Of a stretch of 64,000 nucleotides of DNA, positions 1-64,000 are shown one piece after another (the stretch's first letter is position 1; each line of letters opens with the position of its first letter). The translations under genes were made by a program, and so were the position numbers. Under the pieces are notes generated by a model, which was not told the DNA's origin, searched no databases, and saw only the letters and a program-made list of their open reading frames with translations. Source of the DNA: Leptolyngbya sp. NIES-3755 (GTDB lineage Bacteria > Cyanobacteriota > Cyanobacteriia > Leptolyngbyales > Leptolyngbyaceae). The stretch spans positions 124,001-188,000 of the forward strand of contig AP017309.1 in assembly GCA_001548435.1 (NCBI GenBank), in the 5' to 3' direction.

Positions 1-1
1 G

Positions 2-1885
2 GTTACGCTTCTTGATCCGAAAACTCAACCCAAATTTATCAATGACCTCCCCATTCCTCCCATTATCGATGCAACCAATGGAGGAACGTTTCGTGTCACG
101 ATGCAGCAAGGCTATCAGTGGTTAGGATTGACCGATCCGGGTGCGGATGGAGAATATGGCACCACTGACGATCAGCGGCTGTACACCTCAATCTGGGGCT
201 ATGGCTTGGCAGGGCAAGGACCGACCTTTCCAGGTCCAACCTTCATTGCTCAATCTGGTGTTCCCATCAAAGTTTTCTGGCAGAATCGATTGCCCAAAGG
301 AGATCCCCTACTCCCCGTCGATCCAACGTTGCTCGATTCGGATCAGTTGGAGGCGTTGAGTCAGGGATACATTCCAACCGTCGTTCATCTGCACGGCGGG
401 AACACGGAAGCAGACAGCGATGGCTATCCAGATGCCTGGTTCACGCAAGATTATGCGTATAAGGGAGCCGATTGGGTCAAGAAAAAATATACCTACGGCA
501 ATCAACAGGAAGCCGCAACGCTCTGGTATCACGATCATACCAATGGAATGACGCGATTGAATGTGAATGCCGGACTTGCAGGCGGGTACATTCTGCGCGA
601 TGCCAATGAAAATCGGTTAATCCAGCAGAATGTGTTACCCAGTGGTGCTTATGAACAAGAATTGATGCTTCAGGATCGGATGTTTACATCGGATGGACAA
701 TTCTATATGCCGCCCGACGACAGCGTTCCCGGAGAGCCAGCAAATAGCATTTCACCTGAATTCTTTGGGGATACGATGTTGGTCAATGGCATGGCTTGGC
801 CCCGCTACGATGTGGAACCGCGCAAGTATCGCTTTCAATTGATTAATGGGTCTGATTCCCGTACCTATGTGTTGCAGTTTGATAATCCCAATGAGAAGTT
901 TTACGAAATTGGCAGCGGGCAAGGCTTTCTCGATCATCCACTAGCGCTCGATCGCATTGTGCTTGCTCCGGCGCAAAGATTAGATGTGGTCGTCGATTTT
1001 TCAGACAATCCAATGGGCGATCGACTGACACTCCGCAACTTCGGTTCTGATGAACCGTTTGCTGGATTAGATGATCAAGGAAATCTGAAGGACGATCGCG
1101 CCCCGGCTGACCCAGATACGACTGGACAGATTATGCAGTTTGTCGTCGATAAGCCCTTGTCTGCAACGCCGATCGCGACCCTGGATACACAAAACCTCAT
1201 GACGGCGTTGCGCTCCACTCCGCTAACAACACCAGTCCAAACGGGTCCAACAGAAAGCGTTGTCATGTTCGAGTCAGAGGATCAGTTTGGGCGCGTCCAA
1301 CCTCGAATGGGCAACCTGGAAGCAGGTTCGCTGCTCTGGACTGATCCGATTACCGAACGGGTGGAACTGGGCAAAAACGCCGTTTGGGAGCTTTATAACA
1401 CAACCGCAGATGCTCACGCGATTCATCTTCACTCCGCTGCTTTTGTCATGTTGAATCGCCAATCGTTTACCGGAAATGTGATTGAAGAGGGCGAAGATTC
1501 TCAGGGCGGTAAAAAGCAGTACCTCAGAGATGTTCAGTTGAGTGGTGATCCACAAAACCCTGATGCTTCAGAACAGGGTTGGCAAGATACGGTAATTGTG
1601 AATCCGGGCGAAGTCGTTCGGGTGATCACTCGGAACTATACTAATCCGGGCACTTTTGATTGGCATTGCCATCTGCTTTCCCACCAGGACAACAATATGA
1701 TGCGTCCTTTTGAAGTGGTTGCGCCCTCTGACAATTCAACGAATGGTGAACTCGATCCAGGTATGTACTCAGCCCTGTATAAAGACAATTTGCTCCAGAC
1801 CGCTCAACTGCCCAATTCAACTGGGCAATTGTCAATGCAACAACCCGATCCTCTCTCATCCTCAATGGCAATGTCGCGGTATTAG
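2..1885 (+). CDS. Multicopper oxidase (CotA/bilirubin-oxidase-like), 5' end cut by window edge
   Basis: The frame is open from the first bases of the window, so the start lies further left; 627 codons are visible. All four copper-ligand motifs of three-domain multicopper oxidases are present: HLHG, WYHDH, HAIHLHS and the C-terminal DWHCHLLSHQ, which joins type 1 and type 3 copper ligands. The many acidic linkers and the tail PDNSTNGELD fit a secreted or periplasmic enzyme, but the signal region is not visible. Family members oxidise phenolics, bilirubin, Mn(II) or Cu(I) using O2. Placed beside copper-binding genes, oxidation of Cu(I) to less toxic Cu(II) is a reasonable inference. The exact substrate cannot be read from the sequence. 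Confidence 0.93.
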   Translation, partial: VTLLDPKTQPKFINDLPIPPIIDATNGGTFRVTMQQGYQWLGLTDPGADGEYGTTDDQRLYTSIWGYGLAGQGPTFPGPTFIAQSGVPIKVFWQNRLPKGDPLLPVDPTLLDSDQLEALSQGYIPTVVHLHGGNTEADSDGYPDAWFTQDYAYKGADWVKKKYTYGNQQEAATLWYHDHTNGMTRLNVNAGLAGGYILRDANENRLIQQNVLPSGAYEQELMLQDRMFTSDGQFYMPPDDSVPGEPANSISPEFFGDTMLVNGMAWPRYDVEPRKYRFQLINGSDSRTYVLQFDNPNEKFYEIGSGQGFLDHPLALDRIVLAPAQRLDVVVDFSDNPMGDRLTLRNFGSDEPFAGLDDQGNLKDDRAPADPDTTGQIMQFVVDKPLSATPIATLDTQNLMTALRSTPLTTPVQTGPTESVVMFESEDQFGRVQPRMGNLEAGSLLWTDPITERVELGKNAVWELYNTTADAHAIHLHSAAFVMLNRQSFTGNVIEEGEDSQGGKKQYLRDVQLSGDPQNPDASEQGWQDTVIVNPGEVVRVITRNYTNPGTFDWHCHLLSHQDNNMMRPFEVVAPSDNSTNGELDPGMYSALYKDNLLQTAQLPNSTGQLSMQQPDPLSSSMAMSRY

Positions 1886-1968
1886 GGATAAGTAAAGGAC
1901 GTACAATGAAAAGCAGAGGTGTTTTGGGTAGTTGAGCTTGAACGTTGGCATTGCCTGATTTATCTGAA

Positions 1969-2763
1969 CTACTCAAGCACCTGCTGAATGCGTTGAATCA
2001 AGACAAGGGTTTGCTGGTAACGCTGGCGATCGCCTCGATCGTTAAACAATTGAGCCGCTTTCTGCAAATCTGCTAATGCTGCCTGTTTATTTTTTGTTTT
2101 GAAATACAGCACTCCGCGATTCATAAACGCCTCAGCTAAGCTAGAGTTCTGCATAATTGCTTCTGTATAGTCTGCGATCGCGCCCTCAACATCTTTCAGA
2201 AATGTCCGAGTTTGCCCTCGGTTATAATAGGCATCGACATAATCGGGTTTCAGCTTGATGGCTTGATTCAAATCCATCATCGCTTTTTGAAGATCGCTTA
2301 ATTTAGCATAAACAACGCCGCGACTATTATAGGCATCAGGATAGTTAGGCTTCAATTCAATCGCTCGATTCAAATCAGCAAGTGCTTCTGCGAGATTTCC
2401 AGCGTTAGAGTAGGCTTCTCCCCGGTTGTAGAGGACGATCGCGTTGTTGGGTTCAATTCGCAAGGCTTGCCCATAATCCGCGATCGCGGATTCAAAGTTT
2501 CCTAACTCACGATACGCCAAACCCCGGTTTAAATAAGCCGCAGCGTAGTTTGGATCAGATTGAATCGCCAACGTATAGTCTGCGATCGCGCCCTGATAGT
2601 TGCCTTGTTTAGCTTTCTCCAGTCCTTGATTCAAAAAATTAGCTGCTTTGATCTGAATTACAAACGCAGACCCTGTTTCTAAATGAACAACAGGAGCGAC
2701 CCCAGTCATCAATGCTATTAGCCCAATTGCACTAATGGTTTGATAAGAAAACCGCATAATCAT
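1969..2763 (-). CDS. Secreted TPR-repeat protein
   Basis: This 264-residue protein starts with a hydrophobic signal-like segment (MRFSYQTISAIGLIALMTG) followed by consecutive 34-residue tetratricopeptide repeats, with patterns such as AYLNRGLAYRELGNFESAI and AYNSRGVVYAKL. TPR solenoids bind protein partners; no enzymatic domain is seen. I chose the ATG at 2763 because GAGG precedes it and because the hydrophobic segment then becomes N-terminal; the frame stays open 42 codons further upstream without a better start. It is tail-to-tail with the multicopper oxidase. Its partner and role are unknown. Confidence 0.8.
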   Translation of the reverse strand: MIMRFSYQTISAIGLIALMTGVAPVVHLETGSAFVIQIKAANFLNQGLEKAKQGNYQGAIADYTLAIQSDPNYAAAYLNRGLAYRELGNFESAIADYGQALRIEPNNAIVLYNRGEAYSNAGNLAEALADLNRAIELKPNYPDAYNSRGVVYAKLSDLQKAMMDLNQAIKLKPDYVDAYYNRGQTRTFLKDVEGAIADYTEAIMQNSSLAEAFMNRGVLYFKTKNKQAALADLQKAAQLFNDRGDRQRYQQTLVLIQRIQQVLE

Positions 2764-2863
2764 AGAGAAACCTCGAAAAATTTGCTGTTTGAGTACACCG
2801 TTTGAGGCGAAGCAGCGAAGTTTATTGCTCTTACAGCAAATCATTGCTTCTGTAGAACTATCC

Positions 2864-3140
2864 TCAACTTTGGGATTGCGATCGCGCAAGTTCCTCTCTC
2901 AACGCTCTTTGATCAATTTGAGGTAATAGTGCTGTGTTTAGATTCGGTTCAATTCCATATCCAGCGCTTGTCCAGGTGCTTAAAAGGTGCCGCAACACCT
3001 CGTCGAGCTTACCTTGCCGTAGAAGCTGTGGAACATTTATCTCCCAAGCATCAGAATCACTCAACCAAGCGTAAACTACTTGATCTTGAATTTGGGGTTC
3101 AAAACTGTTTGAGGGAACGTTTGAATTGGCAACTCAATTA
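2864..3140 (-). pseudogene. Remnant of a GH104 lysozyme-like gene (paralogue of the gene at 10729-11472)
   Basis: The translation from SFEPQIQDQVVYAWLSDSD through GKLDEVLRHLLSTWTSAGYGIE aligns closely with the C-terminal third of the intact protein at 10729-11472 (SFEPQAQDAIVYAWLTDHD, TWTSLGYGIE). Upstream the frame meets a stop and the similarity fades. The catalytic N-terminal two thirds and the membrane anchor are absent, so this is a truncated paralogue and not a functional gene. Confidence 0.75.
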
Positions 3141-3153
3141 TTTCTGAAAGCCC

Positions 3154-3170
3154 ATGAAATTGGCATGAAA
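3154..3170 (+). promoter_or_regulatory. Direct repeat ATGAAA-N5-ATGAAA, copy 1 (period 11)
   Basis: ATGAAAT occurs at 3154 and 3165. It matches the spacing of nine other copies in the first 26 kb, but no clear -10 hexamer lies 23-24 bp after the second repeat. It sits about 270 bp upstream of the gene at 3438. Confidence 0.45.
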
Positions 3171-3354
3171 TAGCGCTATGTCTGCGGAGTGAAATTACTC
3201 TGCAACTTAAATTATTCATATAATTTCCTGGTTCTATCACTCCTTCTGGCGTAACTAAGAAATGGAGCAACTTAAATTATTACAATGCCATCCAAGTTAA
3301 ATTTTGTAGTTCAGTAGCTATTACAGAAAGTTAAGATAATCCAGTGAGTAGCAC

Positions 3355-3386
3355 TTGACTCTCCAGTTGGGTAGAGGGTCTAGGAT
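3355..3386 (+). promoter_or_regulatory. MerR-type metal-responsive promoter, copy 1
   Basis: TTGACT (3355-3360) is followed by TAGGAT (3381-3386) with a 20-bp spacer, the overlong spacing typical of MerR-activated promoters. The spacer holds the dyad ACTCTC-N10-GAGGGT (3358-3363 and 3374-3379). The same geometry recurs at 5686-5717 and 19181-19212. It would drive the gene at 3438 and the one after it. Confidence 0.7.
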
Positions 3387-3437
3387 CGTTAGAATTGAAT
3401 ACAATCAAACTGAACTTGCTGATAGGAAGATCGAGTT

Positions 3438-3782
3438 ATGAATGATCCAGATGCCCGAATTTCAAAAGAGCAATTTCCAGAGGTGTTTGCCCTTGCTGCT
3501 CGGCTCCAAGCTCAACATGAGCAGAGCTATTCTCTCACCGAGTTAACTCAGATTGGACAACAGGCACACCTAAAACCGGAGTTCATTGAGCAAGCCGTTC
3601 AGCAACTTCAAGCAAAGCAGTCTCAAGCACAAACCTGGAGACAAATGCTGAAAGCTGGAATCATGAGTGTTGGAATCGTGACCGCATTTTGGGGAATATT
3701 GATCGCTCATACATCTCTTGCTCAAACTGGCTGTGGCTCAATGATGAGTCGATCAATTCAGTCCCTTAACCAAACCCGTTAA
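3438..3782 (+). CDS. Hypothetical single-span membrane protein
   Basis: The product has 114 residues. Residues 1-70 are hydrophilic and helical (EQFPEVFALAARLQAQHEQ, then a Gln-rich stretch), followed by one membrane segment (AGIMSVGIVTAFWGILIAH, about residues 73-92) and a short tail with one Cys. An AGGA motif precedes the ATG. It follows a MerR-type promoter and ends 20 bp before the beta-propeller gene, so the two probably form a metal-induced operon. I do not recognise the family. Confidence 0.7.
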   Translation: MNDPDARISKEQFPEVFALAARLQAQHEQSYSLTELTQIGQQAHLKPEFIEQAVQQLQAKQSQAQTWRQMLKAGIMSVGIVTAFWGILIAHTSLAQTGCGSMMSRSIQSLNQTR

Positions 3783-3802
3783 TCTATACCAGGACTTAGA
3801 CG

Positions 3803-4810
3803 ATGAAGGAACCACAATCAAATCGATCGATGAAATGGATGGGAATTGCTATGATTGCATGCTGTGCAATTCCCATTGCTGGTGCGCTGTTTCTGGGAGG
3901 TGGCTTGGGAGTATTGTTTGGACGATCAACTCAACCGATCCCGAATTCTGCTACGCCTCAAGCCCGGATTACAGCAGTTAATTCAGCCGTGACACTGGAA
4001 CCTGCAAACAACTGGCGCGAAAATAATCATGTGCATGGTCTCAGCGTTGATTCCCAAAATCCGCAAATTATTTACGTCGCAACGCATAACGGATTGTTAA
4101 AGCGTACTGAGACGGGAGAATGGTTTTGGGTTGGCAAGCAACGAGCAGACTATATGGGCTTTACTGCCGATCCAACTAATCCCAACCGCTTCTATGCGAG
4201 TGGGCATCCGCCTACAGGTGGTAATCTAGGATTTCAAATCAGCGAGAATCAAGGCGAATCTTGGACACCTGTTTCTTTACCAGGCGTTGATTTTCATGCA
4301 ATGACGATCGCTCCCAGTAGTCCAACCGTATTTTATGGATTTCCTGCTTCTGGGGCTGAAGGATTACACCTTTCTAGAGATGGCGGTAAAACCTGGACAA
4401 AACCGCGCATGGCAGGTCTAACGGCAATGCCTTTTGATCTCGTTGTTGATCCAAACAATTCGGAGCATGTTTATGCGACGACCCGTACAGGAGTCTACGA
4501 AAGTAGCAATGCGGGTGATGACTGGGTACTAATTCCAAGTACACAAACCGCACCAATACTGGGATTAACACTTCAGAAAAATGATAATGATGTGACGATG
4601 ATTGGCTATCGATTTTTGCAATCCGCACCGGGCTTGTATCAAAGTCAGGATAATGGGAAGAGTTGGGAGAAACTGTGGACAGATACTCAAGGCGTTATTG
4701 TCAAAATTGCTGCTGTGCCTCGTAACCCTAAAATGCTCTACGCTGTCAATGAAAACAATACGGTGTTTCAGTCTCAAGATGGGGGAAGAACTTGGGCGGC
4801 TCTCAGCTAA
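3803..4810 (+). CDS. BNR/Asp-box beta-propeller protein (F510_1955-type)
   Basis: The protein has 335 residues with an N-terminal membrane anchor or signal segment (IAMIACCAIPIAGALFLGGG). It carries at least five Asp-box signatures spaced along the chain: ENQGESW, RDGGKTW, NAGDDW, QDNGKSW and QDGGRTW. The opening HVHGLSVDSQNPQIIYVATH is typical of the F510_1955 group of exported sialidase-fold proteins. These propellers resemble glycosidases or photosystem assembly factors, but no catalytic residues can be assigned here. It shares an operon with the preceding small membrane protein under a MerR-type promoter, so a role in metal handling is inferred from context only. Confidence 0.8.
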   Translation: MKEPQSNRSMKWMGIAMIACCAIPIAGALFLGGGLGVLFGRSTQPIPNSATPQARITAVNSAVTLEPANNWRENNHVHGLSVDSQNPQIIYVATHNGLLKRTETGEWFWVGKQRADYMGFTADPTNPNRFYASGHPPTGGNLGFQISENQGESWTPVSLPGVDFHAMTIAPSSPTVFYGFPASGAEGLHLSRDGGKTWTKPRMAGLTAMPFDLVVDPNNSEHVYATTRTGVYESSNAGDDWVLIPSTQTAPILGLTLQKNDNDVTMIGYRFLQSAPGLYQSQDNGKSWEKLWTDTQGVIVKIAAVPRNPKMLYAVNENNTVFQSQDGGRTWAALS

Positions 4811-4883
4811 CGTAGGATGATTACGCGATCGCGTCGCTCAGATCGTAGCAACTCTTCTCCTTTTAGCTGCTCTAGTCGCGTTA

Positions 4884-4926
4884 CCTCGCGCAATCCAAGC
4901 AATTTATAACGCTAGATTGCACGAGG
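4884..4926. terminator. Hairpin between convergent genes
   Basis: CCTCGCGCAATC (4884-4895) can pair with GATTGCACGAGG (4915-4926), 12 bp with one mismatch. It lies between the convergent genes ending at 4810 and 4958. There is no long T run, so termination is probable but not certain. Confidence 0.5.
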
Positions 4927-4957
4927 TGATTCATTGAGTAGAGAGAAGCTTCTGAGA

Positions 4958-5656
4958 TTACTGGTTATACCAAGCTTTACGCCATTGCTTCATCTGATCG
5001 ATTTCGGCTTGCTGCGAAGATACGATCGCTGTTGCAAGCTTTTGAATTTCAGGACGCTTCGATTTTTGCAGAGCATCGTTTGCCATGTCGATCGCGCTTT
5101 CATGATGTGGAATCATCGCATTGATAAACCGCAAATCAAACTGATCATCGGCTGCACCCAGATCCATGTTCATCATCATGCCATTCATTTGATCCTGTGA
5201 CATTGGCATCATGCTTTTTGTGCCGCTATTCCAAGCCATCGGAGTACTCTCTGCGTTTGCATACCAGGTCTTGCGCCATTGCTGCATTTGAGCGATCTCT
5301 TTGTCTTGGTCGTCGATGATCGATTGAGCCAGCTTTTTGATTTCTGGACGCTTTGATTTCTGGAGCGCTTCTTGTGCCATTTTCACGGCTCCCTGATGGT
5401 GCGGAATCATGGCATCGATAAAGCGCAGATCAAAGTTTGCATCGGCTGGACCTAAATCCATCTTCATCATGCTGCCGTGCTGCATATTGCCGTGATCCAT
5501 TCCAGCCATACCGGACATCGGTGAGCTTGTTGAAGTTGGGCTTTGATTTGCGGTTGAATTTTGAGCGGAGTTCGAGCAGGCTGTAAATCCACCCACTGCC
5601 ACAACTGCACCCAGCGAGAGTCCAAGCAAACCTTTTCTAAACATTGAGCGATTCAT
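4958..5656 (-). CDS. DUF305 lipoprotein with two domains (CopM-like)
   Basis: The 232-residue product has a lipoprotein signal peptide ending in GGFTAC, then a Met/His-rich linker (GMAGMDHGNMQHGSMM) and two tandem DUF305 domains. Each domain has the hallmark FIDAMIPHHQ or FINAMIPHHE motif followed by KRPEI(K/Q)KLA and QMKQWR. DUF305 is the domain of the cyanobacterial periplasmic copper-binding protein CopM. The abundant Met and His suit Cu(I)/Cu(II) binding outside the cytoplasm. I chose the ATG at 5656 because AGG lies just upstream; a second in-frame ATG is at 5671. The promoter is MerR-type. Confidence 0.87.
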   Translation of the reverse strand: MNRSMFRKGLLGLSLGAVVAVGGFTACSNSAQNSTANQSPTSTSSPMSGMAGMDHGNMQHGSMMKMDLGPADANFDLRFIDAMIPHHQGAVKMAQEALQKSKRPEIKKLAQSIIDDQDKEIAQMQQWRKTWYANAESTPMAWNSGTKSMMPMSQDQMNGMMMNMDLGAADDQFDLRFINAMIPHHESAIDMANDALQKSKRPEIQKLATAIVSSQQAEIDQMKQWRKAWYNQ

Positions 5657-5685
5657 ACTTAACCTATTCATTTCGTTTACACTTT

Positions 5686-5717
5686 ATTGTGAACTGTCCA
5701 GTAGAGGGGAGAGTCAA
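5686..5717 (-). promoter_or_regulatory. MerR-type promoter, copy 2
   Basis: Read on the minus strand, TTGACT (5717-5712) is followed 20 bp later by CACAAT (5691-5686). The dyad ACTCTC-N10-GACAGT spans 5714-5693 with the same geometry as copies 1 and 3. It points at the DUF305 lipoprotein gene with a leader of about 20-25 nt. Confidence 0.65.
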
Positions 5718-5799
5718 ATGCAGGAAGCCAATTTTTTGTGAGGATTCCTTGCCACTGACGTAGCGTTAACCGCCCCTTTATTCAAGACAGCATGGAACA

Positions 5800-5816
5800 A
5801 TGAAATCACCATGAAA
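5800..5816 (+). promoter_or_regulatory. Direct repeat ATGAAA-N5-ATGAAA, copy 2
   Basis: ATGAAATC occurs at 5800 and 5811, 124 bp upstream of the flavodoxin gene. The -10 candidate is less clear than in other copies (TGGAAA at 5835, 24 bp after the second repeat; TTAGAA a few bases later). Confidence 0.55.
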
Positions 5817-5939
5817 TCAGACTATGACTTCTGCTGGAAATTAGAAGTCTCTCATTAGAGCGAAGTTGTTGCATCGATCGTGACCTACAACTGATCAAGA
5901 AAGATGTTGATTATGGCAAGCTGAGTCAGAGAGGACGAG

Positions 5940-6455
5940 ATGGCAGAAATAGGATTATTTTACGGAACGCAGACAGGTTATACACAAACGGCTGCGGAAA
6001 CGATTCAGAAAGAATTTGGTGGTGAAGATGTAGTAGGACTGTACGACATTTCGCGGGTAGAACCGAGCGATTTTGAGCAGTACTCAACCCTCATTATTGG
6101 TTGCCCAACTTGGAATGTAGGTCAGCTTCAAGATGATTGGGATAACTTCTTTGATCAGTTGGATGAGATTGATTTCAGTGGCAAGAAGGTTGCTTACTTC
6201 GGTGAGGGCGATCAGGTCGGATACGCCGATTCATTTCAAGATGCACTGGGCATTTTGGAAGAGAAGATTTCTGAGTAAGGCGGTGAAACGATCGGCTACT
6301 GGTCAACGGAGGGGTATGACTTCACCGAATCGAAAGCTGTGCGCGACGAGAAGTTTGTGGGACTTGCTCTCGATGAAGATAATCAATCAGACCTGACCGA
6401 CGATCGCATCAAAACTTGGGTCGCTCAACTCAAACAAGAGCTAGGAATGTCGTAA
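5940..6455 (+). pseudogene. isiB: Flavodoxin interrupted by an in-frame stop
   Basis: The frame encodes a full 170-residue long-chain flavodoxin except for a TAA at 6276-6278. The first part has the FMN phosphate loop YGTQTGYTQTAA and the flavin-stacking region GCPTWNVGQLQDDW and GEGDQVGYADSFQDALG. After the stop the same frame continues as GGETIGYWSTEGYDFTESKAVRDEKFVGLALDEDNQSDL and ends at 6455 with the normal C-terminus. Flavodoxin is a soluble electron carrier that replaces ferredoxin under iron limitation. A single nonsense change (or a sequencing error) explains the break. A copper-box-like repeat lies upstream. Confidence 0.85.
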
Positions 6456-6654
6456 GCTGAATGGTCTCTATTTACGCAATGGAAGGTGAAGAACGAGAAC
6501 AATACGTTCGCTAATATCTCGATTAATTAAGTCTCTTTGATTCGGAAATACCTAAAGAATTTCATCTGGATTTCATTCTTCATTGATAGATTAAAAATTA
6601 TGCATATCGGGCTGTTTCAGGTGCTTGTGCAGCCTTGGTAGCACACCTTTAATT

Positions 6655-6688
6655 GTGACTGAGGTACTGGTAACAGAGTCTCAGTCAC
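6655..6688 (+). terminator. Probable terminator after flavodoxin
   Basis: GTGACTGAG (6655-6663) pairs with CTCAGTCAC (6680-6688), nine perfect pairs, followed by TTTCTTT. It is the main feature of the 520-bp gap between flavodoxin and the epimerase gene. Confidence 0.6.
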
Positions 6689-6823
6689 TTTCTTTAGAAA
6701 CACTAATCTCTACTGAATGCGTCCGCTTCTAGATCAGAGCGCGATCGCAGCTAATCCTGCACATTGCCCACTCAATTCCCTGTCTCCGATACGCTCTCTT
6801 TAAGTAGTTCTAACTACGCAAAA

Positions 6824-6840
6824 TTTCATTGTGATTTCAT
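6824..6840 (-). promoter_or_regulatory. Direct repeat copy 3, minus orientation
   Basis: TTTCAT at 6824-6829 and 6835-6840 is ATGAAA-N5-ATGAAA on the minus strand. TACTTA (6806-6801) lies 23 bp after the second repeat, like the other copies. No minus-strand gene starts within 1 kb downstream, so its target is unclear. Confidence 0.5.
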
Positions 6841-6976
6841 CTTCACGCTTTATGCTGAAATCATAGCCTTCCGCTGAGAAGCATTGCTTGTGTTGTCCAA
6901 TTTACAGGCATTGCTTCTTCTAGTTCGCTGTTTTGTTTAATGAAACTCAAAAGTATAGTTTTTCTGCGATCGACCT

Positions 6977-7906
6977 ATGTATCCGTCTCAATCCTATAGC
7001 AATCAAAAAATTTTAGTCACAGGTGCAACTGGTTTCATTGGTCATCATCTCTGCCAACGGCTTCTTCAGGATGGAGCAGACGTTTATGGCGTGTCTCGAC
7101 TTCAGAGATCGTCGGATGATTCCTCGATCCAGTGGCTACAGGGAGACGTGAGAAGCTTAGACGAAATGCGGCGAGTTTTAGTCAGTGTCAAGCCTGATGT
7201 TGTCTATCACTTAGCAGGTTATGTTTCGGGTTCCCGAAGTCTTGATATCGTGCGATCGACGCTCGAACACAATCTAGTGAGTACGGTGAATCTGCTCACG
7301 CTGATGGCTGAATTAGGAGGACGAAGAATCATCTTGGCAGGCTCACTCGAAGAGCCAGATGCAGGCGACGTTGCTGTTCCTTCTTCACCCTATGCAGCCG
7401 CTAAATGGTCGTGTAGTGCTTATGCACAGATGTTCTACCAACTTTACCAAGTTCCGATCGTCAAAGCGCGAATCTTTATGGTGTACGGTCCAGCCCAGAA
7501 AGATGTGAAAAAGCTGATTCCTTATATGACGCTTTCTCTGCTAAAAGGAGAAGCGCCACAGTTGAGTAGTGGACAGAGACAAATCGATTGGATCTATGTG
7601 GATGACGTGGTTGATGGCTTAGTTGCAGCGGCACAAGCGCCAAATGTAGAAGGAGGTACTTTCGAGCTAGGGACAAGTACGTTGACTCCAATTTCAACGA
7701 TCGCTCAACAATTGACTCAATTGATCGATCCCAGCATTCAGCCTCTGTTTGGAGCATTGCCGGATCGACCGATGGAGCAAGTTCGTGCAGCAAACATTGC
7801 GGATTCGGTATCAAAGCTAGGATGGAAGCCGAAGACCACTCTACAAGACGGATTACTTCAGACCGTGAAGTGGTACTCTGCTCATCGAGATTTGTACTTG
7901 CCCTAA
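6977..7906 (+). CDS. NAD-dependent epimerase/dehydratase (extended SDR)
   Basis: This 309-residue protein has the Rossmann nucleotide loop VTGATGFIGHH near the N-terminus and the catalytic YxxxK (SSPYAAAKWS) at about residues 137-142. It also has the SDR landmarks DVVYHLAG and RIFMVYGP. Extended SDRs of this type epimerise or dehydrate nucleotide sugars in cell-envelope polysaccharide synthesis. The exact sugar cannot be told. The gene stands alone and is not obviously linked to metal handling. The first ATG is used; no strong ribosome binding site precedes it. Confidence 0.87.
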   Translation: MYPSQSYSNQKILVTGATGFIGHHLCQRLLQDGADVYGVSRLQRSSDDSSIQWLQGDVRSLDEMRRVLVSVKPDVVYHLAGYVSGSRSLDIVRSTLEHNLVSTVNLLTLMAELGGRRIILAGSLEEPDAGDVAVPSSPYAAAKWSCSAYAQMFYQLYQVPIVKARIFMVYGPAQKDVKKLIPYMTLSLLKGEAPQLSSGQRQIDWIYVDDVVDGLVAAAQAPNVEGGTFELGTSTLTPISTIAQQLTQLIDPSIQPLFGALPDRPMEQVRAANIADSVSKLGWKPKTTLQDGLLQTVKWYSAHRDLYLP

Positions 7907-7993
7907 TTCAGCATTAAAAGCAAGTCCCTGGCTGAAGTAGTAAACTCAATCCGTTCTGAATACTCTCACAGCCAATTTCTAAATATAAAGTAG

Positions 7994-8024
7994 CTCCTAC
8001 GGTGATTTGAAACGACCGTAGGAG
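7994..8024. terminator. Bidirectional terminator hairpin
   Basis: CTCCTACGGT (7994-8003) and ACCGTAGGAG (8015-8024) form a perfect 10-bp stem with an 11-nt loop, followed by GTTTAAT. It separates the convergent epimerase and multicopper oxidase genes. Confidence 0.75.
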
Positions 8025-8075
8025 TGTTTAATGTGGTGGTGCACTCCGAGTGTTCGGATACATCGATCATTATCT

Positions 8076-9377
8076 TTAAGTAACGTTGATTAGCATCGTT
8101 AAACCGCCGCCGCCCTGCGTCTCAACATTGTCATTGGTGGCATGATGAGCAATATGGCAGTGCAAAAGCCACTTCCCCTTTTCTCGTGCTGTCCAGATCA
8201 CATCGTAGCGTTCACCGGGAGCAACGTTAATCGTGTCCTTCTCAATTTGAGCAGCGACGGGAACAGGATTGCCATCGGTTTCAACGATTTTGAAAGGTCC
8301 TCCGTGAATGTGCATCGGGTGAATAAATGCGTTATTTGAGCCAATAAAGCGGAAGCGAATTTTTTGACCTACTTTCGCATTGATCGTTTCCGTTGAAGGA
8401 TAGGCTTTACCGTTGATAGTAAAAAAGTTTGGTAATAGCCCTTCCATTGGCATCGCTGGAAAGGTGTAGCCCTGCTTAACTGTCCATTCCTGAAGTTGGA
8501 CAGTAACATCCTGATCATAAGCAGGAGTGTTCGCTTTGTTTTTAGGCTCAACGATCAGTGCGCCATACATTCCCAGAGTTTGCTGACGATCGACATCTTT
8601 GTGAGAGTGATAGAAGTAAGTCCCTGCCTGCTTGACTGTGAATTCGTAGGTGTAGCTTTCACCGGGTGAGATCGCTTTTTGAGTGACATCCGCCGGACCG
8701 TCCATATTGTTCGGTAAAATCATGCCGTGCCAGTGAACAGTCGTCGGTTCAGGCAAATTATTTTTGACGACGATACGAATGCGATCGCCCTCAGTGACTT
8801 GAATTCTCGGTCCTGGCACTTGCTGATTAAAAGCATAAGCAGCCACTTGTGTTCCAGGCAGAATATTCCACTTGATGAGAGAAACGTCCAGGTTAAAGAC
8901 CTTCACGCCATTCTCTAGCTTTGGCGTTAGAACTTGATCCCCCTGCCGATCAGCAGGAGCCGTGTAGGTGATCTTGGTTAAATCTACGGCTGCCATGTCT
9001 GCCATCGCGTCCATGCTCACATCTGGAGTCATAATCATTCCAGGTGGCATCACCAAGCCGTTCATTTGCGAAACAGTACTCATCGGTGAGGACGGCAGCG
9101 ATGAAACTGGAGCCGGAGTTTTGCTGCCATTCATGTTCATTCCAGGCATCGACTCGTTACCCATGTTCATACCAGGCATTGAACTTTGAGGCATTGTTTT
9201 GGCGCTCATAGAGAAGTTGCCATAGAGGGCTGCGATTAGAACGCCGATCGCTAACGCCAGCAACGTTAAAAGCGCAACGGCAAAGATCTGCGATCGCGTT
9301 ACATTCGCCCTCATGTTCATTTCTGTGTGAGAAGCACCCGTCGATCGATTCGTATTTCTGTTTTTGTGAGTTTTCAT
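8076..9377 (-). CDS. Two-domain multicopper oxidase with Met-rich N-terminus
   Basis: The 433-residue product has an N-terminal membrane segment (IFAVALLTLLALAIGVLIAALYG) and a methionine-rich stretch (SMPGMNMGNESMPGMNMNG), then two cupredoxin domains. Copper-ligand motifs are TVHWHGM, YFYHSHKD, HPMHIHGG and the C-terminal LLHCHIAHH. It is shorter than the first oxidase and typical of two-domain laccase-like oxidases. Met-rich segments in such enzymes bind Cu(I). It is the last gene of a four-gene operon with a GH104 protein, a PepSY-like protein and a DUF4396 protein, starting 2 bp after the upstream stop. Periplasmic copper oxidation is the likely role. Confidence 0.9.
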   Translation of the reverse strand: MKTHKNRNTNRSTGASHTEMNMRANVTRSQIFAVALLTLLALAIGVLIAALYGNFSMSAKTMPQSSMPGMNMGNESMPGMNMNGSKTPAPVSSLPSSPMSTVSQMNGLVMPPGMIMTPDVSMDAMADMAAVDLTKITYTAPADRQGDQVLTPKLENGVKVFNLDVSLIKWNILPGTQVAAYAFNQQVPGPRIQVTEGDRIRIVVKNNLPEPTTVHWHGMILPNNMDGPADVTQKAISPGESYTYEFTVKQAGTYFYHSHKDVDRQQTLGMYGALIVEPKNKANTPAYDQDVTVQLQEWTVKQGYTFPAMPMEGLLPNFFTINGKAYPSTETINAKVGQKIRFRFIGSNNAFIHPMHIHGGPFKIVETDGNPVPVAAQIEKDTINVAPGERYDVIWTAREKGKWLLHCHIAHHATNDNVETQGGGGLTMLINVT

Positions 9378-9379
9378 TC

Positions 9380-10408
9380 TTACATTCCTTTCATATCGGA
9401 CATATTAGATTCTTCTTCAGCCCGACGTGTAGAAGCGTTAGGAGCGGGCACTTCGCCAGAGGTTTCGGCAATTCTTTGTGATTCGGCAACTAAACTATGA
9501 CCGCCTTTGCCCAGTGCCCGAACTGTGCCCATGCCATGCTTTAGACCAACGGCAACTAGCCACATATTGACGGGAAAGGCGACTACAAAACCCACTAAGG
9601 TTGCTAATGACATTACGCCCCAAAAGCGCAGAGAAGTCGCTTCCATTGCTCGCATATCACGACTCATCAGAATGACCATCACCGGAATCATGCCTGCCAT
9701 GACTGCATTCATCGAAAGCCATTCGGGGATAAAGGAACGCTGAACGGCTTTTAGGTATGAGCCACCCAGCATATCTTTCATAAACAGCGATTGAAATACG
9801 AGTAGCCCAAACGCGAAGCCGAAAACATACTCAGAAATGACATCGAGCCACATGGGTAGTCCCAGGGTCATCGTAATCGCTGCTGCAACAATGATGCCTG
9901 TTGCGTCTCCTGCTAGGCAGTGAATTGTCGATCCCAAAGTCTGTTTCCACAGCGGTTTGATGAATTCTTCGTGCTGCATTGGTGCTGGCTCTTTGCAGGA
10001 CAAAATGTAAAGTGCAGCACCGATCACTCCCGTGTAAAGTGTGACTAACAACCACCCCCACTTCATCACAGTCAGTTCAGGATTGTTTGTGAAAGCATCC
10101 CAGCCAACATAAAGGACAGACAGAGCAGTGAGGCTAAACCAAACCAGTAGGACAGTATCAATTAGATCAGAGCCTTTGGGTTGCGTTGCGGTTCCTACAG
10201 AGTTGCGCTCTACGCTAGTCGTACCTGTCCCACTCATTCCAGGCATATTTGAATCCATTGTAGGCGAAGGGGAAACTTGAGCAATGGAGTCAGAATAAGT
10301 TCGCTGGATACCAGGTAAATTCTGGCTTGAACCTAGAATAGGCGTTAGAAACACGAATCCAAGTGCTGTCACAAATAGAACTATCCATAAAGCTAATCTA
10401 GAGCGCAT
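9380..10408 (-). CDS. DUF4396 multi-span membrane protein
   Basis: The product is about 342 residues. After a signal-like segment and a PGMSG-type Met-containing linker come about seven membrane segments, including a conserved stretch with SCKEP, HCLAGDATGI, MDMLGGSYL-like and FPVNMWLVAVGLKHGMGT. The C-terminal tail is hydrophilic and Met-containing (NMSDMKGM). DUF4396 proteins commonly sit beside copper oxidases, and the HC and Met motifs suggest metal binding or transport, but the biochemical role is not established. The ATG near 10408 is preceded by AAGAGGAATTAAT, a strong ribosome binding site; the open frame extends 12 codons upstream to a TTG. Confidence 0.82.
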   Translation of the reverse strand: MRSRLALWIVLFVTALGFVFLTPILGSSQNLPGIQRTYSDSIAQVSPSPTMDSNMPGMSGTGTTSVERNSVGTATQPKGSDLIDTVLLVWFSLTALSVLYVGWDAFTNNPELTVMKWGWLLVTLYTGVIGAALYILSCKEPAPMQHEEFIKPLWKQTLGSTIHCLAGDATGIIVAAAITMTLGLPMWLDVISEYVFGFAFGLLVFQSLFMKDMLGGSYLKAVQRSFIPEWLSMNAVMAGMIPVMVILMSRDMRAMEATSLRFWGVMSLATLVGFVVAFPVNMWLVAVGLKHGMGTVRALGKGGHSLVAESQRIAETSGEVPAPNASTRRAEEESNMSDMKGM

Positions 10409-10440
10409 ATTAATTCCTCTTAAGATTGCACAACACGATT

Positions 10441-10727
10441 TCAAATTTCTCCTGAGTGTTTCCTAGAGTGGCGCTTTGTCTGCAACCACAATGCAGTTCC
10501 AGTAATTACTAAAAATACCAAGCCTAAAGCGTTTAGAAAGGGATAAATTGCTTCCAGGTTAATGATTCCAAAATTACCTTTGTGAATTTCTAGCAACCAT
10601 CTTCCTTCCCCGCAAGGTCTATGATCTGGTAGAAAGATCCGGTAGTCAGCGATAACAGAATCGGCAAAATCATGATCGGAGCGATCGCACGGTGCAGTTG
10701 ACGAAACTGAAACTTGCGAGTTGTCAT
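10441..10727 (-). pseudogene. Small PepSY-associated-type membrane protein, frameshifted
   Basis: The ATG at 10727 starts MTTRKFQFRQLHRAIAPIM and a membrane helix (LPILLSLTTGSFYQI). The frame then breaks at DLAGKEDG. In the neighbouring frame the protein continues as GRWLLEIHKGNFGIINLEAIYPFLNALGLVFLVITGTALW and ends at about 10441. Joined, this is a roughly 95-residue two-span protein of the PepSY-associated type often found with metal uptake or reduction proteins. The break lies in GGGGAAGGAAGATGG near 10610 and could be a true mutation or a base-calling error. The start lies right after the stop of the upstream GH104 gene. Confidence 0.65.
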
Positions 10728-10728
10728 A

Positions 10729-11472
10729 TTAGTCACCTTTGAAAGAAGTTGTACTAGAGTCTTTTGTTGAAGCCTTTTCCTGGACAAGCGCTTTTTGATA
10801 AATTTGAGATAGCAGAGGCGTGGTCGGATTATTTTCTATGCCATAGCCCAAACTCGTCCAAGTGGGAGACAAGAGTTTGAAGACCTGATCCAGTTTTCCC
10901 TGCTCAAGCAGATCTGGAATATCGGCTTGCCAAGCATCATGATCAGTGAGCCAAGCGTAAACGATCGCGTCTTGCGCTTGAGGCTCAAAGCTATCGGGAG
11001 TTCCTGTAGCGTCAGAATGATAAGCTTGAAGTTTTTCTTCCCAAGTTGAAGTTAGAAGCTGATAACGTCCGGCGGCAGTGGAGCAATTCCCTTTGTTAGG
11101 TCCGGAGATGATTCTAACGCATTGATTCGGATGACGGCTTAGATCAGTAAAATGCTGCCCTCCGTAGAGCAGCGTATAAGGGTCAGTAGAATCTTTGGAT
11201 TCGCTTGCAGAAATGGTTCGCATTAGTGCCCGAACATGGGGATTGCCTCCGCTCATCACTAAGGGCGGAGTGTAGATGGGATCATGAATCGGTTGTGGCT
11301 TTTCTCCAAATCCCTTCAATAGAAAAATCATTACAATCAACAGCAGAAGAACAGAGAACCCCAAGAAGATCATACGCCGTCTACGTGGCTTTATATTTCT
11401 CAAATAAAAGCGCTGTATGATTTGGAATTTTGGCTTGCCGCGATCGCGCTTCACCCATCTATTCAAAGTCAC
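10729..11472 (-). CDS. Membrane-anchored GH104 lysozyme-like protein
   Basis: The 247-residue product has a basic N-terminus, one membrane anchor (IFLGFSVLLLLIVMIFLLKG, about residues 35-55) and a lysozyme-like domain. The order ISASES, YTLLYGGQHFTDLSRHPN and STAAGRYQLLTSTWEEKL matches lambda endolysin (GH104), a lytic transglycosylase that cuts peptidoglycan; the Glu in SASES is the likely catalytic acid. The start is GTG at 11472, preceded by GGAGAAAAGG. It heads the operon with the PepSY-like, DUF4396 and oxidase genes, so it may open the wall for envelope assembly. A truncated paralogue lies at 2864-3140. Confidence 0.83.
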   Translation of the reverse strand: MTLNRWVKRDRGKPKFQIIQRFYLRNIKPRRRRMIFLGFSVLLLLIVMIFLLKGFGEKPQPIHDPIYTPPLVMSGGNPHVRALMRTISASESKDSTDPYTLLYGGQHFTDLSRHPNQCVRIISGPNKGNCSTAAGRYQLLTSTWEEKLQAYHSDATGTPDSFEPQAQDAIVYAWLTDHDAWQADIPDLLEQGKLDQVFKLLSPTWTSLGYGIENNPTTPLLSQIYQKALVQEKASTKDSSTTSFKGD

Positions 11473-11498
11473 CCTTTTCTCCTTAATTTCACAATACG

Positions 11499-12845
11499 CT
11501 AACGCAAACTAAAAAATTCTTCAGCAACCGATGGATGAATGCCGATCGACTGATCAAAACTCGCTTTCGTTACGCCCATTTTCAAAGCTGGAGTCATCAT
11601 TTGAACGATTTCTGAGGCGTACTGTCCTACCATGTGAGCGCCTACAATTCGATCTGAATGAGTATCAACGACTAACTTAAGCAGTGTTTTTTCTTCGGGT
11701 TGGGTCAAACTGTAAAACAGCGACTCAAAACTTTTGCGATAGCAGCGAACGGAGTCTCCTAGTTTTTGCCTTGCCTGAGCTTCTGATAAACCAACGGTTG
11801 CCGCTTCGGGATAGGAAGCAACTGTAACCGGAATATAGTCGTAACTGATAATGTGAGGGTGATTTCCAAATTCGGTATCTGCAAATGCTCGACCTGTAGC
11901 AGTCGCAACCGGAGTCCAGTGCGGTCGATCGGTACAGTCGCCGATCGCAAAAACATTTGTCTGGGTGGTTCGACTCTGCTCATCTACTTGAATCGTTCCT
12001 CGTGGGGTCAAGTTAACACCAGCCTTCTCAAGCGCCAATCCTTCAGTATTTGGAACTCGATCGGTCATCCACACAATGCTATCCACTATCAAAGGAACGT
12101 TATTACCAGAGAGCGTCAGCTTGAATCCTGCTGTTTCCTTCTCAATTTTTTCAACGCGGGTTTGGCAGAGTATTTGAATTCCTTGCTCTACCATATCAGT
12201 CTGCACCGTTGTACGAATGTCTTGGTCAAAGGTAGGTAGAACCTCATCTTCGGCAACAATCTGAATCACTTTGGAACCTAAACTGTTCATTATCCCTGCA
12301 AACTTCACGGGGATTTGGTTACTCCCAATCACTGCAAGACGCTGAGGCTGTTGATCGAGAGAAAACATTTCACGGGATGTGATCGCGTATTCGATTCCTG
12401 GAATATCAGGCTTTACCGCTTTTCCGCCCACTGCAATCAGAACTTTGTCTGCTGTGATTTTGCGCCCTTCTACCTCTAGTGTGTGAGCGTCTAGAAATCG
12501 AGCGTGCCCTTTAATCAGTTCTACTCCCGATTTTTGCAGCTTTTGAGTATGTACTTCGCTTAAATGCTCGATGTCACGATCTTTTGCTGCCTGAAATTTT
12601 GACCAGTCAAAGTTATCTTGAACCTTTCCCCAACCGTAAGCTTCAGCCGTTTCGTAGTTCTGAGAGAAACTAGCGGCGTAGACCATCAATTTTTCAGGAA
12701 TGCAACCGTGAATTACGCAGGTGCCTCCTACTCGATCGTGTTCTGCGATCGCAACTTTAGCACCATAGCTAGCGGCTCGCTCTGATGCAGCTAACCCACC
12801 CGGCCCTGCACCAATGACAAAGAGGTCATAATCAAACTGCATCAC
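11499..12845 (-). CDS. gor: Glutathione-disulfide reductase
   Basis: This is a 448-residue FAD/NAD(P) disulfide oxidoreductase. An N-terminal FAD loop (VIGAGPGGLAASERA) is followed by the redox-active pair in GGTCVIHGCIPEKLMVYAA, whose flanks match glutathione reductase better than mercuric reductase or lipoamide dehydrogenase. A central pyridine-nucleotide domain and the second FAD contact FAIGDCTDR follow. The C-terminal GIHPSVAEEFFSLR carries the catalytic His-Glu pair of the dimer interface. No N-terminal HMA domain or C-terminal Cys pair of MerA is present. Reduced glutathione buffers Cu(I) and oxidative stress, so its place in a copper island makes sense. Confidence 0.88.
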   Translation of the reverse strand: MMQFDYDLFVIGAGPGGLAASERAASYGAKVAIAEHDRVGGTCVIHGCIPEKLMVYAASFSQNYETAEAYGWGKVQDNFDWSKFQAAKDRDIEHLSEVHTQKLQKSGVELIKGHARFLDAHTLEVEGRKITADKVLIAVGGKAVKPDIPGIEYAITSREMFSLDQQPQRLAVIGSNQIPVKFAGIMNSLGSKVIQIVAEDEVLPTFDQDIRTTVQTDMVEQGIQILCQTRVEKIEKETAGFKLTLSGNNVPLIVDSIVWMTDRVPNTEGLALEKAGVNLTPRGTIQVDEQSRTTQTNVFAIGDCTDRPHWTPVATATGRAFADTEFGNHPHIISYDYIPVTVASYPEAATVGLSEAQARQKLGDSVRCYRKSFESLFYSLTQPEEKTLLKLVVDTHSDRIVGAHMVGQYASEIVQMMTPALKMGVTKASFDQSIGIHPSVAEEFFSLR

Positions 12846-12906
12846 GCTTAACCTAGTAGACTCTTACAAGTAATAAACCGTCTACGTATTAGTATCCTCG
12901 TAGAAG

Positions 12907-12947
12907 ATGAAATCAGCGTGAAACCTAGTCGCTTTACAAGATAGAAA
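12907..12947 (+). promoter_or_regulatory. Direct repeat copy 4 with -10 element
   Basis: ATGAAA (12907) and GTGAAA (12918) are 11 bp apart. TAGAAA (12942) lies exactly 24 bp after the second repeat, so the second repeat occupies the -35 position. It points at the DUF326-DUF305-DUF326 cluster. Confidence 0.7.
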
Positions 12948-12975
12948 TGCGATCCGCTTGATGCAGCACAGGATG

Positions 12976-13016
12976 ATGAAATCACTATGAAATCCCTGCC
13001 TGTCAAAAGGTAGAAG
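12976..13016 (+). promoter_or_regulatory. Direct repeat copy 5 with -10 element
   Basis: ATGAAA at 12976 and 12987 is followed by TAGAAG at 13011, again 24 bp after the second repeat. With copy 4 it forms a tandem promoter region upstream of the DUF326 gene. Confidence 0.7.
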
Positions 13017-13150
13017 TTCGGTTATTCCTTTGGTTGGACGAAGCTTATGCTTTTGCACTTTAGGGTGAAGCTGTGAATGTTACTCCTTACAAAGCTTCAG
13101 AAGTGAGTCGAACATTTGCAATGAATCCACAACATCTCAAGGAGAATGAT

Positions 13151-13516
13151 ATGACGCATCAACTTACCCTGACCCAAGTTAGCGAAGATATGAAACAGTG
13201 CATCGACCTCTGTTTAGATTGCCACAGTACTTGCCTGAACACGATCGGGTATTGTCTACAAAAAGGTGGAATGCACGCAGAAGCTTCCCACATCAAAATT
13301 CTGATGGACTGCGCTCAAAGCTGTCAAAACAGCGCTGATTTTATGCTACGGAGTTCTGAGTTCCATGCCAAGGTCTGCGGCGTTTGTGCCGAAATCTGCG
13401 ATCGCTGTGCCCAAGATTGCGATCGTATGGGTGATGATGCTCAAATGAAAGCCTGTGCAGAAATCTGCCGCCGTTGTGCCCAGTCCTGCCGTCAAATGGC
13501 AATGGCAATGGCTTAG
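13151..13516 (+). CDS. DUF326 four-helix copper-binding protein (1)
   Basis: The 121-residue product contains at least 15 cysteines spaced every 3-4 or 7 residues (CIDLCLDCHSTC, CGVCAEICDRCAQDC, CAEICRRCAQSC), the pattern of the four-helix-bundle copper-storage fold (Csp/DUF326) in which Cys line the core and hold many Cu(I) ions. No signal peptide is visible, so it is probably cytoplasmic. The ATG at 13151 is chosen because AAGGAG lies just upstream; the frame opens earlier at a GTG. Two copper-type direct repeats lie upstream, and a second DUF326 gene follows the DUF305 gene. Confidence 0.9.
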   Translation: MTHQLTLTQVSEDMKQCIDLCLDCHSTCLNTIGYCLQKGGMHAEASHIKILMDCAQSCQNSADFMLRSSEFHAKVCGVCAEICDRCAQDCDRMGDDAQMKACAEICRRCAQSCRQMAMAMA

Positions 13517-13614
13517 TTTACTCTCATCAACTAACCGCCAGATGGGTAGTGCTGTTTAACTCTACTCATCTGGTGCTTGCGATCAAAAAAATACTCCAGA
13601 GGAGTCCTACACCA

Positions 13615-14868
13615 ATGTTTCACAGCAACGGTTCAGCATCAACCTTGACTTCAGATCCACTCTCGTTAACTTCTAATGGGCTTGCTACTGCCACACCTCT
13701 CACAATTGATCCCTTGACAACATCGAATCTAGCATTGCGTACCTTAAAATCTGCTGCTTCTGATGTTTATGCTGCTGTATCTGCTGCACCCGATGAATCA
13801 GCCGCCCGATTTGACGTTCGCTACCTACAAGAAACAATCGGTCATCATATGATGGCGATCGACATGGCAGAACTTGCGCTGGATCGAGCAGTAAATGATG
13901 ATTTACGAACGCTGGCTCAAAATATCGTTGATACTCAAACTGAGCAACGCGAAACGATGCAGACCTGGTTGAAAGACTGGTACGGGTTTGATTTTGAGCC
14001 AGAAATGAACCCAGGCGAGGAGCGCATGATTAAAGAACTGTCGGTCATGCGGGGGGCGGAGTTCGAGATCAACTTCATGCAGCAAATGACGATGCACCAT
14101 ATGGCAGGCATTAATGATGCAGTTCCCTGTACAGCAGAAGCTGGACACACCGAATTGAAAGGACTCTGCAATGACATTGCTTCTGCCCAAACGCGCGAAG
14201 CTGAACAGATGCAGCAGTGGCTTCGCGATCGCTACCAAACCGGGGTAGACATGATTGGGGTTTCCCCAGATGCTGATACTGAGGGCGGAATTGCCAACGG
14301 CAGCTTTGAGCGCGGCAACTTCACCGGATGGTCTGCCGTCGGTCATGCTGATATTCAAACGCTGGATTATGGCGTGTTCCCGACCGATGGAGCATTTCAG
14401 GCTCTGATTAGTACTGAATCTGAAACGGTTCGCGGCATTGACCTAGAGCCGATGCTGGGACTGAAGACAGGAACTCTGTCAACGATTCATAGCGGAGACA
14501 TTAGTGAAGGATCTGCTCTCCAACTTACGTTTGATGCTCAGGCGGGAGATACCTTGACATTTGACTGGAATTTTCTCACCAACGAGTTAGAGTCTACATT
14601 GGTAGGTTCCAACAATGACTTCGCTTTCGCAACGCTTCAGTCGATCGGTAGTAATCAGCAACCTTTAGTCAAAGAACTGGCTGATATTCATGAAACCCCC
14701 AATACTTCTCGAACAATGATTACGAATGAATCAGGGTATCAAACGTTTTCTCAACGCATCGATACTTCTGGAACCTACACGTTAAACATTGGTGCTGTGA
14801 ATATAGGCGATGTTTTGTTTGACTCTAACCTGCTGGTTGACAACTTCAAACTTACTTCTGCTACCTAA
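13615..14868 (+). CDS. DUF305 protein with C-terminal beta-sandwich domain
   Basis: The 417-residue product has no obvious signal peptide. Residues of about 60-215 hold two diverged DUF305 domains (RYLQETIGHHMMAIDMAEL and FMQQMTMHHMAGINDA, each followed by QMQQW-type motifs). From about residue 225 follows a Ser/Thr/Asn-rich domain starting NGSFERGNFTGWSAVG, containing TFDWNFLTNE and ending LLVDNFKL, like the PEP-CTERM or DUF642-type carbohydrate-binding sandwich. The fusion is unusual; DUF305 proteins are normally small. AGAGGAG precedes the ATG. It lies between two DUF326 genes, so joint copper sequestration is likely. Confidence 0.8.
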   Translation: MFHSNGSASTLTSDPLSLTSNGLATATPLTIDPLTTSNLALRTLKSAASDVYAAVSAAPDESAARFDVRYLQETIGHHMMAIDMAELALDRAVNDDLRTLAQNIVDTQTEQRETMQTWLKDWYGFDFEPEMNPGEERMIKELSVMRGAEFEINFMQQMTMHHMAGINDAVPCTAEAGHTELKGLCNDIASAQTREAEQMQQWLRDRYQTGVDMIGVSPDADTEGGIANGSFERGNFTGWSAVGHADIQTLDYGVFPTDGAFQALISTESETVRGIDLEPMLGLKTGTLSTIHSGDISEGSALQLTFDAQAGDTLTFDWNFLTNELESTLVGSNNDFAFATLQSIGSNQQPLVKELADIHETPNTSRTMITNESGYQTFSQRIDTSGTYTLNIGAVNIGDVLFDSNLLVDNFKLTSAT

Positions 14869-14968
14869 GTTAGCTCGAAAACGTAAGACCTGCGCTTAGA
14901 TTTCCACGATTTTATTTTTGCAAGATTGCACAACTAAACTTGATGTCGATTCTATTAGGAGAGTAAAT

Positions 14969-15301
14969 ATGCCACACCAACAACACCAATCTGTCATTGA
15001 TGCCGCAGTTCACTGTGCTTACGAATGCGAACATTGCGCTGACCAGTGTTTAGGCAATATGGCAGACTGCGCTAGGGTTTGTATTGACTGTGCCCAAAGC
15101 TGCTGGAATTCTGCATCTTACATCAGTCGTGGTTCACGCTTCATTCCTCAAATTCTTAAGTCTTGCATTGAAATTTGTGAAGCTTGTGCCCAAGAGTGTG
15201 AGAAGCACTCAGATGCTACACATTGCCAAAAGTGCGCTGAAGCTTGCCGTCGTGCAGCCGAAGAGTATCGCAAAGTGGCTAACGTTGCTGGCATAGCATG
15301 A
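14969..15301 (+). CDS. DUF326 four-helix copper-binding protein (2)
   Basis: The 110-residue product has Cys repeats at CAYECEHCADQC, CARVCIDCAQSC, CIEICEACAQEC and HCQKCAEAC, as in Csp/DUF326 copper-storage proteins. It diverges from the first copy at 13151. AGGAGA precedes the ATG at 14969; the frame opens 17 codons earlier without a ribosome binding site. The gene ends the copper-binding cluster. Confidence 0.88.
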   Translation: MPHQQHQSVIDAAVHCAYECEHCADQCLGNMADCARVCIDCAQSCWNSASYISRGSRFIPQILKSCIEICEACAQECEKHSDATHCQKCAEACRRAAEEYRKVANVAGIA

Positions 15302-15467
15302 TCAAGCATTATTGAACAAATTCTGCCGTTTGAATGGAGATCGTTATAGGTTCAGGTTCTCATTTTATTTAGTTGTCCTTGCTAATAGAACTGTTCGCGA
15401 TCGCGCTTGCTTGTGACGGTTTTCTACGATCGAAAGCCCAAACACTCTCAAAAGCTTTAAATCTGAA

Positions 15468-15496
15468 ATCTCATAGTGTGAGATGTCTTTCTTTTT
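15468..15496 (+). terminator. Probable terminator after the DUF326 cluster
   Basis: ATCTCA (15468-15473) pairs with TGAGAT (15479-15484), followed by GTCTTTCTTTTTT. It is the only clear structure in the 300-bp gap between the DUF326 gene and the broken transporter gene. Confidence 0.5.
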
Positions 15497-16246
15497 TAGA
15501 ATTTCCTCCTTGTTCGCGCGATCTTTTCAACTCTGCTGTGTGAGTATTCTTGTTTGAATTTTGTAGAAGGAGGTAATTTATAGAATTTTACTGAGAATAG
15601 ATTCAATCCTAGAAACGGGCTGAAAAGCCGATGAAAGGATTCAAATCATCTGCTGCCTTCGTTAGCCCAATGTTGATACCTCCGTCAATTTGGAAGTTTT
15701 CCGTAATCAAGTAGGTTAATCCAGTATCAAAGGTAGCAATTAAATCTGAGCCACGCTCGGTTGTAATACTGGTAAATATCTCCCCGTAGGCTGCTAGTTT
15801 GGGAGTAATCTGATAACCCAAACTGGCGCTGTTAACAAAGCCTACATTGTATCCAGGAGCTACGCTGTTCTTGTTAAACGTAAATGCGGTCTGCAAGCCG
15901 AGATTCAACCGCTCCGATAGCTGAACCACGAAAGGTAAAGTAACGCCACCTTCGATCGCGTTATTTCCCAAACCATCTTGATTAGTGGGAAATTTAACCG
16001 AAGTCACTATTCCAAAAGCCGTTTTGCCACTATCATTTCCCCAAAAGTTCACTCTCAAACCGATGGTTGTATCTCCATAACCAGACTGAAACTGCCTGCT
16101 TCCATCTGGGAAACGAGTACTCAGGCGGTTATAAGTTTGAAACTGCACTTGAAAATCGACATTATTGAGCAAACCAACCCGAATTACAGGAATGAAAGCT
16201 TGGAAAGCTTCTGTTCTGGTACCGTCTGGCGTATTGAAATCTCTAG

Positions 16247-17091
16247 AGGGTGTTATGAACTTTGAAAGCGAAGTTCAACAAACTGTTTGACCATCAACAT
16301 CGCAAACGCGACCAGGTGAAACCCTGCTAAAGTTTCAGCTAGACGCTCATAATCTCGCACTAACCGCCGAAACCGGGACATCCAGCCAAAACTACGCTCG
16401 ACCACCCACCGACGAGGAAGCAGCACGAAGCCCTTCTTGGCTTCCGGCAGTTTCACGACTTCCAATCGAACTCCTTGCTGTTCTGCCGCTTGTGCCGCTG
16501 GTTCTCCGGTATAAGCTTGATCAACAAACGCCACTTCTATGTTGTCTCCGGTGACTTGTTGCACTTGCTCAACCAGAACTTGGACTTGGTGACGGTCTTG
16601 CTCGTTCGCAGGCGTGACGTGCAACGCTAACAGTTGCCCTAATGTGTCCACCGCAATATGGACTTTGCTGCCTTTCTTGCGTTTCCCGCCGTCGTACCCT
16701 GCTCGATGTCCGCTCTCAAGCGTAGACTGTAAGGTGCGACTATCTAGAATCACGGCACTCGGTTGCTCGTTGCGTCCAGACAGAAGCCGTAACAATTCGC
16801 GCAGGTCATGTACCATCGTTTCAAACACCCCTGCTTTCATCCACCGCTGCGTTTGTTGGTACACCGCTGCCCACGGCGGCAAGTCATGCGGCATTAGTCG
16901 CCACGCTCCTCCGCTTCTCGCCACGTATCGTAAACCGTTAAACACTTCTCTCAGACTGTGTTCGCGCTGCGGTGCATCTTCGCTCATCAATGTTAAGTAT
17001 GGTGCGACAAATACCCATTCTTCGTCGCTGACATCTGTGGGATAAGGCTTTCTACTCATGCCTCCAGTTTAACAAAAGTGCATAACACCCT
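16247..17091 (-). mobile_element. IS5-family insertion sequence (845 bp)
   Basis: The inverted ends AGGGTGTTATG and CATAACACCCT bound one transposase gene. CTAG flanks both sides (16243-16246 and 17092-17095) as the probable target duplication; a shorter TA or CTA reading is also possible. The insertion splits the transporter gene. Confidence 0.88.
16253..17059 (-). CDS. IS5-family DDE transposase
   Basis: The 268-residue enzyme starts with the DUF4096-like domain (YPTDVSDEEWVFVAPYL, GLRYVARSGGAWRLMPHDLPPW) and carries the DDE residues in AVILDSRT, VAFVDQAYTG and VERSFGWMSRFRRL. It is full length with no internal stop, so the element may still be mobile. Confidence 0.93.
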   Translation of the reverse strand: MSRKPYPTDVSDEEWVFVAPYLTLMSEDAPQREHSLREVFNGLRYVARSGGAWRLMPHDLPPWAAVYQQTQRWMKAGVFETMVHDLRELLRLLSGRNEQPSAVILDSRTLQSTLESGHRAGYDGGKRKKGSKVHIAVDTLGQLLALHVTPANEQDRHQVQVLVEQVQQVTGDNIEVAFVDQAYTGEPAAQAAEQQGVRLEVVKLPEAKKGFVLLPRRWVVERSFGWMSRFRRLVRDYERLAETLAGFHLVAFAMLMVKQFVELRFQSS

Positions 17092-17686
17092 CTAGTGTAA
17101 GTGACTAGATCTGACTCAATTTGAAAGGCTCCAGCATCAACGGTGAAGGGAGTATCAGTTTTACTTGGACGGCTAGGGTTAAACGACCTCCACAACCTCC
17201 GGGGAGTAGGGTTAAGCAGGTTATATTGACTTTTATCAATTGGTGGACTTTCCGGTTGTTCAGGCTGCTGACCTATTATCTCTGGTGCTAGATTCTCAGA
17301 ACGAGACTTGAGTAAATCATACTGTATTGGACTCACTGTGAGAGTAGGTTTGCCCAGGAGCAAGTCATTGGCTTTGCGGCTATAATTCAATGAAGATATA
17401 GGTTTGACTGTAGTGGTAGTAATGTCTTCCTGTAGTTCACTAGAGGAAGGTATATTATTGGCAGTCGCAAGTCCAGGTGTTAGGCAAACAACAGCAAATA
17501 ATGCCGAAAATTTGAAAGGCCTGCAAACTTGATAAGCATCTAACCAAGTCACTGTCACCATATTGCTCACACTGCTAAATAGCTTAGTCAAGAAATAATG
17601 TTACACAAACTATAGAGCTATGAATTAGATGTGGCAAACTCATTCTGCTTATCTAGCGGTCAAGTTGTACTTATAAAGCCATTCTT

Positions 17687-18043
17687 TTACAAGCATCTTG
17701 CCCGCATATTGCGCCAAATTACGTTCCGAATGTGAGTAGGATTGTTTACAACTGGAGGAGTCGATCGAGCCGCATCTCCACTGCATTTCGTTGACTTGAC
17801 AGGATTCGTAAATTGAGGCTTGGCTCCTGTGGAAGTTTGTGAAACGGATGTTTTCGATTGATCGATCGATTGAGCAGTTTTAGAGGATTGAAGAACGTTG
17901 CGATCGAGGGCATTCTGCCAAGCATGAGGCATTCCTGAAGTCGTGAGCGTATTACTACTGGTCGCGATCGCTGAAGATGTTGAAAATATAGAAGCTGTCG
18001 CCAACACTGCCAGCGTAGAAGTGGCTAAAATAAATTGTTTCAT
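17687..18043 (-). CDS. Secreted hypothetical protein
   Basis: The 118-residue product has a clear signal peptide (ILATSTLAVLATASIFSTSSAIA) followed by a Ser/Thr/Gln-rich, low-complexity mature part with two Cys (STKCSGD and the C-terminal RARCL). AGGAGA precedes the ATG. Family unknown. It is divergent from the DUF305 lipoprotein gene, with two copies of the TGAAA direct repeat in between, so it may belong to the copper regulon. Confidence 0.65.
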   Translation of the reverse strand: MKQFILATSTLAVLATASIFSTSSAIATSSNTLTTSGMPHAWQNALDRNVLQSSKTAQSIDQSKTSVSQTSTGAKPQFTNPVKSTKCSGDAARSTPPVVNNPTHIRNVIWRNMRARCL

Positions 18044-18112
18044 TATGTTCTCCTGAGCAGGTCGCTCGATCTCATTGAAAGAGCTTGTTGTCTACTAATT
18101 TGGCAGTAGAAA

Positions 18113-18129
18113 ATGAAACTAAGATGAAA
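18113..18129 (+). promoter_or_regulatory. Direct repeat copy 6
   Basis: ATGAAA lies at 18113 and 18124. No good -10 lies 24 bp downstream, so it may be an upstream accessory site for copy 7, 114 bp further on. Confidence 0.5.
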
Positions 18130-18226
18130 TTTGAAATACTCAGGAAAGAGGCTGATTTTGTATGGAAATCGTTAAAAGAACAAGACGGTCGTTCTCTTAC
18201 AAAGTTACGAACATTACTCCATAAAA

Positions 18227-18267
18227 ATGAAATTAGGATGAAATCAAGATCTTTCAGAAGTAAGAAT
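18227..18267 (+). promoter_or_regulatory. Direct repeat copy 7 with -10 element
   Basis: ATGAAA lies at 18227 and 18238, with TAAGAA at 18261, 23 bp after the second repeat. It precedes the DUF305 lipoprotein gene by about 90 bp. Confidence 0.65.
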
Positions 18268-18355
18268 CTGGTTTTATTCCGCCAGTAGGACGTAATTCAC
18301 TTAGCGCGTTTCTAAAGTGGCATTACGTAACTTCTCCGGACTAAGCGGACTAAAA

Positions 18356-19036
18356 ATGTTAGCATCATTCATCAACAAAAAGCTTGTAGTTTCTAGCCTT
18401 GTTTTACTCAGTACTGTCACCTTAATTAGCTGTGGAAGCAATAACAATAGTGCTACTGCCAACCAAGACCGGGTACAAACTCCCGCTCAAACAACCACCC
18501 CAGCGCAAGGCGGAACGACCCAAAGCCGTGAAGTCGATCGAATGTTTCTTGAAATGATGGTGCCGCATCATCAAAGCGCTAACGAGATGGCTAGAATTGA
18601 ATTGCAGAAAGGCAAAAACCCTGAAGTAAAGAAGTTAGCTCAAAAGATTATCGATGAGCAAACCCGTGAAATTCAGCAGATGCAAACCTACTACAAACAG
18701 TGGTATGGAACTGAACTTCCGACGATGAAAACGAGTGGCAACATGGGCAATATGCAAATGTCGAGCCAGATGGGAGAAAGCATGATGATGTCAATGCGTC
18801 AGCAAGACAACATGAATCAAGAAATGCTGAATACTCTTAAAAATTCGCCGAATGTCGATCAGGAATTTCTGCGTCAGATGACTCGTCATCACCAGATGGC
18901 AACAATGATGGCAGGTATGGTTGTAGACAGCGCAACTCATCCAGAAACTCGCAAACTCGCACAAAGCATCGTGAAAAGCCAAAATGAGGAAATTGCTCAA
19001 ATGCAGCAATTACTCCGTCAAGCAAGCGCACGTTAG
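18356..19036 (+). CDS. DUF305 lipoprotein (CopM-like)
   Basis: The 226-residue product has a lipoprotein signal ending LISC, then two DUF305 domains: FLEMMVPHHQSANEMARIELQKG and FLRQMTRHHQMATMMAGMV. Between them is a very Met-rich linker (NMGNMQMSSQMGESMMMSMRQQDNMNQEM). This is the CopM architecture and the protein is probably an exported copper-binding lipoprotein. The ATG at 18356 is chosen because it puts the basic start and hydrophobic core at the N-terminus; a GTG at 18317 is an alternative. Neither has a strong ribosome binding site. A copper-type direct repeat lies upstream and a strong terminator downstream. Confidence 0.87.
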   Translation: MLASFINKKLVVSSLVLLSTVTLISCGSNNNSATANQDRVQTPAQTTTPAQGGTTQSREVDRMFLEMMVPHHQSANEMARIELQKGKNPEVKKLAQKIIDEQTREIQQMQTYYKQWYGTELPTMKTSGNMGNMQMSSQMGESMMMSMRQQDNMNQEMLNTLKNSPNVDQEFLRQMTRHHQMATMMAGMVVDSATHPETRKLAQSIVKSQNEEIAQMQQLLRQASAR

Positions 19037-19101
19037 TTTCATAATTGTGCGACTGAGAATTTCTGAATTCTTTGCGATTACACCGCCACGATCGCGGTAT
19101 T

Positions 19102-19144
19102 AAGTCTAGCGTTTCGGCTGTTAACAGATCAGAACGCTAGACTT
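19102..19144 (+). terminator. Strong rho-independent-like terminator
   Basis: AAGTCTAGCGTT (19102-19113) and AACGCTAGACTT (19133-19144) form a perfect 12-bp stem, followed by ATTTCTACTT. It ends the DUF305 transcript just before the next metal promoter. Confidence 0.75.
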
Positions 19145-19180
19145 ATTTCTACTTCTACAGATAGAATCTGAAAATTTCCC

Positions 19181-19212
19181 TTGACTCTCCACCCCACTAG
19201 AGAGTTCAAAAT
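19181..19212 (+). promoter_or_regulatory. MerR-type promoter, copy 3 (copper operon)
   Basis: TTGACT (19181-19186) is followed by the perfect dyad ACTCTC-N10-GAGAGT (19184-19189 and 19200-19205). The -10 is weak (CAAAAT at 19207, 20-bp spacer), as is common for MerR-activated promoters. It drives atx1, copA, the cupredoxin gene and the truncated MerR gene. Confidence 0.75.
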
Positions 19213-19258
19213 AAGGATAGATTTTACACGCTGTCGTTTTTACTCAACATCTATCATC

Positions 19259-19453
19259 ATGACACTTCAAATTACCGTTCCGAACATGGCTTGCTCCGCT
19301 TGCAGCGACACAATTACCCAAGCGGTTAAAGCGATCGATCCCAATGCTCAAATCAAAGCTGATCCCAAAACAAAATTAGTCGATATCGAAACGCAAGCTG
19401 CCGAAGCCGAGGTGAAACAAGCCATTACTGCCGCAGGATATACCGTTGCCTGA
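19259..19453 (+). CDS. atx1: Atx1-type copper metallochaperone
   Basis: This is a single 64-residue HMA domain with the metal motif [11 protein letters not shown] at residues 8-18, like cyanobacterial Atx1 (TVPxxACxACA). Such chaperones carry Cu(I) in the cytosol to P1B-type ATPases. The ATG at 19259 gives the family's usual length; an in-frame upstream TTG overlaps the promoter and is rejected. The copper ATPase starts 30 bp downstream. Confidence 0.92.
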
Positions 19454-19482
19454 TTTTCAGACTCTTTATTTTCCTTAGAACG

Positions 19483-21789
19483 ATGGAAACCAATACGTTG
19501 AAATTACAGGGCATGAGCTGTGCATCCTGTGCCCGTAGCGTCGAAGATGCGATCCGATCGGTTCCCGGTGTCGCTGAAGTCAATGTGAACTTCGGAGCCG
19601 AGCAAGCAAGCCTTCAGTACGATCCCAAGCGCACGAATTTAGAGCAGATTCAGAGTGCGATCGTCGATGCGGGCTATGGCTCTTATTCGCTACAAGACCA
19701 GGAATTTATCACTGATGAAAGCGATGCCGAGCAAACGGCTCGATTGCGGGAGTTTCGGCATCTCAGAACCAAAGTCATTGTCTCAGGGATTATCAGCGCT
19801 ATTTTAGTCATTGGCTCTTTGCCGATGATGCTCGGATTACCGATTCCATTTATCCCAACATGGCTGCATAATTCCTGGTTCCAGCTTGTTCTCTCAACGC
19901 CTGTATTGTTCTGGGCGGGGCGAGAGTTCTTCATCAATGCGTGGAAAGCACTGAAGCGTCATACTGCCACAATGGATACGTTAGTTGCTTTAGGGACAGG
20001 AGCCGCTTATCTTTATTCAGTTGTAGCAACGGTGTTTCCTGGCTTCTTTATTGCTCAGGGGTTAAATCCTGATGTCTACTATGAAGCGGCGAATGTAATC
20101 ATCACTTTGATTTTGCTGGGTCGCTTGCTAGAAATGCGAGCGCGAGGACAAACCTCTGACGCGATTCGGAAATTGATTGGACTACAAGCACGAGATGCAC
20201 GAATCGTTCGGAATGGTCGTGAATTGGAAGTGCCGATTCAGGAGGTTCAGATCGATGACATTGTGATTGTGCGTCCCGGTGAGAAAATTCCGGTAGATGG
20301 CGAGATTGTTGAGGGAAGTTCGCAGATCGATGAGTCGATGGTGACAGGCGAAAGCGTTCCTGCTAAAAAGCAAATTGGCGATGAAGTGATTGGAGCCACG
20401 ATTAATAAAACCGGAAGCTTCAGATTTCGGGCTACAAGAGTTGGAAAAGACACCGTTCTGGCTCAGATTGTGCAACTCGTACAGCAAGCGCAAGGATCAA
20501 AAGCGCCGATTCAACGATTAGCCGATCAAGTGACAGGCTGGTTTGTGCCTGTGGTGATTGCGATCGCGATTTCTACCTTCCTCATCTGGTTTAACCTCAT
20601 GGGCAATGTCACCCTAGCTCTGATCACTACGGTTGGTGTGTTAATCATTGCTTGCCCTTGTGCATTGGGACTCGCGACTCCAACGTCTGTGATGGTCGGA
20701 ACCGGGAAAGGTGCGGAAAATGGCATCTTAATCAAAGGAGCCGAAAGCTTAGAACTCGCGCATCAGATCGAAACGATCGTCCTCGACAAAACTGGAACCA
20801 TTACTGAAGGCAAACCAACGGTCACGGATTTCGTTACCAATGTCGGGTCTGCGAATGAACTCAAACTTCTGAAGTTAGCAGCATCGATCGAGCGAAACTC
20901 CGAGCATCCGTTAGCTGAAGCTGTAGTTCGATATGCTCAATCTCAACAAGTAAATTTAGATAATGTGCAGGAGTTTGAAGCGATTGCGGGTAGTGGAGTA
21001 CAAGGAACTGTTTCAAATCGATTGATTCAACTTGGAACACAACGCTGGTTCACTGAGCTAGGAATCGAAACGAGATCGGTTCAAGCGGAAAAAGACCGAT
21101 TAGAATCGCTTGGCAAAACCGTGATTCTGATTGCAGTGGATAGTCAACTTCAAGGTTTAATGGGTATCTCTGATGCGCTCAAACCTTCTTCGGTGCAAGC
21201 AGTACGATCGCTGCAACGTTTAGGACTCGAAGTGGTCATGCTAACCGGAGATAATCAGCAAACCGCAAACGCGATCGCGCAAGAAGTGGGCATCCAAAAC
21301 GTGATTGCAGAAGTCCGACCGGATCAAAAAGCAGCCGTGATCGAATCGATTCAAAGTGGCAAATTTGGCAAGCAATCTTTCACCCAGACAAAATCTCGTC
21401 GCCATCCAAAATCAAAAATTGTGGCAATGGTCGGAGATGGGATTAATGATGCCCCTGCCTTAGCTCAAGCCGATGTGGGAATTGCGATCGGAACCGGAAC
21501 CGATGTTGCGATCGCGGCGAGCGATATTACGTTAATCTCTGGTGATCTTCAAAGCATTGTGACTGCGATTCAACTCAGTCGCGCTACGATTCGGAACATT
21601 CGTCAAAATCTGTTCTTTGCATTTATCTACAACACATTAGGCATTCCGATCGCGGCTGGAATTTTGTTTCCAATCTTTGGCTGGTTGTTGAATCCCATTA
21701 TTGCAGGGGGAGCAATGGCATTTAGTTCGGTGTCTGTTCTCACGAATGCGCTACGACTGCGAAACTTTAAACCTAAAGCAACCTTGTAG
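19483..21789 (+). CDS. copA: Copper-transporting P1B-type ATPase
   Basis: The 768-residue protein has one N-terminal HMA domain ([14 protein letters not shown], residues 10-23) and eight membrane segments. Other landmarks are TGES in the actuator domain, the CPC motif ([12 protein letters not shown], about residue 390) in membrane helix 6, DKTGT (about 433), SEHPLAEA and GDGINDAP. These define P1B-1 Cu(I)/Ag(I) ATPases of the CopA/PacS/CtaA group. Residues near 625-645 ([20 protein letters not shown]) form a short insertion before the hinge. Paired with Atx1 and a cupredoxin under a MerR-type promoter, it most likely exports Cu(I) from the cytosol. Confidence 0.95.
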
Positions 21790-21797
21790 GAAAAGCC

Positions 21798-22319
21798 ATG
21801 ACTCAGAAACACTGGATTTTCAGCAGTTTAGCAAGTTTTGGATTACTGCTAGGCGTTTCTAGCACCTCCGTTGCACAAATGCCCCACGATCAGATGCAAC
21901 CTTCTGGAACTGAGCAGACGAATCGCTTTCGTCGCATTGATCAACCGCTCTGGTTAAAGGGCGCTGTAACCGCAGGTGGAATTGGCTTAATCGGCGCAGA
22001 ACTTTGGTGGTTCTTGTTCAGTAAATCCAAGTCCCGTAAAGCGGATCTGACTCAGGGGATTCAAGAAGCCACAATTACAGTGGATGGCGGCTACGAGCCG
22101 AATCAGGTCGTCGTCAAGGCAGGGCAACCTGTGCGATTGAGTTTCGATCGACGTGATCCGAGTAGCTGTCTAGAAGCGGTGCGAATCCCAGATTTTCACA
22201 TTGCCAAAGATTTGCCGCTCAATCAAGTGACTGCGATCGAATTTACGCCAGATCAGCCCGGTGAGTATACTTTTACCTGCGGCATGAATATGTTTCGAGG
22301 AGTTGTGAAAGCGGAATAG
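21798..22319 (+). CDS. Membrane-anchored cupredoxin-like copper-binding protein
   Basis: The 173-residue product starts with a signal-like segment (SLASFGLLLGVSSTSVA), then a Met/His stretch (MPHDQMQPS), a membrane segment (GAVTAGGIGLIGAELWWFLF) and a cupredoxin domain starting ITVDGGYEPNQVVVKAGQPV. The type 1 copper ligand region FTCGMNMFRG near the C-terminus is complete, with Cys and Met. It likely receives copper at the outer face of the membrane after export by the ATPase 9 bp upstream. Confidence 0.85.
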   Translation: MTQKHWIFSSLASFGLLLGVSSTSVAQMPHDQMQPSGTEQTNRFRRIDQPLWLKGAVTAGGIGLIGAELWWFLFSKSKSRKADLTQGIQEATITVDGGYEPNQVVVKAGQPVRLSFDRRDPSSCLEAVRIPDFHIAKDLPLNQVTAIEFTPDQPGEYTFTCGMNMFRGVVKAE

Positions 22320-22328
22320 GAGACTCAA

Positions 22329-22472
22329 ATGTTGATTCAAGAAGAGACAAAACTAATTGGTTCCGTTGCTAAAGAAAGCGGTGTTCCGATCAAAACGATT
22401 CGCTACTATGAGGAGCTAGGCTTACTCAAAACAACGGGCAGAACCGAAGGCGGATTTAGATTTATTAGATGA
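22329..22472 (+). pseudogene. MerR-family regulator truncated to its DNA-binding head
   Basis: A 47-residue frame encodes a MerR helix-turn-helix: IGSVAKESGVPIKTIRYYEELGLL and then GGFRFIR, where it stops. Full MerR/CueR proteins continue for 80 or more residues with the dimerisation helix and the metal-binding Cys loop; all of this is missing. The stop overlaps the next gene's ATG (ATGA). It lies at the end of the copper operon, where its own sensor would be expected, so it is probably a deletion remnant. It was too short to be listed by simple length filters. Confidence 0.8.
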
Positions 22473-22981
22473 CACATCATACAAGGATTATCCGGTCTAT
22501 TAGCTGGCTGAATGCGCCAGAGTGGAACATCGGCATCTTTTCATTTTTGTTGCATTTCGTTTGGGAAATGCAACAGATGTCATTCTATGAGGTTCCATCT
22601 GATTTTTCTTGTCTTGATATGACAAGAAATTGCACTCTCGCAACTGTTGGGGATGTTGGCATCTCGATCGCTGCTTTTTGGGCAGTTGCAGCGATCTCAA
22701 AATCACGGCAATGGTTCCATCATCCCAAACATTGGCAGATTGGCAGCTTCATTGCTGTAGGCATTGTGATTACAGTAGTCTTTGAAGCTCTAGCTACTAA
22801 AGTTCTTAACACATGGAAATATGCCACTCTGATGCCAACACTTCCATTTTTGGGAACTGGACTACTGCCGCTTTTTCAGTGGGTGCTGATTCCGCCCCTT
22901 GTCATCTGGTTCGTCAAGCGACAACTATCTAGTTTTAGACAGAGGATCTCAAGCGAATCTCCTACAGATGAGATCAAGTAG
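22469..22981 (+). CDS. Hypothetical four-span membrane protein
   Basis: The 170-residue product has about four hydrophobic segments (IGIFSFLLHFVWEMQQMSFY, ISIAAFWAVAAI, IGSFIAVGIVITVVFEALATK, PLFQWVLIPPLVIWFV). Family not firmly recognised; HFxWE motifs are seen in small membrane proteins near heavy-metal genes. The ATG overlaps the stop of the truncated MerR gene, which suggests the current junction was made by the deletion. The 3' end overlaps the convergent hydrolase gene by 8 bp. Confidence 0.65.
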   Translation: MTHHTRIIRSISWLNAPEWNIGIFSFLLHFVWEMQQMSFYEVPSDFSCLDMTRNCTLATVGDVGISIAAFWAVAAISKSRQWFHHPKHWQIGSFIAVGIVITVVFEALATKVLNTWKYATLMPTLPFLGTGLLPLFQWVLIPPLVIWFVKRQLSSFRQRISSESPTDEIK

Positions 22982-23759
22982 CAAAGTGTTCAGCTTGTAG
23001 AATTTTGTATAGATTAACGGCTGGTTCAACTAGGCAAGTATGACCACTATGAGACAGAATGACCACTTGAGCCTTTGGAAAAATCCTGCTCAAACGTTGA
23101 GCTTCTGCAACAGACGGCAACAGGCGATCAGCCTGACTCGCGATCAGCAAAGCCGGATGGGTAAATTGATGAAGTCGAGTTTCATCGATCCAAAACTGAC
23201 TGAGTTGCGACAGCCGATATACCGCCGTTTCTTTCGGTGCGGCTTGGGCAGCTTTCCAAAGAATTCGCAGCCTCGCGATCGGAATCCGGGTTAGCGCAGA
23301 GGTCAATCCCAGAATGACGATCGGAGAAAACTTGTAGAGTAATGGCGGTGTCCAGGAAAGCAGCCGTGAACTTTGATTCAGCCAAGCGACTCGGTGAAAC
23401 GAAGAAGCGGAGTTTACTAGAATTAGTCGATCGAATAGCTGTGGAGCGCGTTCAATTAACTTTAACGCGAGACATCCTCCCAACGATTCACCACAAAGAT
23501 AAACTGTCTGTTGCGGCGAATTTTCTAGCTCTGTTTGAATGAGCGCGATCGTGCTTTCAGTAAGTTGCTCCCAGCTCATAAAATTCTGCGGTGGAATGAC
23601 CAGACACCGCACATCGAATCCAGCTTCTAAACTTTGGGTTTCAAGGTAAAGCAACTCTTGACCCGTCTCATCCATCCCAGGCAGAAAAATCAGCAACGGA
23701 TGCTTTGAATTTAAAGCATGAGGAGTCAGAAAATAAGGATCACTGTTTTGTGCAATCAT
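22974..23759 (-). CDS. Alpha/beta hydrolase
   Basis: The 261-residue protein has the oxyanion region FLPGMDETGQE, the nucleophile elbow GESLGG (about residue 91), an acid region around ASQADRLLP and the catalytic His in HSGHTCLVEP. The fold is complete; the substrate (ester, lactone or lipid) cannot be told. A degraded copy of its 5' end lies at 25672-25842, so this locus took part in a local duplication. Confidence 0.85.
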   Translation of the reverse strand: MIAQNSDPYFLTPHALNSKHPLLIFLPGMDETGQELLYLETQSLEAGFDVRCLVIPPQNFMSWEQLTESTIALIQTELENSPQQTVYLCGESLGGCLALKLIERAPQLFDRLILVNSASSFHRVAWLNQSSRLLSWTPPLLYKFSPIVILGLTSALTRIPIARLRILWKAAQAAPKETAVYRLSQLSQFWIDETRLHQFTHPALLIASQADRLLPSVAEAQRLSRIFPKAQVVILSHSGHTCLVEPAVNLYKILQAEHFAT

Positions 23760-23828
23760 TACGACTATTTATATTTACGATTTTTGTCATAGGAGTTTTT
23801 CAAGTCCTTTATAAAATCCTGCTTGACA

Positions 23829-24782
23829 CTAACCGATAAGATAAGCATGGAGATGAAATTGACGACGCTTTAACTGGTGTAATGCTTGACGTTCAAGCTG
23901 CCGGACTCGTTCGCGACTGAGACCTAAACGATGACCGATCTGATTAAATGATAATGATTGTCCATCAATTAGCCCGAATCTCAACGATAGAATGTCTCGT
24001 TCTCTCGAAGGGAGATCGCTTAGTGCGATTTTAATATCATGCCGTAGCATGAAATCAGTTAAATACTCACTCGGCAATGTCTGCTCGGATGGTAGAAGAT
24101 CTTGAAGGTCATTTTCTGTTTCACCGATTGGCTGATTTAGTGAGAGGGGTCGTCGCACCAAGGACAAATACTCTCGAATTTGGTCGGGTGATAGTTTTAC
24201 CTCTTCTGCGATCTCTACAATGGTGGCGGTTCGCCCAAGCTGTTGAGTCAGTTGTTGCTGCACTTTCCTAACTTTGTTCAGCTTCTCAGTAATGTGACCC
24301 GGAAGGCGAACGGTTCGAGATTGTAGAGCTAGGGTGTGAGTAATCGATCGTCGAATCCACCAATACGCATAGGTTGAAAATCTGTATCCTTTACTTGGAT
24401 CAAATTTTTCCACTCCTTTTTCTAGACCGAGTGAGCCTTCTTGAATCAAATCCAGTAGGTCGATATTGCGCTTTTGATAGCGTTTTGCGATCGCCACAAC
24501 GAATCGTAGGTTGGCTTCGATGAGCTTGCGTTTCGCGAGTTCTCCAGATGCGATCGCGGCTTTCAGTTCTAATTCAGATAGATTAGCAGCAACTGACCAT
24601 TCTGCAATCGTCGGTTCTTGCTTCAACTGTGACGCTAACCTTGTTTTGATTTGCTGAAGTTGAACGAGCATTTGTACTTGTTCACCATAATGCAATTCCT
24701 GAGCATGATTTAGCAAAGGAAATCGCCCAATATCTTGTAGATAAAGCTGCACTAAGTCCAATGTATTCTGAGCCATATCCAT
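23829..24782 (-). CDS. Group 2/3 RpoD-family sigma factor
   Basis: The 317-residue protein has region 1.2 (LVQLYLQDIGRFPLL), core region 2 (LIEANLRFVVAIAKRYQKRNIDLLDLIQEGSLGLEKGVEKF and RFSTYAYWWIRRSI), region 3 and the region 4.2 helix-turn-helix (NQIGHRLGLSRERVRQLERQALHQLKRR). It lacks the long N-terminal region of the primary sigma factor and matches the non-essential cyanobacterial SigB-E group in length. The ATG at 24782 is preceded by GAGG. A copper-type repeat lies 47 bp upstream, but its promoter geometry points the other way. Confidence 0.92.
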   Translation of the reverse strand: MDMAQNTLDLVQLYLQDIGRFPLLNHAQELHYGEQVQMLVQLQQIKTRLASQLKQEPTIAEWSVAANLSELELKAAIASGELAKRKLIEANLRFVVAIAKRYQKRNIDLLDLIQEGSLGLEKGVEKFDPSKGYRFSTYAYWWIRRSITHTLALQSRTVRLPGHITEKLNKVRKVQQQLTQQLGRTATIVEIAEEVKLSPDQIREYLSLVRRPLSLNQPIGETENDLQDLLPSEQTLPSEYLTDFMLRHDIKIALSDLPSRERDILSLRFGLIDGQSLSFNQIGHRLGLSRERVRQLERQALHQLKRRQFHLHAYLIG

Positions 24783-24828
24783 CACACCCTCACACAAATC
24801 ATTCACATCAATAGTTTGAGCAATAAAA

Positions 24829-24869
24829 ATGAAAATAAGATGAAAAAATCAATTGATGTGGATTAGTTC
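24829..24869 (+). promoter_or_regulatory. Direct repeat copy 8 with -10 element
   Basis: ATGAAA lies at 24829 and 24840, with TAGTTC at 24864, 24 bp after the second repeat. It points right, away from the sigma-factor gene, toward a region with no plus-strand gene other than a 28-codon frame. Confidence 0.55.
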
Positions 24870-24989
24870 AGAGGTATAAAAAATCTGAAGTTCTCGCTGC
24901 TACCAAGAACCTCAGAGTTGATCTGGTGTAAATTCAGAAGATGACAAAATCTCCTTTTTGGTTTCAATCTATCATTATGGCTGCCTGGG

Positions 24990-25030
24990 ATGAAACCGAA
25001 GTGAAAAAGTGGAGTCCTTCAGCATAAAGT
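24990..25030 (+). promoter_or_regulatory. Direct repeat copy 9 with -10 element
   Basis: ATGAAA (24990) and GTGAAA (25001) are followed by TAAAGT at 25025, 24 bp after the second repeat. It points into the 3' end of the minus-strand DUF2808 gene, so a transcript would be antisense. Confidence 0.55.
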
Positions 25031-25036
25031 AAGCTG

Positions 25037-25513
25037 CTAAAGACGACCATAGTGGGTCGCGATCTGGAGGGTGCCCAGAGGAATTTCTGAGTTGAGTCCA
25101 ACAATCTGGCTATTCACAGAAAACAGCGCAGTCGAGAGGCTATAAGGGTTGCGGACATCTTTCAACTCAACTCTGAGAATTGTATTCGGCTTTACGGGTT
25201 GAGCAAATGCGATCGTTGCTGTTTGCCCATTCATTGAAACCGTCGCTTCAATGCGCTGATTCGATTGATCGAAAACTTGAATGTTCTGGCTGAGGTAAAC
25301 AGACTGCTGCGGCTCGATCGTCAATGCTGAGATTTCTCGTCCCATTACATGGACGTTCAACGAATAGCTTCCAGGGCTAAACTTGGTGTTATTAAGATTA
25401 GCAGAGCCGCCCTCGAGGTGAGGCACTTTTGCCGATCCCGCAGCCTGAGCAGCAGTCGCGAAAGAAAACACAACGATCGTTGCAGTTACCGCAGAAAGGA
25501 ACCGTTTCATCAC
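25037..25513 (-). CDS. Secreted DUF2808 protein
   Basis: The 158-residue product has a signal peptide (FLSAVTATIVVFSFATAAQA), then LEGGSANLNNTKFSPGSYSLNVHV and IEPQQSVYLSQNIQVFD, which match the cyanobacterial DUF2808 family. The fold is a predicted beta-sandwich of the cell envelope with no known activity. AGGAGA precedes the ATG. Confidence 0.8.
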   Translation of the reverse strand: MMKRFLSAVTATIVVFSFATAAQAAGSAKVPHLEGGSANLNNTKFSPGSYSLNVHVMGREISALTIEPQQSVYLSQNIQVFDQSNQRIEATVSMNGQTATIAFAQPVKPNTILRVELKDVRNPYSLSTALFSVNSQIVGLNSEIPLGTLQIATHYGRL

Positions 25514-25628
25514 TATTCTCCTAACTTGTAAAGTGAGTGGTCAGCAAAGAATTCGAGGACAGCATTTATGAATTTGATTATTAGCAAATCTGCGCTGCCT
25601 CTCATAGTTTCAATAATCGCATTCAAAA

Positions 25629-25669
25629 ATGAAAAAAGAATGAAACTTAGAATTGAGGTTGAATATTAT
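25629..25669 (+). promoter_or_regulatory. Direct repeat copy 10 with near-consensus -10
   Basis: ATGAAA lies at 25629 and 25640, with TATTAT at 25664, 24 bp after the second repeat. It points right into the duplicated hydrolase fragment, so its original target gene may have been lost. Confidence 0.6.
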
Positions 25670-25671
25670 AA

Positions 25672-25842
25672 ATGAATGATCAGACACCGAACATTAAAGT
25701 CAGCTTCTAAACTCTTAATTTCAAGGTAAAGCAACTCTTGACTCGTCTCATATCCCAGGCAGAAAAATCAGCAACGGATGCTTTGAATTTGAAGCATGAG
25801 GAGTCAGAAAATAAGGCTCACTGTCTTGTTTAATCATCATGT
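25672..25842 (-). pseudogene. Duplicated 5' fragment of the alpha/beta hydrolase gene
   Basis: The DNA is nearly identical to 23594-23761, covering the first 55 or so codons of the hydrolase. Small deletions (for example CCAT lost at the ATCCCAGG junction) break the frame. It abuts the 3' end of coaR. Confidence 0.8.
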
Positions 25843-26951
25843 CCCGTGGGTAAATAGCAGTGGCAGTTTGGCTTCTCAATTAAGGACTCGACTAGCGCAT
25901 TCAATGCGGTGGCTGCCAATAATCCGCCGCCGATCGTTCCCTCGATCGTCAGATAAGGAACACCCAATTTCATCAAGCGCCGTTTTGCAGCAGGTGCGTG
26001 ACTGAAGCCGATCGGCATTGCAATCACAAGTGCGGGTTGGATCTGACCTTGTTCGATTAAGGTACAGACAGACATCAAGACGGAAGGAGCATAGCCAATC
26101 ACCAGAATGCTGCCTGTCGGAAGTTGCTGTAGCTTCTCTTTCCATTGCTCATTGTTCCAAAAGGCTCGCTCTGCCTCTGCTGCATCGGTGATATGCAAGT
26201 CATCGATCAGCGTCTTAGCTGAACACTGGAGATGAGCAAGGCGCGTTTGATCTAAAGCAGCAACGACCGGAGAAACATCGCCAATAATGGGACATCCCGC
26301 TTTAAGAGCATCACGAGCAGCAGCGATCGCGCCTTTACTCAGTCGAACAAACTGTACTAAGCTGACATCGCCGCAAGCAAGTACGAGCTTCGATAGTAAA
26401 TCAACTTCAATCTCAGAACGGTCAGACAAATCGGGCAATAACTGCTGCAAGGATTCTTGAAACATTTCTGGATGAGCCGATGTTTCTGCATCTAAGCGCT
26501 GCCAGAGTTTTTCTAGTTCTCCAGATCCATCCTGTGTTTCGACTTCGAGCAATCTGAGTTGAGCGAGGGCTTCTGCTTGGATGATCTGACAGTCACGATC
26601 GCGTCCCAACACTCCTTCTAAAGCGGCAGCCGTCTGACGCAAGCGAGCTAACTGCTGAATGACGGTGTGATACTGCTGTTGCAGTTGCATAACCAGCGCG
26701 GGTTCAGCACCTGTTTCAGCTTTATTTTTGAGCAACTGCTGAATATGAGAAAGCTGAAATCCTTGCTGCTTCAACGCTACGATCTGTTTGAGTTGCTGAA
26801 CTTCGCGCTGGCTATAGAGGCGATAGTTGCTGGCAGAGCGGGAAGGTTGTGGCAACAGTCCTAATGTGTGATAGTGCCGCACCATCCGAGGAGTAACGCC
26901 ACCGCCAACCGCCTCAGTTAATTCCTTAATCGTCAGATTCTGCGTCTTCAT
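25830..26951 (-). CDS. coaR: CoaR: MerR-family cobalt sensor with precorrin isomerase-like domain
   Basis: The 373-residue protein has an N-terminal MerR helix-turn-helix (TIKELTEAVGGGVTPRMVRHYHTLGLL), a coiled-coil linker and a C-terminal CbiC/precorrin-8X methylmutase-like domain (CPIIGDVSPVVAAL, PALVIAMPIGFSHAPAAKRRL, EGTIGGGLLAATALNAL). The tail carries Cys-His-Cys (PNCHCYL). This is the exact architecture of cyanobacterial CoaR, which activates coaT in response to cobalt and may also sense a corrinoid. It is divergent from coaT with the expected operator between them. Confidence 0.95.
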   Translation of the reverse strand: MKTQNLTIKELTEAVGGGVTPRMVRHYHTLGLLPQPSRSASNYRLYSQREVQQLKQIVALKQQGFQLSHIQQLLKNKAETGAEPALVMQLQQQYHTVIQQLARLRQTAAALEGVLGRDRDCQIIQAEALAQLRLLEVETQDGSGELEKLWQRLDAETSAHPEMFQESLQQLLPDLSDRSEIEVDLLSKLVLACGDVSLVQFVRLSKGAIAAARDALKAGCPIIGDVSPVVAALDQTRLAHLQCSAKTLIDDLHITDAAEAERAFWNNEQWKEKLQQLPTGSILVIGYAPSVLMSVCTLIEQGQIQPALVIAMPIGFSHAPAAKRRLMKLGVPYLTIEGTIGGGLLAATALNALVESLIEKPNCHCYLPTGHDD

Positions 26952-26973
26952 CTCCCTATCTTAAGGCAGGAGC

Positions 26974-27005
26974 TTGACATTAACACCAATGTCAAGGTTT
27001 AGCAT
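26974..27005 (+). promoter_or_regulatory. CoaR-regulated coaT promoter
   Basis: TTGACA (26974) and TAGCAT (27000) are 20 bp apart. A perfect dyad TTGACATT-N6-AATGTCAA lies in the spacer region. Overlong spacing plus dyad is the MerR activation design and matches the coaR-coaT layout. Confidence 0.85.
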
Positions 27006-27036
27006 AAAAGCTCAGTTCTGTCTCTACCGATTACCG

Positions 27037-28953
27037 ATGTCTTCCCTCACTTTTTCTCGCGTTCCTACTTTGCTGAAAGAGCATCCTGATGCCCTTGCTG
27101 CGATCGTCTGTGGCATTCTAGTCTTCCTGGGCTGGCTCACTCTACAATCGGGCTGGTTGGGACTGGCACTGCTCATTTTACCTGCTGCTTATGTCATTGG
27201 CGGCTATGAAAGCGCCCGTGAAGGTCTAACTACCCTGTTTGAAGAAAAAGAACTTGATGTCGATCTCCTGATGATTGTGGCAGCATTGGAAGCCGCAGGA
27301 TTGGGATTGTGGCGACGCGAATATTCTTTCATTGTTGACGGTGCTATTTTGATCTTGATCTTTGCTGTTAGTGGCGCGTTAGAAGGCTATGCCATGCAGC
27401 GCACCGAGCGGAGTATTCGGGGCTTGATGAGTTTGACTTCCGATACCGCACGAGTTTTGCACAAGGGACAAGAGAAAAATGTTGCGATCGCACAACTTCA
27501 AATCGGCGACGAAGTAATCGTGAAACCGGGCGAACTGGTTCCGACTGATGGATTAGTCGTCGAAGGCTCTAGTACCCTTAACCAAGCGCCAATCACAGGG
27601 GAATCAATGCCTGTAGAGAAATCGATCGGCGATGAAGTGTTTGCTGGAACCATTAATGGAAATGGCGCACTGAAACTCAAAATTCATCAGCCACCCGAAA
27701 GTAGTTTGATTCAGCGCGTGATTCGCCTGGTTGAACAAGCCCAAACCGAAGCACCTCCGTCACAGCAATTTATCGAACGATTTGAACGGAGCTATGCCAA
27801 GGTGATCGTGATAGCTGGAATCTTGCTGGCGATCGTGCCGCCTTTCTTTTGGGGCTGGAGTTGGGAAACGACGATCTATCGCGCCCTGATTTTTCTGGTC
27901 GTTGCGTCTCCCTGTGCGTTAATGGCAGCAATCATGCCTACTTTGCTGTCAGGAATTGCAAATGGAGCGCGGCAAGGAATTTTGTTCAAAAATGGCGCTC
28001 AACTGGAACTGATTGGACGAGTGAAAGCGATCGCATTCGACAAAACTGGAACGCTAACGACCGGAAAGCCTCAAGTCGTTCAAGTGATTGCCATTGCTCA
28101 AGAAGCACAATTACTTCGAGTAGCGGCAAGTTTAGAAAGTTTGTCTGAACATCCGATTGGGGAAGCGATCGTCAAATTTGCTCAACAACAGCAAATTGAA
28201 TGGCAGAGTGCAATAAATGTTCAAGCTCATGCGGGGCAAGGAATTACGGGAGAAATTGATGGACAGCTTGCGATCGTCGGGAAAGCTGCTTTTGTTTTAG
28301 AACAAGTCAGAGGATGGTCAGAAACTTTAGTAACCTCTGCTCAGCAATTAGAAGAGGCTGGAAAAACGGTCGTTTGGATTGCTTACGCGGGCAAGCCTCT
28401 TGGAATGATCGCGATCGCCGATACCGTTCGCCCTGAAGCTACAAAAACAATCCATCGATTAAAGCAATTAGGGATTGAGGAAATCGTGATGTTGACGGGA
28501 GATAATGAGCGCACTGCCCACAGCATTGCCCGTGAATTGGGAATTGACCAAGTGTATTCTGAACTGTTGCCGGAATATAAAGTTGATGTAGTGCGATCGC
28601 TCCAACGGCGATATCACACCGTTGCAATGGTAGGCGATGGCATCAACGATGCGCCTGCTCTTGCTCAAGCATCTGTTGGGATTGCAATGGGAACTGCGGG
28701 AAGTGATGTAGCGCTTGAAACCGCAGACATCGTGTTAATGGCAGATCGGCTGGAACGATTAGTAACCGCGATTCGGCTCGGTCGTCGTTCTCAGCGCATT
28801 GTGAAACAGAATATTGTATTTGCACTAGGTTTCATTGTGCTGTTGTTAGTCGCAAACTTTGCAAGCCACATCACCCTACCTTTGGGAGTGGTGGGACACG
28901 AAGGATCAACTGTGCTAGTTACGCTGAGTGGGTTGAGACTACTGAAACGCTGA
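27037..28953 (+). CDS. coaT: CoaT: P1B-4 cobalt-exporting ATPase
   Basis: The 638-residue protein has no N-terminal HMA domain. Key motifs are TGES, SPC in place of CPC (VVASPCALMAA, about residue 289), DKTGT (about 334), [16 protein letters not shown] and HEGST in the last membrane helix (about 621). SPC plus HEGST define P1B-4 ATPases, which export Co and related divalent ions. The start at 27037 is chosen because earlier in-frame starts overlap the promoter. It is controlled by the divergent CoaR. Confidence 0.94.
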   Translation: MSSLTFSRVPTLLKEHPDALAAIVCGILVFLGWLTLQSGWLGLALLILPAAYVIGGYESAREGLTTLFEEKELDVDLLMIVAALEAAGLGLWRREYSFIVDGAILILIFAVSGALEGYAMQRTERSIRGLMSLTSDTARVLHKGQEKNVAIAQLQIGDEVIVKPGELVPTDGLVVEGSSTLNQAPITGESMPVEKSIGDEVFAGTINGNGALKLKIHQPPESSLIQRVIRLVEQAQTEAPPSQQFIERFERSYAKVIVIAGILLAIVPPFFWGWSWETTIYRALIFLVVASPCALMAAIMPTLLSGIANGARQGILFKNGAQLELIGRVKAIAFDKTGTLTTGKPQVVQVIAIAQEAQLLRVAASLESLSEHPIGEAIVKFAQQQQIEWQSAINVQAHAGQGITGEIDGQLAIVGKAAFVLEQVRGWSETLVTSAQQLEEAGKTVVWIAYAGKPLGMIAIADTVRPEATKTIHRLKQLGIEEIVMLTGDNERTAHSIARELGIDQVYSELLPEYKVDVVRSLQRRYHTVAMVGDGINDAPALAQASVGIAMGTAGSDVALETADIVLMADRLERLVTAIRLGRRSQRIVKQNIVFALGFIVLLLVANFASHITLPLGVVGHEGSTVLVTLSGLRLLKR

Positions 28954-28972
28954 CGATGTGAAATTTGTTCAT

Positions 28973-29236
28973 CTAAATTAGTAAATCTAAAGCCTTGCGA
29001 AAATTATTAAGTTCTCCTTCAAACTCTCCAGTTTCAGACGCTTCAACCAGGCAATGCTCAACATGGTCGAGCAGAATAATTTGAGCGACTTTATTCAGCG
29101 CCGATCGTGCTGCAACCACTTGCGTTACAACATCGGGGCAGGGGCGATCCGCTTCGACCATCTTGGAAATTCCTTCAATGTGCCCTTTAATTCGAGCCAG
29201 TCGATTCAGAACTTGTTGCGTGTGAGCGTGAGCCAT
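28973..29236 (-). CDS. CsoR/RcnR-family metal-sensing repressor (InrS-like)
   Basis: The 87-residue four-helix protein carries N-terminal His residues (MAHAHTQQ), KGHIEGI, PCPDV and HVEHCLVEA. These correspond to the Cys-His-Cys set of CsoR plus a His in the first helix, as in the cyanobacterial nickel sensor InrS. Family members repress efflux genes and release DNA on Cu(I), Ni(II) or Co(II). The ATG at 29236 is preceded by a G-tract that serves as ribosome binding site and part of its operator. No obvious target gene lies downstream on the same strand. Confidence 0.85.
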   Translation of the reverse strand: MAHAHTQQVLNRLARIKGHIEGISKMVEADRPCPDVVTQVVAARSALNKVAQIILLDHVEHCLVEASETGEFEGELNNFRKALDLLI

Positions 29237-29243
29237 GATAATG

Positions 29244-29270
29244 CCCCCCCTGGGGATCAAGATACCTTGA
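29244..29270 (-). promoter_or_regulatory. G-tract operator of the CsoR/RcnR-type gene
   Basis: CCCCCCC (29244-29250) followed by TGGGG (29251-29255) and flanking AT-rich sequence is the G/C-tract design of CsoR/RcnR operators. Its position at the start codon suggests autorepression. Confidence 0.6.
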
Positions 29271-29500
29271 TTCTACAATCTCTACAAACGAGAAAAACAG
29301 GTATTCAGAAAGACGCGAGGTGATTGAGTTCTTCTCAGATACGTCTGGTTAGCCGCTAACCAAAATCAGGATAATGAGATCGTTTTCAGTCACTCAAGAA
29401 ACGCTGCATGATTAGCAAACATCGTGACCTATTCAGCAATCAAACAGGGAAAATGGCTGGTTGGGTCGAGGGGGGATATTATTCCCCGCCCCTCCCATTT

Positions 29501-29535
29501 AGATCCGGACGTGCAGATTTTTCCGCATCCGGCTC
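29501..29535 (-). ncRNA. Group II intron domain V
   Basis: Read on the minus strand, GAGCCGGATGCGGAAA and TCTGCACGTCCGGATCT fold into the conserved 34-nt catalytic hairpin with its GAAA-type loop and 2-nt bulge. Confidence 0.88.
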
Positions 29536-29544
29536 CCGACGTTC

Positions 29545-31056
29545 TTAGCTTTCGCTTTTGCTCTTGTGAACAAGATCGTGACAGCTTTCATGAATTGCTA
29601 GAAGGTTGTTTTTCTTCCAGTTGGAGTGGTTTCCATCGACGTGATGTAGATGTACCTTCTCGTCACTTAGCAGTTTTAAGCCACAATATCCACATTCATG
29701 GTTCTGCCGCTTTAAGGCTTTAGAGGTTTCGCCATCATACAGCTTGCTGTTACGCTCGCTCCAGTAGGCAATGTCTCCATCAAAGGGAGATTTCTCTCCC
29801 GTGACATTAGAGTGTCTGTTCTCGGAGTGAGGAATCGCTGGAAACGCTTTGTTCAGTAATTGCTTACTGGTGCTGCGGTTCTGTTTTGATTCCTTATTGA
29901 ATACCTTAAACGCTCTATTTTGCATGTGATACAGCGAAAACCGTGTTCCGCTCATCTTGCAGAAGCGGTGGTAGTTCCTCCAGCCTCTAACTACGGGTGC
30001 TAGTTTGTTAGCCTTATCCGTAGCACCATAATTCGAGTGGTTAACGATGCGTTTTACTTTCTGTCGGAATGTTTTGAAGTTATCCACCGAAGGGACACTT
30101 CTAAACTTTCCGTTTTTCTGCACGACGAAGTGCCAACCAAGAAAGTCAAATCCGTCTGTCGAGGCGGTTAGTTTTGTCTTCTTTTCACTGACCTGCATTC
30201 CTCGCTGGGCAAGAAACTGGCTAATTCTGTCAAGGATTGCCTCGGCATCATCTTGTGGTTTGAGAATATAAATCATATCATCGGCATATCGCACCGATTG
30301 ATGAATCTTCTCAATTCCGTTCAAGGCGATGTTGGCAAGTAACGGGCTGACCACTCCACCTTGTTGTGTTCCTTGTTCCGGAAAATCTGGATTGACTCCT
30401 GCTTTGAGGCATCGGAAGATACCGAGCTTTATACCTAATGGGGCAATGAGTCTTTCCATGATAGAGGCATGGCTGATCCGGTCGAAGCATCGTTCGATAT
30501 CGAGTTCAATGACCCGCTTTTCGATTCCGTGGCTCATGGAGCGAAGGTTTTGAAACAAGAACTTTTGCGCGTCATGTGCTGAACGTCCTGCTCTAAATCC
30601 ATAGCTCCTAGCATGGAATGTTGCTTCGTGCGCTGGTTCCAGGGCAAACTTTGTAAGGCATTGCCATGCTCTGTCTGCAATGGTAGGGACTTTCAGGATG
30701 CGGGATTTTCCGTCCTTTTTGGGGATGGAAATTTCCCTCAACTTCTGGTGGTGCCAGTTGTTGTAATGGCTCTTGAGGTATTCACTTAGTTTGTACCTTT
30801 CCTCACAGGTCAGTGAGGCTTTGCCATCGATTCCTGCGGTCTTTTTCCCAGCATTTAGCTGCGTGATCTGACGAATTGCCAGTAATCTTGCCGCTAAGGA
30901 TTTCAGAATCAGCTTTTGAAGAGATCTCGCCTTCCGCTTGTCATCCTCTCGAACTGCTTTGAACACGCGCCGTTGTAGGCGGAATAGGTTGCGCCGGTAT
31001 TTCTTCCAGGGCAACTCTTTCCAAGATTCACTAGCATTGCTGTCGTGCCTAACCAT
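29545..31056 (-). CDS. ltrA: Group II intron reverse transcriptase/maturase with HNH endonuclease
   Basis: The 503-residue protein has the N-terminal RT0 region, fingers/palm motifs (KKDGKSRILKVPTIADRAWQ, FDRISHASIM, QGGVVSPLLANI), the catalytic YADD (SVRYADDMIYIL), a maturase domain X and a C-terminal HNH nuclease (CGYCGLKL, HLHHVDGNHSNWKKNNLLAIHESCHDLVH). It is complete. It promotes splicing and retrohoming of its host intron. Confidence 0.95.
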   Translation of the reverse strand: MVRHDSNASESWKELPWKKYRRNLFRLQRRVFKAVREDDKRKARSLQKLILKSLAARLLAIRQITQLNAGKKTAGIDGKASLTCEERYKLSEYLKSHYNNWHHQKLREISIPKKDGKSRILKVPTIADRAWQCLTKFALEPAHEATFHARSYGFRAGRSAHDAQKFLFQNLRSMSHGIEKRVIELDIERCFDRISHASIMERLIAPLGIKLGIFRCLKAGVNPDFPEQGTQQGGVVSPLLANIALNGIEKIHQSVRYADDMIYILKPQDDAEAILDRISQFLAQRGMQVSEKKTKLTASTDGFDFLGWHFVVQKNGKFRSVPSVDNFKTFRQKVKRIVNHSNYGATDKANKLAPVVRGWRNYHRFCKMSGTRFSLYHMQNRAFKVFNKESKQNRSTSKQLLNKAFPAIPHSENRHSNVTGEKSPFDGDIAYWSERNSKLYDGETSKALKRQNHECGYCGLKLLSDEKVHLHHVDGNHSNWKKNNLLAIHESCHDLVHKSKSES

Positions 31057-33328
31057 GCTCTATTCCGGTTTGTGTCTTCTGAACGCCTTGCAGCAATTAC
31101 GCTGCATCCTACCCGAATTGAAGGAGTTCCGCTACTCGTCCAGCCTACTCAGGGGTTCGACCTCCCCTAGACCTTCAACTCGTTTTTATTCGTTCCCCCA
31201 GTTAGATCGTTTTGTTCCCTTAGGTGTAACCAATTCAACCACTAGATCCCCTGGACTCTAACCGCTATTAGCATAAAATGCGGCGGGAATTGACTCTAGT
31301 GAAGTCGGGGTAGTTATGTTGTGCCCCGCTTACTGGTAGGTTGCTTTTCTAGGTTCTGTTTCACCATAGGAACTCCCCTTTAGCTCCAGTGTCATTCCAC
31401 AACGAATGTCTGTTTGTGCCCTGTTCCCAGCTTCGACCTCCCGAATTCCGAGTCGGGTCATCGTGGGCAGATCGGGAGTCACACCTGAGTCTGGTGGGCG
31501 AGGCTTGCACTCGCATCAGACCGGGAGTTCAACCGTATCTTCTGATATGGTTGGAGTAGTTATGTACGGACTGCTTACCGTGATTCACTACTCAACGAAT
31601 CGCACTATGCTTCTAGTTACTGCTAAAGGTATGGTTTGTCTAAAGCTACCGATACCACAGTTGACAAAGGAAGTTACTTGGAAAGCAAAGGATGGAGATT
31701 AAGCGGAGAAGCAGCAACCCTTGATCGATCGCTACTGTTTCTGTGCAGGCTGCAAGTGCTTCGAGCTTTTTTGAAAAATACTTCATCCTTTGGGTCTTTT
31801 TCCCTAAACAGCAGTACCTCTTTAAGCTTCATAAATTTTGGTGTTGAATAACCGCATAGCATTGAGTGTTACCAACAAGGAAGACCCCATATCTTCAAAG
31901 ACTGCGATCGGCAATCCAATCACGCCCAAAACACCCAAGATGATGAACGTGGCATTCAAAACTAAGGCAACGACAATACTTTGTTGAATGACCGATAGTG
32001 TTCGACGACTGAGTTGAATCGCGTATCCTAAACGCCTCAAATCATTTCCTACTAGCACAATATCAGCCGCCTCCAACGCCACATCAATCTTACCCACAGC
32101 AAAACTGACATCGGCAGCAGCTAGGGCTGGTGTATCATTGATGCCATCTCCAACCATACCGACAACACCAAAACGACGCAGCTTCTGAATCGCTTGCAAT
32201 TTATCTTCGGGTAGCAATTCAGCCTGGTACTCTTCAATACCAACCTGCTGAGCGATTTGTCGTGCTACCGCTGATCGATCGCCCGTCAACATCACCAGTT
32301 GTTTGAGTCCAATGCGTTTGAGCAGTCGCACGGCTGCTGCGGATTCAAGCCGCAATCCGTCTGCTAGCGCGATCGCTCCCATCAATCCTTGTCGTGTTCC
32401 AATCAAGACTGGCGTTTGTCCTTGAGACTCAATTTTTGCCAATAACGATTGAGCCGCATCTGAAAGTTCAATCCCCTGTTCCTCGAACAATCGACGGTTG
32501 CCAACAAAATAAATTGCGAGTCCAAACTTTGCCCAAATTCCTTTACCAGGAACAGCAGTAAAGGATTCTGGAGTCTCCAGTTCCAATCCTTGAGCCGTTG
32601 CCTCAGCGATGATCGCTTTTGCTAATGGATGTTCTGACTGTTTTTCTAGAGAAGCAGCAATCATCAACATCATGTTGTCACTGATCAACCCCAGATTATG
32701 CACTTTCTGCACCACGGGTAGTCCTTGAGTAATCGTGCCAGTCTTATCAAAGGCTAAAGTTTTGAGCCGTCCAGCAGTCTCCAGCGCATGACCACCTTTG
32801 AACAACACGCCCTGACGAGTGGCGGCTCCGATCGCGCTAATCAATGAAACAGGCGTAGCAATGACCAACGCACAAGGGCAGGCAATGACGAGTAATACCA
32901 GAGCTTTGTAGAACCAGGGCTGAAACGGTTGAGCAAATAATAGCGGGGGAATTAGAGTGATCCCCACCGCAAGCACCAGAACGATTGGCGTATAGATAGC
33001 AGAAAAGCGATCGACCCATTGCTGAATCGGCGCACGGCTTTCTTGAGCCTCTTCAACTAAATGCACAATTCGAGCAACTGTTGTATCTCTAGCAGTGTGT
33101 GTGACCTCAACTTCTAAAAATCCGGTTTGGTTGAGGGTTCCCGCATACACTGAGTCTCCTTTTTCCTTGTTCTCTGGCAGAGATTCCCCGGTAATCGGAG
33201 ACTGATCCACCGCACTCGTACCAGAGAGGACAACACCATCGAGTGCAATGCGCTGTCCAGGACGAATGGTTAACATTTCTCCGATTTGAATTCCTTCAAC
33301 AAGAACAGAGATCTCTTGTCCATTCCGC

Positions 33329-34601
33329 TTCAGGGGGTGACAACGAAGCTACAAAGCAGACTGGATCAAGGAAATGGCGTTCAGACCTCGCTGGAAAAAG
33401 GTGCGTTTTTGGGGTTTGAGTGCCATGAGTTGATGCGCCAAGGTTGACCACAAATTGAGACTGCCAATCCATAAACTTCCATACAAGCCGATCCAAAATT
33501 GGCTGTGGCGATTTTGAGTGCGTTTGGGTTCTTTGACTCGACCGACATAGCGCTGCACTTGTTTTTTGCGAATGCGATGTCCCTGGATTGAAGCGAGTGA
33601 ATAGGCGAGGGTCATGAGTACGAGTAGAGCGGTAAATCGACGTGGATCAGCATGGCAATCTTCGAGGTGGTAGCCACCGGATTTCAAGTCCTTAAATCCT
33701 GGCTCGATGCAGAACCTGAAATCGTAGTGAAACAGCACTTGATTGACATCAGTGAGATTGGTGAGCAAGTACCACACCTCAGGCGTTGTGGATCGAGCAT
33801 AAGCGCGTTTCTGATAAATCACCAGATTATGTCTGCCGAACCCGCGTTTTTGTGTCACTTGGATTTGCAGATATTGTTCGGCAGCACCGGGAACTTGCGG
33901 CAGGTGATCAAGGCGCGAAAAGCTTGCACCTGTCTCTGGTTGAACAGTCGTACTCTTCGGTAAACGAAACACGAACGAGACTCGGTTCTGCACACACCAA
34001 GCAGCGAGTTCGATACTGTGGAATTCTCGGTCTCCTAATAAGACAAAGCGACGTTTTTTCAACAATTGAAATACAGGGCGCAACACTTTTTGTTGATCCT
34101 TGAGAGAACTCTGTCCTTGTTTATCGAGCCATATCCAATACAACGGGATGGCTCGGTTCTGATAAATAAAACTGACCATCATCAGGTTATGTTTATCCCA
34201 TTGCGTTCGGTCAAGTGCAATCTGTAAGGTTTGTCCACGCGGAATGTGTTGCTTAATCCACTGCTTAGCGATGGGAAACCATAACGCTTCCGGTGTCATC
34301 TGGGGCAAACTCAGGAATCGTTGCAGATTGCGCCGTCTACTCTCAAATAGAATCGGTTGGGGAAATAGCGTTGCAAGTCGTTCAATCGTAATTCTGCGTT
34401 CTTGCTGCAACAGTTCGACAAGGATTTCGAGCGTGATGAATTGAGCAGCCGAGAGTTGCGATTTCAAACAGGATTGATAGAATATAGGCAACATTTTTAA
34501 CAATGTAGGAGTGAATCGATTGGTTTCACTCCTTTTTTTCTGAGCTTATCGCTGCTATCCGGCATCGCTGCTACCTTTCAAGCCCGTTGTCACCCCCTGA
34601 A
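33329..34601 (-). mobile_element. IS4-family insertion sequence (1273 bp)
   Basis: The ends are TTCAGGGGGTGACAACG and its inverted copy CGTTGTCACCCCCTGAA. CCATTCCGC flanks both sides (33320-33328 and 34602-34610) as a 9-bp target duplication. A 546-bp truncated copy lies at 36462-37007. Confidence 0.92.
33349..34503 (-). CDS. IS4-family DDE transposase
   Basis: The 384-residue transposase has DDE-type motifs in QIALDRTQWD, LLGDREFHSIEL and FRFCIEPGFKDLKSGGYHLED, the last giving the Glu of the YREK-type region. It is full length and uninterrupted. Confidence 0.92.
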   Translation of the reverse strand: MLKMLPIFYQSCLKSQLSAAQFITLEILVELLQQERRITIERLATLFPQPILFESRRRNLQRFLSLPQMTPEALWFPIAKQWIKQHIPRGQTLQIALDRTQWDKHNLMMVSFIYQNRAIPLYWIWLDKQGQSSLKDQQKVLRPVFQLLKKRRFVLLGDREFHSIELAAWCVQNRVSFVFRLPKSTTVQPETGASFSRLDHLPQVPGAAEQYLQIQVTQKRGFGRHNLVIYQKRAYARSTTPEVWYLLTNLTDVNQVLFHYDFRFCIEPGFKDLKSGGYHLEDCHADPRRFTALLVLMTLAYSLASIQGHRIRKKQVQRYVGRVKEPKRTQNRHSQFWIGLYGSLWIGSLNLWSTLAHQLMALKPQKRTFFQRGLNAISLIQSAL

Positions 34602-35578
34602 CCATTCCGCCTAACTGTTGCCGTTGCAGGAGTGAGATCCATCAAGTCTCGAATCGCGTTACGGGTTCGACCCAGCGTGAAATTTTGCAGCGTTGTTCCG
34701 AGTGCAAATAGAAAAATGACGAGTGCGCCCTGAAACCACTGATTCAAAATTGCTGCCCCGATCGCGGCTAAGGTCATGAGCAAATTCATATCGGCTCGAC
34801 GCAATTTAAGCGCAATCCAGGCTGCCCGGAGAATGGGCACGATGGCAACAATTAAACTGGTTGCAAAAAATCCTTGAGCAACTAGCGGTAAGGACAGCAG
34901 GCGTTCAGCAAGTACTCCCAGTAGCAATCCAGCACCGCTAAAAAGCACAGTTTGCCCTCGCCGTGTTTTAAGCCAGAATTGCCATCCGCTCAGATCAGAC
35001 TTACGAGATTGCAAATTCTCAGCCAGGTGTTCTGTTGAGACGCTCGTATCTACTGATAAATTGACTGTTCTATCGGGTTCGACGGTGTAGCCTAGTGCTG
35101 TCACACGTCCAATGATGTCAGCTTCACTGGTTTGTCGTGGGTCATAGATGACGTTCAAGCGTTCTGAAGCGAAGTTAACCGTTGCCTCGCTAATTCCCGG
35201 TAGTTGCTGTAAATTCGCTGCAATGGTTTTGGCACAGCCACCACAATCCATACCGCCTACATGAGCTTGCATTTGCGTCGGTAAGGGTTGAATTTGGTCT
35301 GGGTAATCTGTGATCGATGCAAGGGTGTAACCCAGTGCTATAACGCGATCGCGAATTGTGGCTTCATTCACCTGCTGCGCGTCGTAAGTTACGTTAAGCC
35401 GCTCTGTAGTGAAACTGACTTTGGCTTCAGCGATTCCCGGAAGTTGCTGCAAAGTGGCTTCGATCGTCTTCGCACATCCTCCACAGTCCATTCCACCAAT
35501 TTGTGCTTGTAAGGTTTTTCGTGCTGAAGCTGAGTTCATCTGGCAACCCTTCAAAAATGTGCTTGTATTGAGATCAAA

Positions 35579-35624
35579 ACATATCAGTAAATGCTGATAT
35601 GTAAAATATTATCAGTTAGTGATA
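35579..35624. promoter_or_regulatory. ArsR/SmtB-type operators between ATPase and repressor genes
   Basis: ACATATCAG (35579-35587) and CTGATATGT (35594-35602) form a perfect 9-bp inverted repeat. A second, weaker dyad TATCA-N5-TGATA lies at 35610-35624. Both lie between the divergent ATPase and CmtR-like genes, as expected for the repressor's own operators. Confidence 0.8.
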
Positions 35625-35683
35625 TGATGTCAACGTATCAGCCATTAGTAATATGTCATCCTCTAAAACGTGCCAGTAAGCAA

Positions 35684-36031
35684 ATGAACACCTGCGCTCA
35701 AACGGCAGATTTAAAGGCGAAACTCTTTCGAGGGTTTTCTGATCCCTCTCGTCTATCCATCCTCAATGCACTGCGGAACGGTCCAGTAACGGTGAGCGAG
35801 ATCGTTCATCGAACAGGGCTGAGCCAATCAAATGTGTCCAATCATCTTAGTTGCCTGCGCTGTTGCGATTTAGTAGTGCGTGAGCAGCAGGGACGGTTTA
35901 TGTACTACGAGCTTGCTGATGTACGAATTGCGAAGCTTTTGGATTTAGCGGACGAATTGCTGGCAGACGTAGCACAAGGCGTTCGTCAGTGTTCTCACTA
36001 CGAATCTTCATCAGCAAACAAATTGAGTTAG
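35684..36031 (+). CDS. ArsR/SmtB-family repressor, CmtR-like (Cd/Pb sensor)
   Basis: The 115-residue winged-helix protein has the recognition region VTVSEIVHRTGLSQSNVSNHLSCLRCCDLV. The Cys in LSCLRCCDLV and the C-terminal QCSHYES match the Cys positions used by CmtR for Cd(II)/Pb(II). It should repress the divergent ATPase gene and itself until metal binds. The ATG at 35684 gives the normal family length; the longer frame would overlap the operators. It appears intact although its ATPase target is interrupted. Confidence 0.88.
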   Translation: MNTCAQTADLKAKLFRGFSDPSRLSILNALRNGPVTVSEIVHRTGLSQSNVSNHLSCLRCCDLVVREQQGRFMYYELADVRIAKLLDLADELLADVAQGVRQCSHYESSSANKLS

Positions 36032-36055
36032 GATTATCAGGATTGTAGAGTTCAA

Positions 36056-36253
36056 TGAGCAAGTCAGATCATCAAAAAGAAATCCAGAGACGCTTGGATC
36101 AGACAGCGATCGTATTTTCTGGACTTTAGCTATTGGGACGACCGTTACTACGGCGATAAGTTTCAGCAGTTTGGGATTGGACTCGATAGTTTGCTCATCC
36201 TGTATCTCATGAGTGGTCGAATCTACCGTTTGCTAATGCACAGGCAGCGGTGA
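36056..36253 (+). other. Open segment without start codon, origin unknown
   Basis: A frame of about 64 codons without an ATG reads as SYFLDFSYWDDRYYGDKFQQFGIG and then a hydrophobic run (LLILYLMSGRIYRLLM) before a stop. It may be the tail of a small membrane protein or chance. I do not recognise it. The rest of the 36031-36388 gap shows nothing. Confidence 0.25.
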
Positions 36254-36387
36254 TTGAGCTTTAAGCGATGGCAGGATAAAAGCCGCTAGTTGTATCGCAG
36301 TCAGCAACGCTAATAACTTCGGATGAGCTAGGTTGCGTGGGATTCGACTAGGATCAGAGTGAGCAAAAAAGTTCCCATGCCTGTTGA

Positions 36388-38418
36388 ATGTCTAATCCAC
36401 TGCTGGTCACTAAGTTTCACATTCCATCCGTGCGATCGTCGTGGGTCAAGCGCGATCGACTATATCTGCAAATCCAAGTGACACAAAAACGCGGGTTCGG
36501 CAGACATAATCTGGTGATTTATCAGAAACGCGCTTATGCTCGATCCACAACGCCTGAGGTGTGGTACTTGCTCACCAATCTCACTGATGTCAATCAAGTG
36601 CTGTTTCACTACGATTTCAGGTTCTGCATCGAGCCAGGATTTAAGGACTTGAAATCCGGTGGCTACCACCTCGAAGATTGCCATGCTGATCCACGTCGAT
36701 TTACCGCTCTACTCGTACTCATGACCCTCGCCTATTCACTCGCTTCAATCCAGGGACATCGCATTCGCAAAAAACAAGTGCAGCGCTATGTCGGTCGAGT
36801 CAAAGAACCCAAACGCACTCAAAATCGCCACAGCCAATTTTGGATCGGCTTGTATGGAAGTTTATGGATTGGCAGTCTCAATTTGTGGTCAACCTTGGCG
36901 CATCAACTCATGGCACTCAAACCCCAAAAACGCACCTTTTTCCAGCGAGGTCTGAACGCCATTTCCTTGATCCAGTCTGCTTTGTAGCTTCGTTGTCACC
37001 CCCTGAACTTTACTTCTTCCCAGTTTGCAGAAGCGATCGCCGCCATTCAAACGCTTGAGCAATGTCTCACTGAGAATTCCGCTACGACGGAAAACAGCGA
37101 TCGTCTCTGGGGGCTGATCATCGCACTGAAAGGAATGCAAGCCCGTCAGCAAGGCAACACATCAGAGTCTACTGAGTGCATGGAAAAAGCCTTGAAATTG
37201 CTGCCGCAAGATAATTCCTGGTTGAGATCGCTAATCCTGCTCAATCTGGGTGTCACCTATTTTGTCGCGGACAATTACGCAGCCGCAAAGCAGTTACTTC
37301 CCGAAGTAAGCCGCATTGGTCAGGCAAGAGGAACGGCTGATCCAGCGATCGCAGGGTTGTACTTACAGGCGCAGTTTCTCGCCTTGCGGGGTCAACTCGA
37401 TAAAGCGACATCTTTGTGTCAGCAGGGCTTAGAGTTAGCTACTGAGCGTCACTGGTTAGCTACGTATGCGGGTGTCCTAGTCGAGGTGGCTTTGGCGGAT
37501 TTGTTACGAGAGCAAAATCAGTTAGACGCTGCCGCTCAACACCTGATTCAAAGCATCGATCGCGCCCTTCAAAATCGTCAACCCGGTTTGATGATGGGAT
37601 ACATCACATTGGCGCGAGTCCGTCAGGCACAGAGAGACTTTCAAGGGGCATGGGCAGCCATCCGGGAGGCTGAACGCTGTCAACCTTGGCTCTGGTCTAC
37701 CATCCTCTCGGTTGAGGCTTGTAAGGCAAGGTTATATCTGGCAGAGGATAATCTGGAAGGGGCGATCACCTGGACAGAAAGCAGTGGTTTGGGTATTGAA
37801 GATGAACTACATTACAGCGCAACTGATCAATTCCCTAAAGTATCTGAACTCGATTATTTAACCTATGCCGGAGTGCTATTGGCTCAGGGGCAACTGCAAA
37901 ATGCTTTGCGGTTGCTGGCCCGAATCCAGGAATTTGCTCGGGCTGGGGGACGCACAATTCGGGTCATGGAAGCCTTGCTTTTACAAGCCCTGGTTTTACA
38001 AGCACAGGGGGATTTGGAACGTTCGTTTGGTGCTCTGAACCAAGCTCTAAATATTCCTCGTCAGGGTCATTACATTCGTTTATTTTTAGATGAGGGGAAG
38101 CCAATGGCAGAGCTATTACAATTGGCTGCTGCAAAGAAAATTCATTCTGGTGAAGTCAATCGTTTATTGAGAATTTTTGACTCAGTTCAAGAAAAGCCAA
38201 CAGTTACGAGTCAACCTTTAATTGAACCGTTGAGCGATCGTGAACTAGAGGTGTTGCAATATCTGGCAACTGGAATGTCGAATCAGGCGATCGCCGACCA
38301 ATTATTTGTGAGCCTCGCCGCCGTCAAATGGCACGCTCGCAATATCTACGGCAAGTTAGAGGTGAATAATCGAACTCAAGCAGTGGCAAGAGCGAGGGAA
38401 CTAGGGTTTTTAGGTTAG
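36388..38418 (+). pseudogene. MalT/LuxR-family regulator destroyed by IS insertion and deletion
   Basis: The first 25 codons (MSNPLLVTKFHIPSVRSSWVKRDRL) are the start of a MalT-type regulator (LLxTKxxIP...). They run into a partial IS4-family copy at 36462. After the IS end at 37007 a frame resumes as FTSSQFAEAIAAIQTLEQCL, continues through a TPR-like helical domain, and ends with a LuxR helix-turn-helix (PLSDRELEVLQYLATGMSNQAIADQL, HARNIYGKLEVNNRTQAV). The NTPase domain and much of the middle, normally around 400 residues, are missing. A truncated protein from about 37135 would keep the TPR and DNA-binding parts. Confidence 0.85.
36462..37007 (+). mobile_element. Truncated copy of the IS4-family element
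   Basis: The 546 bp match 33329-33874 in opposite orientation, including the 3' part of the transposase and the terminal CGTTGTCACCCCCTGAA. The other IS end is lost, and the flanks show no target duplication, consistent with an adjacent deletion. Confidence 0.9.
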
Positions 38419-38862
38419 CAAAACCCGAAATGTTAGAACCTATCCTTTCGGATAGTGAAGCGTCGGCGCGAACACGTTAACTTAAGCCAAAGGCATCGCG
38501 CCAGATTGGATGAACCAGATAAATCACGATACTGAGCGATTCAGGGGTAGGAAGCTATGGAGATTATCACCAAACGATTTCTTCTCCGTGATTTTGTTCA
38601 GGAGGATGAGCCTGCATTCCTTGCCTATCACGCTGATCCTCGTTATGCCGAGTTCTGTTCACCCGAAGAAGTAACACCTGAATTTACTCATCAACTGTTG
38701 CAACGGTTTATGCAGTGGTCAACCGAAGTTCCGCGACGCAATTATCAGTTAGCGATCGTTGATCGCCGCAATCTGGAGTTAATTGGCTGTGGCGGATTGC
38801 GGCAGGATGGCTATGCGGCTGGACAAGCAGAACTTGGGATTGAGCTAGCACCCCAGCACTGG

Positions 38863-40017
38863 GGCAGGGCTGATTCATTGAAGAAAAGAAAAGAGGTGAG
38901 AAATGTTGTGAGCCAGATGACGAATGCCTTTCGTGATGGAGGCAAAACCATGCAATCGAAACAAGTTAAGGGCGATTGTGCGGAGGATTGCAAAATTAGC
39001 TGGAGCATAGCCATCACAGAGCGGAGCGATGTCCTCACGCATGACGACATCTTTCGGATAGTGGAGGCGATTCTCAATGTGCCAATGCTCTCGGACACGA
39101 CGGCTCAGTTCTTCGGCATCCGTCGCCAAGGAACTAAAGTAGAACATGGTTTCGTGAACTGGCTCAGCGCCACGAATACCCGTGCGCTCGACGCGAATCA
39201 AGCGCTGCACACCTACCCAAGCTGCATCCAATCCAGGCAGGGGTTTCAGAACACTGACCGTGCGCTGCGTGGTGCGGTTTCTCGTATGTTCAATGTCATC
39301 TGCGATGCTATCAGCAGGATGCTGCTCAAACTGGGTTGCAATCCATTCGTAAAGCTTGGGTTGATTCTTCTTGACGGCAATCACGTAGTCATTGCCACGG
39401 TCGATGATTTGCTCAACGGTTTTTTTGGGTGTGCAAGGCATCCATACTGAAACACACCCCTTGAACTTGCAAGACCTCCAACAGGGTTTGCACGGTTGTA
39501 ATCTCGCTTTCACTGCCATTGTGTCTCGCTTGAAGTCCAATCACGACTCCGAGCTGAGTACAAAATGCAGAGACAACTGCGACAAAATCTTGGTAGGCAC
39601 TATCATACTCCTCGACACTGGCTTTGATACTCTTGCCATCTACCGCAATCGCAGTTTGCTCTGGAACGGAAATTGTCTCTTGTGCCCAAGCGTTAAAGGC
39701 ATTCGTTAAGGCAACAAAATCGACCCGCACCATTGTTCGCCGAATCGTCGAGTATGAGGGTAAGCGCTTGTGTGGAAGCTTCATGACGGCAAGAAGCGCG
39801 GCTTGATGTCGCTCCACAAAATCTTCTAATGCGCGGTAGCCCAAACAGCCACTCATCGTGCCCATTAAAATCAAGACCAAAATCACCCATAACGGATACT
39901 GAGGTTGAGTGCGATAATCTCGGATTTGTTTGAGGTGATCAATCAAGCTCATGGTGGGTTAGAGCAAACGCAACTCCTTAATTCTCGCTTTTCTACCACC
40001 AATGAATCAGCCCTGCC
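38863..40017 (-). mobile_element. ISAs1-family insertion sequence (about 1155 bp)
   Basis: The inverted ends read GGCAGGGCTGATTCATTG and its complement at the right end. AGCACTGG flanks both sides (38855-38862 and 40018-40025); because the flanks share bases with the ends, the true duplication could be 8-12 bp. Confidence 0.85.
38875..39952 (-). CDS. ISAs1-family transposase in two overlapping frames (possible -1 frameshift)
   Basis: The first frame (39952 down to 39413) encodes the DUF4372-like and first catalytic part (AIAVDGKSIKAS, SMDALHTQ) and stops after QKNR. The -1 frame continues TPKKTVEQIIDRGNDYVIAVKKNQP, EHWHIENRLHYPKDVVMREDI and the normal C-terminus. The switch lies at A7 followed by C (39426-39420), which in the first frame contains the classical slippery heptamer A_AAA_AAC. 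Either programmed -1 frameshifting makes the full protein, or a one-base change has inactivated it. Confidence 0.8.
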
Positions 40018-40283
40018 AGCACTGGGGGCGTTATGCGTATGCGATCGAAGTCGGGAAAGCGCTGATTGATTTTGGGTTTTGCAATTTGGGACTAGAGGAA
40101 ATTATCGGTATTTCTGTGAGTGCTAACCTGAAGGTATCCCGGCTAGCAGAACGTTACGGATTTCAGGCGATCGGCACACAACCCGGTTCTGACTGGATGC
40201 GCGTGCGAGGGTGGAGCCAGATTGGGTGGCAGATGACCAGAGAATCATGGGAGCAATTAGTCTAAAAAATTAGGAGTTGCTTT

Positions 40284-40910
40284 ATGGAAAAACAAATTGT
40301 TCATCTGTTTGTATTCAATACACTTGCGGATTGGGAAACAGGCTATGCCGTCGCTGGAGTCAATAATCCAGACATGCAAAAACAGCCTGGACGGTATCAA
40401 ATCCAAACCGTTGGTTTAGATGCTGAACCTGTCACTACGATCGGCGGACTCACGATTCTTCCTGATATCACCCTTGATGAATTGGAACCCGGAGCGATGT
40501 TGATTTTGCCAGGAGGTGAAGCCTGGGATAGAGGTGAAAACTCAAAAATTCTGAAGTCTGCGAAAGCACTGTTGGCAGCGAATATTCCTGTTGCAGCCAT
40601 CTGTGGTGCTACCGCTGGATTGGCACGTGCTGGCATTTTGGATGATATTCCTCACACCAGTAATGCCCCAGAGTATCTGCAAGCAACAGACTATCGAGGG
40701 GCAGCCCTGTATCAAAATCAGCCCGTTGTCATGGTTGGCAATGTGATTACAGCGAACTCCACTGCCCCCCTTGAGTTTGCCTACCACATTTTCAAAAAGC
40801 TCAACCTCTACGAGCCTCCTGTTTTAGAAGCCTGGTATGGATTGTTCAAAACGGGGGATGCTTCGTATTACTTCACGTTAGAACAACTCACAACTGCACC
40901 CACAATCTAA
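40284..40910 (+). CDS. DJ-1/PfpI-family protein
   Basis: The 208-residue protein has the class I amidotransferase-like fold with the nucleophile elbow VAAICGATAGLA (Cys at about residue 107) and the preceding ILPGGEAWDRG. Members act as deglycases, proteases, chaperones or transcription cofactors; the specific role is not evident. AGGAG lies upstream of the ATG. It probably shares a transcript with the DUF3703 gene 10 bp downstream. Confidence 0.85.
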   Translation: MEKQIVHLFVFNTLADWETGYAVAGVNNPDMQKQPGRYQIQTVGLDAEPVTTIGGLTILPDITLDELEPGAMLILPGGEAWDRGENSKILKSAKALLAANIPVAAICGATAGLARAGILDDIPHTSNAPEYLQATDYRGAALYQNQPVVMVGNVITANSTAPLEFAYHIFKKLNLYEPPVLEAWYGLFKTGDASYYFTLEQLTTAPTI

Positions 40911-40920
40911 TTGAGAAATA

Positions 40921-41277
40921 GTGGAGGAAATCGTGAAAGCCGTCTTACAAGAACATTTCGATGCTGAACTTAAGAAAGCAAAAACAGCGATTGCAGCCCA
41001 GGATTGTGAAACTGCATGGATTGCGCTGCAACGTGCTCATATTCTGGGGCAGCGGGATGCAGTTGCCCACACGATCGCTCATTGGAATATGCTGAAACTC
41101 GCCTGGAAACAGAGGGATTTTCGAGAGGTCAGCGGGCAACTCCTGCCAGTCTTAATTGCAGCCCCTTTAACACTTCTCTATGGGCAAATTCGAGCTTTGA
41201 GAGGTGGCAAAGCCAACGTAAATGATTCAGAGCGAATGTCGATTCCAGAAGACATTCAACAGATTCTAAATCAGTAA
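40921..41277 (+). CDS. DUF3703 protein
   Basis: The 118-residue protein is helical, with the family pattern FDAELKKAKTAIAAQDCETAWIALQRAHILGQRDAVAHTIAHWNML and RGGKANVN near the C-terminus. DUF3703 has no assigned activity but often accompanies metal or stress genes. It starts with GTG; AGGA lies nearby upstream. Confidence 0.78.
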   Translation: MEEIVKAVLQEHFDAELKKAKTAIAAQDCETAWIALQRAHILGQRDAVAHTIAHWNMLKLAWKQRDFREVSGQLLPVLIAAPLTLLYGQIRALRGGKANVNDSERMSIPEDIQQILNQ

Positions 41278-41390
41278 CGCGATACCATCAAACGTTTAAA
41301 ACTATCCGTTCGACTATCCGTTTGGTCAGGGATGAAACTGAATTTGAGAGCGATTGTGAATATACAGTTGCACATCAATGAGGTTTCAAT

Positions 41391-41671
41391 ATGGAATGGA
41401 CATTTGGATGGTGGCAGATTTCCGTTCAGCGAGTTTATCCGACCACTCAGCAACTCTCCCAAACCTACAACCAGGCTGCTTCCTGGTGGCATCAGCATTT
41501 GCGTCTTCTGGGCTATGGTCATGTGTATCGAGCATTGTGGAGATCGCTTGAGAACACAGGAATGCTATCTCAATGGACGAATAATGCAAGAATTTGTGAT
41601 TGTGGAATTGGTACGGCAGCACTCAGCCTGAGCCTGGTTCAAACCATTCACTCAACCCTTCAAATTACGGG
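41391..41671 (+). pseudogene. SAM-dependent methyltransferase, 5' part only
   Basis: The reading frame starts MEWTFGWWQISVQRVYPTT and reaches the SAM-binding motif I (RICDCGIGTAALSLSLVQ), then ends where the IS21-family element begins. No clear continuation is found right of the element, so the 3' part may be deleted. Confidence 0.6.
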
Positions 41672-41811
41672 TGTTAGGTGACAATACAACTGGCGAGCGA
41701 ACGTCAGGGTATTGGCGAGTCATTCCTTTCTCCGGACGATCGCGTACTGCTTGACTCGACGAGTCAAGTGACGAGCAAGAAAAAGACACTCTATGGGAGT
41801 CCCATCGGTAC

Positions 41812-43557
41812 ATGGAGACTCGAAGAGTGTCTGGAAAAGTAAAAACATATCAAGTACAAGTGTATATGACCGCACGAGAAAAAGGCTTCACGCAAGTGGA
41901 AGCCGCAAGTCTGGCTGGCTTTTCTGCCCGCACCGGGCAGCGAATCGATGCAGGTGTGCATCAACCGAATCGGGGACGAGTGCGGGACTGGAGAAGCACT
42001 GAAGACCCATTAGCAGAGGTTTGGGAAACCGAACTCGAACCGATGCTAAAAGCTGCCCCACAACTGCAACCAAAGACGTTATTCGAGGAATTGCAGGAGC
42101 GCTATCCAGGTAAGTACGTGAAAGTACTTCGCACTCTGCAACGACGAGTCCGAGCGTGGAAAGCCTTGCACGGGGAAGCGAAAACGGTGATGTTCGAGCT
42201 ACGGCATGAACCGGGGATGATGGGCTTATCCGACTTCACCGAACTTAAAGGCATCGAGATCACCATCGGAGGTCAGCCATTCGAGCATCTGCTGTATCAT
42301 TATCGGCTTGCCTACAGCGGGTGGCAGTACGCTCAAATCATCCAGGGTGGGGAAAGCTTCATTGCCTTGTCCGAAGGATTGCAGAATGCGCTGTCTGCCT
42401 GTGGTGGAGTGCCAAAACAACATCGCACCGATAGTCTGAGTGCGGCGTACCGCAACATGGGCGGAGTCAGAAACAAGCCATTGACCCGATTGTATGATGA
42501 CTTATGCAATCATTATCGAATGCAGCCCACGCGCAACAATACAGGGATTGCTCATGAAAATGGAGCAATTGAATCGCCGCATGGACACCTGAAAAATCGC
42601 ATCAAGCAAGCGTTATTGTTACGTGGAAGTTGTGACTTTGACAGCATCGCAGAGTATCAAGCGTTAATCAATCGAGCGATTACTAAACTGAATGAGTTGC
42701 ACACGGCGAAGATTGAAGAAGAGAAACAGTTCCTGCAACCATTACCGAAATATCGGGTTCCAGATTATGAAGTGCTGACTGCCACCGTGAGTTGCCGCAG
42801 TACGATTGATGTGCGCTGCGTGTTGTACACGGTTCCCGCTCGACTGATTGGACGACAACTCGAACTGCATCTCTATCACGACCGGATTGTCGGCTATCTC
42901 AATCGCCAACCAGTGGTCGAACTGTCGCGCATTCGCGTCACTGACAAAGCCAAACGCCGCACTCGCAGTATTAACTATCGTCATGTGGCAGACGGACTGC
43001 GCCGCAAGCCGAGAGCGTTTCTGTACTGCACCTGGCAACAGGAACTCTTACCAAATGATACCTGGCGCGATCTTTGGCAGCAATTGAAAACGCAATTTGA
43101 CCTCGATAGTGCAGCGGTGCTAATCGTCGAAGCCTTGTACATTGCTGCCGTTCAAGATAAAGAAACTGCGGTTGCAACCTATTTGCAAGCTCAGCTTGCA
43201 ACAGCCAGTTTGACGCTGGTGGGATTACGTCAGCGGTTTCAGCTACTGAGTGACCCCAATTTGCCCAGTCTCACGATTCCGCAACAAGACCTCACGAACT
43301 ATGACCAACTCCTCAGAAGTCGAAGCACCCATCACACCGTACCAGAGCCTCAGTCTGCACCTCAAACGGCTGCATCTGTCACAGATGCTCGGTCATTGGG
43401 AAACACTCGAACAACAAGCGATGCAGGAAGGTTGGTCTTACGCTCAGTTTTTGCTGGCTCTGTGCGAGTTGGAGGCACAACGACGATGGAGCGTTCGGAT
43501 TCAACGCGCCCTCACAGAAGCCCAGCTTCCAAACGGAAAAACGGTTTCCAACTTTGA
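41812..43557 (+). CDS. istA: IS21-family transposase IstA
   Basis: The 581-residue protein has an N-terminal helix-turn-helix (FTQVEAASLAGFSARTGQRI) and an integrase core with DDE residues: LSDFTELKGI, HRTDSLSAAYRN and HENGAIESPHGHLKNRI. It is somewhat long because its C-terminal tail overlaps istB by about 250 bp. It is intact. Confidence 0.92.
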   Translation: METRRVSGKVKTYQVQVYMTAREKGFTQVEAASLAGFSARTGQRIDAGVHQPNRGRVRDWRSTEDPLAEVWETELEPMLKAAPQLQPKTLFEELQERYPGKYVKVLRTLQRRVRAWKALHGEAKTVMFELRHEPGMMGLSDFTELKGIEITIGGQPFEHLLYHYRLAYSGWQYAQIIQGGESFIALSEGLQNALSACGGVPKQHRTDSLSAAYRNMGGVRNKPLTRLYDDLCNHYRMQPTRNNTGIAHENGAIESPHGHLKNRIKQALLLRGSCDFDSIAEYQALINRAITKLNELHTAKIEEEKQFLQPLPKYRVPDYEVLTATVSCRSTIDVRCVLYTVPARLIGRQLELHLYHDRIVGYLNRQPVVELSRIRVTDKAKRRTRSINYRHVADGLRRKPRAFLYCTWQQELLPNDTWRDLWQQLKTQFDLDSAAVLIVEALYIAAVQDKETAVATYLQAQLATASLTLVGLRQRFQLLSDPNLPSLTIPQQDLTNYDQLLRSRSTHHTVPEPQSAPQTAASVTDARSLGNTRTTSDAGRLVLRSVFAGSVRVGGTTTMERSDSTRPHRSPASKRKNGFQL

Positions 43558-44125
43558 CTTTTCCCACTGCCCAAACTTCAACCCGGCTCCTCTAATGCAG
43601 CTTGCCGATGATCCCGCTTGGCTCACTCGTGCTGAGAATTTGTTGATGTTCGGGGCAAGCGGGGTCGGCAAGTCGCATCTAGCAGCAGCGGTTTCACGTC
43701 GCATGGTGGAGTTTGGGAAGCGGGTCAAATTCTGCTCGGCTTTGGCACTCGTGCAGCAGTTACAGCAAGCCAAGCTGCAACTGCAACTGCAATCGATGCT
43801 GAAGAAGCTTGACCGCTTTGACCTGCTCGTTCTCGATGATTTAGGGTATGTCAAAAAGTCAGAAGCTGAAACCTCGGTGCTGTTTGAACTGATTGCTCAT
43901 CGCTACGAACGTCGCAGTTTGCTCATCACCGCAAATCAGCCGTTCAGTCAGTGGGACGCGATCTTTACCGATTCGATGATGACCGTGGCAGCGGTTGACC
44001 GACTGGTGCATCATGCCTTGATTGTCGAGATTCAGACCGAGAGTTATCGCAAACAATCGGCAGTCTCGCGGTCTGGCGCTTCGAGTGCCGACAAACAGGC
44101 GGTTCACACCAAGCGAACACCGTAG
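43301..44125 (+). CDS. istB: IS21-family ATPase IstB
   Basis: The 274-residue helper AAA+ ATPase has Walker A FGASGVGKSHLAAAV, Walker B FDLLVLDDLGY and a sensor region SLLITANQPFSQW. IstB directs IstA to target DNA. The ATG at 43301 (MTNSSEVEAPI) gives the family's usual length and lies inside the istA gene. Confidence 0.92.
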   Translation: MTNSSEVEAPITPYQSLSLHLKRLHLSQMLGHWETLEQQAMQEGWSYAQFLLALCELEAQRRWSVRIQRALTEAQLPNGKTVSNFDFSHCPNFNPAPLMQLADDPAWLTRAENLLMFGASGVGKSHLAAAVSRRMVEFGKRVKFCSALALVQQLQQAKLQLQLQSMLKKLDRFDLLVLDDLGYVKKSEAETSVLFELIAHRYERRSLLITANQPFSQWDAIFTDSMMTVAAVDRLVHHALIVEIQTESYRKQSAVSRSGASSADKQAVHTKRTP

Positions 44126-44141
44126 GTGCAGTGAAGCTCTC

Positions 44142-44249
44142 TTAATTGTCGTTTCGATCTTAATTGTCGTTTCGAGCTTAATTGTCGTTTCGAGCTTAAT
44201 TGTCGTTTCGAGCTTAATTGTCGTTTCGAGCTTAATTGTCGTGTGATTG
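44142..44249 (+). repeat. Six tandem 18-bp repeats at the IS21 right end
   Basis: TTAATTGTCGTTTCGAGC is repeated with starts at 44142, 44160, 44178, 44196, 44214 and 44232; the first unit has ATC and the last is diverged. These are probably transposase binding sites in the element's right end. Confidence 0.85.
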
Positions 44250-44329
44250 CTTCCAGCATTCAACACGACTTTTGTGTGCCAATTTTTGTATTGCTCAATT
44301 CATCGTTTGAATCATCTCGCAATGCTGTT

Positions 44330-44491
44330 TTTTATTTTTACTCACTTGTCTTTTTGGCTGTCGCGACTCACCCAGATGCTTGACATCTAACAGATCTTGG
44401 AATTGCGAAAAATTGATGTATAAAACTGAGCGGCTGCTTCGGCTTGATCATCAAACCATAAACAGGGGGTAATCGTGTGATTGATTTGCAT
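44330..44491 (-). pseudogene. VOC/PhnB-like gene fragment, frameshifted
   Basis: From the ATG at 44491 the frame reads QINHTITPCLWFDDQAEAAAQFYTSIF and then stops soon after NSKI; another frame continues LDVKHLGESRQPK. ITPCLWFD and EAAxFYxSIF are hallmarks of PhnB-like VOC proteins. It follows the DGPF gene on the same strand, a usual neighbour set, and is cut near the IS21 right end. Confidence 0.6.
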
Positions 44492-44508
44492 GACGGTATT
44501 CCTCAAGT

Positions 44509-44865
44509 TCACTGCGCTGGAAGCCGTGGGATTTCAAGAACGGGGCGAATTTCGACTGTGCCGACTTTTGCACCTGGAATGCGGGTAGCGATCGCAATGG
44601 CTTCATCCAAATCCTGAGCGTTGACGAGGTAGAACCCGCCTAATTGTTCACGGGTTTCGGCAAAAGGACCATCGGTCACAAGCGATTTGCCGTCGCGGAC
44701 TTGAACACTGGTCGCTGTTGCAACAGGATGGAGCGGAGCAGATGCTACAAATTTTCCCTTTGTATGAAGATCCTGGGCGAGTTGAGGAGATTCGACATAG
44801 CAATGCTCCCGCTCGGTATCGCTCATGGCGTTCTCCTCCATATAGATCAGCAGCAAATATTTCAT
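44509..44865 (-). CDS. YCII/DGPF-domain protein, ECF42 partner
   Basis: The 118-residue protein is a YCII-related domain with MKYLLLIYMEE at the start, the signature VTDGPFAETREQLGGFYLV and DLDEAIAIATRIPGAKVGTVEIRPV. DGPF proteins are the conserved partners of ECF42 sigma factors; their biochemical role is unresolved. A strong ribosome binding site (AAAGGAGG) precedes the ATG at 44865. Two matching promoter-like elements lie upstream, and the ECF42 sigma gene is divergent. Confidence 0.9.
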   Translation of the reverse strand: MKYLLLIYMEENAMSDTEREHCYVESPQLAQDLHTKGKFVASAPLHPVATATSVQVRDGKSLVTDGPFAETREQLGGFYLVNAQDLDEAIAIATRIPGAKVGTVEIRPVLEIPRLPAQ

Positions 44866-44887
44866 TGGGTTGCCTCCTTTGTGATTC

Positions 44888-44915
44888 AGTCGAATGGGAG
44901 TTGCCCAAATCGACA
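44888..44915 (-). promoter_or_regulatory. Probable ECF42-type promoter, proximal
   Basis: On the minus strand TGTCGA (44915-44910) and TCGACT (44893-44888) are separated by 16 bp. The predicted start falls just upstream of the ribosome binding site of the DGPF gene. Confidence 0.7.
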
Positions 44916-44970
44916 CCTGACTGCAAAAATTTTGTTTAGTACAATTGAACTTTAGCTCCCTTTGTCAGTC

Positions 44971-44998
44971 AGTCGAACGGGAATCCCTGAAATCGACA
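44971..44998 (-). promoter_or_regulatory. Probable ECF42-type promoter, distal
   Basis: TGTCGA (44998-44993) and TCGACT (44976-44971) are again 16 bp apart, 83 bp from the proximal copy and in the same orientation. The flanking GGTGTCGATTT and TTCGACTGA are also shared. Confidence 0.7.
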
Positions 44999-45026
44999 CC
45001 GTACTCAAGATCTTCTGTGTTGTTTT

Positions 45027-46331
45027 ATGACAGAAATCACTTCAACCTCAAAATCCGATGTGGCTCAAGCGTTGCGAAGCAGTTCCCCCTCTGGGATAAT
45101 CGCCTCTACCTATAGAACGGAATGGGGGCGAATTGTTGCCATCCTGATTCGGTTGGTTGGAGATTTTGATGTTGCTGAAGAAGCCGCACAGGAAGCGTTT
45201 GCAGCGGCAGTCAATCAGTGGGAAGCCAGTGGGATTCCCGATCTTCCCCGCGCCTGGATTATCCGAACTGCACGATACAAGGCGATCGATCTCCTCCGAC
45301 GACGAACCCGACTGACCGAAAAACTGGAGTGGTATGCGGCATCGGGATTAATTCCATCGAGTGAAGAACCAACCTATGACAGTGATGAAATTCCCGACGA
45401 TCGCCTGCGATTAATCTTCACCTGCTGCCACCCGGCACTGGCAATTGAAACTCAGGTGGCACTAACGCTGCGAACGCTAGGTGGACTGGAAACCGACGAA
45501 ATTGCTCGCGCCTTTCTCGTATCAACTGCAACAATGGCGCAACGACTGGTACGGGCTAAACGCAAAATTCGAGATGCTGGCATTCCCTATAAAGTGCCAG
45601 AGTTAACCGCTCTCTCTCCTCGGATAGAGTCTGTGCTGAAGGTAATTTATCTCATCTTTAATGAAGGCTATGCCGCGACCACAGGAGATGCGATCGTGCG
45701 GGCTGATCTCTGCACTGAAGCGATTCGCTTGGGTCAACTGGTACGGCAATTGATGGCACACCAACCCTCTTCAGAAGTCACGGCACTGGTGGCATTGATG
45801 TTGCTGCACGACTCGCGGCGAGATGCCCGTTTGGATGAAGCTGGTGATTTGATTTTGCTGGAAGACCAGGATCGGAGCCGTTGGAACCACCCACAAATCG
45901 CTGAGGCATTGCCCCTAGTGGAAGAAGCCCTGCGCGGTGGAACGGGAGTTTATGCCCTACAAGCAGCGATCGCTGCCCTCCATTGTCAGGCAACCTGTGC
46001 AGAAGAAACAGACTGGGCGCAGATCGTGCGGCTCTATGAGGTGTTGGAACGCTTACAACCTTCACCTATCGTGACTTTGAATCGAGCAGTGGCGATCGCA
46101 ATGGCAGACAGTCCTCAAGCCGCACTTGGACTAATTGATAGCCTCGCCCCAGAATTGGATAGCTATCATCTGTTTCACGCCACTCGTGCGGATTTACTCC
46201 GGCGTGTTGGAGCATTAGAGGAAGCGACCCAGAGCTACAGGCGAGCACTAGAATTGGTGGCAAATGACAGTGAGCGTCACTTCCTGGAGCATCGGTTGCG
46301 CGAAGTTCAACCTAATATTCAGTCCGGCTAG
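45027..46331 (+). CDS. ECF42-type RNA polymerase sigma factor with TPR-like C-terminus
   Basis: The 434-residue protein has sigma region 2 (VGDFDVAEEAAQEAFAAAVNQW, WIIRTARYKAIDLLRRR), region 4 (TLGGLETDEIARAFLVSTATMAQRLVRAKRKI) and the long C-terminal domain with KVIYLIFNEGYAATTGD and TPR-like repeats. This is the SigF/ECF42 architecture, where the C-terminal domain controls activity and DGPF proteins are the regulated partners. The first ATG is used. Confidence 0.93.
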   Translation: MTEITSTSKSDVAQALRSSSPSGIIASTYRTEWGRIVAILIRLVGDFDVAEEAAQEAFAAAVNQWEASGIPDLPRAWIIRTARYKAIDLLRRRTRLTEKLEWYAASGLIPSSEEPTYDSDEIPDDRLRLIFTCCHPALAIETQVALTLRTLGGLETDEIARAFLVSTATMAQRLVRAKRKIRDAGIPYKVPELTALSPRIESVLKVIYLIFNEGYAATTGDAIVRADLCTEAIRLGQLVRQLMAHQPSSEVTALVALMLLHDSRRDARLDEAGDLILLEDQDRSRWNHPQIAEALPLVEEALRGGTGVYALQAAIAALHCQATCAEETDWAQIVRLYEVLERLQPSPIVTLNRAVAIAMADSPQAALGLIDSLAPELDSYHLFHATRADLLRRVGALEEATQSYRRALELVANDSERHFLEHRLREVQPNIQSG

Positions 46332-46644
46332 GGTTTCCAACCGTTTAAATTGAGCAAGCAATATGAAAGCTGTTGATGTCTGTACTTCCAAAACCATTCT
46401 TTCCACCCAAATCTGCGATCGCCGAGCGTAATCCAGCGCACTCGTAATTTAAACCATAAACTGACCGCTCCGGACAACGTATGGTTTAAACGACGCTCAT
46501 AATACCCGATTCCGCCTTCTGCCACATAATCTTGAATAGTAAGATAACACCAAGGTTGATTAGTTGGAATTAGAAGCTAGAACAAATTTACTATTTAGAG
46601 AATTGCGATACAATGTGAGGCATTCCCATTGAGGCGTGGTGGCT

Positions 46645-47397
46645 ATGGAAATGTCGATCGCACAATCTTCCGATCTGGTTTCTTCTGACTGGGAGATGCC
46701 GACCCCGCCGACTGATTTGCCCTTTGATGATGGAGTTCCTTTGGAAAGCGCTCGCCATCGCATCGCGATGAATCTTTTAATTCGTTCCGTTCAATTCGCC
46801 CTGAAAGACCGTGCTGACTTTTTTGCAGGCGGCAATATGTTCGTCTATTACAGCCGCAACCAAGCGATGAATCGTGACTTCCGTGGACCTGATTTTTTCG
46901 TGGCATTGGATGTCGATGGGAGCCGAGAGCGGAAATCGTGGATTTTGTGGGAAGAAGATGGACGCTACCCTGATGTCATTGTCGAGCTACTCTCTCCCAG
47001 TACCGAGCGAGTAGACCGTGAGGATAAGAAGCGCCTCTATGAGCGAGTCTTTAGGACCCCAGATTATTTTATCTTCAACCCATTTGACCCCAGTTCGCTG
47101 CAAGGATGGCGGCTCCAAATTGGTCAGGGGTATCAACCGCTGCAACCGAACGCACAAGGTTGGCTGTGGTGTGAAAGTCTACAGCTTTGGGTTGGAACCT
47201 GGGAAGGAGTCATCGATCGAGAACCTGCCACGGGAACCTGTCATTGGCTGCGATTTTATGACACTGAGGGGTGTTTAATCCCGTTACCAGAAGAGGCAGA
47301 AAGAGCTAGAGCAGAACAGGCAGAGCAAGAGAATGCACGGTTGCTAGAGCAGCTTCGAGCAAAGGGCATTGATGTGGACGAATTGCTCGATCGCTAG
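46645..47397 (+). CDS. Uma2-family PD-(D/E)XK protein (1)
   Basis: The 250-residue protein belongs to the DUF820/Uma2 family, abundant in cyanobacteria. Key stretches are GPDFFVALDVDG, GRYPDVIVELLSPSTERVDREDKKRLYERVFRTPDYFIFNP, giving the PD...ExK-like core, and a C-terminal coiled coil (EEAERARAEQAEQENARLLEQLRAKGI). The function is unknown; the fold is nuclease-like. The 46332-46640 gap upstream holds no recognisable gene. Confidence 0.87.
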   Translation: MEMSIAQSSDLVSSDWEMPTPPTDLPFDDGVPLESARHRIAMNLLIRSVQFALKDRADFFAGGNMFVYYSRNQAMNRDFRGPDFFVALDVDGSRERKSWILWEEDGRYPDVIVELLSPSTERVDREDKKRLYERVFRTPDYFIFNPFDPSSLQGWRLQIGQGYQPLQPNAQGWLWCESLQLWVGTWEGVIDREPATGTCHWLRFYDTEGCLIPLPEEAERARAEQAEQENARLLEQLRAKGIDVDELLDR

Positions 47398-47428
47398 CGT
47401 TCTCAAGCTCGGTTTAGGAGAAAAAGCA

Positions 47429-47716
47429 ATGGGAATAGCTACACCACACAAGACGCTGATAATCGAAAAAGTATCGCTTGGCGATCTGACATCGCTCATT
47501 CAATTGGATGAACAGGGCATTGCCGCTTATTCTTGGCTTAATGTTCAGGAGATTTCTCTAACCGATGTCGAGCAGCAGCAACTTGGAATCGTTCAATCTC
47601 GCTTGCTGAATGACCCGACTCATCTGCTCAATGAATGCCCAAAGTTTGGGACTTGTAGGGTCAGCGAAAACGGAGATCGGAGTCGAAACAAAAAGAAGAT
47701 AGGCAAGGACATATAG
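47429..47716 (+). CDS. Hypothetical cyanobacterial protein, probably 3' truncated
   Basis: The frame begins MGIATPHKTLIIEKVSLGDLTSLIQLDEQGIAAYSWLNVQEISLTDVEQQQLG, and RLLNDPTHLLNE looks like a real, conserved small protein found next to Uma2 genes. From about 47634 the sequence becomes the complement of a transporter gene, so the last 25 or so codons are probably foreign. AGGAG precedes the ATG at 47429. Confidence 0.55.
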   Translation: MGIATPHKTLIIEKVSLGDLTSLIQLDEQGIAAYSWLNVQEISLTDVEQQQLGIVQSRLLNDPTHLLNECPKFGTCRVSENGDRSRNKKKIGKDI

Positions 47717-47952
47717 GACAAGAGAACAGACACTTGAGAGCATCATGGCTGTTTTCTTTCTGTAGCGATCGACCAGTGAACCCAGAAAGAATCCAGAAAT
47801 TGCAACCGTAACTAAATAGATGCCTGCATGACTGAGGCTGCAACAACTGATTTCGTCTGAAGGTACACCCAAAAAGTGACAGCAAACCAGACAAAGTTGT
47901 TGGTTAGCGCTGCCACTAGGGAGTTCGCTAAAACGGCATAAAATGGGTTCAT
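47640..47952 (-). pseudogene. MFS transporter 5' fragment with frameshift
   Basis: The ATG at 47952 starts NPFYAVLANSLVAALTNNFVWFAVTFWVYLQTKSVVAASV; the frame then shifts near 47835 and continues AGIYLVTVAISGFFLGSLVDRYRKKTAMM, the loop 2-3 signature of major facilitator exporters, followed by the next helix. The remaining helices are absent. Confidence 0.7.
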
Positions 47953-48120
47953 CATTCGGAGGTGGGAGCTTTAGCTGTGCTTACGGTTTGGGCGGTTGGT
48001 TGAGCGAAAAGCGCGGGCAATCGTGCTTCTTTTTAGGCGACTCTATTTGCTTTGACAGGCATTATTTTGCTGATTATTGGATTATTTGCAAATCGTTGAG
48101 CTTGACTGCCTTTCTACTAA

Positions 48121-49725
48121 CTACCGCTTCAGCAATTCCTCATAATAGCTCGATCGCGCTTGAGGCAGATGATCGGTGTGGTGTAACCTCTGCTGCTTGA
48201 GGTGCAGCGATCGCGTTATTTGAATCCGGCTGAGAAAGTCCAAATCATGAGAAATCACCCAGAGTGCGCCTTGATATTCGTTCAGTGCTTCAACCATCTG
48301 ATCGACCGTGGAAATGTCGAGATTATTGGTAGGTTCGTCTAGAATCAGTAAATCGAGTTCTGAGATTGTGATCATCGAGATCGCTAATCTTGCCAATTCT
48401 CCGCCACTTAGCACAGAGGCTGATTTGTGTACCTCATCATTGAAAAACAGGAAATGTCCTAGCTGCTGCCGTAGGAGTTGATAGTTGAGCGTAGAATTTG
48501 CTCGTTGCATATTCTCCAGTACGGTTTGAGTGCGATCGACAATCTCATAACTTTGATCAAGATAAACCGTTTTCATTTCTGCCAATCGCATCTCACCTTG
48601 TAAAGATGTGGCTGAATCCGTCCCCAAAATCGCTCTCACAAAGCAGGATTTACCAGAACCATTGATGCCCGCGATCGCAATCCGATCACCACTTGTAACT
48701 TGGATCTGAATGTCTTTGAGCAGAAGCCGATTCTCAATCCAAAGATTCGCGTGATTGACTTCGATTAAAGTTCTGCTTTTTTGGCTTTTCTCCGTCAGTT
48801 GAATGTTTGTTGCTTTGTGTGTTTTGACTTTAGTGGCTGACACTTTTTCAGTTGCATCTGCGATCGCGCTGTCATGCTGGGTTTTGAGCTTTGCCGCAGT
48901 CACTTCTGCTTTTCGCTTCCAAGCCCCTGCAACAATGCGTGGTAAATCATTGCTGAGTTCTCGCTTGCGACCATTGCGACTGGATTGAGCAGCCCGCTCC
49001 TGTTCACGTAAGGCAGCCGTCTTGGTTCGTTTGAGTTCCTTGCGGGCAGTTTCATGCGATCGTACTTTTGCAGCATCTTCCAGTTGCTTTTGTTCCCGAT
49101 ATAGAGAATAGTTGCCGCCGTACACCTGCAAGCCTACGGTCGTGAGTTCCCAAGTGCTATTGGCAACTTGATCCAGAAAGAAAGGTTTGTGCGAGACAAT
49201 CACAAATGCACCTTGAAAGTGAATGAGGAACTGACGCAATTCTTCGAGAGCTAGATAATCAAGATGGTTGGTTGGCTCATCTAGGAGTAAGAGATCGGGA
49301 GAGTTAGATAACCCGATCGCGAGAAACAACTTCGTCAATTCTCCACCGCTGAGACTCTGTAGCGGCAAGGATAAGTCTAAGGTCGTGCTGAACATCGTTT
49401 CGAGGCTGTGTTCAATCTCCCACCATTCATTGGAAATCGTGATCAGAAATTCGAGAACAGACTCAGACTGAAGGGAGTCTCGAATCGTACTAATTTGCGG
49501 CAAGTAGTAGGTTGAACCGTTCAAGGCAACTGATCCTTGAGTCGGTCGAATCTGACCTGCCAAAATCTTCAGCAGCATTGATTTACCGACTCCATTCGAG
49601 CCAACTAAAGCAATCCGGTCATTTGCTGAAAGGCTGAGATGAATTCCTTGAAACAAAGTTTGGGTAGGCTCCACTTCGTAACTCAGGTTTTCAGCAATCA
49701 AGTAGGGCTGTCGATCCATTAACAT
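48121..49725 (-). CDS. ABC-F ATPase (ribosome-protection type)
   Basis: The 534-residue protein has two ATP-binding domains in tandem and no membrane segments: Walker A VGSNGVGKS and AGINGSGKS, signatures LSGGELTKL and LSGGELARL, and Walker B LLLLDEPTNHLD and LLILDEPTNNLD. The long charged linker between them (about residues 215-330) is the ABC-F interdomain arm. Members such as Vga/Lsa/Msr push ribosome-targeting antibiotics off the ribosome; others regulate translation. Resistance is plausible but not shown. AAGGAGG precedes the ATG. Confidence 0.9.
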   Translation of the reverse strand: MLMDRQPYLIAENLSYEVEPTQTLFQGIHLSLSANDRIALVGSNGVGKSMLLKILAGQIRPTQGSVALNGSTYYLPQISTIRDSLQSESVLEFLITISNEWWEIEHSLETMFSTTLDLSLPLQSLSGGELTKLFLAIGLSNSPDLLLLDEPTNHLDYLALEELRQFLIHFQGAFVIVSHKPFFLDQVANSTWELTTVGLQVYGGNYSLYREQKQLEDAAKVRSHETARKELKRTKTAALREQERAAQSSRNGRKRELSNDLPRIVAGAWKRKAEVTAAKLKTQHDSAIADATEKVSATKVKTHKATNIQLTEKSQKSRTLIEVNHANLWIENRLLLKDIQIQVTSGDRIAIAGINGSGKSCFVRAILGTDSATSLQGEMRLAEMKTVYLDQSYEIVDRTQTVLENMQRANSTLNYQLLRQQLGHFLFFNDEVHKSASVLSGGELARLAISMITISELDLLILDEPTNNLDISTVDQMVEALNEYQGALWVISHDLDFLSRIQITRSLHLKQQRLHHTDHLPQARSSYYEELLKR

Positions 49726-49810
49726 CCGCCACCTCCTTGAAAAAACTAGACAATAAAGCTGCTAATCGAGCAGCACGATTGAGCAGCAAGCACTCGTCAG
49801 CAAGGCATTT

Positions 49811-50011
49811 TTAGCGTAATTGCTCCCGTCGCAAGCTGAGTAACACCAGGACTCCACCAGCAGCTATCAAGACCCCAGCGATCGTTTGAGGACTGTCAAC
49901 CGAGGGAAATATACTTAAGCCAAGTGCAATCCCAATCAAAAGGACGGCTGCCAATATGACCAAGATGCGTAGCGTAGAACTGCGAGGAGATTTCGGATTG
50001 TGATTTATCAT
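49811..50011 (-). CDS. Small two-span membrane protein
   Basis: A 66-residue frame from the ATG at 50011 has a hydrophilic head (INHNPKSPRSS), two membrane segments (TLRILVILAAVLLIGIALGL and TIAGVLIAAGGVLVLLSL) and a basic tail. Family unknown. Confidence 0.5.
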   Translation of the reverse strand: MINHNPKSPRSSTLRILVILAAVLLIGIALGLSIFPSVDSPQTIAGVLIAAGGVLVLLSLRREQLR

Positions 50012-50215
50012 TGTCCAGATACTTCTACTACTAATGATTGGAAGAAGAACCACTGTTTGATCAGTTGAAGAGATTAACGAAATTTTGCCTACAACGTCTC
50101 GCGATCGCATTCCAGAAATTGATTTAATCGTGCTTCACCCGATAGTGCAGCAACATAAAACCATTGCTGTAGATTTTGCTATCGATGAGTTCCAACGCAG
50201 TTTGTTGAAAAACGC

Positions 50216-51054
50216 GGTCATGTTCTAGACCTGTGGATGAACTATCAGACCGACCGCCCAAATTCATAGCGGTTGATGAACAATCCAATCACTACATCGT
50301 GCAACCAAGTGGATTTAGAAAAGCAGATGGTTTTTCGAGCTAATCGCTTGATGCGAGTGCGAAGGGTCAAGTGCTTGCGCTCAATGCGTTGTGTGTTTGT
50401 CTTACCGACCGTGTGCTTTTGGGAGTCTAACAATCGCAAGTAAGCTCCCCAACTATCAGTGTAGAACCGCTCGATGGCAAACGGGGCAAGCAGTTGCTGA
50501 AGGTGCTTGAGGGCTGCATCTTCATGGGGAGCCAGCACATAAGCGAGAACAACACCTGTACGATGATCAATCGCGTGCCACAACCAACGTTGCTGTTTTT
50601 TGGATTGCACAAAGCTCCACATCTCATCCATTTCCGCTGCTTCAACTTTGACCACCATCGCGATCGGTGGCGGACTTTCCATCTGCTGTAGTAGCGCGGT
50701 GTTGACTTGTTCGAGATGGCGATCTTTTTTTTAGTTCTTCAATCACAGTGGTTGGGCTAATTTTCAGCACTCTTGCCGTATCCCGAATGCCACTGCCGTT
50801 CACCGCCATATCGCTGATTTGCTGCTTGACTTCTGGCAAATATCCCCGATAGCTGTACTCTCGGATGAAAGAACGGCGAGAGCAATCGGTATTGCGACAA
50901 CGATAACGCTGTTTGCCTTCGTCACTCTTGCCATTTTTGACAACGTTCGTACTGTTACAGCTTGGGCAGCAAACGGGTTCAAGTACCATGTCTACGAGAA
51001 CAGTTAGAAAACCGTTCTATTCTCGCACAAAATACACAGGTCTAGAACATCACC
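50216..51054 (-). mobile_element. IS1-family insertion sequence (about 839 bp)
   Basis: The ends share the inverted sequence ATGTTCTAGACCTGTG just inside GGT[C/G]. Flanks do not show a matching target duplication, which suggests recombination between two copies or a flanking deletion. Confidence 0.85.
50245..50989 (-). CDS. IS1-family transposase in two frames (InsA/InsB)
   Basis: The first frame (50989 down to 50642) encodes the zinc finger and helix-turn-helix InsA part (CPSCNSTNVVKNGKSDEGKQRYRCR, ISPTTVIEELKK). The catalytic part follows in another frame as DRHLEQVNTALLQQMESPPP, then EMDEMWSFVQSKKQQRWLW, FYTDSWGAY and the C-terminus at 50245. The switch is in an A8 run at about 50732; a count of A7 would join the frames directly, so transcriptional slippage or a one-base insertion is involved. 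Confidence 0.82.
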
Positions 51055-51242
51055 GAGGAATTGACACCACGAGCGCGATCGTTGCTTTTGAGTGCCAATA
51101 ACCGCAGTTGCTCATAAGGCTCATCGCCAAAGTACGATCGCAAAATGCGTTCTTCCTCCGAACCTGCCTGAAGTAGAATCTGGATCAATTCATCAGTGTT
51201 GGCTGATTCAATTTGATGAAGCAGTTGATGTGTATCTATCAC
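51055..51242 (-). pseudogene. 5' fragment of an unknown (possibly esterase) gene cut by the IS1 element
   Basis: The fragment reads MIDTHQLLHQIESANTDELIQILLQAGSEEERILRSYFGDE and LALKSNDRARG before meeting the IS end. The pattern resembles the helical head of some cyanobacterial lipase-like proteins, but this is a weak match. Confidence 0.4.
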
Positions 51243-51349
51243 AGTGGGGCGATCCTTAAGATGAATGTGATCTAGAAATTGTATAGAACGAAGATACTAT
51301 TATCTTATCAAGATTTAGAAGATTGATTCTTCAGAAGGAAAGAGAGTTT

Positions 51350-52264
51350 TCAAGTACTCAAGTTCAAGTTTGTTTTCCATAAATGGCTTTGCTGTTTCAA
51401 GCACCGCCTCAACTTGAGTAATCGGGGAATTGAGCTTCTGAGCAATTTCTTTACGAACCTCATCTGTACTCCGGTCAAAACCAGGCGCAACGTGCGGAAT
51501 TCGTGAATTAAGAAGAGATAGGGATCAACATACTTCAATTTCTGGCTAGTTCCAAAGATAATCTCCAGTTCTCGAATCGACACACTTCCTGCCTCATCTG
51601 AAAACGTCAGAGAGCCATACTTATCTTTCTTCCAATCGATCGATCCATGAACCTTGTACAGAAAAATATCCACAGGTTGATCTTGATCATCCTCAAACCG
51701 CTTTACGTCTAACATTCGAGCTTCGTTAAAACCGCGCTCGATCTGCGCTCTGCGGCAAGCTCTCTCAACACACAAGTCATAGTTCAGCGTGAAGATGCGA
51801 AGCGGGTATTGAAACTGCCTTTGAAAATTGATAAATCCTTGATAGTAATTCGCTTTATCGTAGCTTTCTACGAGAATCCAGCTTTCTTTGAGTCGCCCAA
51901 CAATCTTGCGTTTTAGCTCTGTAATTCGCTTAAAGTCGGTTCCAGCAAGATCAACGAGCTTTGGCATCCAGCCTGTGATGAAGGGAAAAAGAATGTGATG
52001 TTCATTCAGCTCTAGTTCTGACAATGCACAAACTAATCGTTCGATGTTGTAGTTCACATCTCGCCCAAACACGCCGTTAATACCATCACCATGCAGGATC
52101 GAACTTTTCACAAAATCATACAATTTCTTGTGCAGCTCCCAGTCTTCATGTTCTAGAAGTAACGTTTCAAGATCATTGATCATATGTACTGAAGCAGGAA
52201 TGCCAGCATCGACGCTAGCGCCTGCACCCAAAAGGAAAATAATGTCATTCTGTCTGAAGTTCAT
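51350..52264 (-). CDS. SIR2-like NADase-type effector, 3' end out of frame
   Basis: The product starts with the NAD-binding motif IIFLLGAGASVDAGIPAS and has FTLNYDLCVERA and FLYKVHGSIDW, containing the Asn-Asp and His of SIR2 domains. Stand-alone SIR2 proteins of this kind next to Argonautes deplete NAD during phage or plasmid invasion. After HEFR (about residue 256) the frame turns into basic low-complexity sequence. A neighbouring frame reads RIPHVAPGFDRSTDEVRKEIAQ and continues to a stop at 51315 in good coding style. A small indel or a deletion near 51500 has therefore changed the C-terminus. It follows the Argonaute gene by 14 bp. Confidence 0.8.
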   Translation of the reverse strand: MNFRQNDIIFLLGAGASVDAGIPASVHMINDLETLLLEHEDWELHKKLYDFVKSSILHGDGINGVFGRDVNYNIERLVCALSELELNEHHILFPFITGWMPKLVDLAGTDFKRITELKRKIVGRLKESWILVESYDKANYYQGFINFQRQFQYPLRIFTLNYDLCVERACRRAQIERGFNEARMLDVKRFEDDQDQPVDIFLYKVHGSIDWKKDKYGSLTFSDEAGSVSIRELEIIFGTSQKLKYVDPYLFLIHEFRTLRLVLTGVQMRFVKKLLRSSIPRLLKLRRCLKQQSHLWKTNLNLST

Positions 52265-52278
52265 CGTTGTTTGAGAAG

Positions 52279-54210
52279 CTAAAGAAACCAGGGAATAGAG
52301 GAATCAATTCTGGGAGATTGATAGCCTTTTGCTTGAAAATCTCTGATCTTCCAGGCGATCAATTTACAGTAGTAGATCGAAACCGGAATCGATTTGGCAC
52401 TAAATCCTCGCCAATTTGCACCAGATAGATTAATCACATCTTGCAAATAAAGCATTTTAGCGGCATCAGTTAGCGATCGGTTTGCATAGTAAAACGATAG
52501 GTGAGTAGGACCTGCATAGCGTTTGATTTTCGGGTTCGTGCGCTGAACTCCCTCAAACCAAATCAGAAATTCATTCTTCGAGAGTTTGAGGCAGCTACTT
52601 TCAGCAGGAACTAAACTATTAACGTCACGATCGTAGCCGAAGAACTTATTGCGATCGTTCACCTTGATCACCACGAACTCTAGTTCAGAAGAGTCAATGT
52701 CATTACTACACCGCTCTAGAGATTCCCGAATTGCGCTCAACTCACGATGTTTGAGCTTGAACGGAGTGTGAATCGCGAACTTCGTAAACTCATCGCGGTA
52801 TTGCTGTACAATCTGCTGAATCTGAGTTCGCAACTGAGCGAGATACTCGACTTGATCGGTTGCATCTCCCAAAATTTTGATGTCTTTGTACACTCCGCTC
52901 GAATCCATCAGCACTGAGTAAGCGAAATATTTCTCGATCGTGACGGCTCCTGTAGATTCTTTTTGTATTTGATGAGCTTGCCCAATACCAATAATCAGAC
53001 AGTTTTGATAGCTTGGCTTCACTTTCCACGGTTTTCCGCCTAGCTTGGCAAAAATTTGCAATGCAATCCCGGCAACAGACCACTTGAATGCAAACTCGTT
53101 CCGAATTAACTCCGCAGTCACGATTTGCAACGGTAAACGCGCTTCTAGCGCATGGTATTTCAAATCCAGGTACTCAACGCTAGATTCTTTGTCAGATAGA
53201 ACGGCAATCAGCACCTTTGGAACTGCATCGGCTGCCTGGATTCCTTCAATGACTTGTCGAATTTCAGCTTTATCAAATGACTTCAGCTTATGCCCCACAG
53301 TGTTGGTTGTACTCAAGTAAGGCAGCTTAAACATTGATTCGATTCCAGAAAATGTCTGGTTTTGCGCTCCATTGAGCGCTTTGTAGAGATCAGCAGCATA
53401 ATCTCTCAGGCTCTCTGCAAAGAGAAAGTGATATTGAATTTGTGGTTTCAATGGTTGAAGCTGACCATATCGACGTAAGCCTGTTAATTGAGACTGCTCT
53501 TCTCGCTCTCCTCCAAACACATAAGTTCTTGGTCTGAGTGGTTTAGCTACGATCGGATAAAGGTTATATTCAATCTCAAGATCTGGCTGAAGCCGCCCTT
53601 TAATTGGAAAGAGAAGACCCGCTTTAAGGACTTGGTTGACAAAACCTTGAATTTTTTTCAAGCGGTCTAGATAAAAATTAGAATTACTCTTGCCGTCCTC
53701 ATCCAGACTCAGACTCAGTTGTTGAACTCGACGCGAATAAGGCTTTCCTGAATGCTTACGAAATCCAAAGTCAATTAGCATCCCAAACTTCTTCACTGTC
53801 GATAGATAGTAGGGTTCGAGCCAAATTACTTCATAGCCCTCAGTATGCTCTTTACGCTGAAAACCAATCGCACGGTCGAAGCGATTTCGCGATCGCTCAT
53901 AAGGTAAATTCGCTCTGATCGCCTGATCTTCTAGCACTTGCCGCAAGACTAATAGCGTCAATTGGTGGTTATCTCGACTCTGACAACGGAATAATTCAAA
54001 ACCGGATTGCGGAACGAGTGAGATCCAGTAGGTTGCACGGCTAGGTTCTTCTTCCACATTCTGCGAAGACATGATCGGTAGACTATTCCGATACCAGCTT
54101 TCTTCTCGAACTTCCGAAGCATTATAAGGTTTGCGATAAATCTCAAACTCAAAATCCTGAACGGTCAGAGCGAGGAAATTGAGGGCAATGCAAGATTGAG
54201 AGTCGTCCAT
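52279..54210 (-). CDS. Prokaryotic Argonaute (PIWI protein), predicted catalytically inactive
   Basis: The 643-residue protein has MID-PIWI features in its C-terminal half: GKPWKVKPSYQNCLIIGIGQAHQ, AYSVLMDSSGVYKDIKI, FAIHTPFKLKHREL, THLSFYYANRSLTDAAKMLYLQDVINLSGANWRGFSAKSIPVSIYYCKLIA. In nucleolytic Argonautes the first motif ends IGID and the third has an Asp after IH; here they are IGIG and IHTPF, so the DEDX tetrad is lost. Length and partner gene resemble long-B pAgos, which use guide-directed binding to trigger a partner effector. The ATG at 54210 is preceded by TTGGAG. It heads the operon with the SIR2 gene. Confidence 0.88.
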   Translation of the reverse strand: MDDSQSCIALNFLALTVQDFEFEIYRKPYNASEVREESWYRNSLPIMSSQNVEEEPSRATYWISLVPQSGFELFRCQSRDNHQLTLLVLRQVLEDQAIRANLPYERSRNRFDRAIGFQRKEHTEGYEVIWLEPYYLSTVKKFGMLIDFGFRKHSGKPYSRRVQQLSLSLDEDGKSNSNFYLDRLKKIQGFVNQVLKAGLLFPIKGRLQPDLEIEYNLYPIVAKPLRPRTYVFGGEREEQSQLTGLRRYGQLQPLKPQIQYHFLFAESLRDYAADLYKALNGAQNQTFSGIESMFKLPYLSTTNTVGHKLKSFDKAEIRQVIEGIQAADAVPKVLIAVLSDKESSVEYLDLKYHALEARLPLQIVTAELIRNEFAFKWSVAGIALQIFAKLGGKPWKVKPSYQNCLIIGIGQAHQIQKESTGAVTIEKYFAYSVLMDSSGVYKDIKILGDATDQVEYLAQLRTQIQQIVQQYRDEFTKFAIHTPFKLKHRELSAIRESLERCSNDIDSSELEFVVIKVNDRNKFFGYDRDVNSLVPAESSCLKLSKNEFLIWFEGVQRTNPKIKRYAGPTHLSFYYANRSLTDAAKMLYLQDVINLSGANWRGFSAKSIPVSIYYCKLIAWKIRDFQAKGYQSPRIDSSIPWFL

Positions 54211-54300
54211 TTTGAATTCTCCAATGGAGAGCGCCAAGTTTGTGAGCCGAGCAGCCGTCCCAACGAAGTTGTTTTTATCGTGCAGCTTCCCTGAGTTCTT

Positions 54301-54323
54301 CTTAGTGTACAATGAACACTAAG
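54301..54323. promoter_or_regulatory. NrtR-like palindromic operator over the pAgo promoter
   Basis: CTTAGTGT (54301-54308) and ACACTAAG (54316-54323) form a perfect 8-bp inverted repeat with a 7-bp spacer. TTAGT...ACTAA is the core of known NrtR sites. On the minus strand TTGACA (54337-54332) lies just upstream and the palindrome covers the spacer and -10 region of the Argonaute operon, 37 bp upstream of nrtR. Confidence 0.75.
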
Positions 54324-54360
54324 GATTGTGTCAAAATTACACGAAGTTAAATAAAGAACA

Positions 54361-55050
54361 ATGAAGTATACGTATAACTATCCACGCCCAGCCATAACGG
54401 TAGACTGCGTGATTTTTGGACTCGATGATAGCGATCTCAAGGTGATGCTGATTCAGCGCGGGCTTGAACCCTACCAAGGCGAATGGGCGTTACCTGGCGG
54501 ATTTATTCAAATGGAGGAATCGATCGAGGCTGCTGCCCGTCGAGAGTTGCAGGAGGAAACCGGAATTCAAGCGGTCTTTCTGGAGCAACTCTATACGTTT
54601 GGTGAGATAGATCGTGATCCACGCGATCGCGTTATTACAATCGCATATTACGCATTAGTCAATCGCATCGAGCATCCCACCCAAGCAGCGACTGATGCAA
54701 GTCAAGCTGTGTGGTGGTCTGTTACCGATTTGCCGCCGCTGGCATTTGATCATGACAAAATTCTGCAACTGGCGCTGAAGCGACTGAAAGGGAAAGTACG
54801 ATATGAACCAATCGGCTTTGAGCTACTCCCACAGAAATTCACCCTCTCACAACTGCAAAAGCTGTATGAAACAATTTTGGGCGCTGAGTTGGATAAACGT
54901 AACTTTCGCCGCAAGATTCTCAAACTTGACATCCTGACTGAGTTAGATGAGATGCAGAACGATGTACCGCACCGGGCTGCACGGCTTTATCAATTCGATG
55001 AACAGAAATACCAGGCGCAGAAAATCAACGGTGTTCACTTTGAGCTTTAA
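54361..55050 (+). CDS. nrtR: NrtR: Nudix-related regulator of NAD metabolism
   Basis: The 229-residue protein has a Nudix domain with an intact Nudix box ([22 protein letters not shown], residues about 45-66) and a C-terminal winged helix ([28 protein letters not shown]). This is the NrtR architecture, a repressor that leaves DNA on binding ADP-ribose. The intact box suggests it could also hydrolyse ADP-ribose. It is normally linked to NAD biosynthesis genes, but here it is divergent from an Argonaute-SIR2 operon with a palindromic site between them. Confidence 0.93.
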
Positions 55051-55255
55051 TGCGCTGCGAATAACGAGAATAAGACGCAACAGACTATCACGATGCACTG
55101 AATCGCAATTTTGTCTTTAATTATGCGATCGGATCGCGACCAAGATGTTTTTCGCGAGTGCGTTTGCTAACACTTTTGATTCAATGTTCCAAAACGTTAC
55201 TCAATAGGATTAAAAAGCAGGACAATGAAGTTTGGACGACTCGCTCACTAATTGC

Positions 55256-55826
55256 ATGACCACTGGTGCTGAATATCAACAACGAATTGCGACCTACGAT
55301 CTTGCCCAACTGCTCGATCTCCGGTCACAGATTCAAGCTGGGGACACACCTGGTTGGGAAACAGGGAAAGCGCTTGAATATTTAGTGCTTCGCGCTTTTG
55401 AACTGGAAGGAGCCAAAGTCACCTATCCCTATATCATTCAAATGGGCGGCGCAATTCTGGAGCAAATCGATGGAGCCATTTACTGTGACGGATTTGCCTG
55501 CCTTGTCGAATGTAAAGACCAAAGTGATAACATTTCGATGCCTTCGGCACTGCGAAGCACACGACCCAGTGGCAAAATTGCGAAATCAACTGTTAAGAAG
55601 ACCTGCTGGAGTCGTTGGCTTGATTTTCACGACGACGCAGTTCACTCAATCCACACAAATTCTGGCACAGTACAATGCGAATCAAGCCATTCTGCTATGG
55701 GAGGGCAGTGAAGTTGAGTATGCACTTGGACATCAATGCTTCCGAAGCGGGCTAATCCAGAAGTACCAATATTGTGTAGAACGTGTTGCTGCAAACTATC
55801 GAATTGATCTTGGAGATTTACCATGA
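55256..55826 (+). pseudogene. Mrr-like PD-(D/E)XK nuclease with frameshift
   Basis: The first part has GKALEYLVLRAFELEGAKV and EQIDGAIYCDGFACLVECKDQSD, which supply the Glu, Asp and ExK of Mrr-type restriction enzymes. The frame breaks in 55540-55565, a segment containing the hairpin CTTCGGCACTGCGAAG, and resumes in another frame as PVAKLRNQLLRRPAGVVGLIFTTTQFT, ending normally at 55826. A small hairpin-type insertion probably broke the gene. Its stop overlaps the ATG of the next gene (ATGA), so the two were translationally coupled. Confidence 0.75.
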
Positions 55827-56281
55827 CTTCCGCCTATCTTGTCACTGAACGCGAAACGGATCTCGCGCTTTTGAAAAAACTTCTACCCTTTGCTTTGGCT
55901 ACGGATCTCGTGTTTTATGCCACGCAGGGAAAGTCCTCCGTTTATTCAGCGGCAGGAACGTTGCTCTCGGATCGTGCCCGTCCGGTTGTAATTGTCCTAG
56001 ATGCGGAAACTCAAAACATTGCAGAAATTCAAGAAAAAATTAGTTTAGCAAATACGCTACTTCTGCCCGCAGCACCTCTGGGCGTTCCTTTCAAAGTGTT
56101 GTTCGCGACACCGACGATCGCGTCGATTCTGCTGAGTGATCCACCCGTGCGGCTCGACTCACACCCTGATTTGGAAGAAATTAACCAAATGACGGCTGCA
56201 CAAATTCAAACCCTTCAACGTCATCCCCTGATTCAGCAATTGATCGAATTTCTGTCCGGCGTTTGCCAGCAGATTGCCTAG
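55823..56281 (+). CDS. Hypothetical partner of the Mrr-like nuclease (possible TOPRIM-like fold)
   Basis: The 152-residue protein begins SAYLVTERETDLALLKKLLP and has RPVVIVLDAETQNIAEIQEKI, recalling the Glu and DxE/DxD motifs of TOPRIM domains. It ends with a helical region. I do not recognise a named family, and the TOPRIM comparison is weak. It overlaps the nuclease stop by 4 bp, so the two form one operon. Confidence 0.6.
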   Translation: MTSAYLVTERETDLALLKKLLPFALATDLVFYATQGKSSVYSAAGTLLSDRARPVVIVLDAETQNIAEIQEKISLANTLLLPAAPLGVPFKVLFATPTIASILLSDPPVRLDSHPDLEEINQMTAAQIQTLQRHPLIQQLIEFLSGVCQQIA

Positions 56282-56460
56282 AAAAATCAATTGCGAGACT
56301 CGAAGTGCGATCGTCGCTCAGCTTCGACTGAGGGATCTGTCCGCTTACCCGCAGAATCGCAACCTGTGCCGCATAAATTTCTTTCTTGTCCGCCCAGAAT
56401 ATTTGAAGTAGAAGCATTGAATAGCAATCGGGTACGATTGTTGCAACCGTTAATCCTACG

Positions 56461-56733
56461 ATGTCTGCCAGTGCGATGGAAGGTTTAGAATCTGCGAAAG
56501 AAGAAATTGACCTTGAGGCAGCACTTAAACTCGTACACATTGAAGACGTAGAAGCTTGGGCAAGAGCGATTTCAGCTCAGACCTGCCTAACTTTTCGATT
56601 CATTTTGATCGCGTTCGCAAATTACTTCGATCCCAACCGCACTGTAGAAGTCATGCGCCGTTCTGTGCAGTTGGTAGGGATGATTGCCCAGCAAGAAAGC
56701 CAACCAGGTTTTGATCAAACAGTCTTGACGTAA
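56461..56733 (+). CDS. Small hypothetical protein, doubtful
   Basis: The 90-residue frame (MEGLESAKEEIDLEAALKLVHIEDVEAWARAISAQT, FILIAFANYFDPNRTVEVMRRSV) looks protein-like, but its last 147 bp overlap the 3' end of the minus-strand gene at 56587. Only one of the two tails may be real. The 56282-56460 stretch before it shows no gene. Confidence 0.35.
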   Translation: MSASAMEGLESAKEEIDLEAALKLVHIEDVEAWARAISAQTCLTFRFILIAFANYFDPNRTVEVMRRSVQLVGMIAQQESQPGFDQTVLT

Positions 56734-57402
56734 AGTATGGGTTCGAGACTCTAACGCACAAACGAGATCAAGCAGCGAGATAGATTTGCGCTTACGTCTT
56801 TGCAGCCGCTCGATCTCCGTCTTCAGTTCTTCCGTCCAGGCATCGACCTGCTCCCCATGAGCCAAATCGATTATGTTAGAAAAATCCGGCTGCTCCAAAG
56901 TTCGGTTAGGGTTGCGATCAGGTAGCTCTTCAAGCATTGCCGCTGCATCCTCAATCACTGAATCCAGAACCTCACGAACCCGCGCTGAATCCGCTTGATA
57001 AAAATCGGTTAGCGTTGTAATGCTAGACATCGCTCCGCATTCCCACTCGCCCTCGATCGGAAACGGAAGTTGAGCAACGGGTTCGATAAATTGATCCAAG
57101 TTGACCATCATCGACTGCCTCACCCAGCGATCGAAGAAATCTTGCGGCACAATCGGTTCATTGCGGCTTCCACTCACTTGGGCTTTGACTTGTTCAACTT
57201 GCTTAGAGACTTCACCATATTTCGCCTCAAAAATCGTCGCCAGTTGCACGATCGCATCACCCGCCACCCGCAAACACGTCAAATCGTCCAGTTCCAACAT
57301 TGTGGCATCAAACAACCGCAGCAATTCGAGCAGTTCTGCGTCTTGGGGTGAGGAGATCGCCTCCTGGAGCTGATCGAATAGCGGAATATCCAACTGAATC
57401 AT
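56587..57402 (-). CDS. Hypothetical protein (coupled pair, second gene)
   Basis: The 271-residue acidic, helical protein starts MIQLDIPLFDQLQEAISSPQDAELLELLRLFDATMLELDDL. Its ATG overlaps the stop of the upstream gene (ATGA), so the two are translationally coupled. The internal helix EAKYGEVSKQVEQVKAQV suggests coiled coil. Family not recognised. Confidence 0.65.
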   Translation of the reverse strand: MIQLDIPLFDQLQEAISSPQDAELLELLRLFDATMLELDDLTCLRVAGDAIVQLATIFEAKYGEVSKQVEQVKAQVSGSRNEPIVPQDFFDRWVRQSMMVNLDQFIEPVAQLPFPIEGEWECGAMSSITTLTDFYQADSARVREVLDSVIEDAAAMLEELPDRNPNRTLEQPDFSNIIDLAHGEQVDAWTEELKTEIERLQRRKRKSISLLDLVCALESRTHTLRQDCLIKTWLAFLLGNHPYQLHRTAHDFYSAVGIEVICERDQNESKS

Positions 57403-57938
57403 GCCACTCCCTCCGCATGATGAAAGCAGGGACGAATCAGGCAGCACAACGGGTCAAGCCGAATCCGAGCCGAAAACTTACGAATGCCATATCGCTGAGA
57501 CAGCATCAGCACCATGCGATCGACATACGCTTCCAGCACAGTTGGAGTCATGCCCTCGGTGTGAATGGGTGTGATTTGAACGATTTGTTGATTGCCTTTC
57601 CAGACTGACCCTGAGATCGCATGAATTGGGGAGTCGTATCCTGCCTCACGATAGACTGTGAGAACCGCATAAGCGCGATCCAAATCAGGTGCATTGATCG
57701 CAACCTGCTCCAAACGTGCTTGCTGCTCAATTGCCTGTTTTTGACGATTGACTTCTGCATTTCGCAAGCGAGATCGCTTCGGTGGGCAAAGTTTCAAGTC
57801 GTAGCAGCCATCGCTCTGGACGTTTGAGTCACGCAGGAAATTCTCTGGATCAGTTTTTGGAGTTCCATGAAGTTGATGCACTTGCTCGATCGCGAGTGCC
57901 GCACATTTGTAGCATTTTTGTGGTGCTTTTCTCGGCAT
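57399..57938 (-). CDS. Hypothetical Cys-motif protein (coupled pair, first gene)
   Basis: The 179-residue protein starts MPRKAPQKCYKCAALAIEQVHQLHG, with a CxxC, then GCYDLKLCPPKRSRLRN, which may form a zinc site. The rest is alpha/beta with AYAVLTVYREAGYDSPIHAISGSVWKGNQQIVQITPIHTEGMTP. Such proteins occur on cyanobacterial plasmids; no function is known to me. The next gene starts at its stop. Confidence 0.68.
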   Translation of the reverse strand: MPRKAPQKCYKCAALAIEQVHQLHGTPKTDPENFLRDSNVQSDGCYDLKLCPPKRSRLRNAEVNRQKQAIEQQARLEQVAINAPDLDRAYAVLTVYREAGYDSPIHAISGSVWKGNQQIVQITPIHTEGMTPTVLEAYVDRMVLMLSQRYGIRKFSARIRLDPLCCLIRPCFHHAEGVA

Positions 57939-57941
57939 GGT

Positions 57942-58556
57942 TCACTCTCCCCACAACGCAGAGTTGCAGTAAAGTTGCACCGCTAGAAGTTGAGCTGCGG
58001 TCAACTGTAGATTCGGAACTTGCGGTGACAGAATTGAATCATCACCCGCAAACGGACGCGATTGATAAGCTCCGTTTACCAGTTCCAGCACGTTCACGAC
58101 AGATCTACTCGGATCAATTTGCCACAGTTCACCGATGCCTCGTGCTGCATATTCTCTCGGCTTTTCCACGTAATCGCGTTGATAGTTCTCGCTACTCGGA
58201 CCGCCTGGTAATACGACTTCGACCACAAGCTGCGGCACAGGCATTCCCAATCGGATGATGCGATCGTCAGACAGGAGAGCGCGGATTGATTCGTCGGTGT
58301 GAACGATCAGATCTGGCTGTCGAGCGCTGACTTCACTCGATTCGACCTCGATTTGATGCCCGATGACTAACCGATAAGCGGGAATCCCTAGGGTTAAAAA
58401 AGCTGCAAACAGAATTGATGCGATTGTATTGTTGATCGGATTTTCATTTGGAAATTCAACTAGCTCCCCATTCACCAGTTCATAGCGCTTGCCAGTACCG
58501 TCGTCATAGTCGAGATACTCGTCTATCGTTCTGAATTGTGGCTTCGTTTGAGTCAT
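57942..58556 (-). CDS. Uma2-family PD-(D/E)XK protein (2)
   Basis: The 204-residue protein has the Uma2 core: TIDEYLDYDDGTGKRYELVNGELVEFP, RQPDLIVHTDE, PQLVVEVVLPGGPSSENYQRDYVEKPREYAARGIGELWQIDP. The PD, VEV and YxxK-like elements form a nuclease-like fold of unknown function. The start ATG at 58556 follows GGAGGTAACACC. Confidence 0.88.
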   Translation of the reverse strand: MTQTKPQFRTIDEYLDYDDGTGKRYELVNGELVEFPNENPINNTIASILFAAFLTLGIPAYRLVIGHQIEVESSEVSARQPDLIVHTDESIRALLSDDRIIRLGMPVPQLVVEVVLPGGPSSENYQRDYVEKPREYAARGIGELWQIDPSRSVVNVLELVNGAYQSRPFAGDDSILSPQVPNLQLTAAQLLAVQLYCNSALWGE

Positions 58557-58605
58557 GGTGTTACCTCCAGTTCTTACCAACGCAAGTTCACATCTCCTTT
58601 AGTCT

Positions 58606-59178
58606 TTACCGTCGCAATAATCTCGCAGCATCGATTTGGACATTTGGGAAAGCCAGCGGGCTAATCACGCCATCAGTCAGCACAACTTGTCGCTGATACT
58701 GACCATTCACCAGATTACGAAAAACATTCAACTCCCTTGTTTTCAGATTGATCACCCAGTACTCACGAATTCCTGCCTCTGCGTAGACTTTAGACTTTAC
58801 CTCTAAGTCTTTATTCAAGCTTGAGCTTGAGTATTCGATGATCCAAAAGATGTTTTCCGGGTAGGGGTGATGTTCGTCGATGTAGACATCTTCGAGGGGT
58901 TCAGCGATCGCTAAATCAGGTTCTGGCTCTGAGCGGTTCGGTAGGGTGATTGGATGCCCAACACGCACAATTGCCCATTCCCCTAGAAACCGTTGCAAGT
59001 ACCTCGACGATCGATCATTAAGTCCAGCGTGGGGAACACCTTCAGGGGACCTTTCTACCAATTCTCCATGCAATAGTTCGACGGGCGCACCCTCAAAGAC
59101 CCCCGCTTCGACCGCTTGGTGATAGCGATCAAGCGTCCATTTCCACGTCGAGAGTGCTTGCTGTTTGGCTTCAGTCAT
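58606..59178 (-). CDS. Uma2-family PD-(D/E)XK protein (3)
   Basis: The 190-residue protein has WTLDRYHQAVEAGVFEGAPVELLHGELVERSP, EPDLAIAEP and WIIEYSSSSLNKDLEVKSKVYAEAGIREYWVINLKTRELNVF, the typical Uma2 pattern. It lies upstream of the previous Uma2 gene on the same strand but differs clearly from it. Confidence 0.88.
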   Translation of the reverse strand: MTEAKQQALSTWKWTLDRYHQAVEAGVFEGAPVELLHGELVERSPEGVPHAGLNDRSSRYLQRFLGEWAIVRVGHPITLPNRSEPEPDLAIAEPLEDVYIDEHHPYPENIFWIIEYSSSSLNKDLEVKSKVYAEAGIREYWVINLKTRELNVFRNLVNGQYQRQVVLTDGVISPLAFPNVQIDAARLLRR

Positions 59179-59440
59179 GGTAGAATCGCATCTTTAATCG
59201 AGATGATCCGCCTGTAATACCGACTATACAAGCATTTTAGCGGATTTTGCCAGTTTTGCTCGACAAAATAGCGTCCAGGCTTGATTCATATACAAATGGA
59301 TAGAACGTAGCGAAACAAAGCACTACAGCATTCACGATCGTATACGCTATCGCGTTTCACTGAAAAAACGGCTTTTATAATGCAACAATACCGTAATCCT
59401 ACATAATGTTTGTTATCTGTAATTAGAATTGGAGGCAATT

Positions 59441-60472
59441 TTGGAACCAAAGCGCAGAGCAATTCCAGAAATTCAAATTCTTCCAGTCCGTCGGGAGTCA
59501 CTTCCAGCCGAAAAATCGGTTTCAGAACCAACGGATTTACGGGAATCGCGGGTGGAGGAATTTTTGCAGGCGCGATCGCTTGCCCCTAAAACTCAAAGAG
59601 CCTATCGCCAAGACTTACAGCAGTTTCTCAATTGGAGCGATCAAAGCTGGGCGAACGTGACACCCCGACAAATCGCACAGTTCAAGGCGCATTTGATGAG
59701 AACCGATTTAGAGACGAAGCAACGGGTATTGTCAGATGCGACCGTGCGGCGGGTGTTGGGAACGATCAAGAACTTTTTCGGTTGGATGGCGCGATCTCGC
59801 TATATTCCTTTTGATCCCACTGCCGAAGTAGAGTTACCTAAACTGACCGAACCCGAAGCTCAAAATCTGAATGAGACGGAAGTTGAACAAATTTATCAGG
59901 CGATCGGGCAAAGCTCGATGCCAGAACGAAATCTAGCTTTAATCTCAGTGCTATTACATGGCTTACGAGCAAACGAAGTCTCGGCATTGAATCGTGAGGA
60001 CTTCGATGGACGACGACTGAGAATTCGTCAAGCCAAAGCCGATAGTAAGGGATTCGTGCCTTTAACTGAAGCGGTGATCGAGATACTAGAAAACTATTTG
60101 GTATGGCGACAGCAGCAGGGAGAAGTGATTCAACCAATCAGCCCCTTGTTTGTGTCACACTCGCGGCGCAATCGGGGACAGCGATTAAGTTATGAAGGCA
60201 TTCGGAAAGTGGTGGATGTGATTTCTGAGAAAACCGAAATCGATTTCTATGCTCATCGCTGCCGTCACACCTTCGCGACAAATTTGGTTCTCAAAGGCAT
60301 GAATCCCTATCATGTGATGACCTTAACGCGCCATCGTTCTGTCCAAAGCTTCCGGCGCTACACGAAAGCAGCAGATCAAGCGGCGGCGGAAGCAGCATTC
60401 TATGAAATAGGATCTCCTGCGTCTCTAGCTGGAAAAGAAAAAACTCACGAATCGGAGAAACCCAAGGGCTAA
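59441..60472 (+). CDS. Tyrosine recombinase/integrase (XerD-like)
   Basis: The 343-residue protein has an N-terminal SAM-like core-binding domain (EEFLQARSLAPKTQRAYRQDLQQFLNW) and a catalytic domain with Arg in HGLRANEVSALN, His-x-x-Arg in AHRCRHTFATNL, His in LTRHRSVQSF and the nucleophile Tyr in RRYTKAADQ. The start is a TTG at 59441 preceded by GGAGG; an earlier TTG at 59429 is less likely. It may resolve plasmid dimers or move an element. Confidence 0.9.
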   Translation: MEPKRRAIPEIQILPVRRESLPAEKSVSEPTDLRESRVEEFLQARSLAPKTQRAYRQDLQQFLNWSDQSWANVTPRQIAQFKAHLMRTDLETKQRVLSDATVRRVLGTIKNFFGWMARSRYIPFDPTAEVELPKLTEPEAQNLNETEVEQIYQAIGQSSMPERNLALISVLLHGLRANEVSALNREDFDGRRLRIRQAKADSKGFVPLTEAVIEILENYLVWRQQQGEVIQPISPLFVSHSRRNRGQRLSYEGIRKVVDVISEKTEIDFYAHRCRHTFATNLVLKGMNPYHVMTLTRHRSVQSFRRYTKAADQAAAEAAFYEIGSPASLAGKEKTHESEKPKG

Positions 60473-60477
60473 AATTG

Positions 60478-60895
60478 TGATTTCGCTGGCTCAGATCTCC
60501 TCATCGACAATATTCGGAGTGGCGTAGATTCCGTTAAAGAGTTGAATGCGTATTTGGAATGGTGTCTGGAGCAGGGACAAGAGATGAGTCCTAATAGTCC
60601 AATCTTTGTGTCTTACTCGCGGCAGAATAAGCGCGGTAGCTTCGCTTCCCGAAGGGTTCGCTTAACTTACGGAGGAATTCGTACACTGGTCGATAAGCTG
60701 AGAGAAAAGACTAGAATCGATTTCCCTTAACACTAGGGAAGGCATTCATTTGCCACAAATCACGTTTTGATCGGGATGAATCCACATCACATCATGATGG
60801 TCATGCGGCAAAAATCTTTCAATAACTTTCGCTGTTATACCAAAGCAGCAGAACAAGTGGCAGCGAAAAACGAATTTTATAAATTTGAGGATTAA
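60478..60895 (+). pseudogene. Degraded second tyrosine recombinase (3' half)
   Basis: ELNAYLEWCLEQGQEMSPNSPIFVSYSRQNKRG, LTYGGIRTLVDKLREKTRIDF and, after a stop, MNPHHIMMVMRQKSFNNFRCYTKAAEQVAAKNEFYKFED align with the upstream recombinase. The catalytic HxxR region is disrupted. A small repeat (GCTTCGCTTCCCGAAGG at about 60638-60660) is inserted in frame. Confidence 0.78.
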
Positions 60896-61001
60896 GTATT
60901 TTGCTCCTGCAAGAACTTACAGGAGTAAAACGAGAAACAACAATAGTCGTTGCAGGCTGAACGAATATCATACTAACCCTCAAAACTCAGCAATAATCAC
61001 A

Positions 61002-62000
61002 CTAGAATTCTGATGAATTAGATAAGAGCTGAAGCTTTTCCTCTAATTTACCCAACAATTTCTCAATTTCCTTCTGAGATGCTGCATCCCAATGCTCGAT
61101 CTGTCCGACTTGCTGAGACAGTGCCTTGATTCGCCGAGTGATGATACGACGAGGTGACTCAGATTTTTGAGAATGGGGAGAAGTAGAGGTAGAGATAACT
61201 TGCTCTACTCGCTCAGTCAAATCACTAATTGGCAGATTCTCATCGATCACTTCTTGCAGTAATGCCTGACGCTGTTCAGCAAACTTAGAATGTTTCAATC
61301 GGATCAACTTCTGGGCTTTGGTGTAATGCAGTCTTCCAGAGCGTACAGCCTCCAAAATCTCTTGAGGAAGTTTTCTTAACGGAAGGTAGTGTCGGATAAA
61401 AGAGCTAATCGCAACTGATGTAACAGATGGCATTACGGTCTCGATCGTTGTCCACTGAGAGCTATGAAGATCAATGGTTTTGTTGCTGTGTTGCCAGAGT
61501 AAAGATTCTACCTCTGCTTCTGTTGTTTCTAGCTCTAGTGCCAAAACTTCCAGCACCATGTCTGCTTCTTCTAGCGCATTCAGTTGATTTCGATGAGAAT
61601 TAGTTGCGCCTGCAATTTTCGCCGCCAGCTTATCATCAACTTGGACGATTTTAGTTGGAGTCGAGATACCCAAACGAATACAAGATTCACGGCGATGGCT
61701 ACCTGCAAGTAGCTCATACTTACCTGATTCTGTCGGATGGGGTCTAGCAATTAAATCCTCTAAAACTCCGATGTCTTTGATGCTCTGCATTAGAGCTTTA
61801 ACCTTCTCTTCATCCAACGGGCGATTCTTTGCTCTTGGAAGCAGGTCACGAGGATCGATTTGTTGAGCAGAGACACCAGCTTGCATTAGAACTTGATTGA
61901 GGTCTTGCTTCGTTTTAAGTCCACCTTCTAATGCTGAAAGAACCTGAATCGTTTTGGTATCTCCCAACATATTTGTCATATCTAGTTTTTGTTTAGGCAT
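61002..62000 (-). CDS. parB: ParB-family partition protein
   Basis: The 332-residue protein has the ParB N-terminal domain (DPRDLLPRAKNRPLDEEKVKALMQSIKDIGVLEDLIARP, YELLAGSHRRESCIRLG) with the GxHRRE CTP-binding box in the form GSHRRE, then a helix-turn-helix region and a C-terminal dimerisation helix. The ATG at 62000 follows GGAGG and overlaps the end of parA. It binds centromere-like sites for plasmid segregation. Confidence 0.9.
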   Translation of the reverse strand: MPKQKLDMTNMLGDTKTIQVLSALEGGLKTKQDLNQVLMQAGVSAQQIDPRDLLPRAKNRPLDEEKVKALMQSIKDIGVLEDLIARPHPTESGKYELLAGSHRRESCIRLGISTPTKIVQVDDKLAAKIAGATNSHRNQLNALEEADMVLEVLALELETTEAEVESLLWQHSNKTIDLHSSQWTTIETVMPSVTSVAISSFIRHYLPLRKLPQEILEAVRSGRLHYTKAQKLIRLKHSKFAEQRQALLQEVIDENLPISDLTERVEQVISTSTSPHSQKSESPRRIITRRIKALSQQVGQIEHWDAASQKEIEKLLGKLEEKLQLLSNSSEF

Positions 62001-62787
62001 AAGCAACCTCCAGAGATAACAAACGATCGACAATCCGCTGATACGGCTCAATTAGTTTTTCGGTTAAATCATCACGCTCTTTGGTGCTGTGATTTTCTTG
62101 AATGTATCGATCAATAGGAATTCCTGCGAGTTGCGATTCCGTAAATTTAATTGAGCGAGGAACCGAATGAAAAAGATCGACACCCTCCACCTTTGACAAT
62201 GAAACTAATGCTCCTTTGCTGATGTTAGTGTTGTCAGACATTGTAGGTAACACCCCCAGAATTTCCAATTCAGGGTTGGAGCGCGTTTGTACAGCTTGAA
62301 TTGTGCTAAGAAGCTGCTTGTAACCTTTCGCCGAAAAATACTGACATTGAACAGGAATTAAGACGAGATCAGCAGCAGTGAGAGCAGAGTACGTCAAGCG
62401 ACCCAACGAAGGCGGACAATCGATAAAAATGTAGTCGTATTGATTCAGCTTGCTGAGTTGCTCTTTGAGCATGAAATGCGAGTCAGGTGTAGCAATTAAC
62501 TCTACTTCTTTCTGCGCCAACCCGATGTCAGCAGGAATGAGATCAATTCCCCATTGGGTTGAGAGAATAATGGCATTGGGATTTTGGCGCGTATCCAGGA
62601 GATTGTAAGCAGTCAGTTGATCATCTAAAATCTCTCGAACACCGAGTCCATCAGTGCAATTTCCTTGAGGATCTAAGTCGATCGTTAGGCAAGCTTTTTC
62701 TTGGCTAATCAACGAGGCAATCGCGAGTGTCGATGAAGTTTTCGCGACTCCTCCCTTCTGATTTGCGATCGCAACAATTTTGGTCAT
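61993..62787 (-). CDS. parA: ParA-family partition ATPase
   Basis: The 264-residue protein has the deviant Walker A NQKGGVAKTSSTLAIA, the switch IDLDPQGNCTDGLG and Walker B YIFIDCPPSLG. It is a type Ib-like ParA without an N-terminal DNA-binding domain. AGGAG precedes the ATG. It overlaps parB by 8 bp, forming the partition operon. Confidence 0.94.
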   Translation of the reverse strand: MTKIVAIANQKGGVAKTSSTLAIASLISQEKACLTIDLDPQGNCTDGLGVREILDDQLTAYNLLDTRQNPNAIILSTQWGIDLIPADIGLAQKEVELIATPDSHFMLKEQLSKLNQYDYIFIDCPPSLGRLTYSALTAADLVLIPVQCQYFSAKGYKQLLSTIQAVQTRSNPELEILGVLPTMSDNTNISKGALVSLSKVEGVDLFHSVPRSIKFTESQLAGIPIDRYIQENHSTKERDDLTEKLIEPYQRIVDRLLSLEVAYA

Positions 62788-62930
62788 ACTTTTGAGGCTC
62801 CTATTTCAAACTGCAAATTCGTCGAACAGAACATTATGATTTTGCTCACTTTCTAGCAGAACTGAATTCGGGGAGAAGCTGTATCTTGATAAGCCCTAGA
62901 AATTGCGTAAGTTTTCCAAAAATCTTTGTG

Positions 62931-63017
62931 TACTGACAACGTTATCAGTACGAAGAGCAACGTCTTTTGAACTCAAGTAGCATCATGAAATTTGGGTAAT
63001 GACAACGTTATCAGTAG
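62931..63017. repeat. Two parS-like 20-bp palindromes
   Basis: TACTGA-CAACGTTA-TCAGTA at 62931-62950 and the near-identical copy TAATGA-CAACGTTA-TCAGTA at 62998-63017 are palindromes centred on AACGTT and 67 bp apart. They lie upstream of parA, where centromere or autoregulation sites are expected. Confidence 0.7.
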
Positions 63018-63199
63018 AAAAGAAATTTGGTAGAGACGACTCACGTTTCTCAATTTCTTATAGCTGTTGGAATCATAAGGCATTCTGCCATAAATCAGGG
63101 CAGTTGATTACAATTCGGCTGTTTTGCGTCAGGTTGCCCTAGAAATCAAAGAATAGAAGATTCATTACCTTTTCGATGCGGGAGATAGATTTGTTTGAA

Positions 63200-63544
63200 T
63201 CAAGATTTACTCAAATCGAGCTTTTTTCCGACATAACGACTTTTTAGTTTTCCATTTTCCCGCCAGTAAGCGTACCAGTACGGTCTGTGTAATTGTGCAT
63301 TCTTGCCCATGCACTTACAAGTTGGTTTGCCACAGCGAACTCGCTCCAATTGATAAAGTCGGTCATCTAAGTGCTGAACTTGTACAACTTCGCGATCATG
63401 CCGAGGTGAAATAGGTGCTAGAATTTGTTGCTGTTCTAGCTCGTGAATCACTGCTTCCAGTTCACCCTGCAACTGTTTTGCTTGCTCCAGGGTTAAATTA
63501 CCCAGGAGCTGACGAAATTTGGCAAGGGAAGACTGTTTTGGCAT
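63200..63544 (-). CDS. DUF6788-family protein
   Basis: The 114-residue protein has an N-terminal coiled coil (LTLEQAKQLQGELEAVIHELEQQQ) and the conserved RCGKPTCKCMGKNAQLHRPYWYAYWRENGKLKSRYVGKKL, a Cys motif followed by the PYWYxY block of DUF6788. Function unknown; common on cyanobacterial plasmids. Iteron-like repeats begin 4 bp before its start codon. Confidence 0.82.
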   Translation of the reverse strand: MPKQSSLAKFRQLLGNLTLEQAKQLQGELEAVIHELEQQQILAPISPRHDREVVQVQHLDDRLYQLERVRCGKPTCKCMGKNAQLHRPYWYAYWRENGKLKSRYVGKKLDLSKS

Positions 63545-63547
63545 CGT

Positions 63548-63705
63548 TTCTTATGTACAGTCGCGAGAGTCTTATGTACAAATTGCGGTGAGGCTACGAC
63601 AAATTGAGTTCTTACGTACTCAATACTGTACATAAGAAGTTTATTCAATCATTATAATAACGACTGACCCCACTCATCCCCGATTGTCTAAAACTTCTTA
63701 TGTAC
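63548..63705. repeat. Five iteron-like TTCTTATGTAC repeats
   Basis: The 11-mer or a one-base variant occurs at 63548, 63569 (first base differs), 63609 (TTCTTACGTAC), 63628 (inverted) and 63695. AT-rich DNA follows. This may be a replication origin or an operator for the DUF6788 gene. From 63706 to 64000 no gene is seen. Confidence 0.6.
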
Positions 63706-64000
63706 GATTAATAAATTCAATAACGTAGATAAGACAAGCTCAAGCGATTTATGATTACCTCTTCAGTCTTCAGCTATACAGCACACTGATTAGAGCAGAG
63801 AGATCCTTGAGCTTCTGTAGGGTTGAGTCTTGCGACAAAGTACTAAGGCTGTGATCCCGCTAGTTGATATTTTTATCCTTATATCAAACGTTTCATACGC
63901 TGCTGGGACAAATCATGCTTTTATGCTGTCGAAGACCGTCATGATTGCTTAGTTGATTTGCCAAGGAGAAAGCGAAGCCGCCATAAGACAGAAAGTATTA

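Follow-up and report, generated by a model that had tools for sequence, protein, structure and literature searches.

ECF42 sigma factors have TPR-rich extensions and a conserved YCII neighbor (PMC8999054). The group is widespread, possible modes of action of the extension have been discussed (PMC9023288), and the inducing signal is not given in the available excerpts of these two papers. In S. meliloti, all three promoters listed for the ECF42 member RpoE10 have TGTCGG-N16, followed by TCGTC in two of them and GCGTC in the other (Table 1 of PMC6180224), and in one entry a single letter, 9 nt past the −10 C, is printed in lower case; we have taken it as the transcription start. According to that paper, rpoE10 lies downstream of its YCII gene with one motif reported before the pair, and the YCII gene did not rise upon RpoE10 overexpression, the authors noting a motif that overlaps its start (PMC6180224). 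Further ECF42 members with YCII/DGPF-linked promoters are those of Streptomyces venezuelae and Pseudomonas putida. The main ECF42 promoter paper, by Liu et al. in 2018, reportedly gives TGTCGA as the −35 element. Within the cyanobacteria, DUF6596 sigma proteins, the same protein class as the sigma factor considered here, make up 1.38% of sigma70 homologs; unlike the locus that we describe, the available portion of this survey comes with no promoter motif, gene neighborhood or tandem sites (PMC11119718).

The locus lies on a 325,675-base contig of Leptolyngbya sp. NIES-3755, of which a stretch of 64 kb (the window) was analyzed (Table 1). It holds two exact minus-strand copies of TGTCGA-N16-TCGACT, in the same orientation and offset by 83 bp, just as an earlier note on this DNA had claimed, and these are the only zero-mismatch matches within the window. 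Both point toward the YCII/DGPF gene. The claimed shared flanks are also present, with GACTGACAAAGGGAG following the distal copy and GAATCACAAAGGAGG the proximal one, as is the claimed position 5′ of the DGPF gene (PF03795) and beside an ECF42 sigma gene (PF20239). The A/T tract 5′ of P2 is degenerate in the window (AAGATCTT). Judged from their sequence and setting, the repeats are very probably start sites for the neighboring sigma factor. An in-frame N-terminal extension of YCII that starts inside P1 exists in the window; a P1-equivalent site lies ∼50–73 bp 5′ of YCII in most relatives, and because this distance varies among loci (50, 60, 73) the extension was set aside.

Table 1. Features of the sigma/YCII intergenic region and its flanking genes in the window
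Feature	Position	Strand	Basis
Proximal promoter P1 (predicted)	44888..44915	-	−35 TGTCGA 44915-44910, N16, −10 TCGACT 44893-44888; exact match; TGTCGATTTGGGCAACTCCCATTCGACT
Distal promoter P2 (predicted)	44971..44998	-	TGTCGA 44998-44993, N16, TCGACT 44976-44971; exact match; TGTCGATTTCAGGGATTCCCGTTCGACT
A/T tract, UP-like element, 5′ of P1	44925..44933	-	sequence
YCII/DGPF gene, 118 aa	44509..44865	-	PF03795, E 3.7e-22
Ribosome-binding-like AAAGGAGG of YCII/DGPF gene	44880-44873	-	sequence
Sigma factor gene of ECF42 type (434 aa), divergent to the YCII gene	45027..46331	+	PF04542, PF08281, PF20239
Candidate housekeeping-type promoter of sigma gene, between P1 and P2	44917..44945	+	CTGACT-N17-TACAAT, 9/12 to consensus

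The sigma protein itself has the σ2 (PF04542, residues 34–95) and σ4 (PF08281, residues 130–181) regions, and the domain search of its 434 residues listed no σ3 family. A long C-terminal extension is present as in ECF42 (∼200 residues), with PF20239 (DUF6596) at 199–301 (E 4.4e-36), the sole match to this family in the genome; the search found no TPR family in the extension at E 0.001. The σ2 and σ4 regions, the extension and the ECF42-typical YCII neighbor, here divergent, are thus held in common with RpoE10 and other ECF42 members. So are the elements of the target promoters, a TGTCGA-like −35 (TGTCG across ECF42, RpoE10 included) and a CG[AT]C −10 separated by 16 bases, and both ECF42 systems and the cyanobacterial loci have glyoxalase-like genes among their targets or downstream genes. 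The branch to which the window belongs differs from S. meliloti RpoE10 in its divergent gene order, its −10 core of CGAC and its tandem copies, two or three in number. Named cyanobacterial plasmids carry close relatives of the window's sigma gene. Downstream of YCII, relatives have VOC, SnoaL-like or DUF1579 genes and the window has an IS21-type element (istB-like PF01695, E 4e-62), which may have interrupted a YCII operon. The istA-like ORF of this element has a PF22483 match just below the cut-off, and an 18-bp repeat of 5.7 copies (44141-44242) follows the element, the two together spanning 41812-44242.

The earlier note had presented the repeats as a clear recognition motif for a poorly understood sigma group and had proposed a genome scan. 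The motif is real and conserved, but since the −35/−10 type was already known for ECF42 it is not first revealed here; the new aspect is the place in which this known type of promoter occurs. The note placed the sites and genes correctly but missed the divergent arrangement, the branch-wide array and its varying copy number. In the 6.76-Mb genome, the scan gave four exact matches to TGTCGA-N16-TCGACT, two of them at the locus. The wider pattern TGTCGA-N16-TCGWC had 10 matches, the same pattern read backwards 2. Eight of the 10 lie outside the locus (two being the two strands of one place), seven of them within ORFs of 90 aa or more, the remaining one outside such ORFs but without an A/T tract, and neither scan yielded a convincing further member of the regulon. 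The genome has two further YCII genes: around one (L034) there is no site with up to two mismatches on either strand, and around the other (L033) only one two-mismatch match, on the opposite strand and downstream of YCII.

Sigma homologues were collected from 386 genomes drawn from the phylum (75 at E ≤ 0.001, of which 16 at ≤ 1e-30), 42 genomes of the order (24 at 1e-30) and 217 genomes of a second family (50), and from a one-genome-per-species scan with at least 80 loci (the best 80), with more regions added. Two loci (L037 and L044) that were the same records as L072 and L113 were dropped before counting, L113 and L207, with truncated or broken sigma genes, were dropped from the site counts, and L046, L050 and L216 were also dropped from the tree. 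In the FastTree tree of 166 rows, the window falls in a branch of 73 rows (support 100), 68 with a divergent YCII gene and 5 in which no YCII was found. Within it, 68 cyanobacterial rows form one branch (support 97); L067–L071, from other phyla by record title, lie outside this, and the planctomycete L108, which also has a divergent YCII gene, is placed elsewhere on the tree. Because the 68 loci contain identical sigma proteins (the pairs L065/L150 and L066/L180), we also report 32 non-redundant loci, thinned at 92% sigma identity. Many of the 68 are close relatives. Two plasmid loci match the DNA of members of the 68, L232 (Leptolyngbya boryana) that of L190 and L234 that of L177; L233 and L235 match no other locus of the set in DNA, and L236 is a 54% relative.

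When every match with no more than one mismatch across the 11 core bases is counted as a site, the usual number in the 68 cyanobacterial loci is two (58 loci); five loci have three, four have one (L041, L155, L183 and L205) and one has none (L177). Two or three copies are therefore present in 63 of the 68, with 129 of 135 sites exact, and the non-redundant loci show the same array (26 with two sites, 4 with three and 2 with one). The DNA of L177 is that of the Calothrix brevissima NIES-22 plasmid record L234, in which an IS701-family transposase gene precedes the sigma gene and a search of both strands gave no site. A single copy is present in each of the six divergent loci from outside the cyanobacteria (L067–L071 and L108), in L070 with a mismatch. 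Outside the 68, Chroococcidiopsis sp. CCNUC1 (L235) has two sites and C. thermalis PCC 7203 (L233) has one, and this single site, together with the one- and no-site loci of the branch, indicates that two copies are dispensable. For L198 only two forward sites were counted; its apparent inverted four-site array (∼95–480 from the sigma gene) was rejected, as the inversion has a stretch of N at its center and probably reflects misassembly. In the first 330 bases from the sigma gene of L183, the units nearer to YCII keep CCGTTCGACT, with the −35 replaced by a short repeated sequence.

The last two sites are 81–116 bp apart in 30 non-redundant loci. Mean pairwise differences are 0.018 (distal) and 0.006 (proximal) in the core, 0.27 and 0.33 in the respective spacers and 0.40–0.44 in the flanks; the low core values are partly produced by construction, because the sites were located by their core, and the persistence of the second site is not affected by this. 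Sites have been kept despite insertions of ∼200–300 bp, either between them (L175, L178, L196) or between the array and the sigma gene (L169, L173). Read by eye, L040 has three sites, two of them with identical 28-mers, where there are only two sites in L184 and L187; L205 resembles a unit deletion relative to L192. The second copy would have arisen as a unit of ∼80–100 bp when the cyanobacterial branch in which sigma and YCII genes are divergent was still young, and copies may since have been gained and lost through duplication and deletion of this unit. We consider it unlikely that both are real ECF42 promoters of which only P1 matters, with P2 a decaying duplicate: the mutated distal copies of L155 (where it begins AGTCGA and was left out of the count) and L146 and the degenerate A/T tract of P2 in the window would fit such decay, but the distal copy persists down to 74% sigma identity to that of the window (L206), and in the group L162–L176 the distal and proximal copies keep different spacers. 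That most loci retain two copies is probably due to an effect on output, which a second copy would raise or tune.

Within the inter-site units, a box CGATCGTACT is conserved 5′ of the proximal A/T tract, for example in L038, L039 and L040, and is absent from L195 and L206; read on the other strand, its TANNNT form is kept in nearly all of 30 units, with variable middle bases. For RNA structure between the promoters, no consensus emerged from an alignment of the 30 non-redundant units. Nor, by eye, do the units share a consistent start codon from which a short ORF could begin 3′ of the distal SD-like sequence.

Comparison with other ECF42 loci bears on what the sites are. Of 66 non-redundant sites, 51 have an A/T run of at least 8 within the preceding 20 nt, compared with 4.7% of 20-mers drawn at random from the 900-bp regions around them, in which coding DNA is included. 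Single copies precede YCII in other phyla: outside the branch, 38 of 83 loci with co-directional YCII and sigma genes have a strong site, against 0–1 of 83 in each of five mononucleotide shuffles, by a score set after the sites had been seen, and 45 have none. Of 69 divergent loci, 67 pass the score, and every one of these has CGAC as its −10 core. The same core is found at 11 of the 12 strong sites where YCII lies 3′ of the sigma gene; where YCII lies upstream, the core is CGTC in 22 of the 26 scored loci. Five genomes (G398, G400, G438, G477 and G534) have a CGAC-type and a CGTC-type ECF42 locus together (the pairs L145/L212, L149/L211, L172/L219, L181/L218 and L185/L221). Some sigma residues track the CGAC and CGTC types, for example position 84 (Y/F versus R/H; L121 excluded), in a pattern confounded with phylogeny that is a lead only.

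On the other strand the core reads AGTCGA-N16-TCGACA, and this near-perfect inverted repeat, complete in the planctomycete L108 and in the Terriglobia locus L068, would also suit an operator for a dimeric regulator. We regard this as very improbable, since the CGTC core of the YCII-upstream loci breaks the palindrome, the last base, which a palindrome needs as A, is T in 59 of 60 sites from 30 non-redundant loci, and the gap, the A/T tract and the S. meliloti promoters match a promoter. The same 60 sites bear on a second proposal, in which each site is a bidirectional ECF42 promoter, with the distal one serving the sigma gene (positive autoregulation) and the proximal one YCII. Here the usual closeness of the distal copy to the sigma gene start (by distances extrapolated from alignments) and the single site between both genes in some one-site divergent loci (L067, L069, L071) are in its favor, but the reverse −35 would be AGTCGA and not TGTCGA in 59 of the 60, which makes bidirectional use improbable. 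The forward T is constant in these sites as well, a weak point because copies beginning AGTCG had been excluded beforehand.

The best explanation of the locus as a whole, which we hold with considerable confidence on sequence grounds, would thus be that of tandem promoters read by RNA polymerase with the adjacent ECF42-type sigma factor, as the earlier note had proposed; the adjacent sigma gene, the persistence of the sites in relatives, the single copies in other phyla and the S. meliloti geometry all support it. P1 and P2 would both fire leftward into the YCII/DGPF gene, and the VOC/glyoxalase-like, SnoaL-like, DUF899 or DUF1579 genes that follow YCII in the same direction in relatives probably form an operon with it. 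Transferring the S. meliloti start, 9 nt after the −10 C, to the window predicts starts near 44880 for P1, 15 nt before the YCII ATG, and near 44963 for P2, in agreement with the positions given in the earlier note.

Between P1 and P2, the opposite strand seems to hold a promoter of the housekeeping type that would serve the sigma gene, a function that we infer. A sigma-70 consensus scan of 44400–45100 gave three matches, against a shuffle mean of 0.6; CTGACT-N17-TACAAT is one of these and the other two lie inside the sigma gene. When 30 non-redundant stretches, each an inter-site unit with the site following it, were scanned on the sigma-coding strand, 17 had a match of at least 9/12, compared with a mean of 5.2 and a maximum of 10 after shuffling the unit and keeping a fixed consensus site; the YCII strand (unit plus preceding site) had no such match in 30 stretches. 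The housekeeping-promoter hypothesis was formed on the same sequences on which it was tested, and it underlies the switch model given below rather than being a result. One particular form combines TCGACA, which is the ECF42 −35 in reverse complement, with a TANNNT hexamer of at least 4/6 identity to TATAAT at a distance of 16–18 bp. It is present at 11 of 34 inner sites and in 4 of 9 single-site loci, compared with 1 of 30 distal sites and 1 of 38 sites at co-directional loci (Fisher p = 0.0009 for inner versus co-directional and 0.003 for inner versus distal sites, values that are optimistic because the loci are related). It is missing at 23 of the 34 inner sites, at 5 of the 9 single-site loci and in the window, which has the CTGACT/TACAAT form instead.

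A housekeeping-type promoter lying between the copies hints, short of proof, that ECF42 polymerase, when active, is a hindrance to its own gene. Rather speculatively, the array could be a self-limiting switch, in which the sigma gene is driven by the housekeeping-type promoter embedded on the opposite strand and activation of the YCII operon shuts the sigma gene. ECF42-loaded polymerase on P1 would exclude the housekeeping polymerase, transcription from P2 would cross the sigma-gene promoter, and how strong the feedback is would be set by how many units there are; at some loci the housekeeping −35 (TCGACA) would be the reverse complement of the ECF42 −35 (TGTCGA) itself. We regard a switch of this kind as doubtful.

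Tandem promoters in general, such as rrn P1/P2, place two promoters in series before one transcription unit. Compared with these, the copies described here carry the same alternative-sigma motif, and their number varies between species. In the open-licence literature, no title or abstract among the matches listed concerns tandem ECF42 promoters, a scope that makes for weak support of novelty, and the promoter array of changing copy number in the divergent cyanobacterial branch appears to be the undescribed part. The locus provides a compact, testable promoter set in cyanobacteria. One instance is on a plasmid of strain dg5 of Leptolyngbya boryana, which serves as a genetic model species. Its natural one-, two- and three-copy versions make the effect of promoter copy number directly testable, and the five genomes with both CGAC and CGTC loci do the same for a single −10 base separating paralogous sigma factors.
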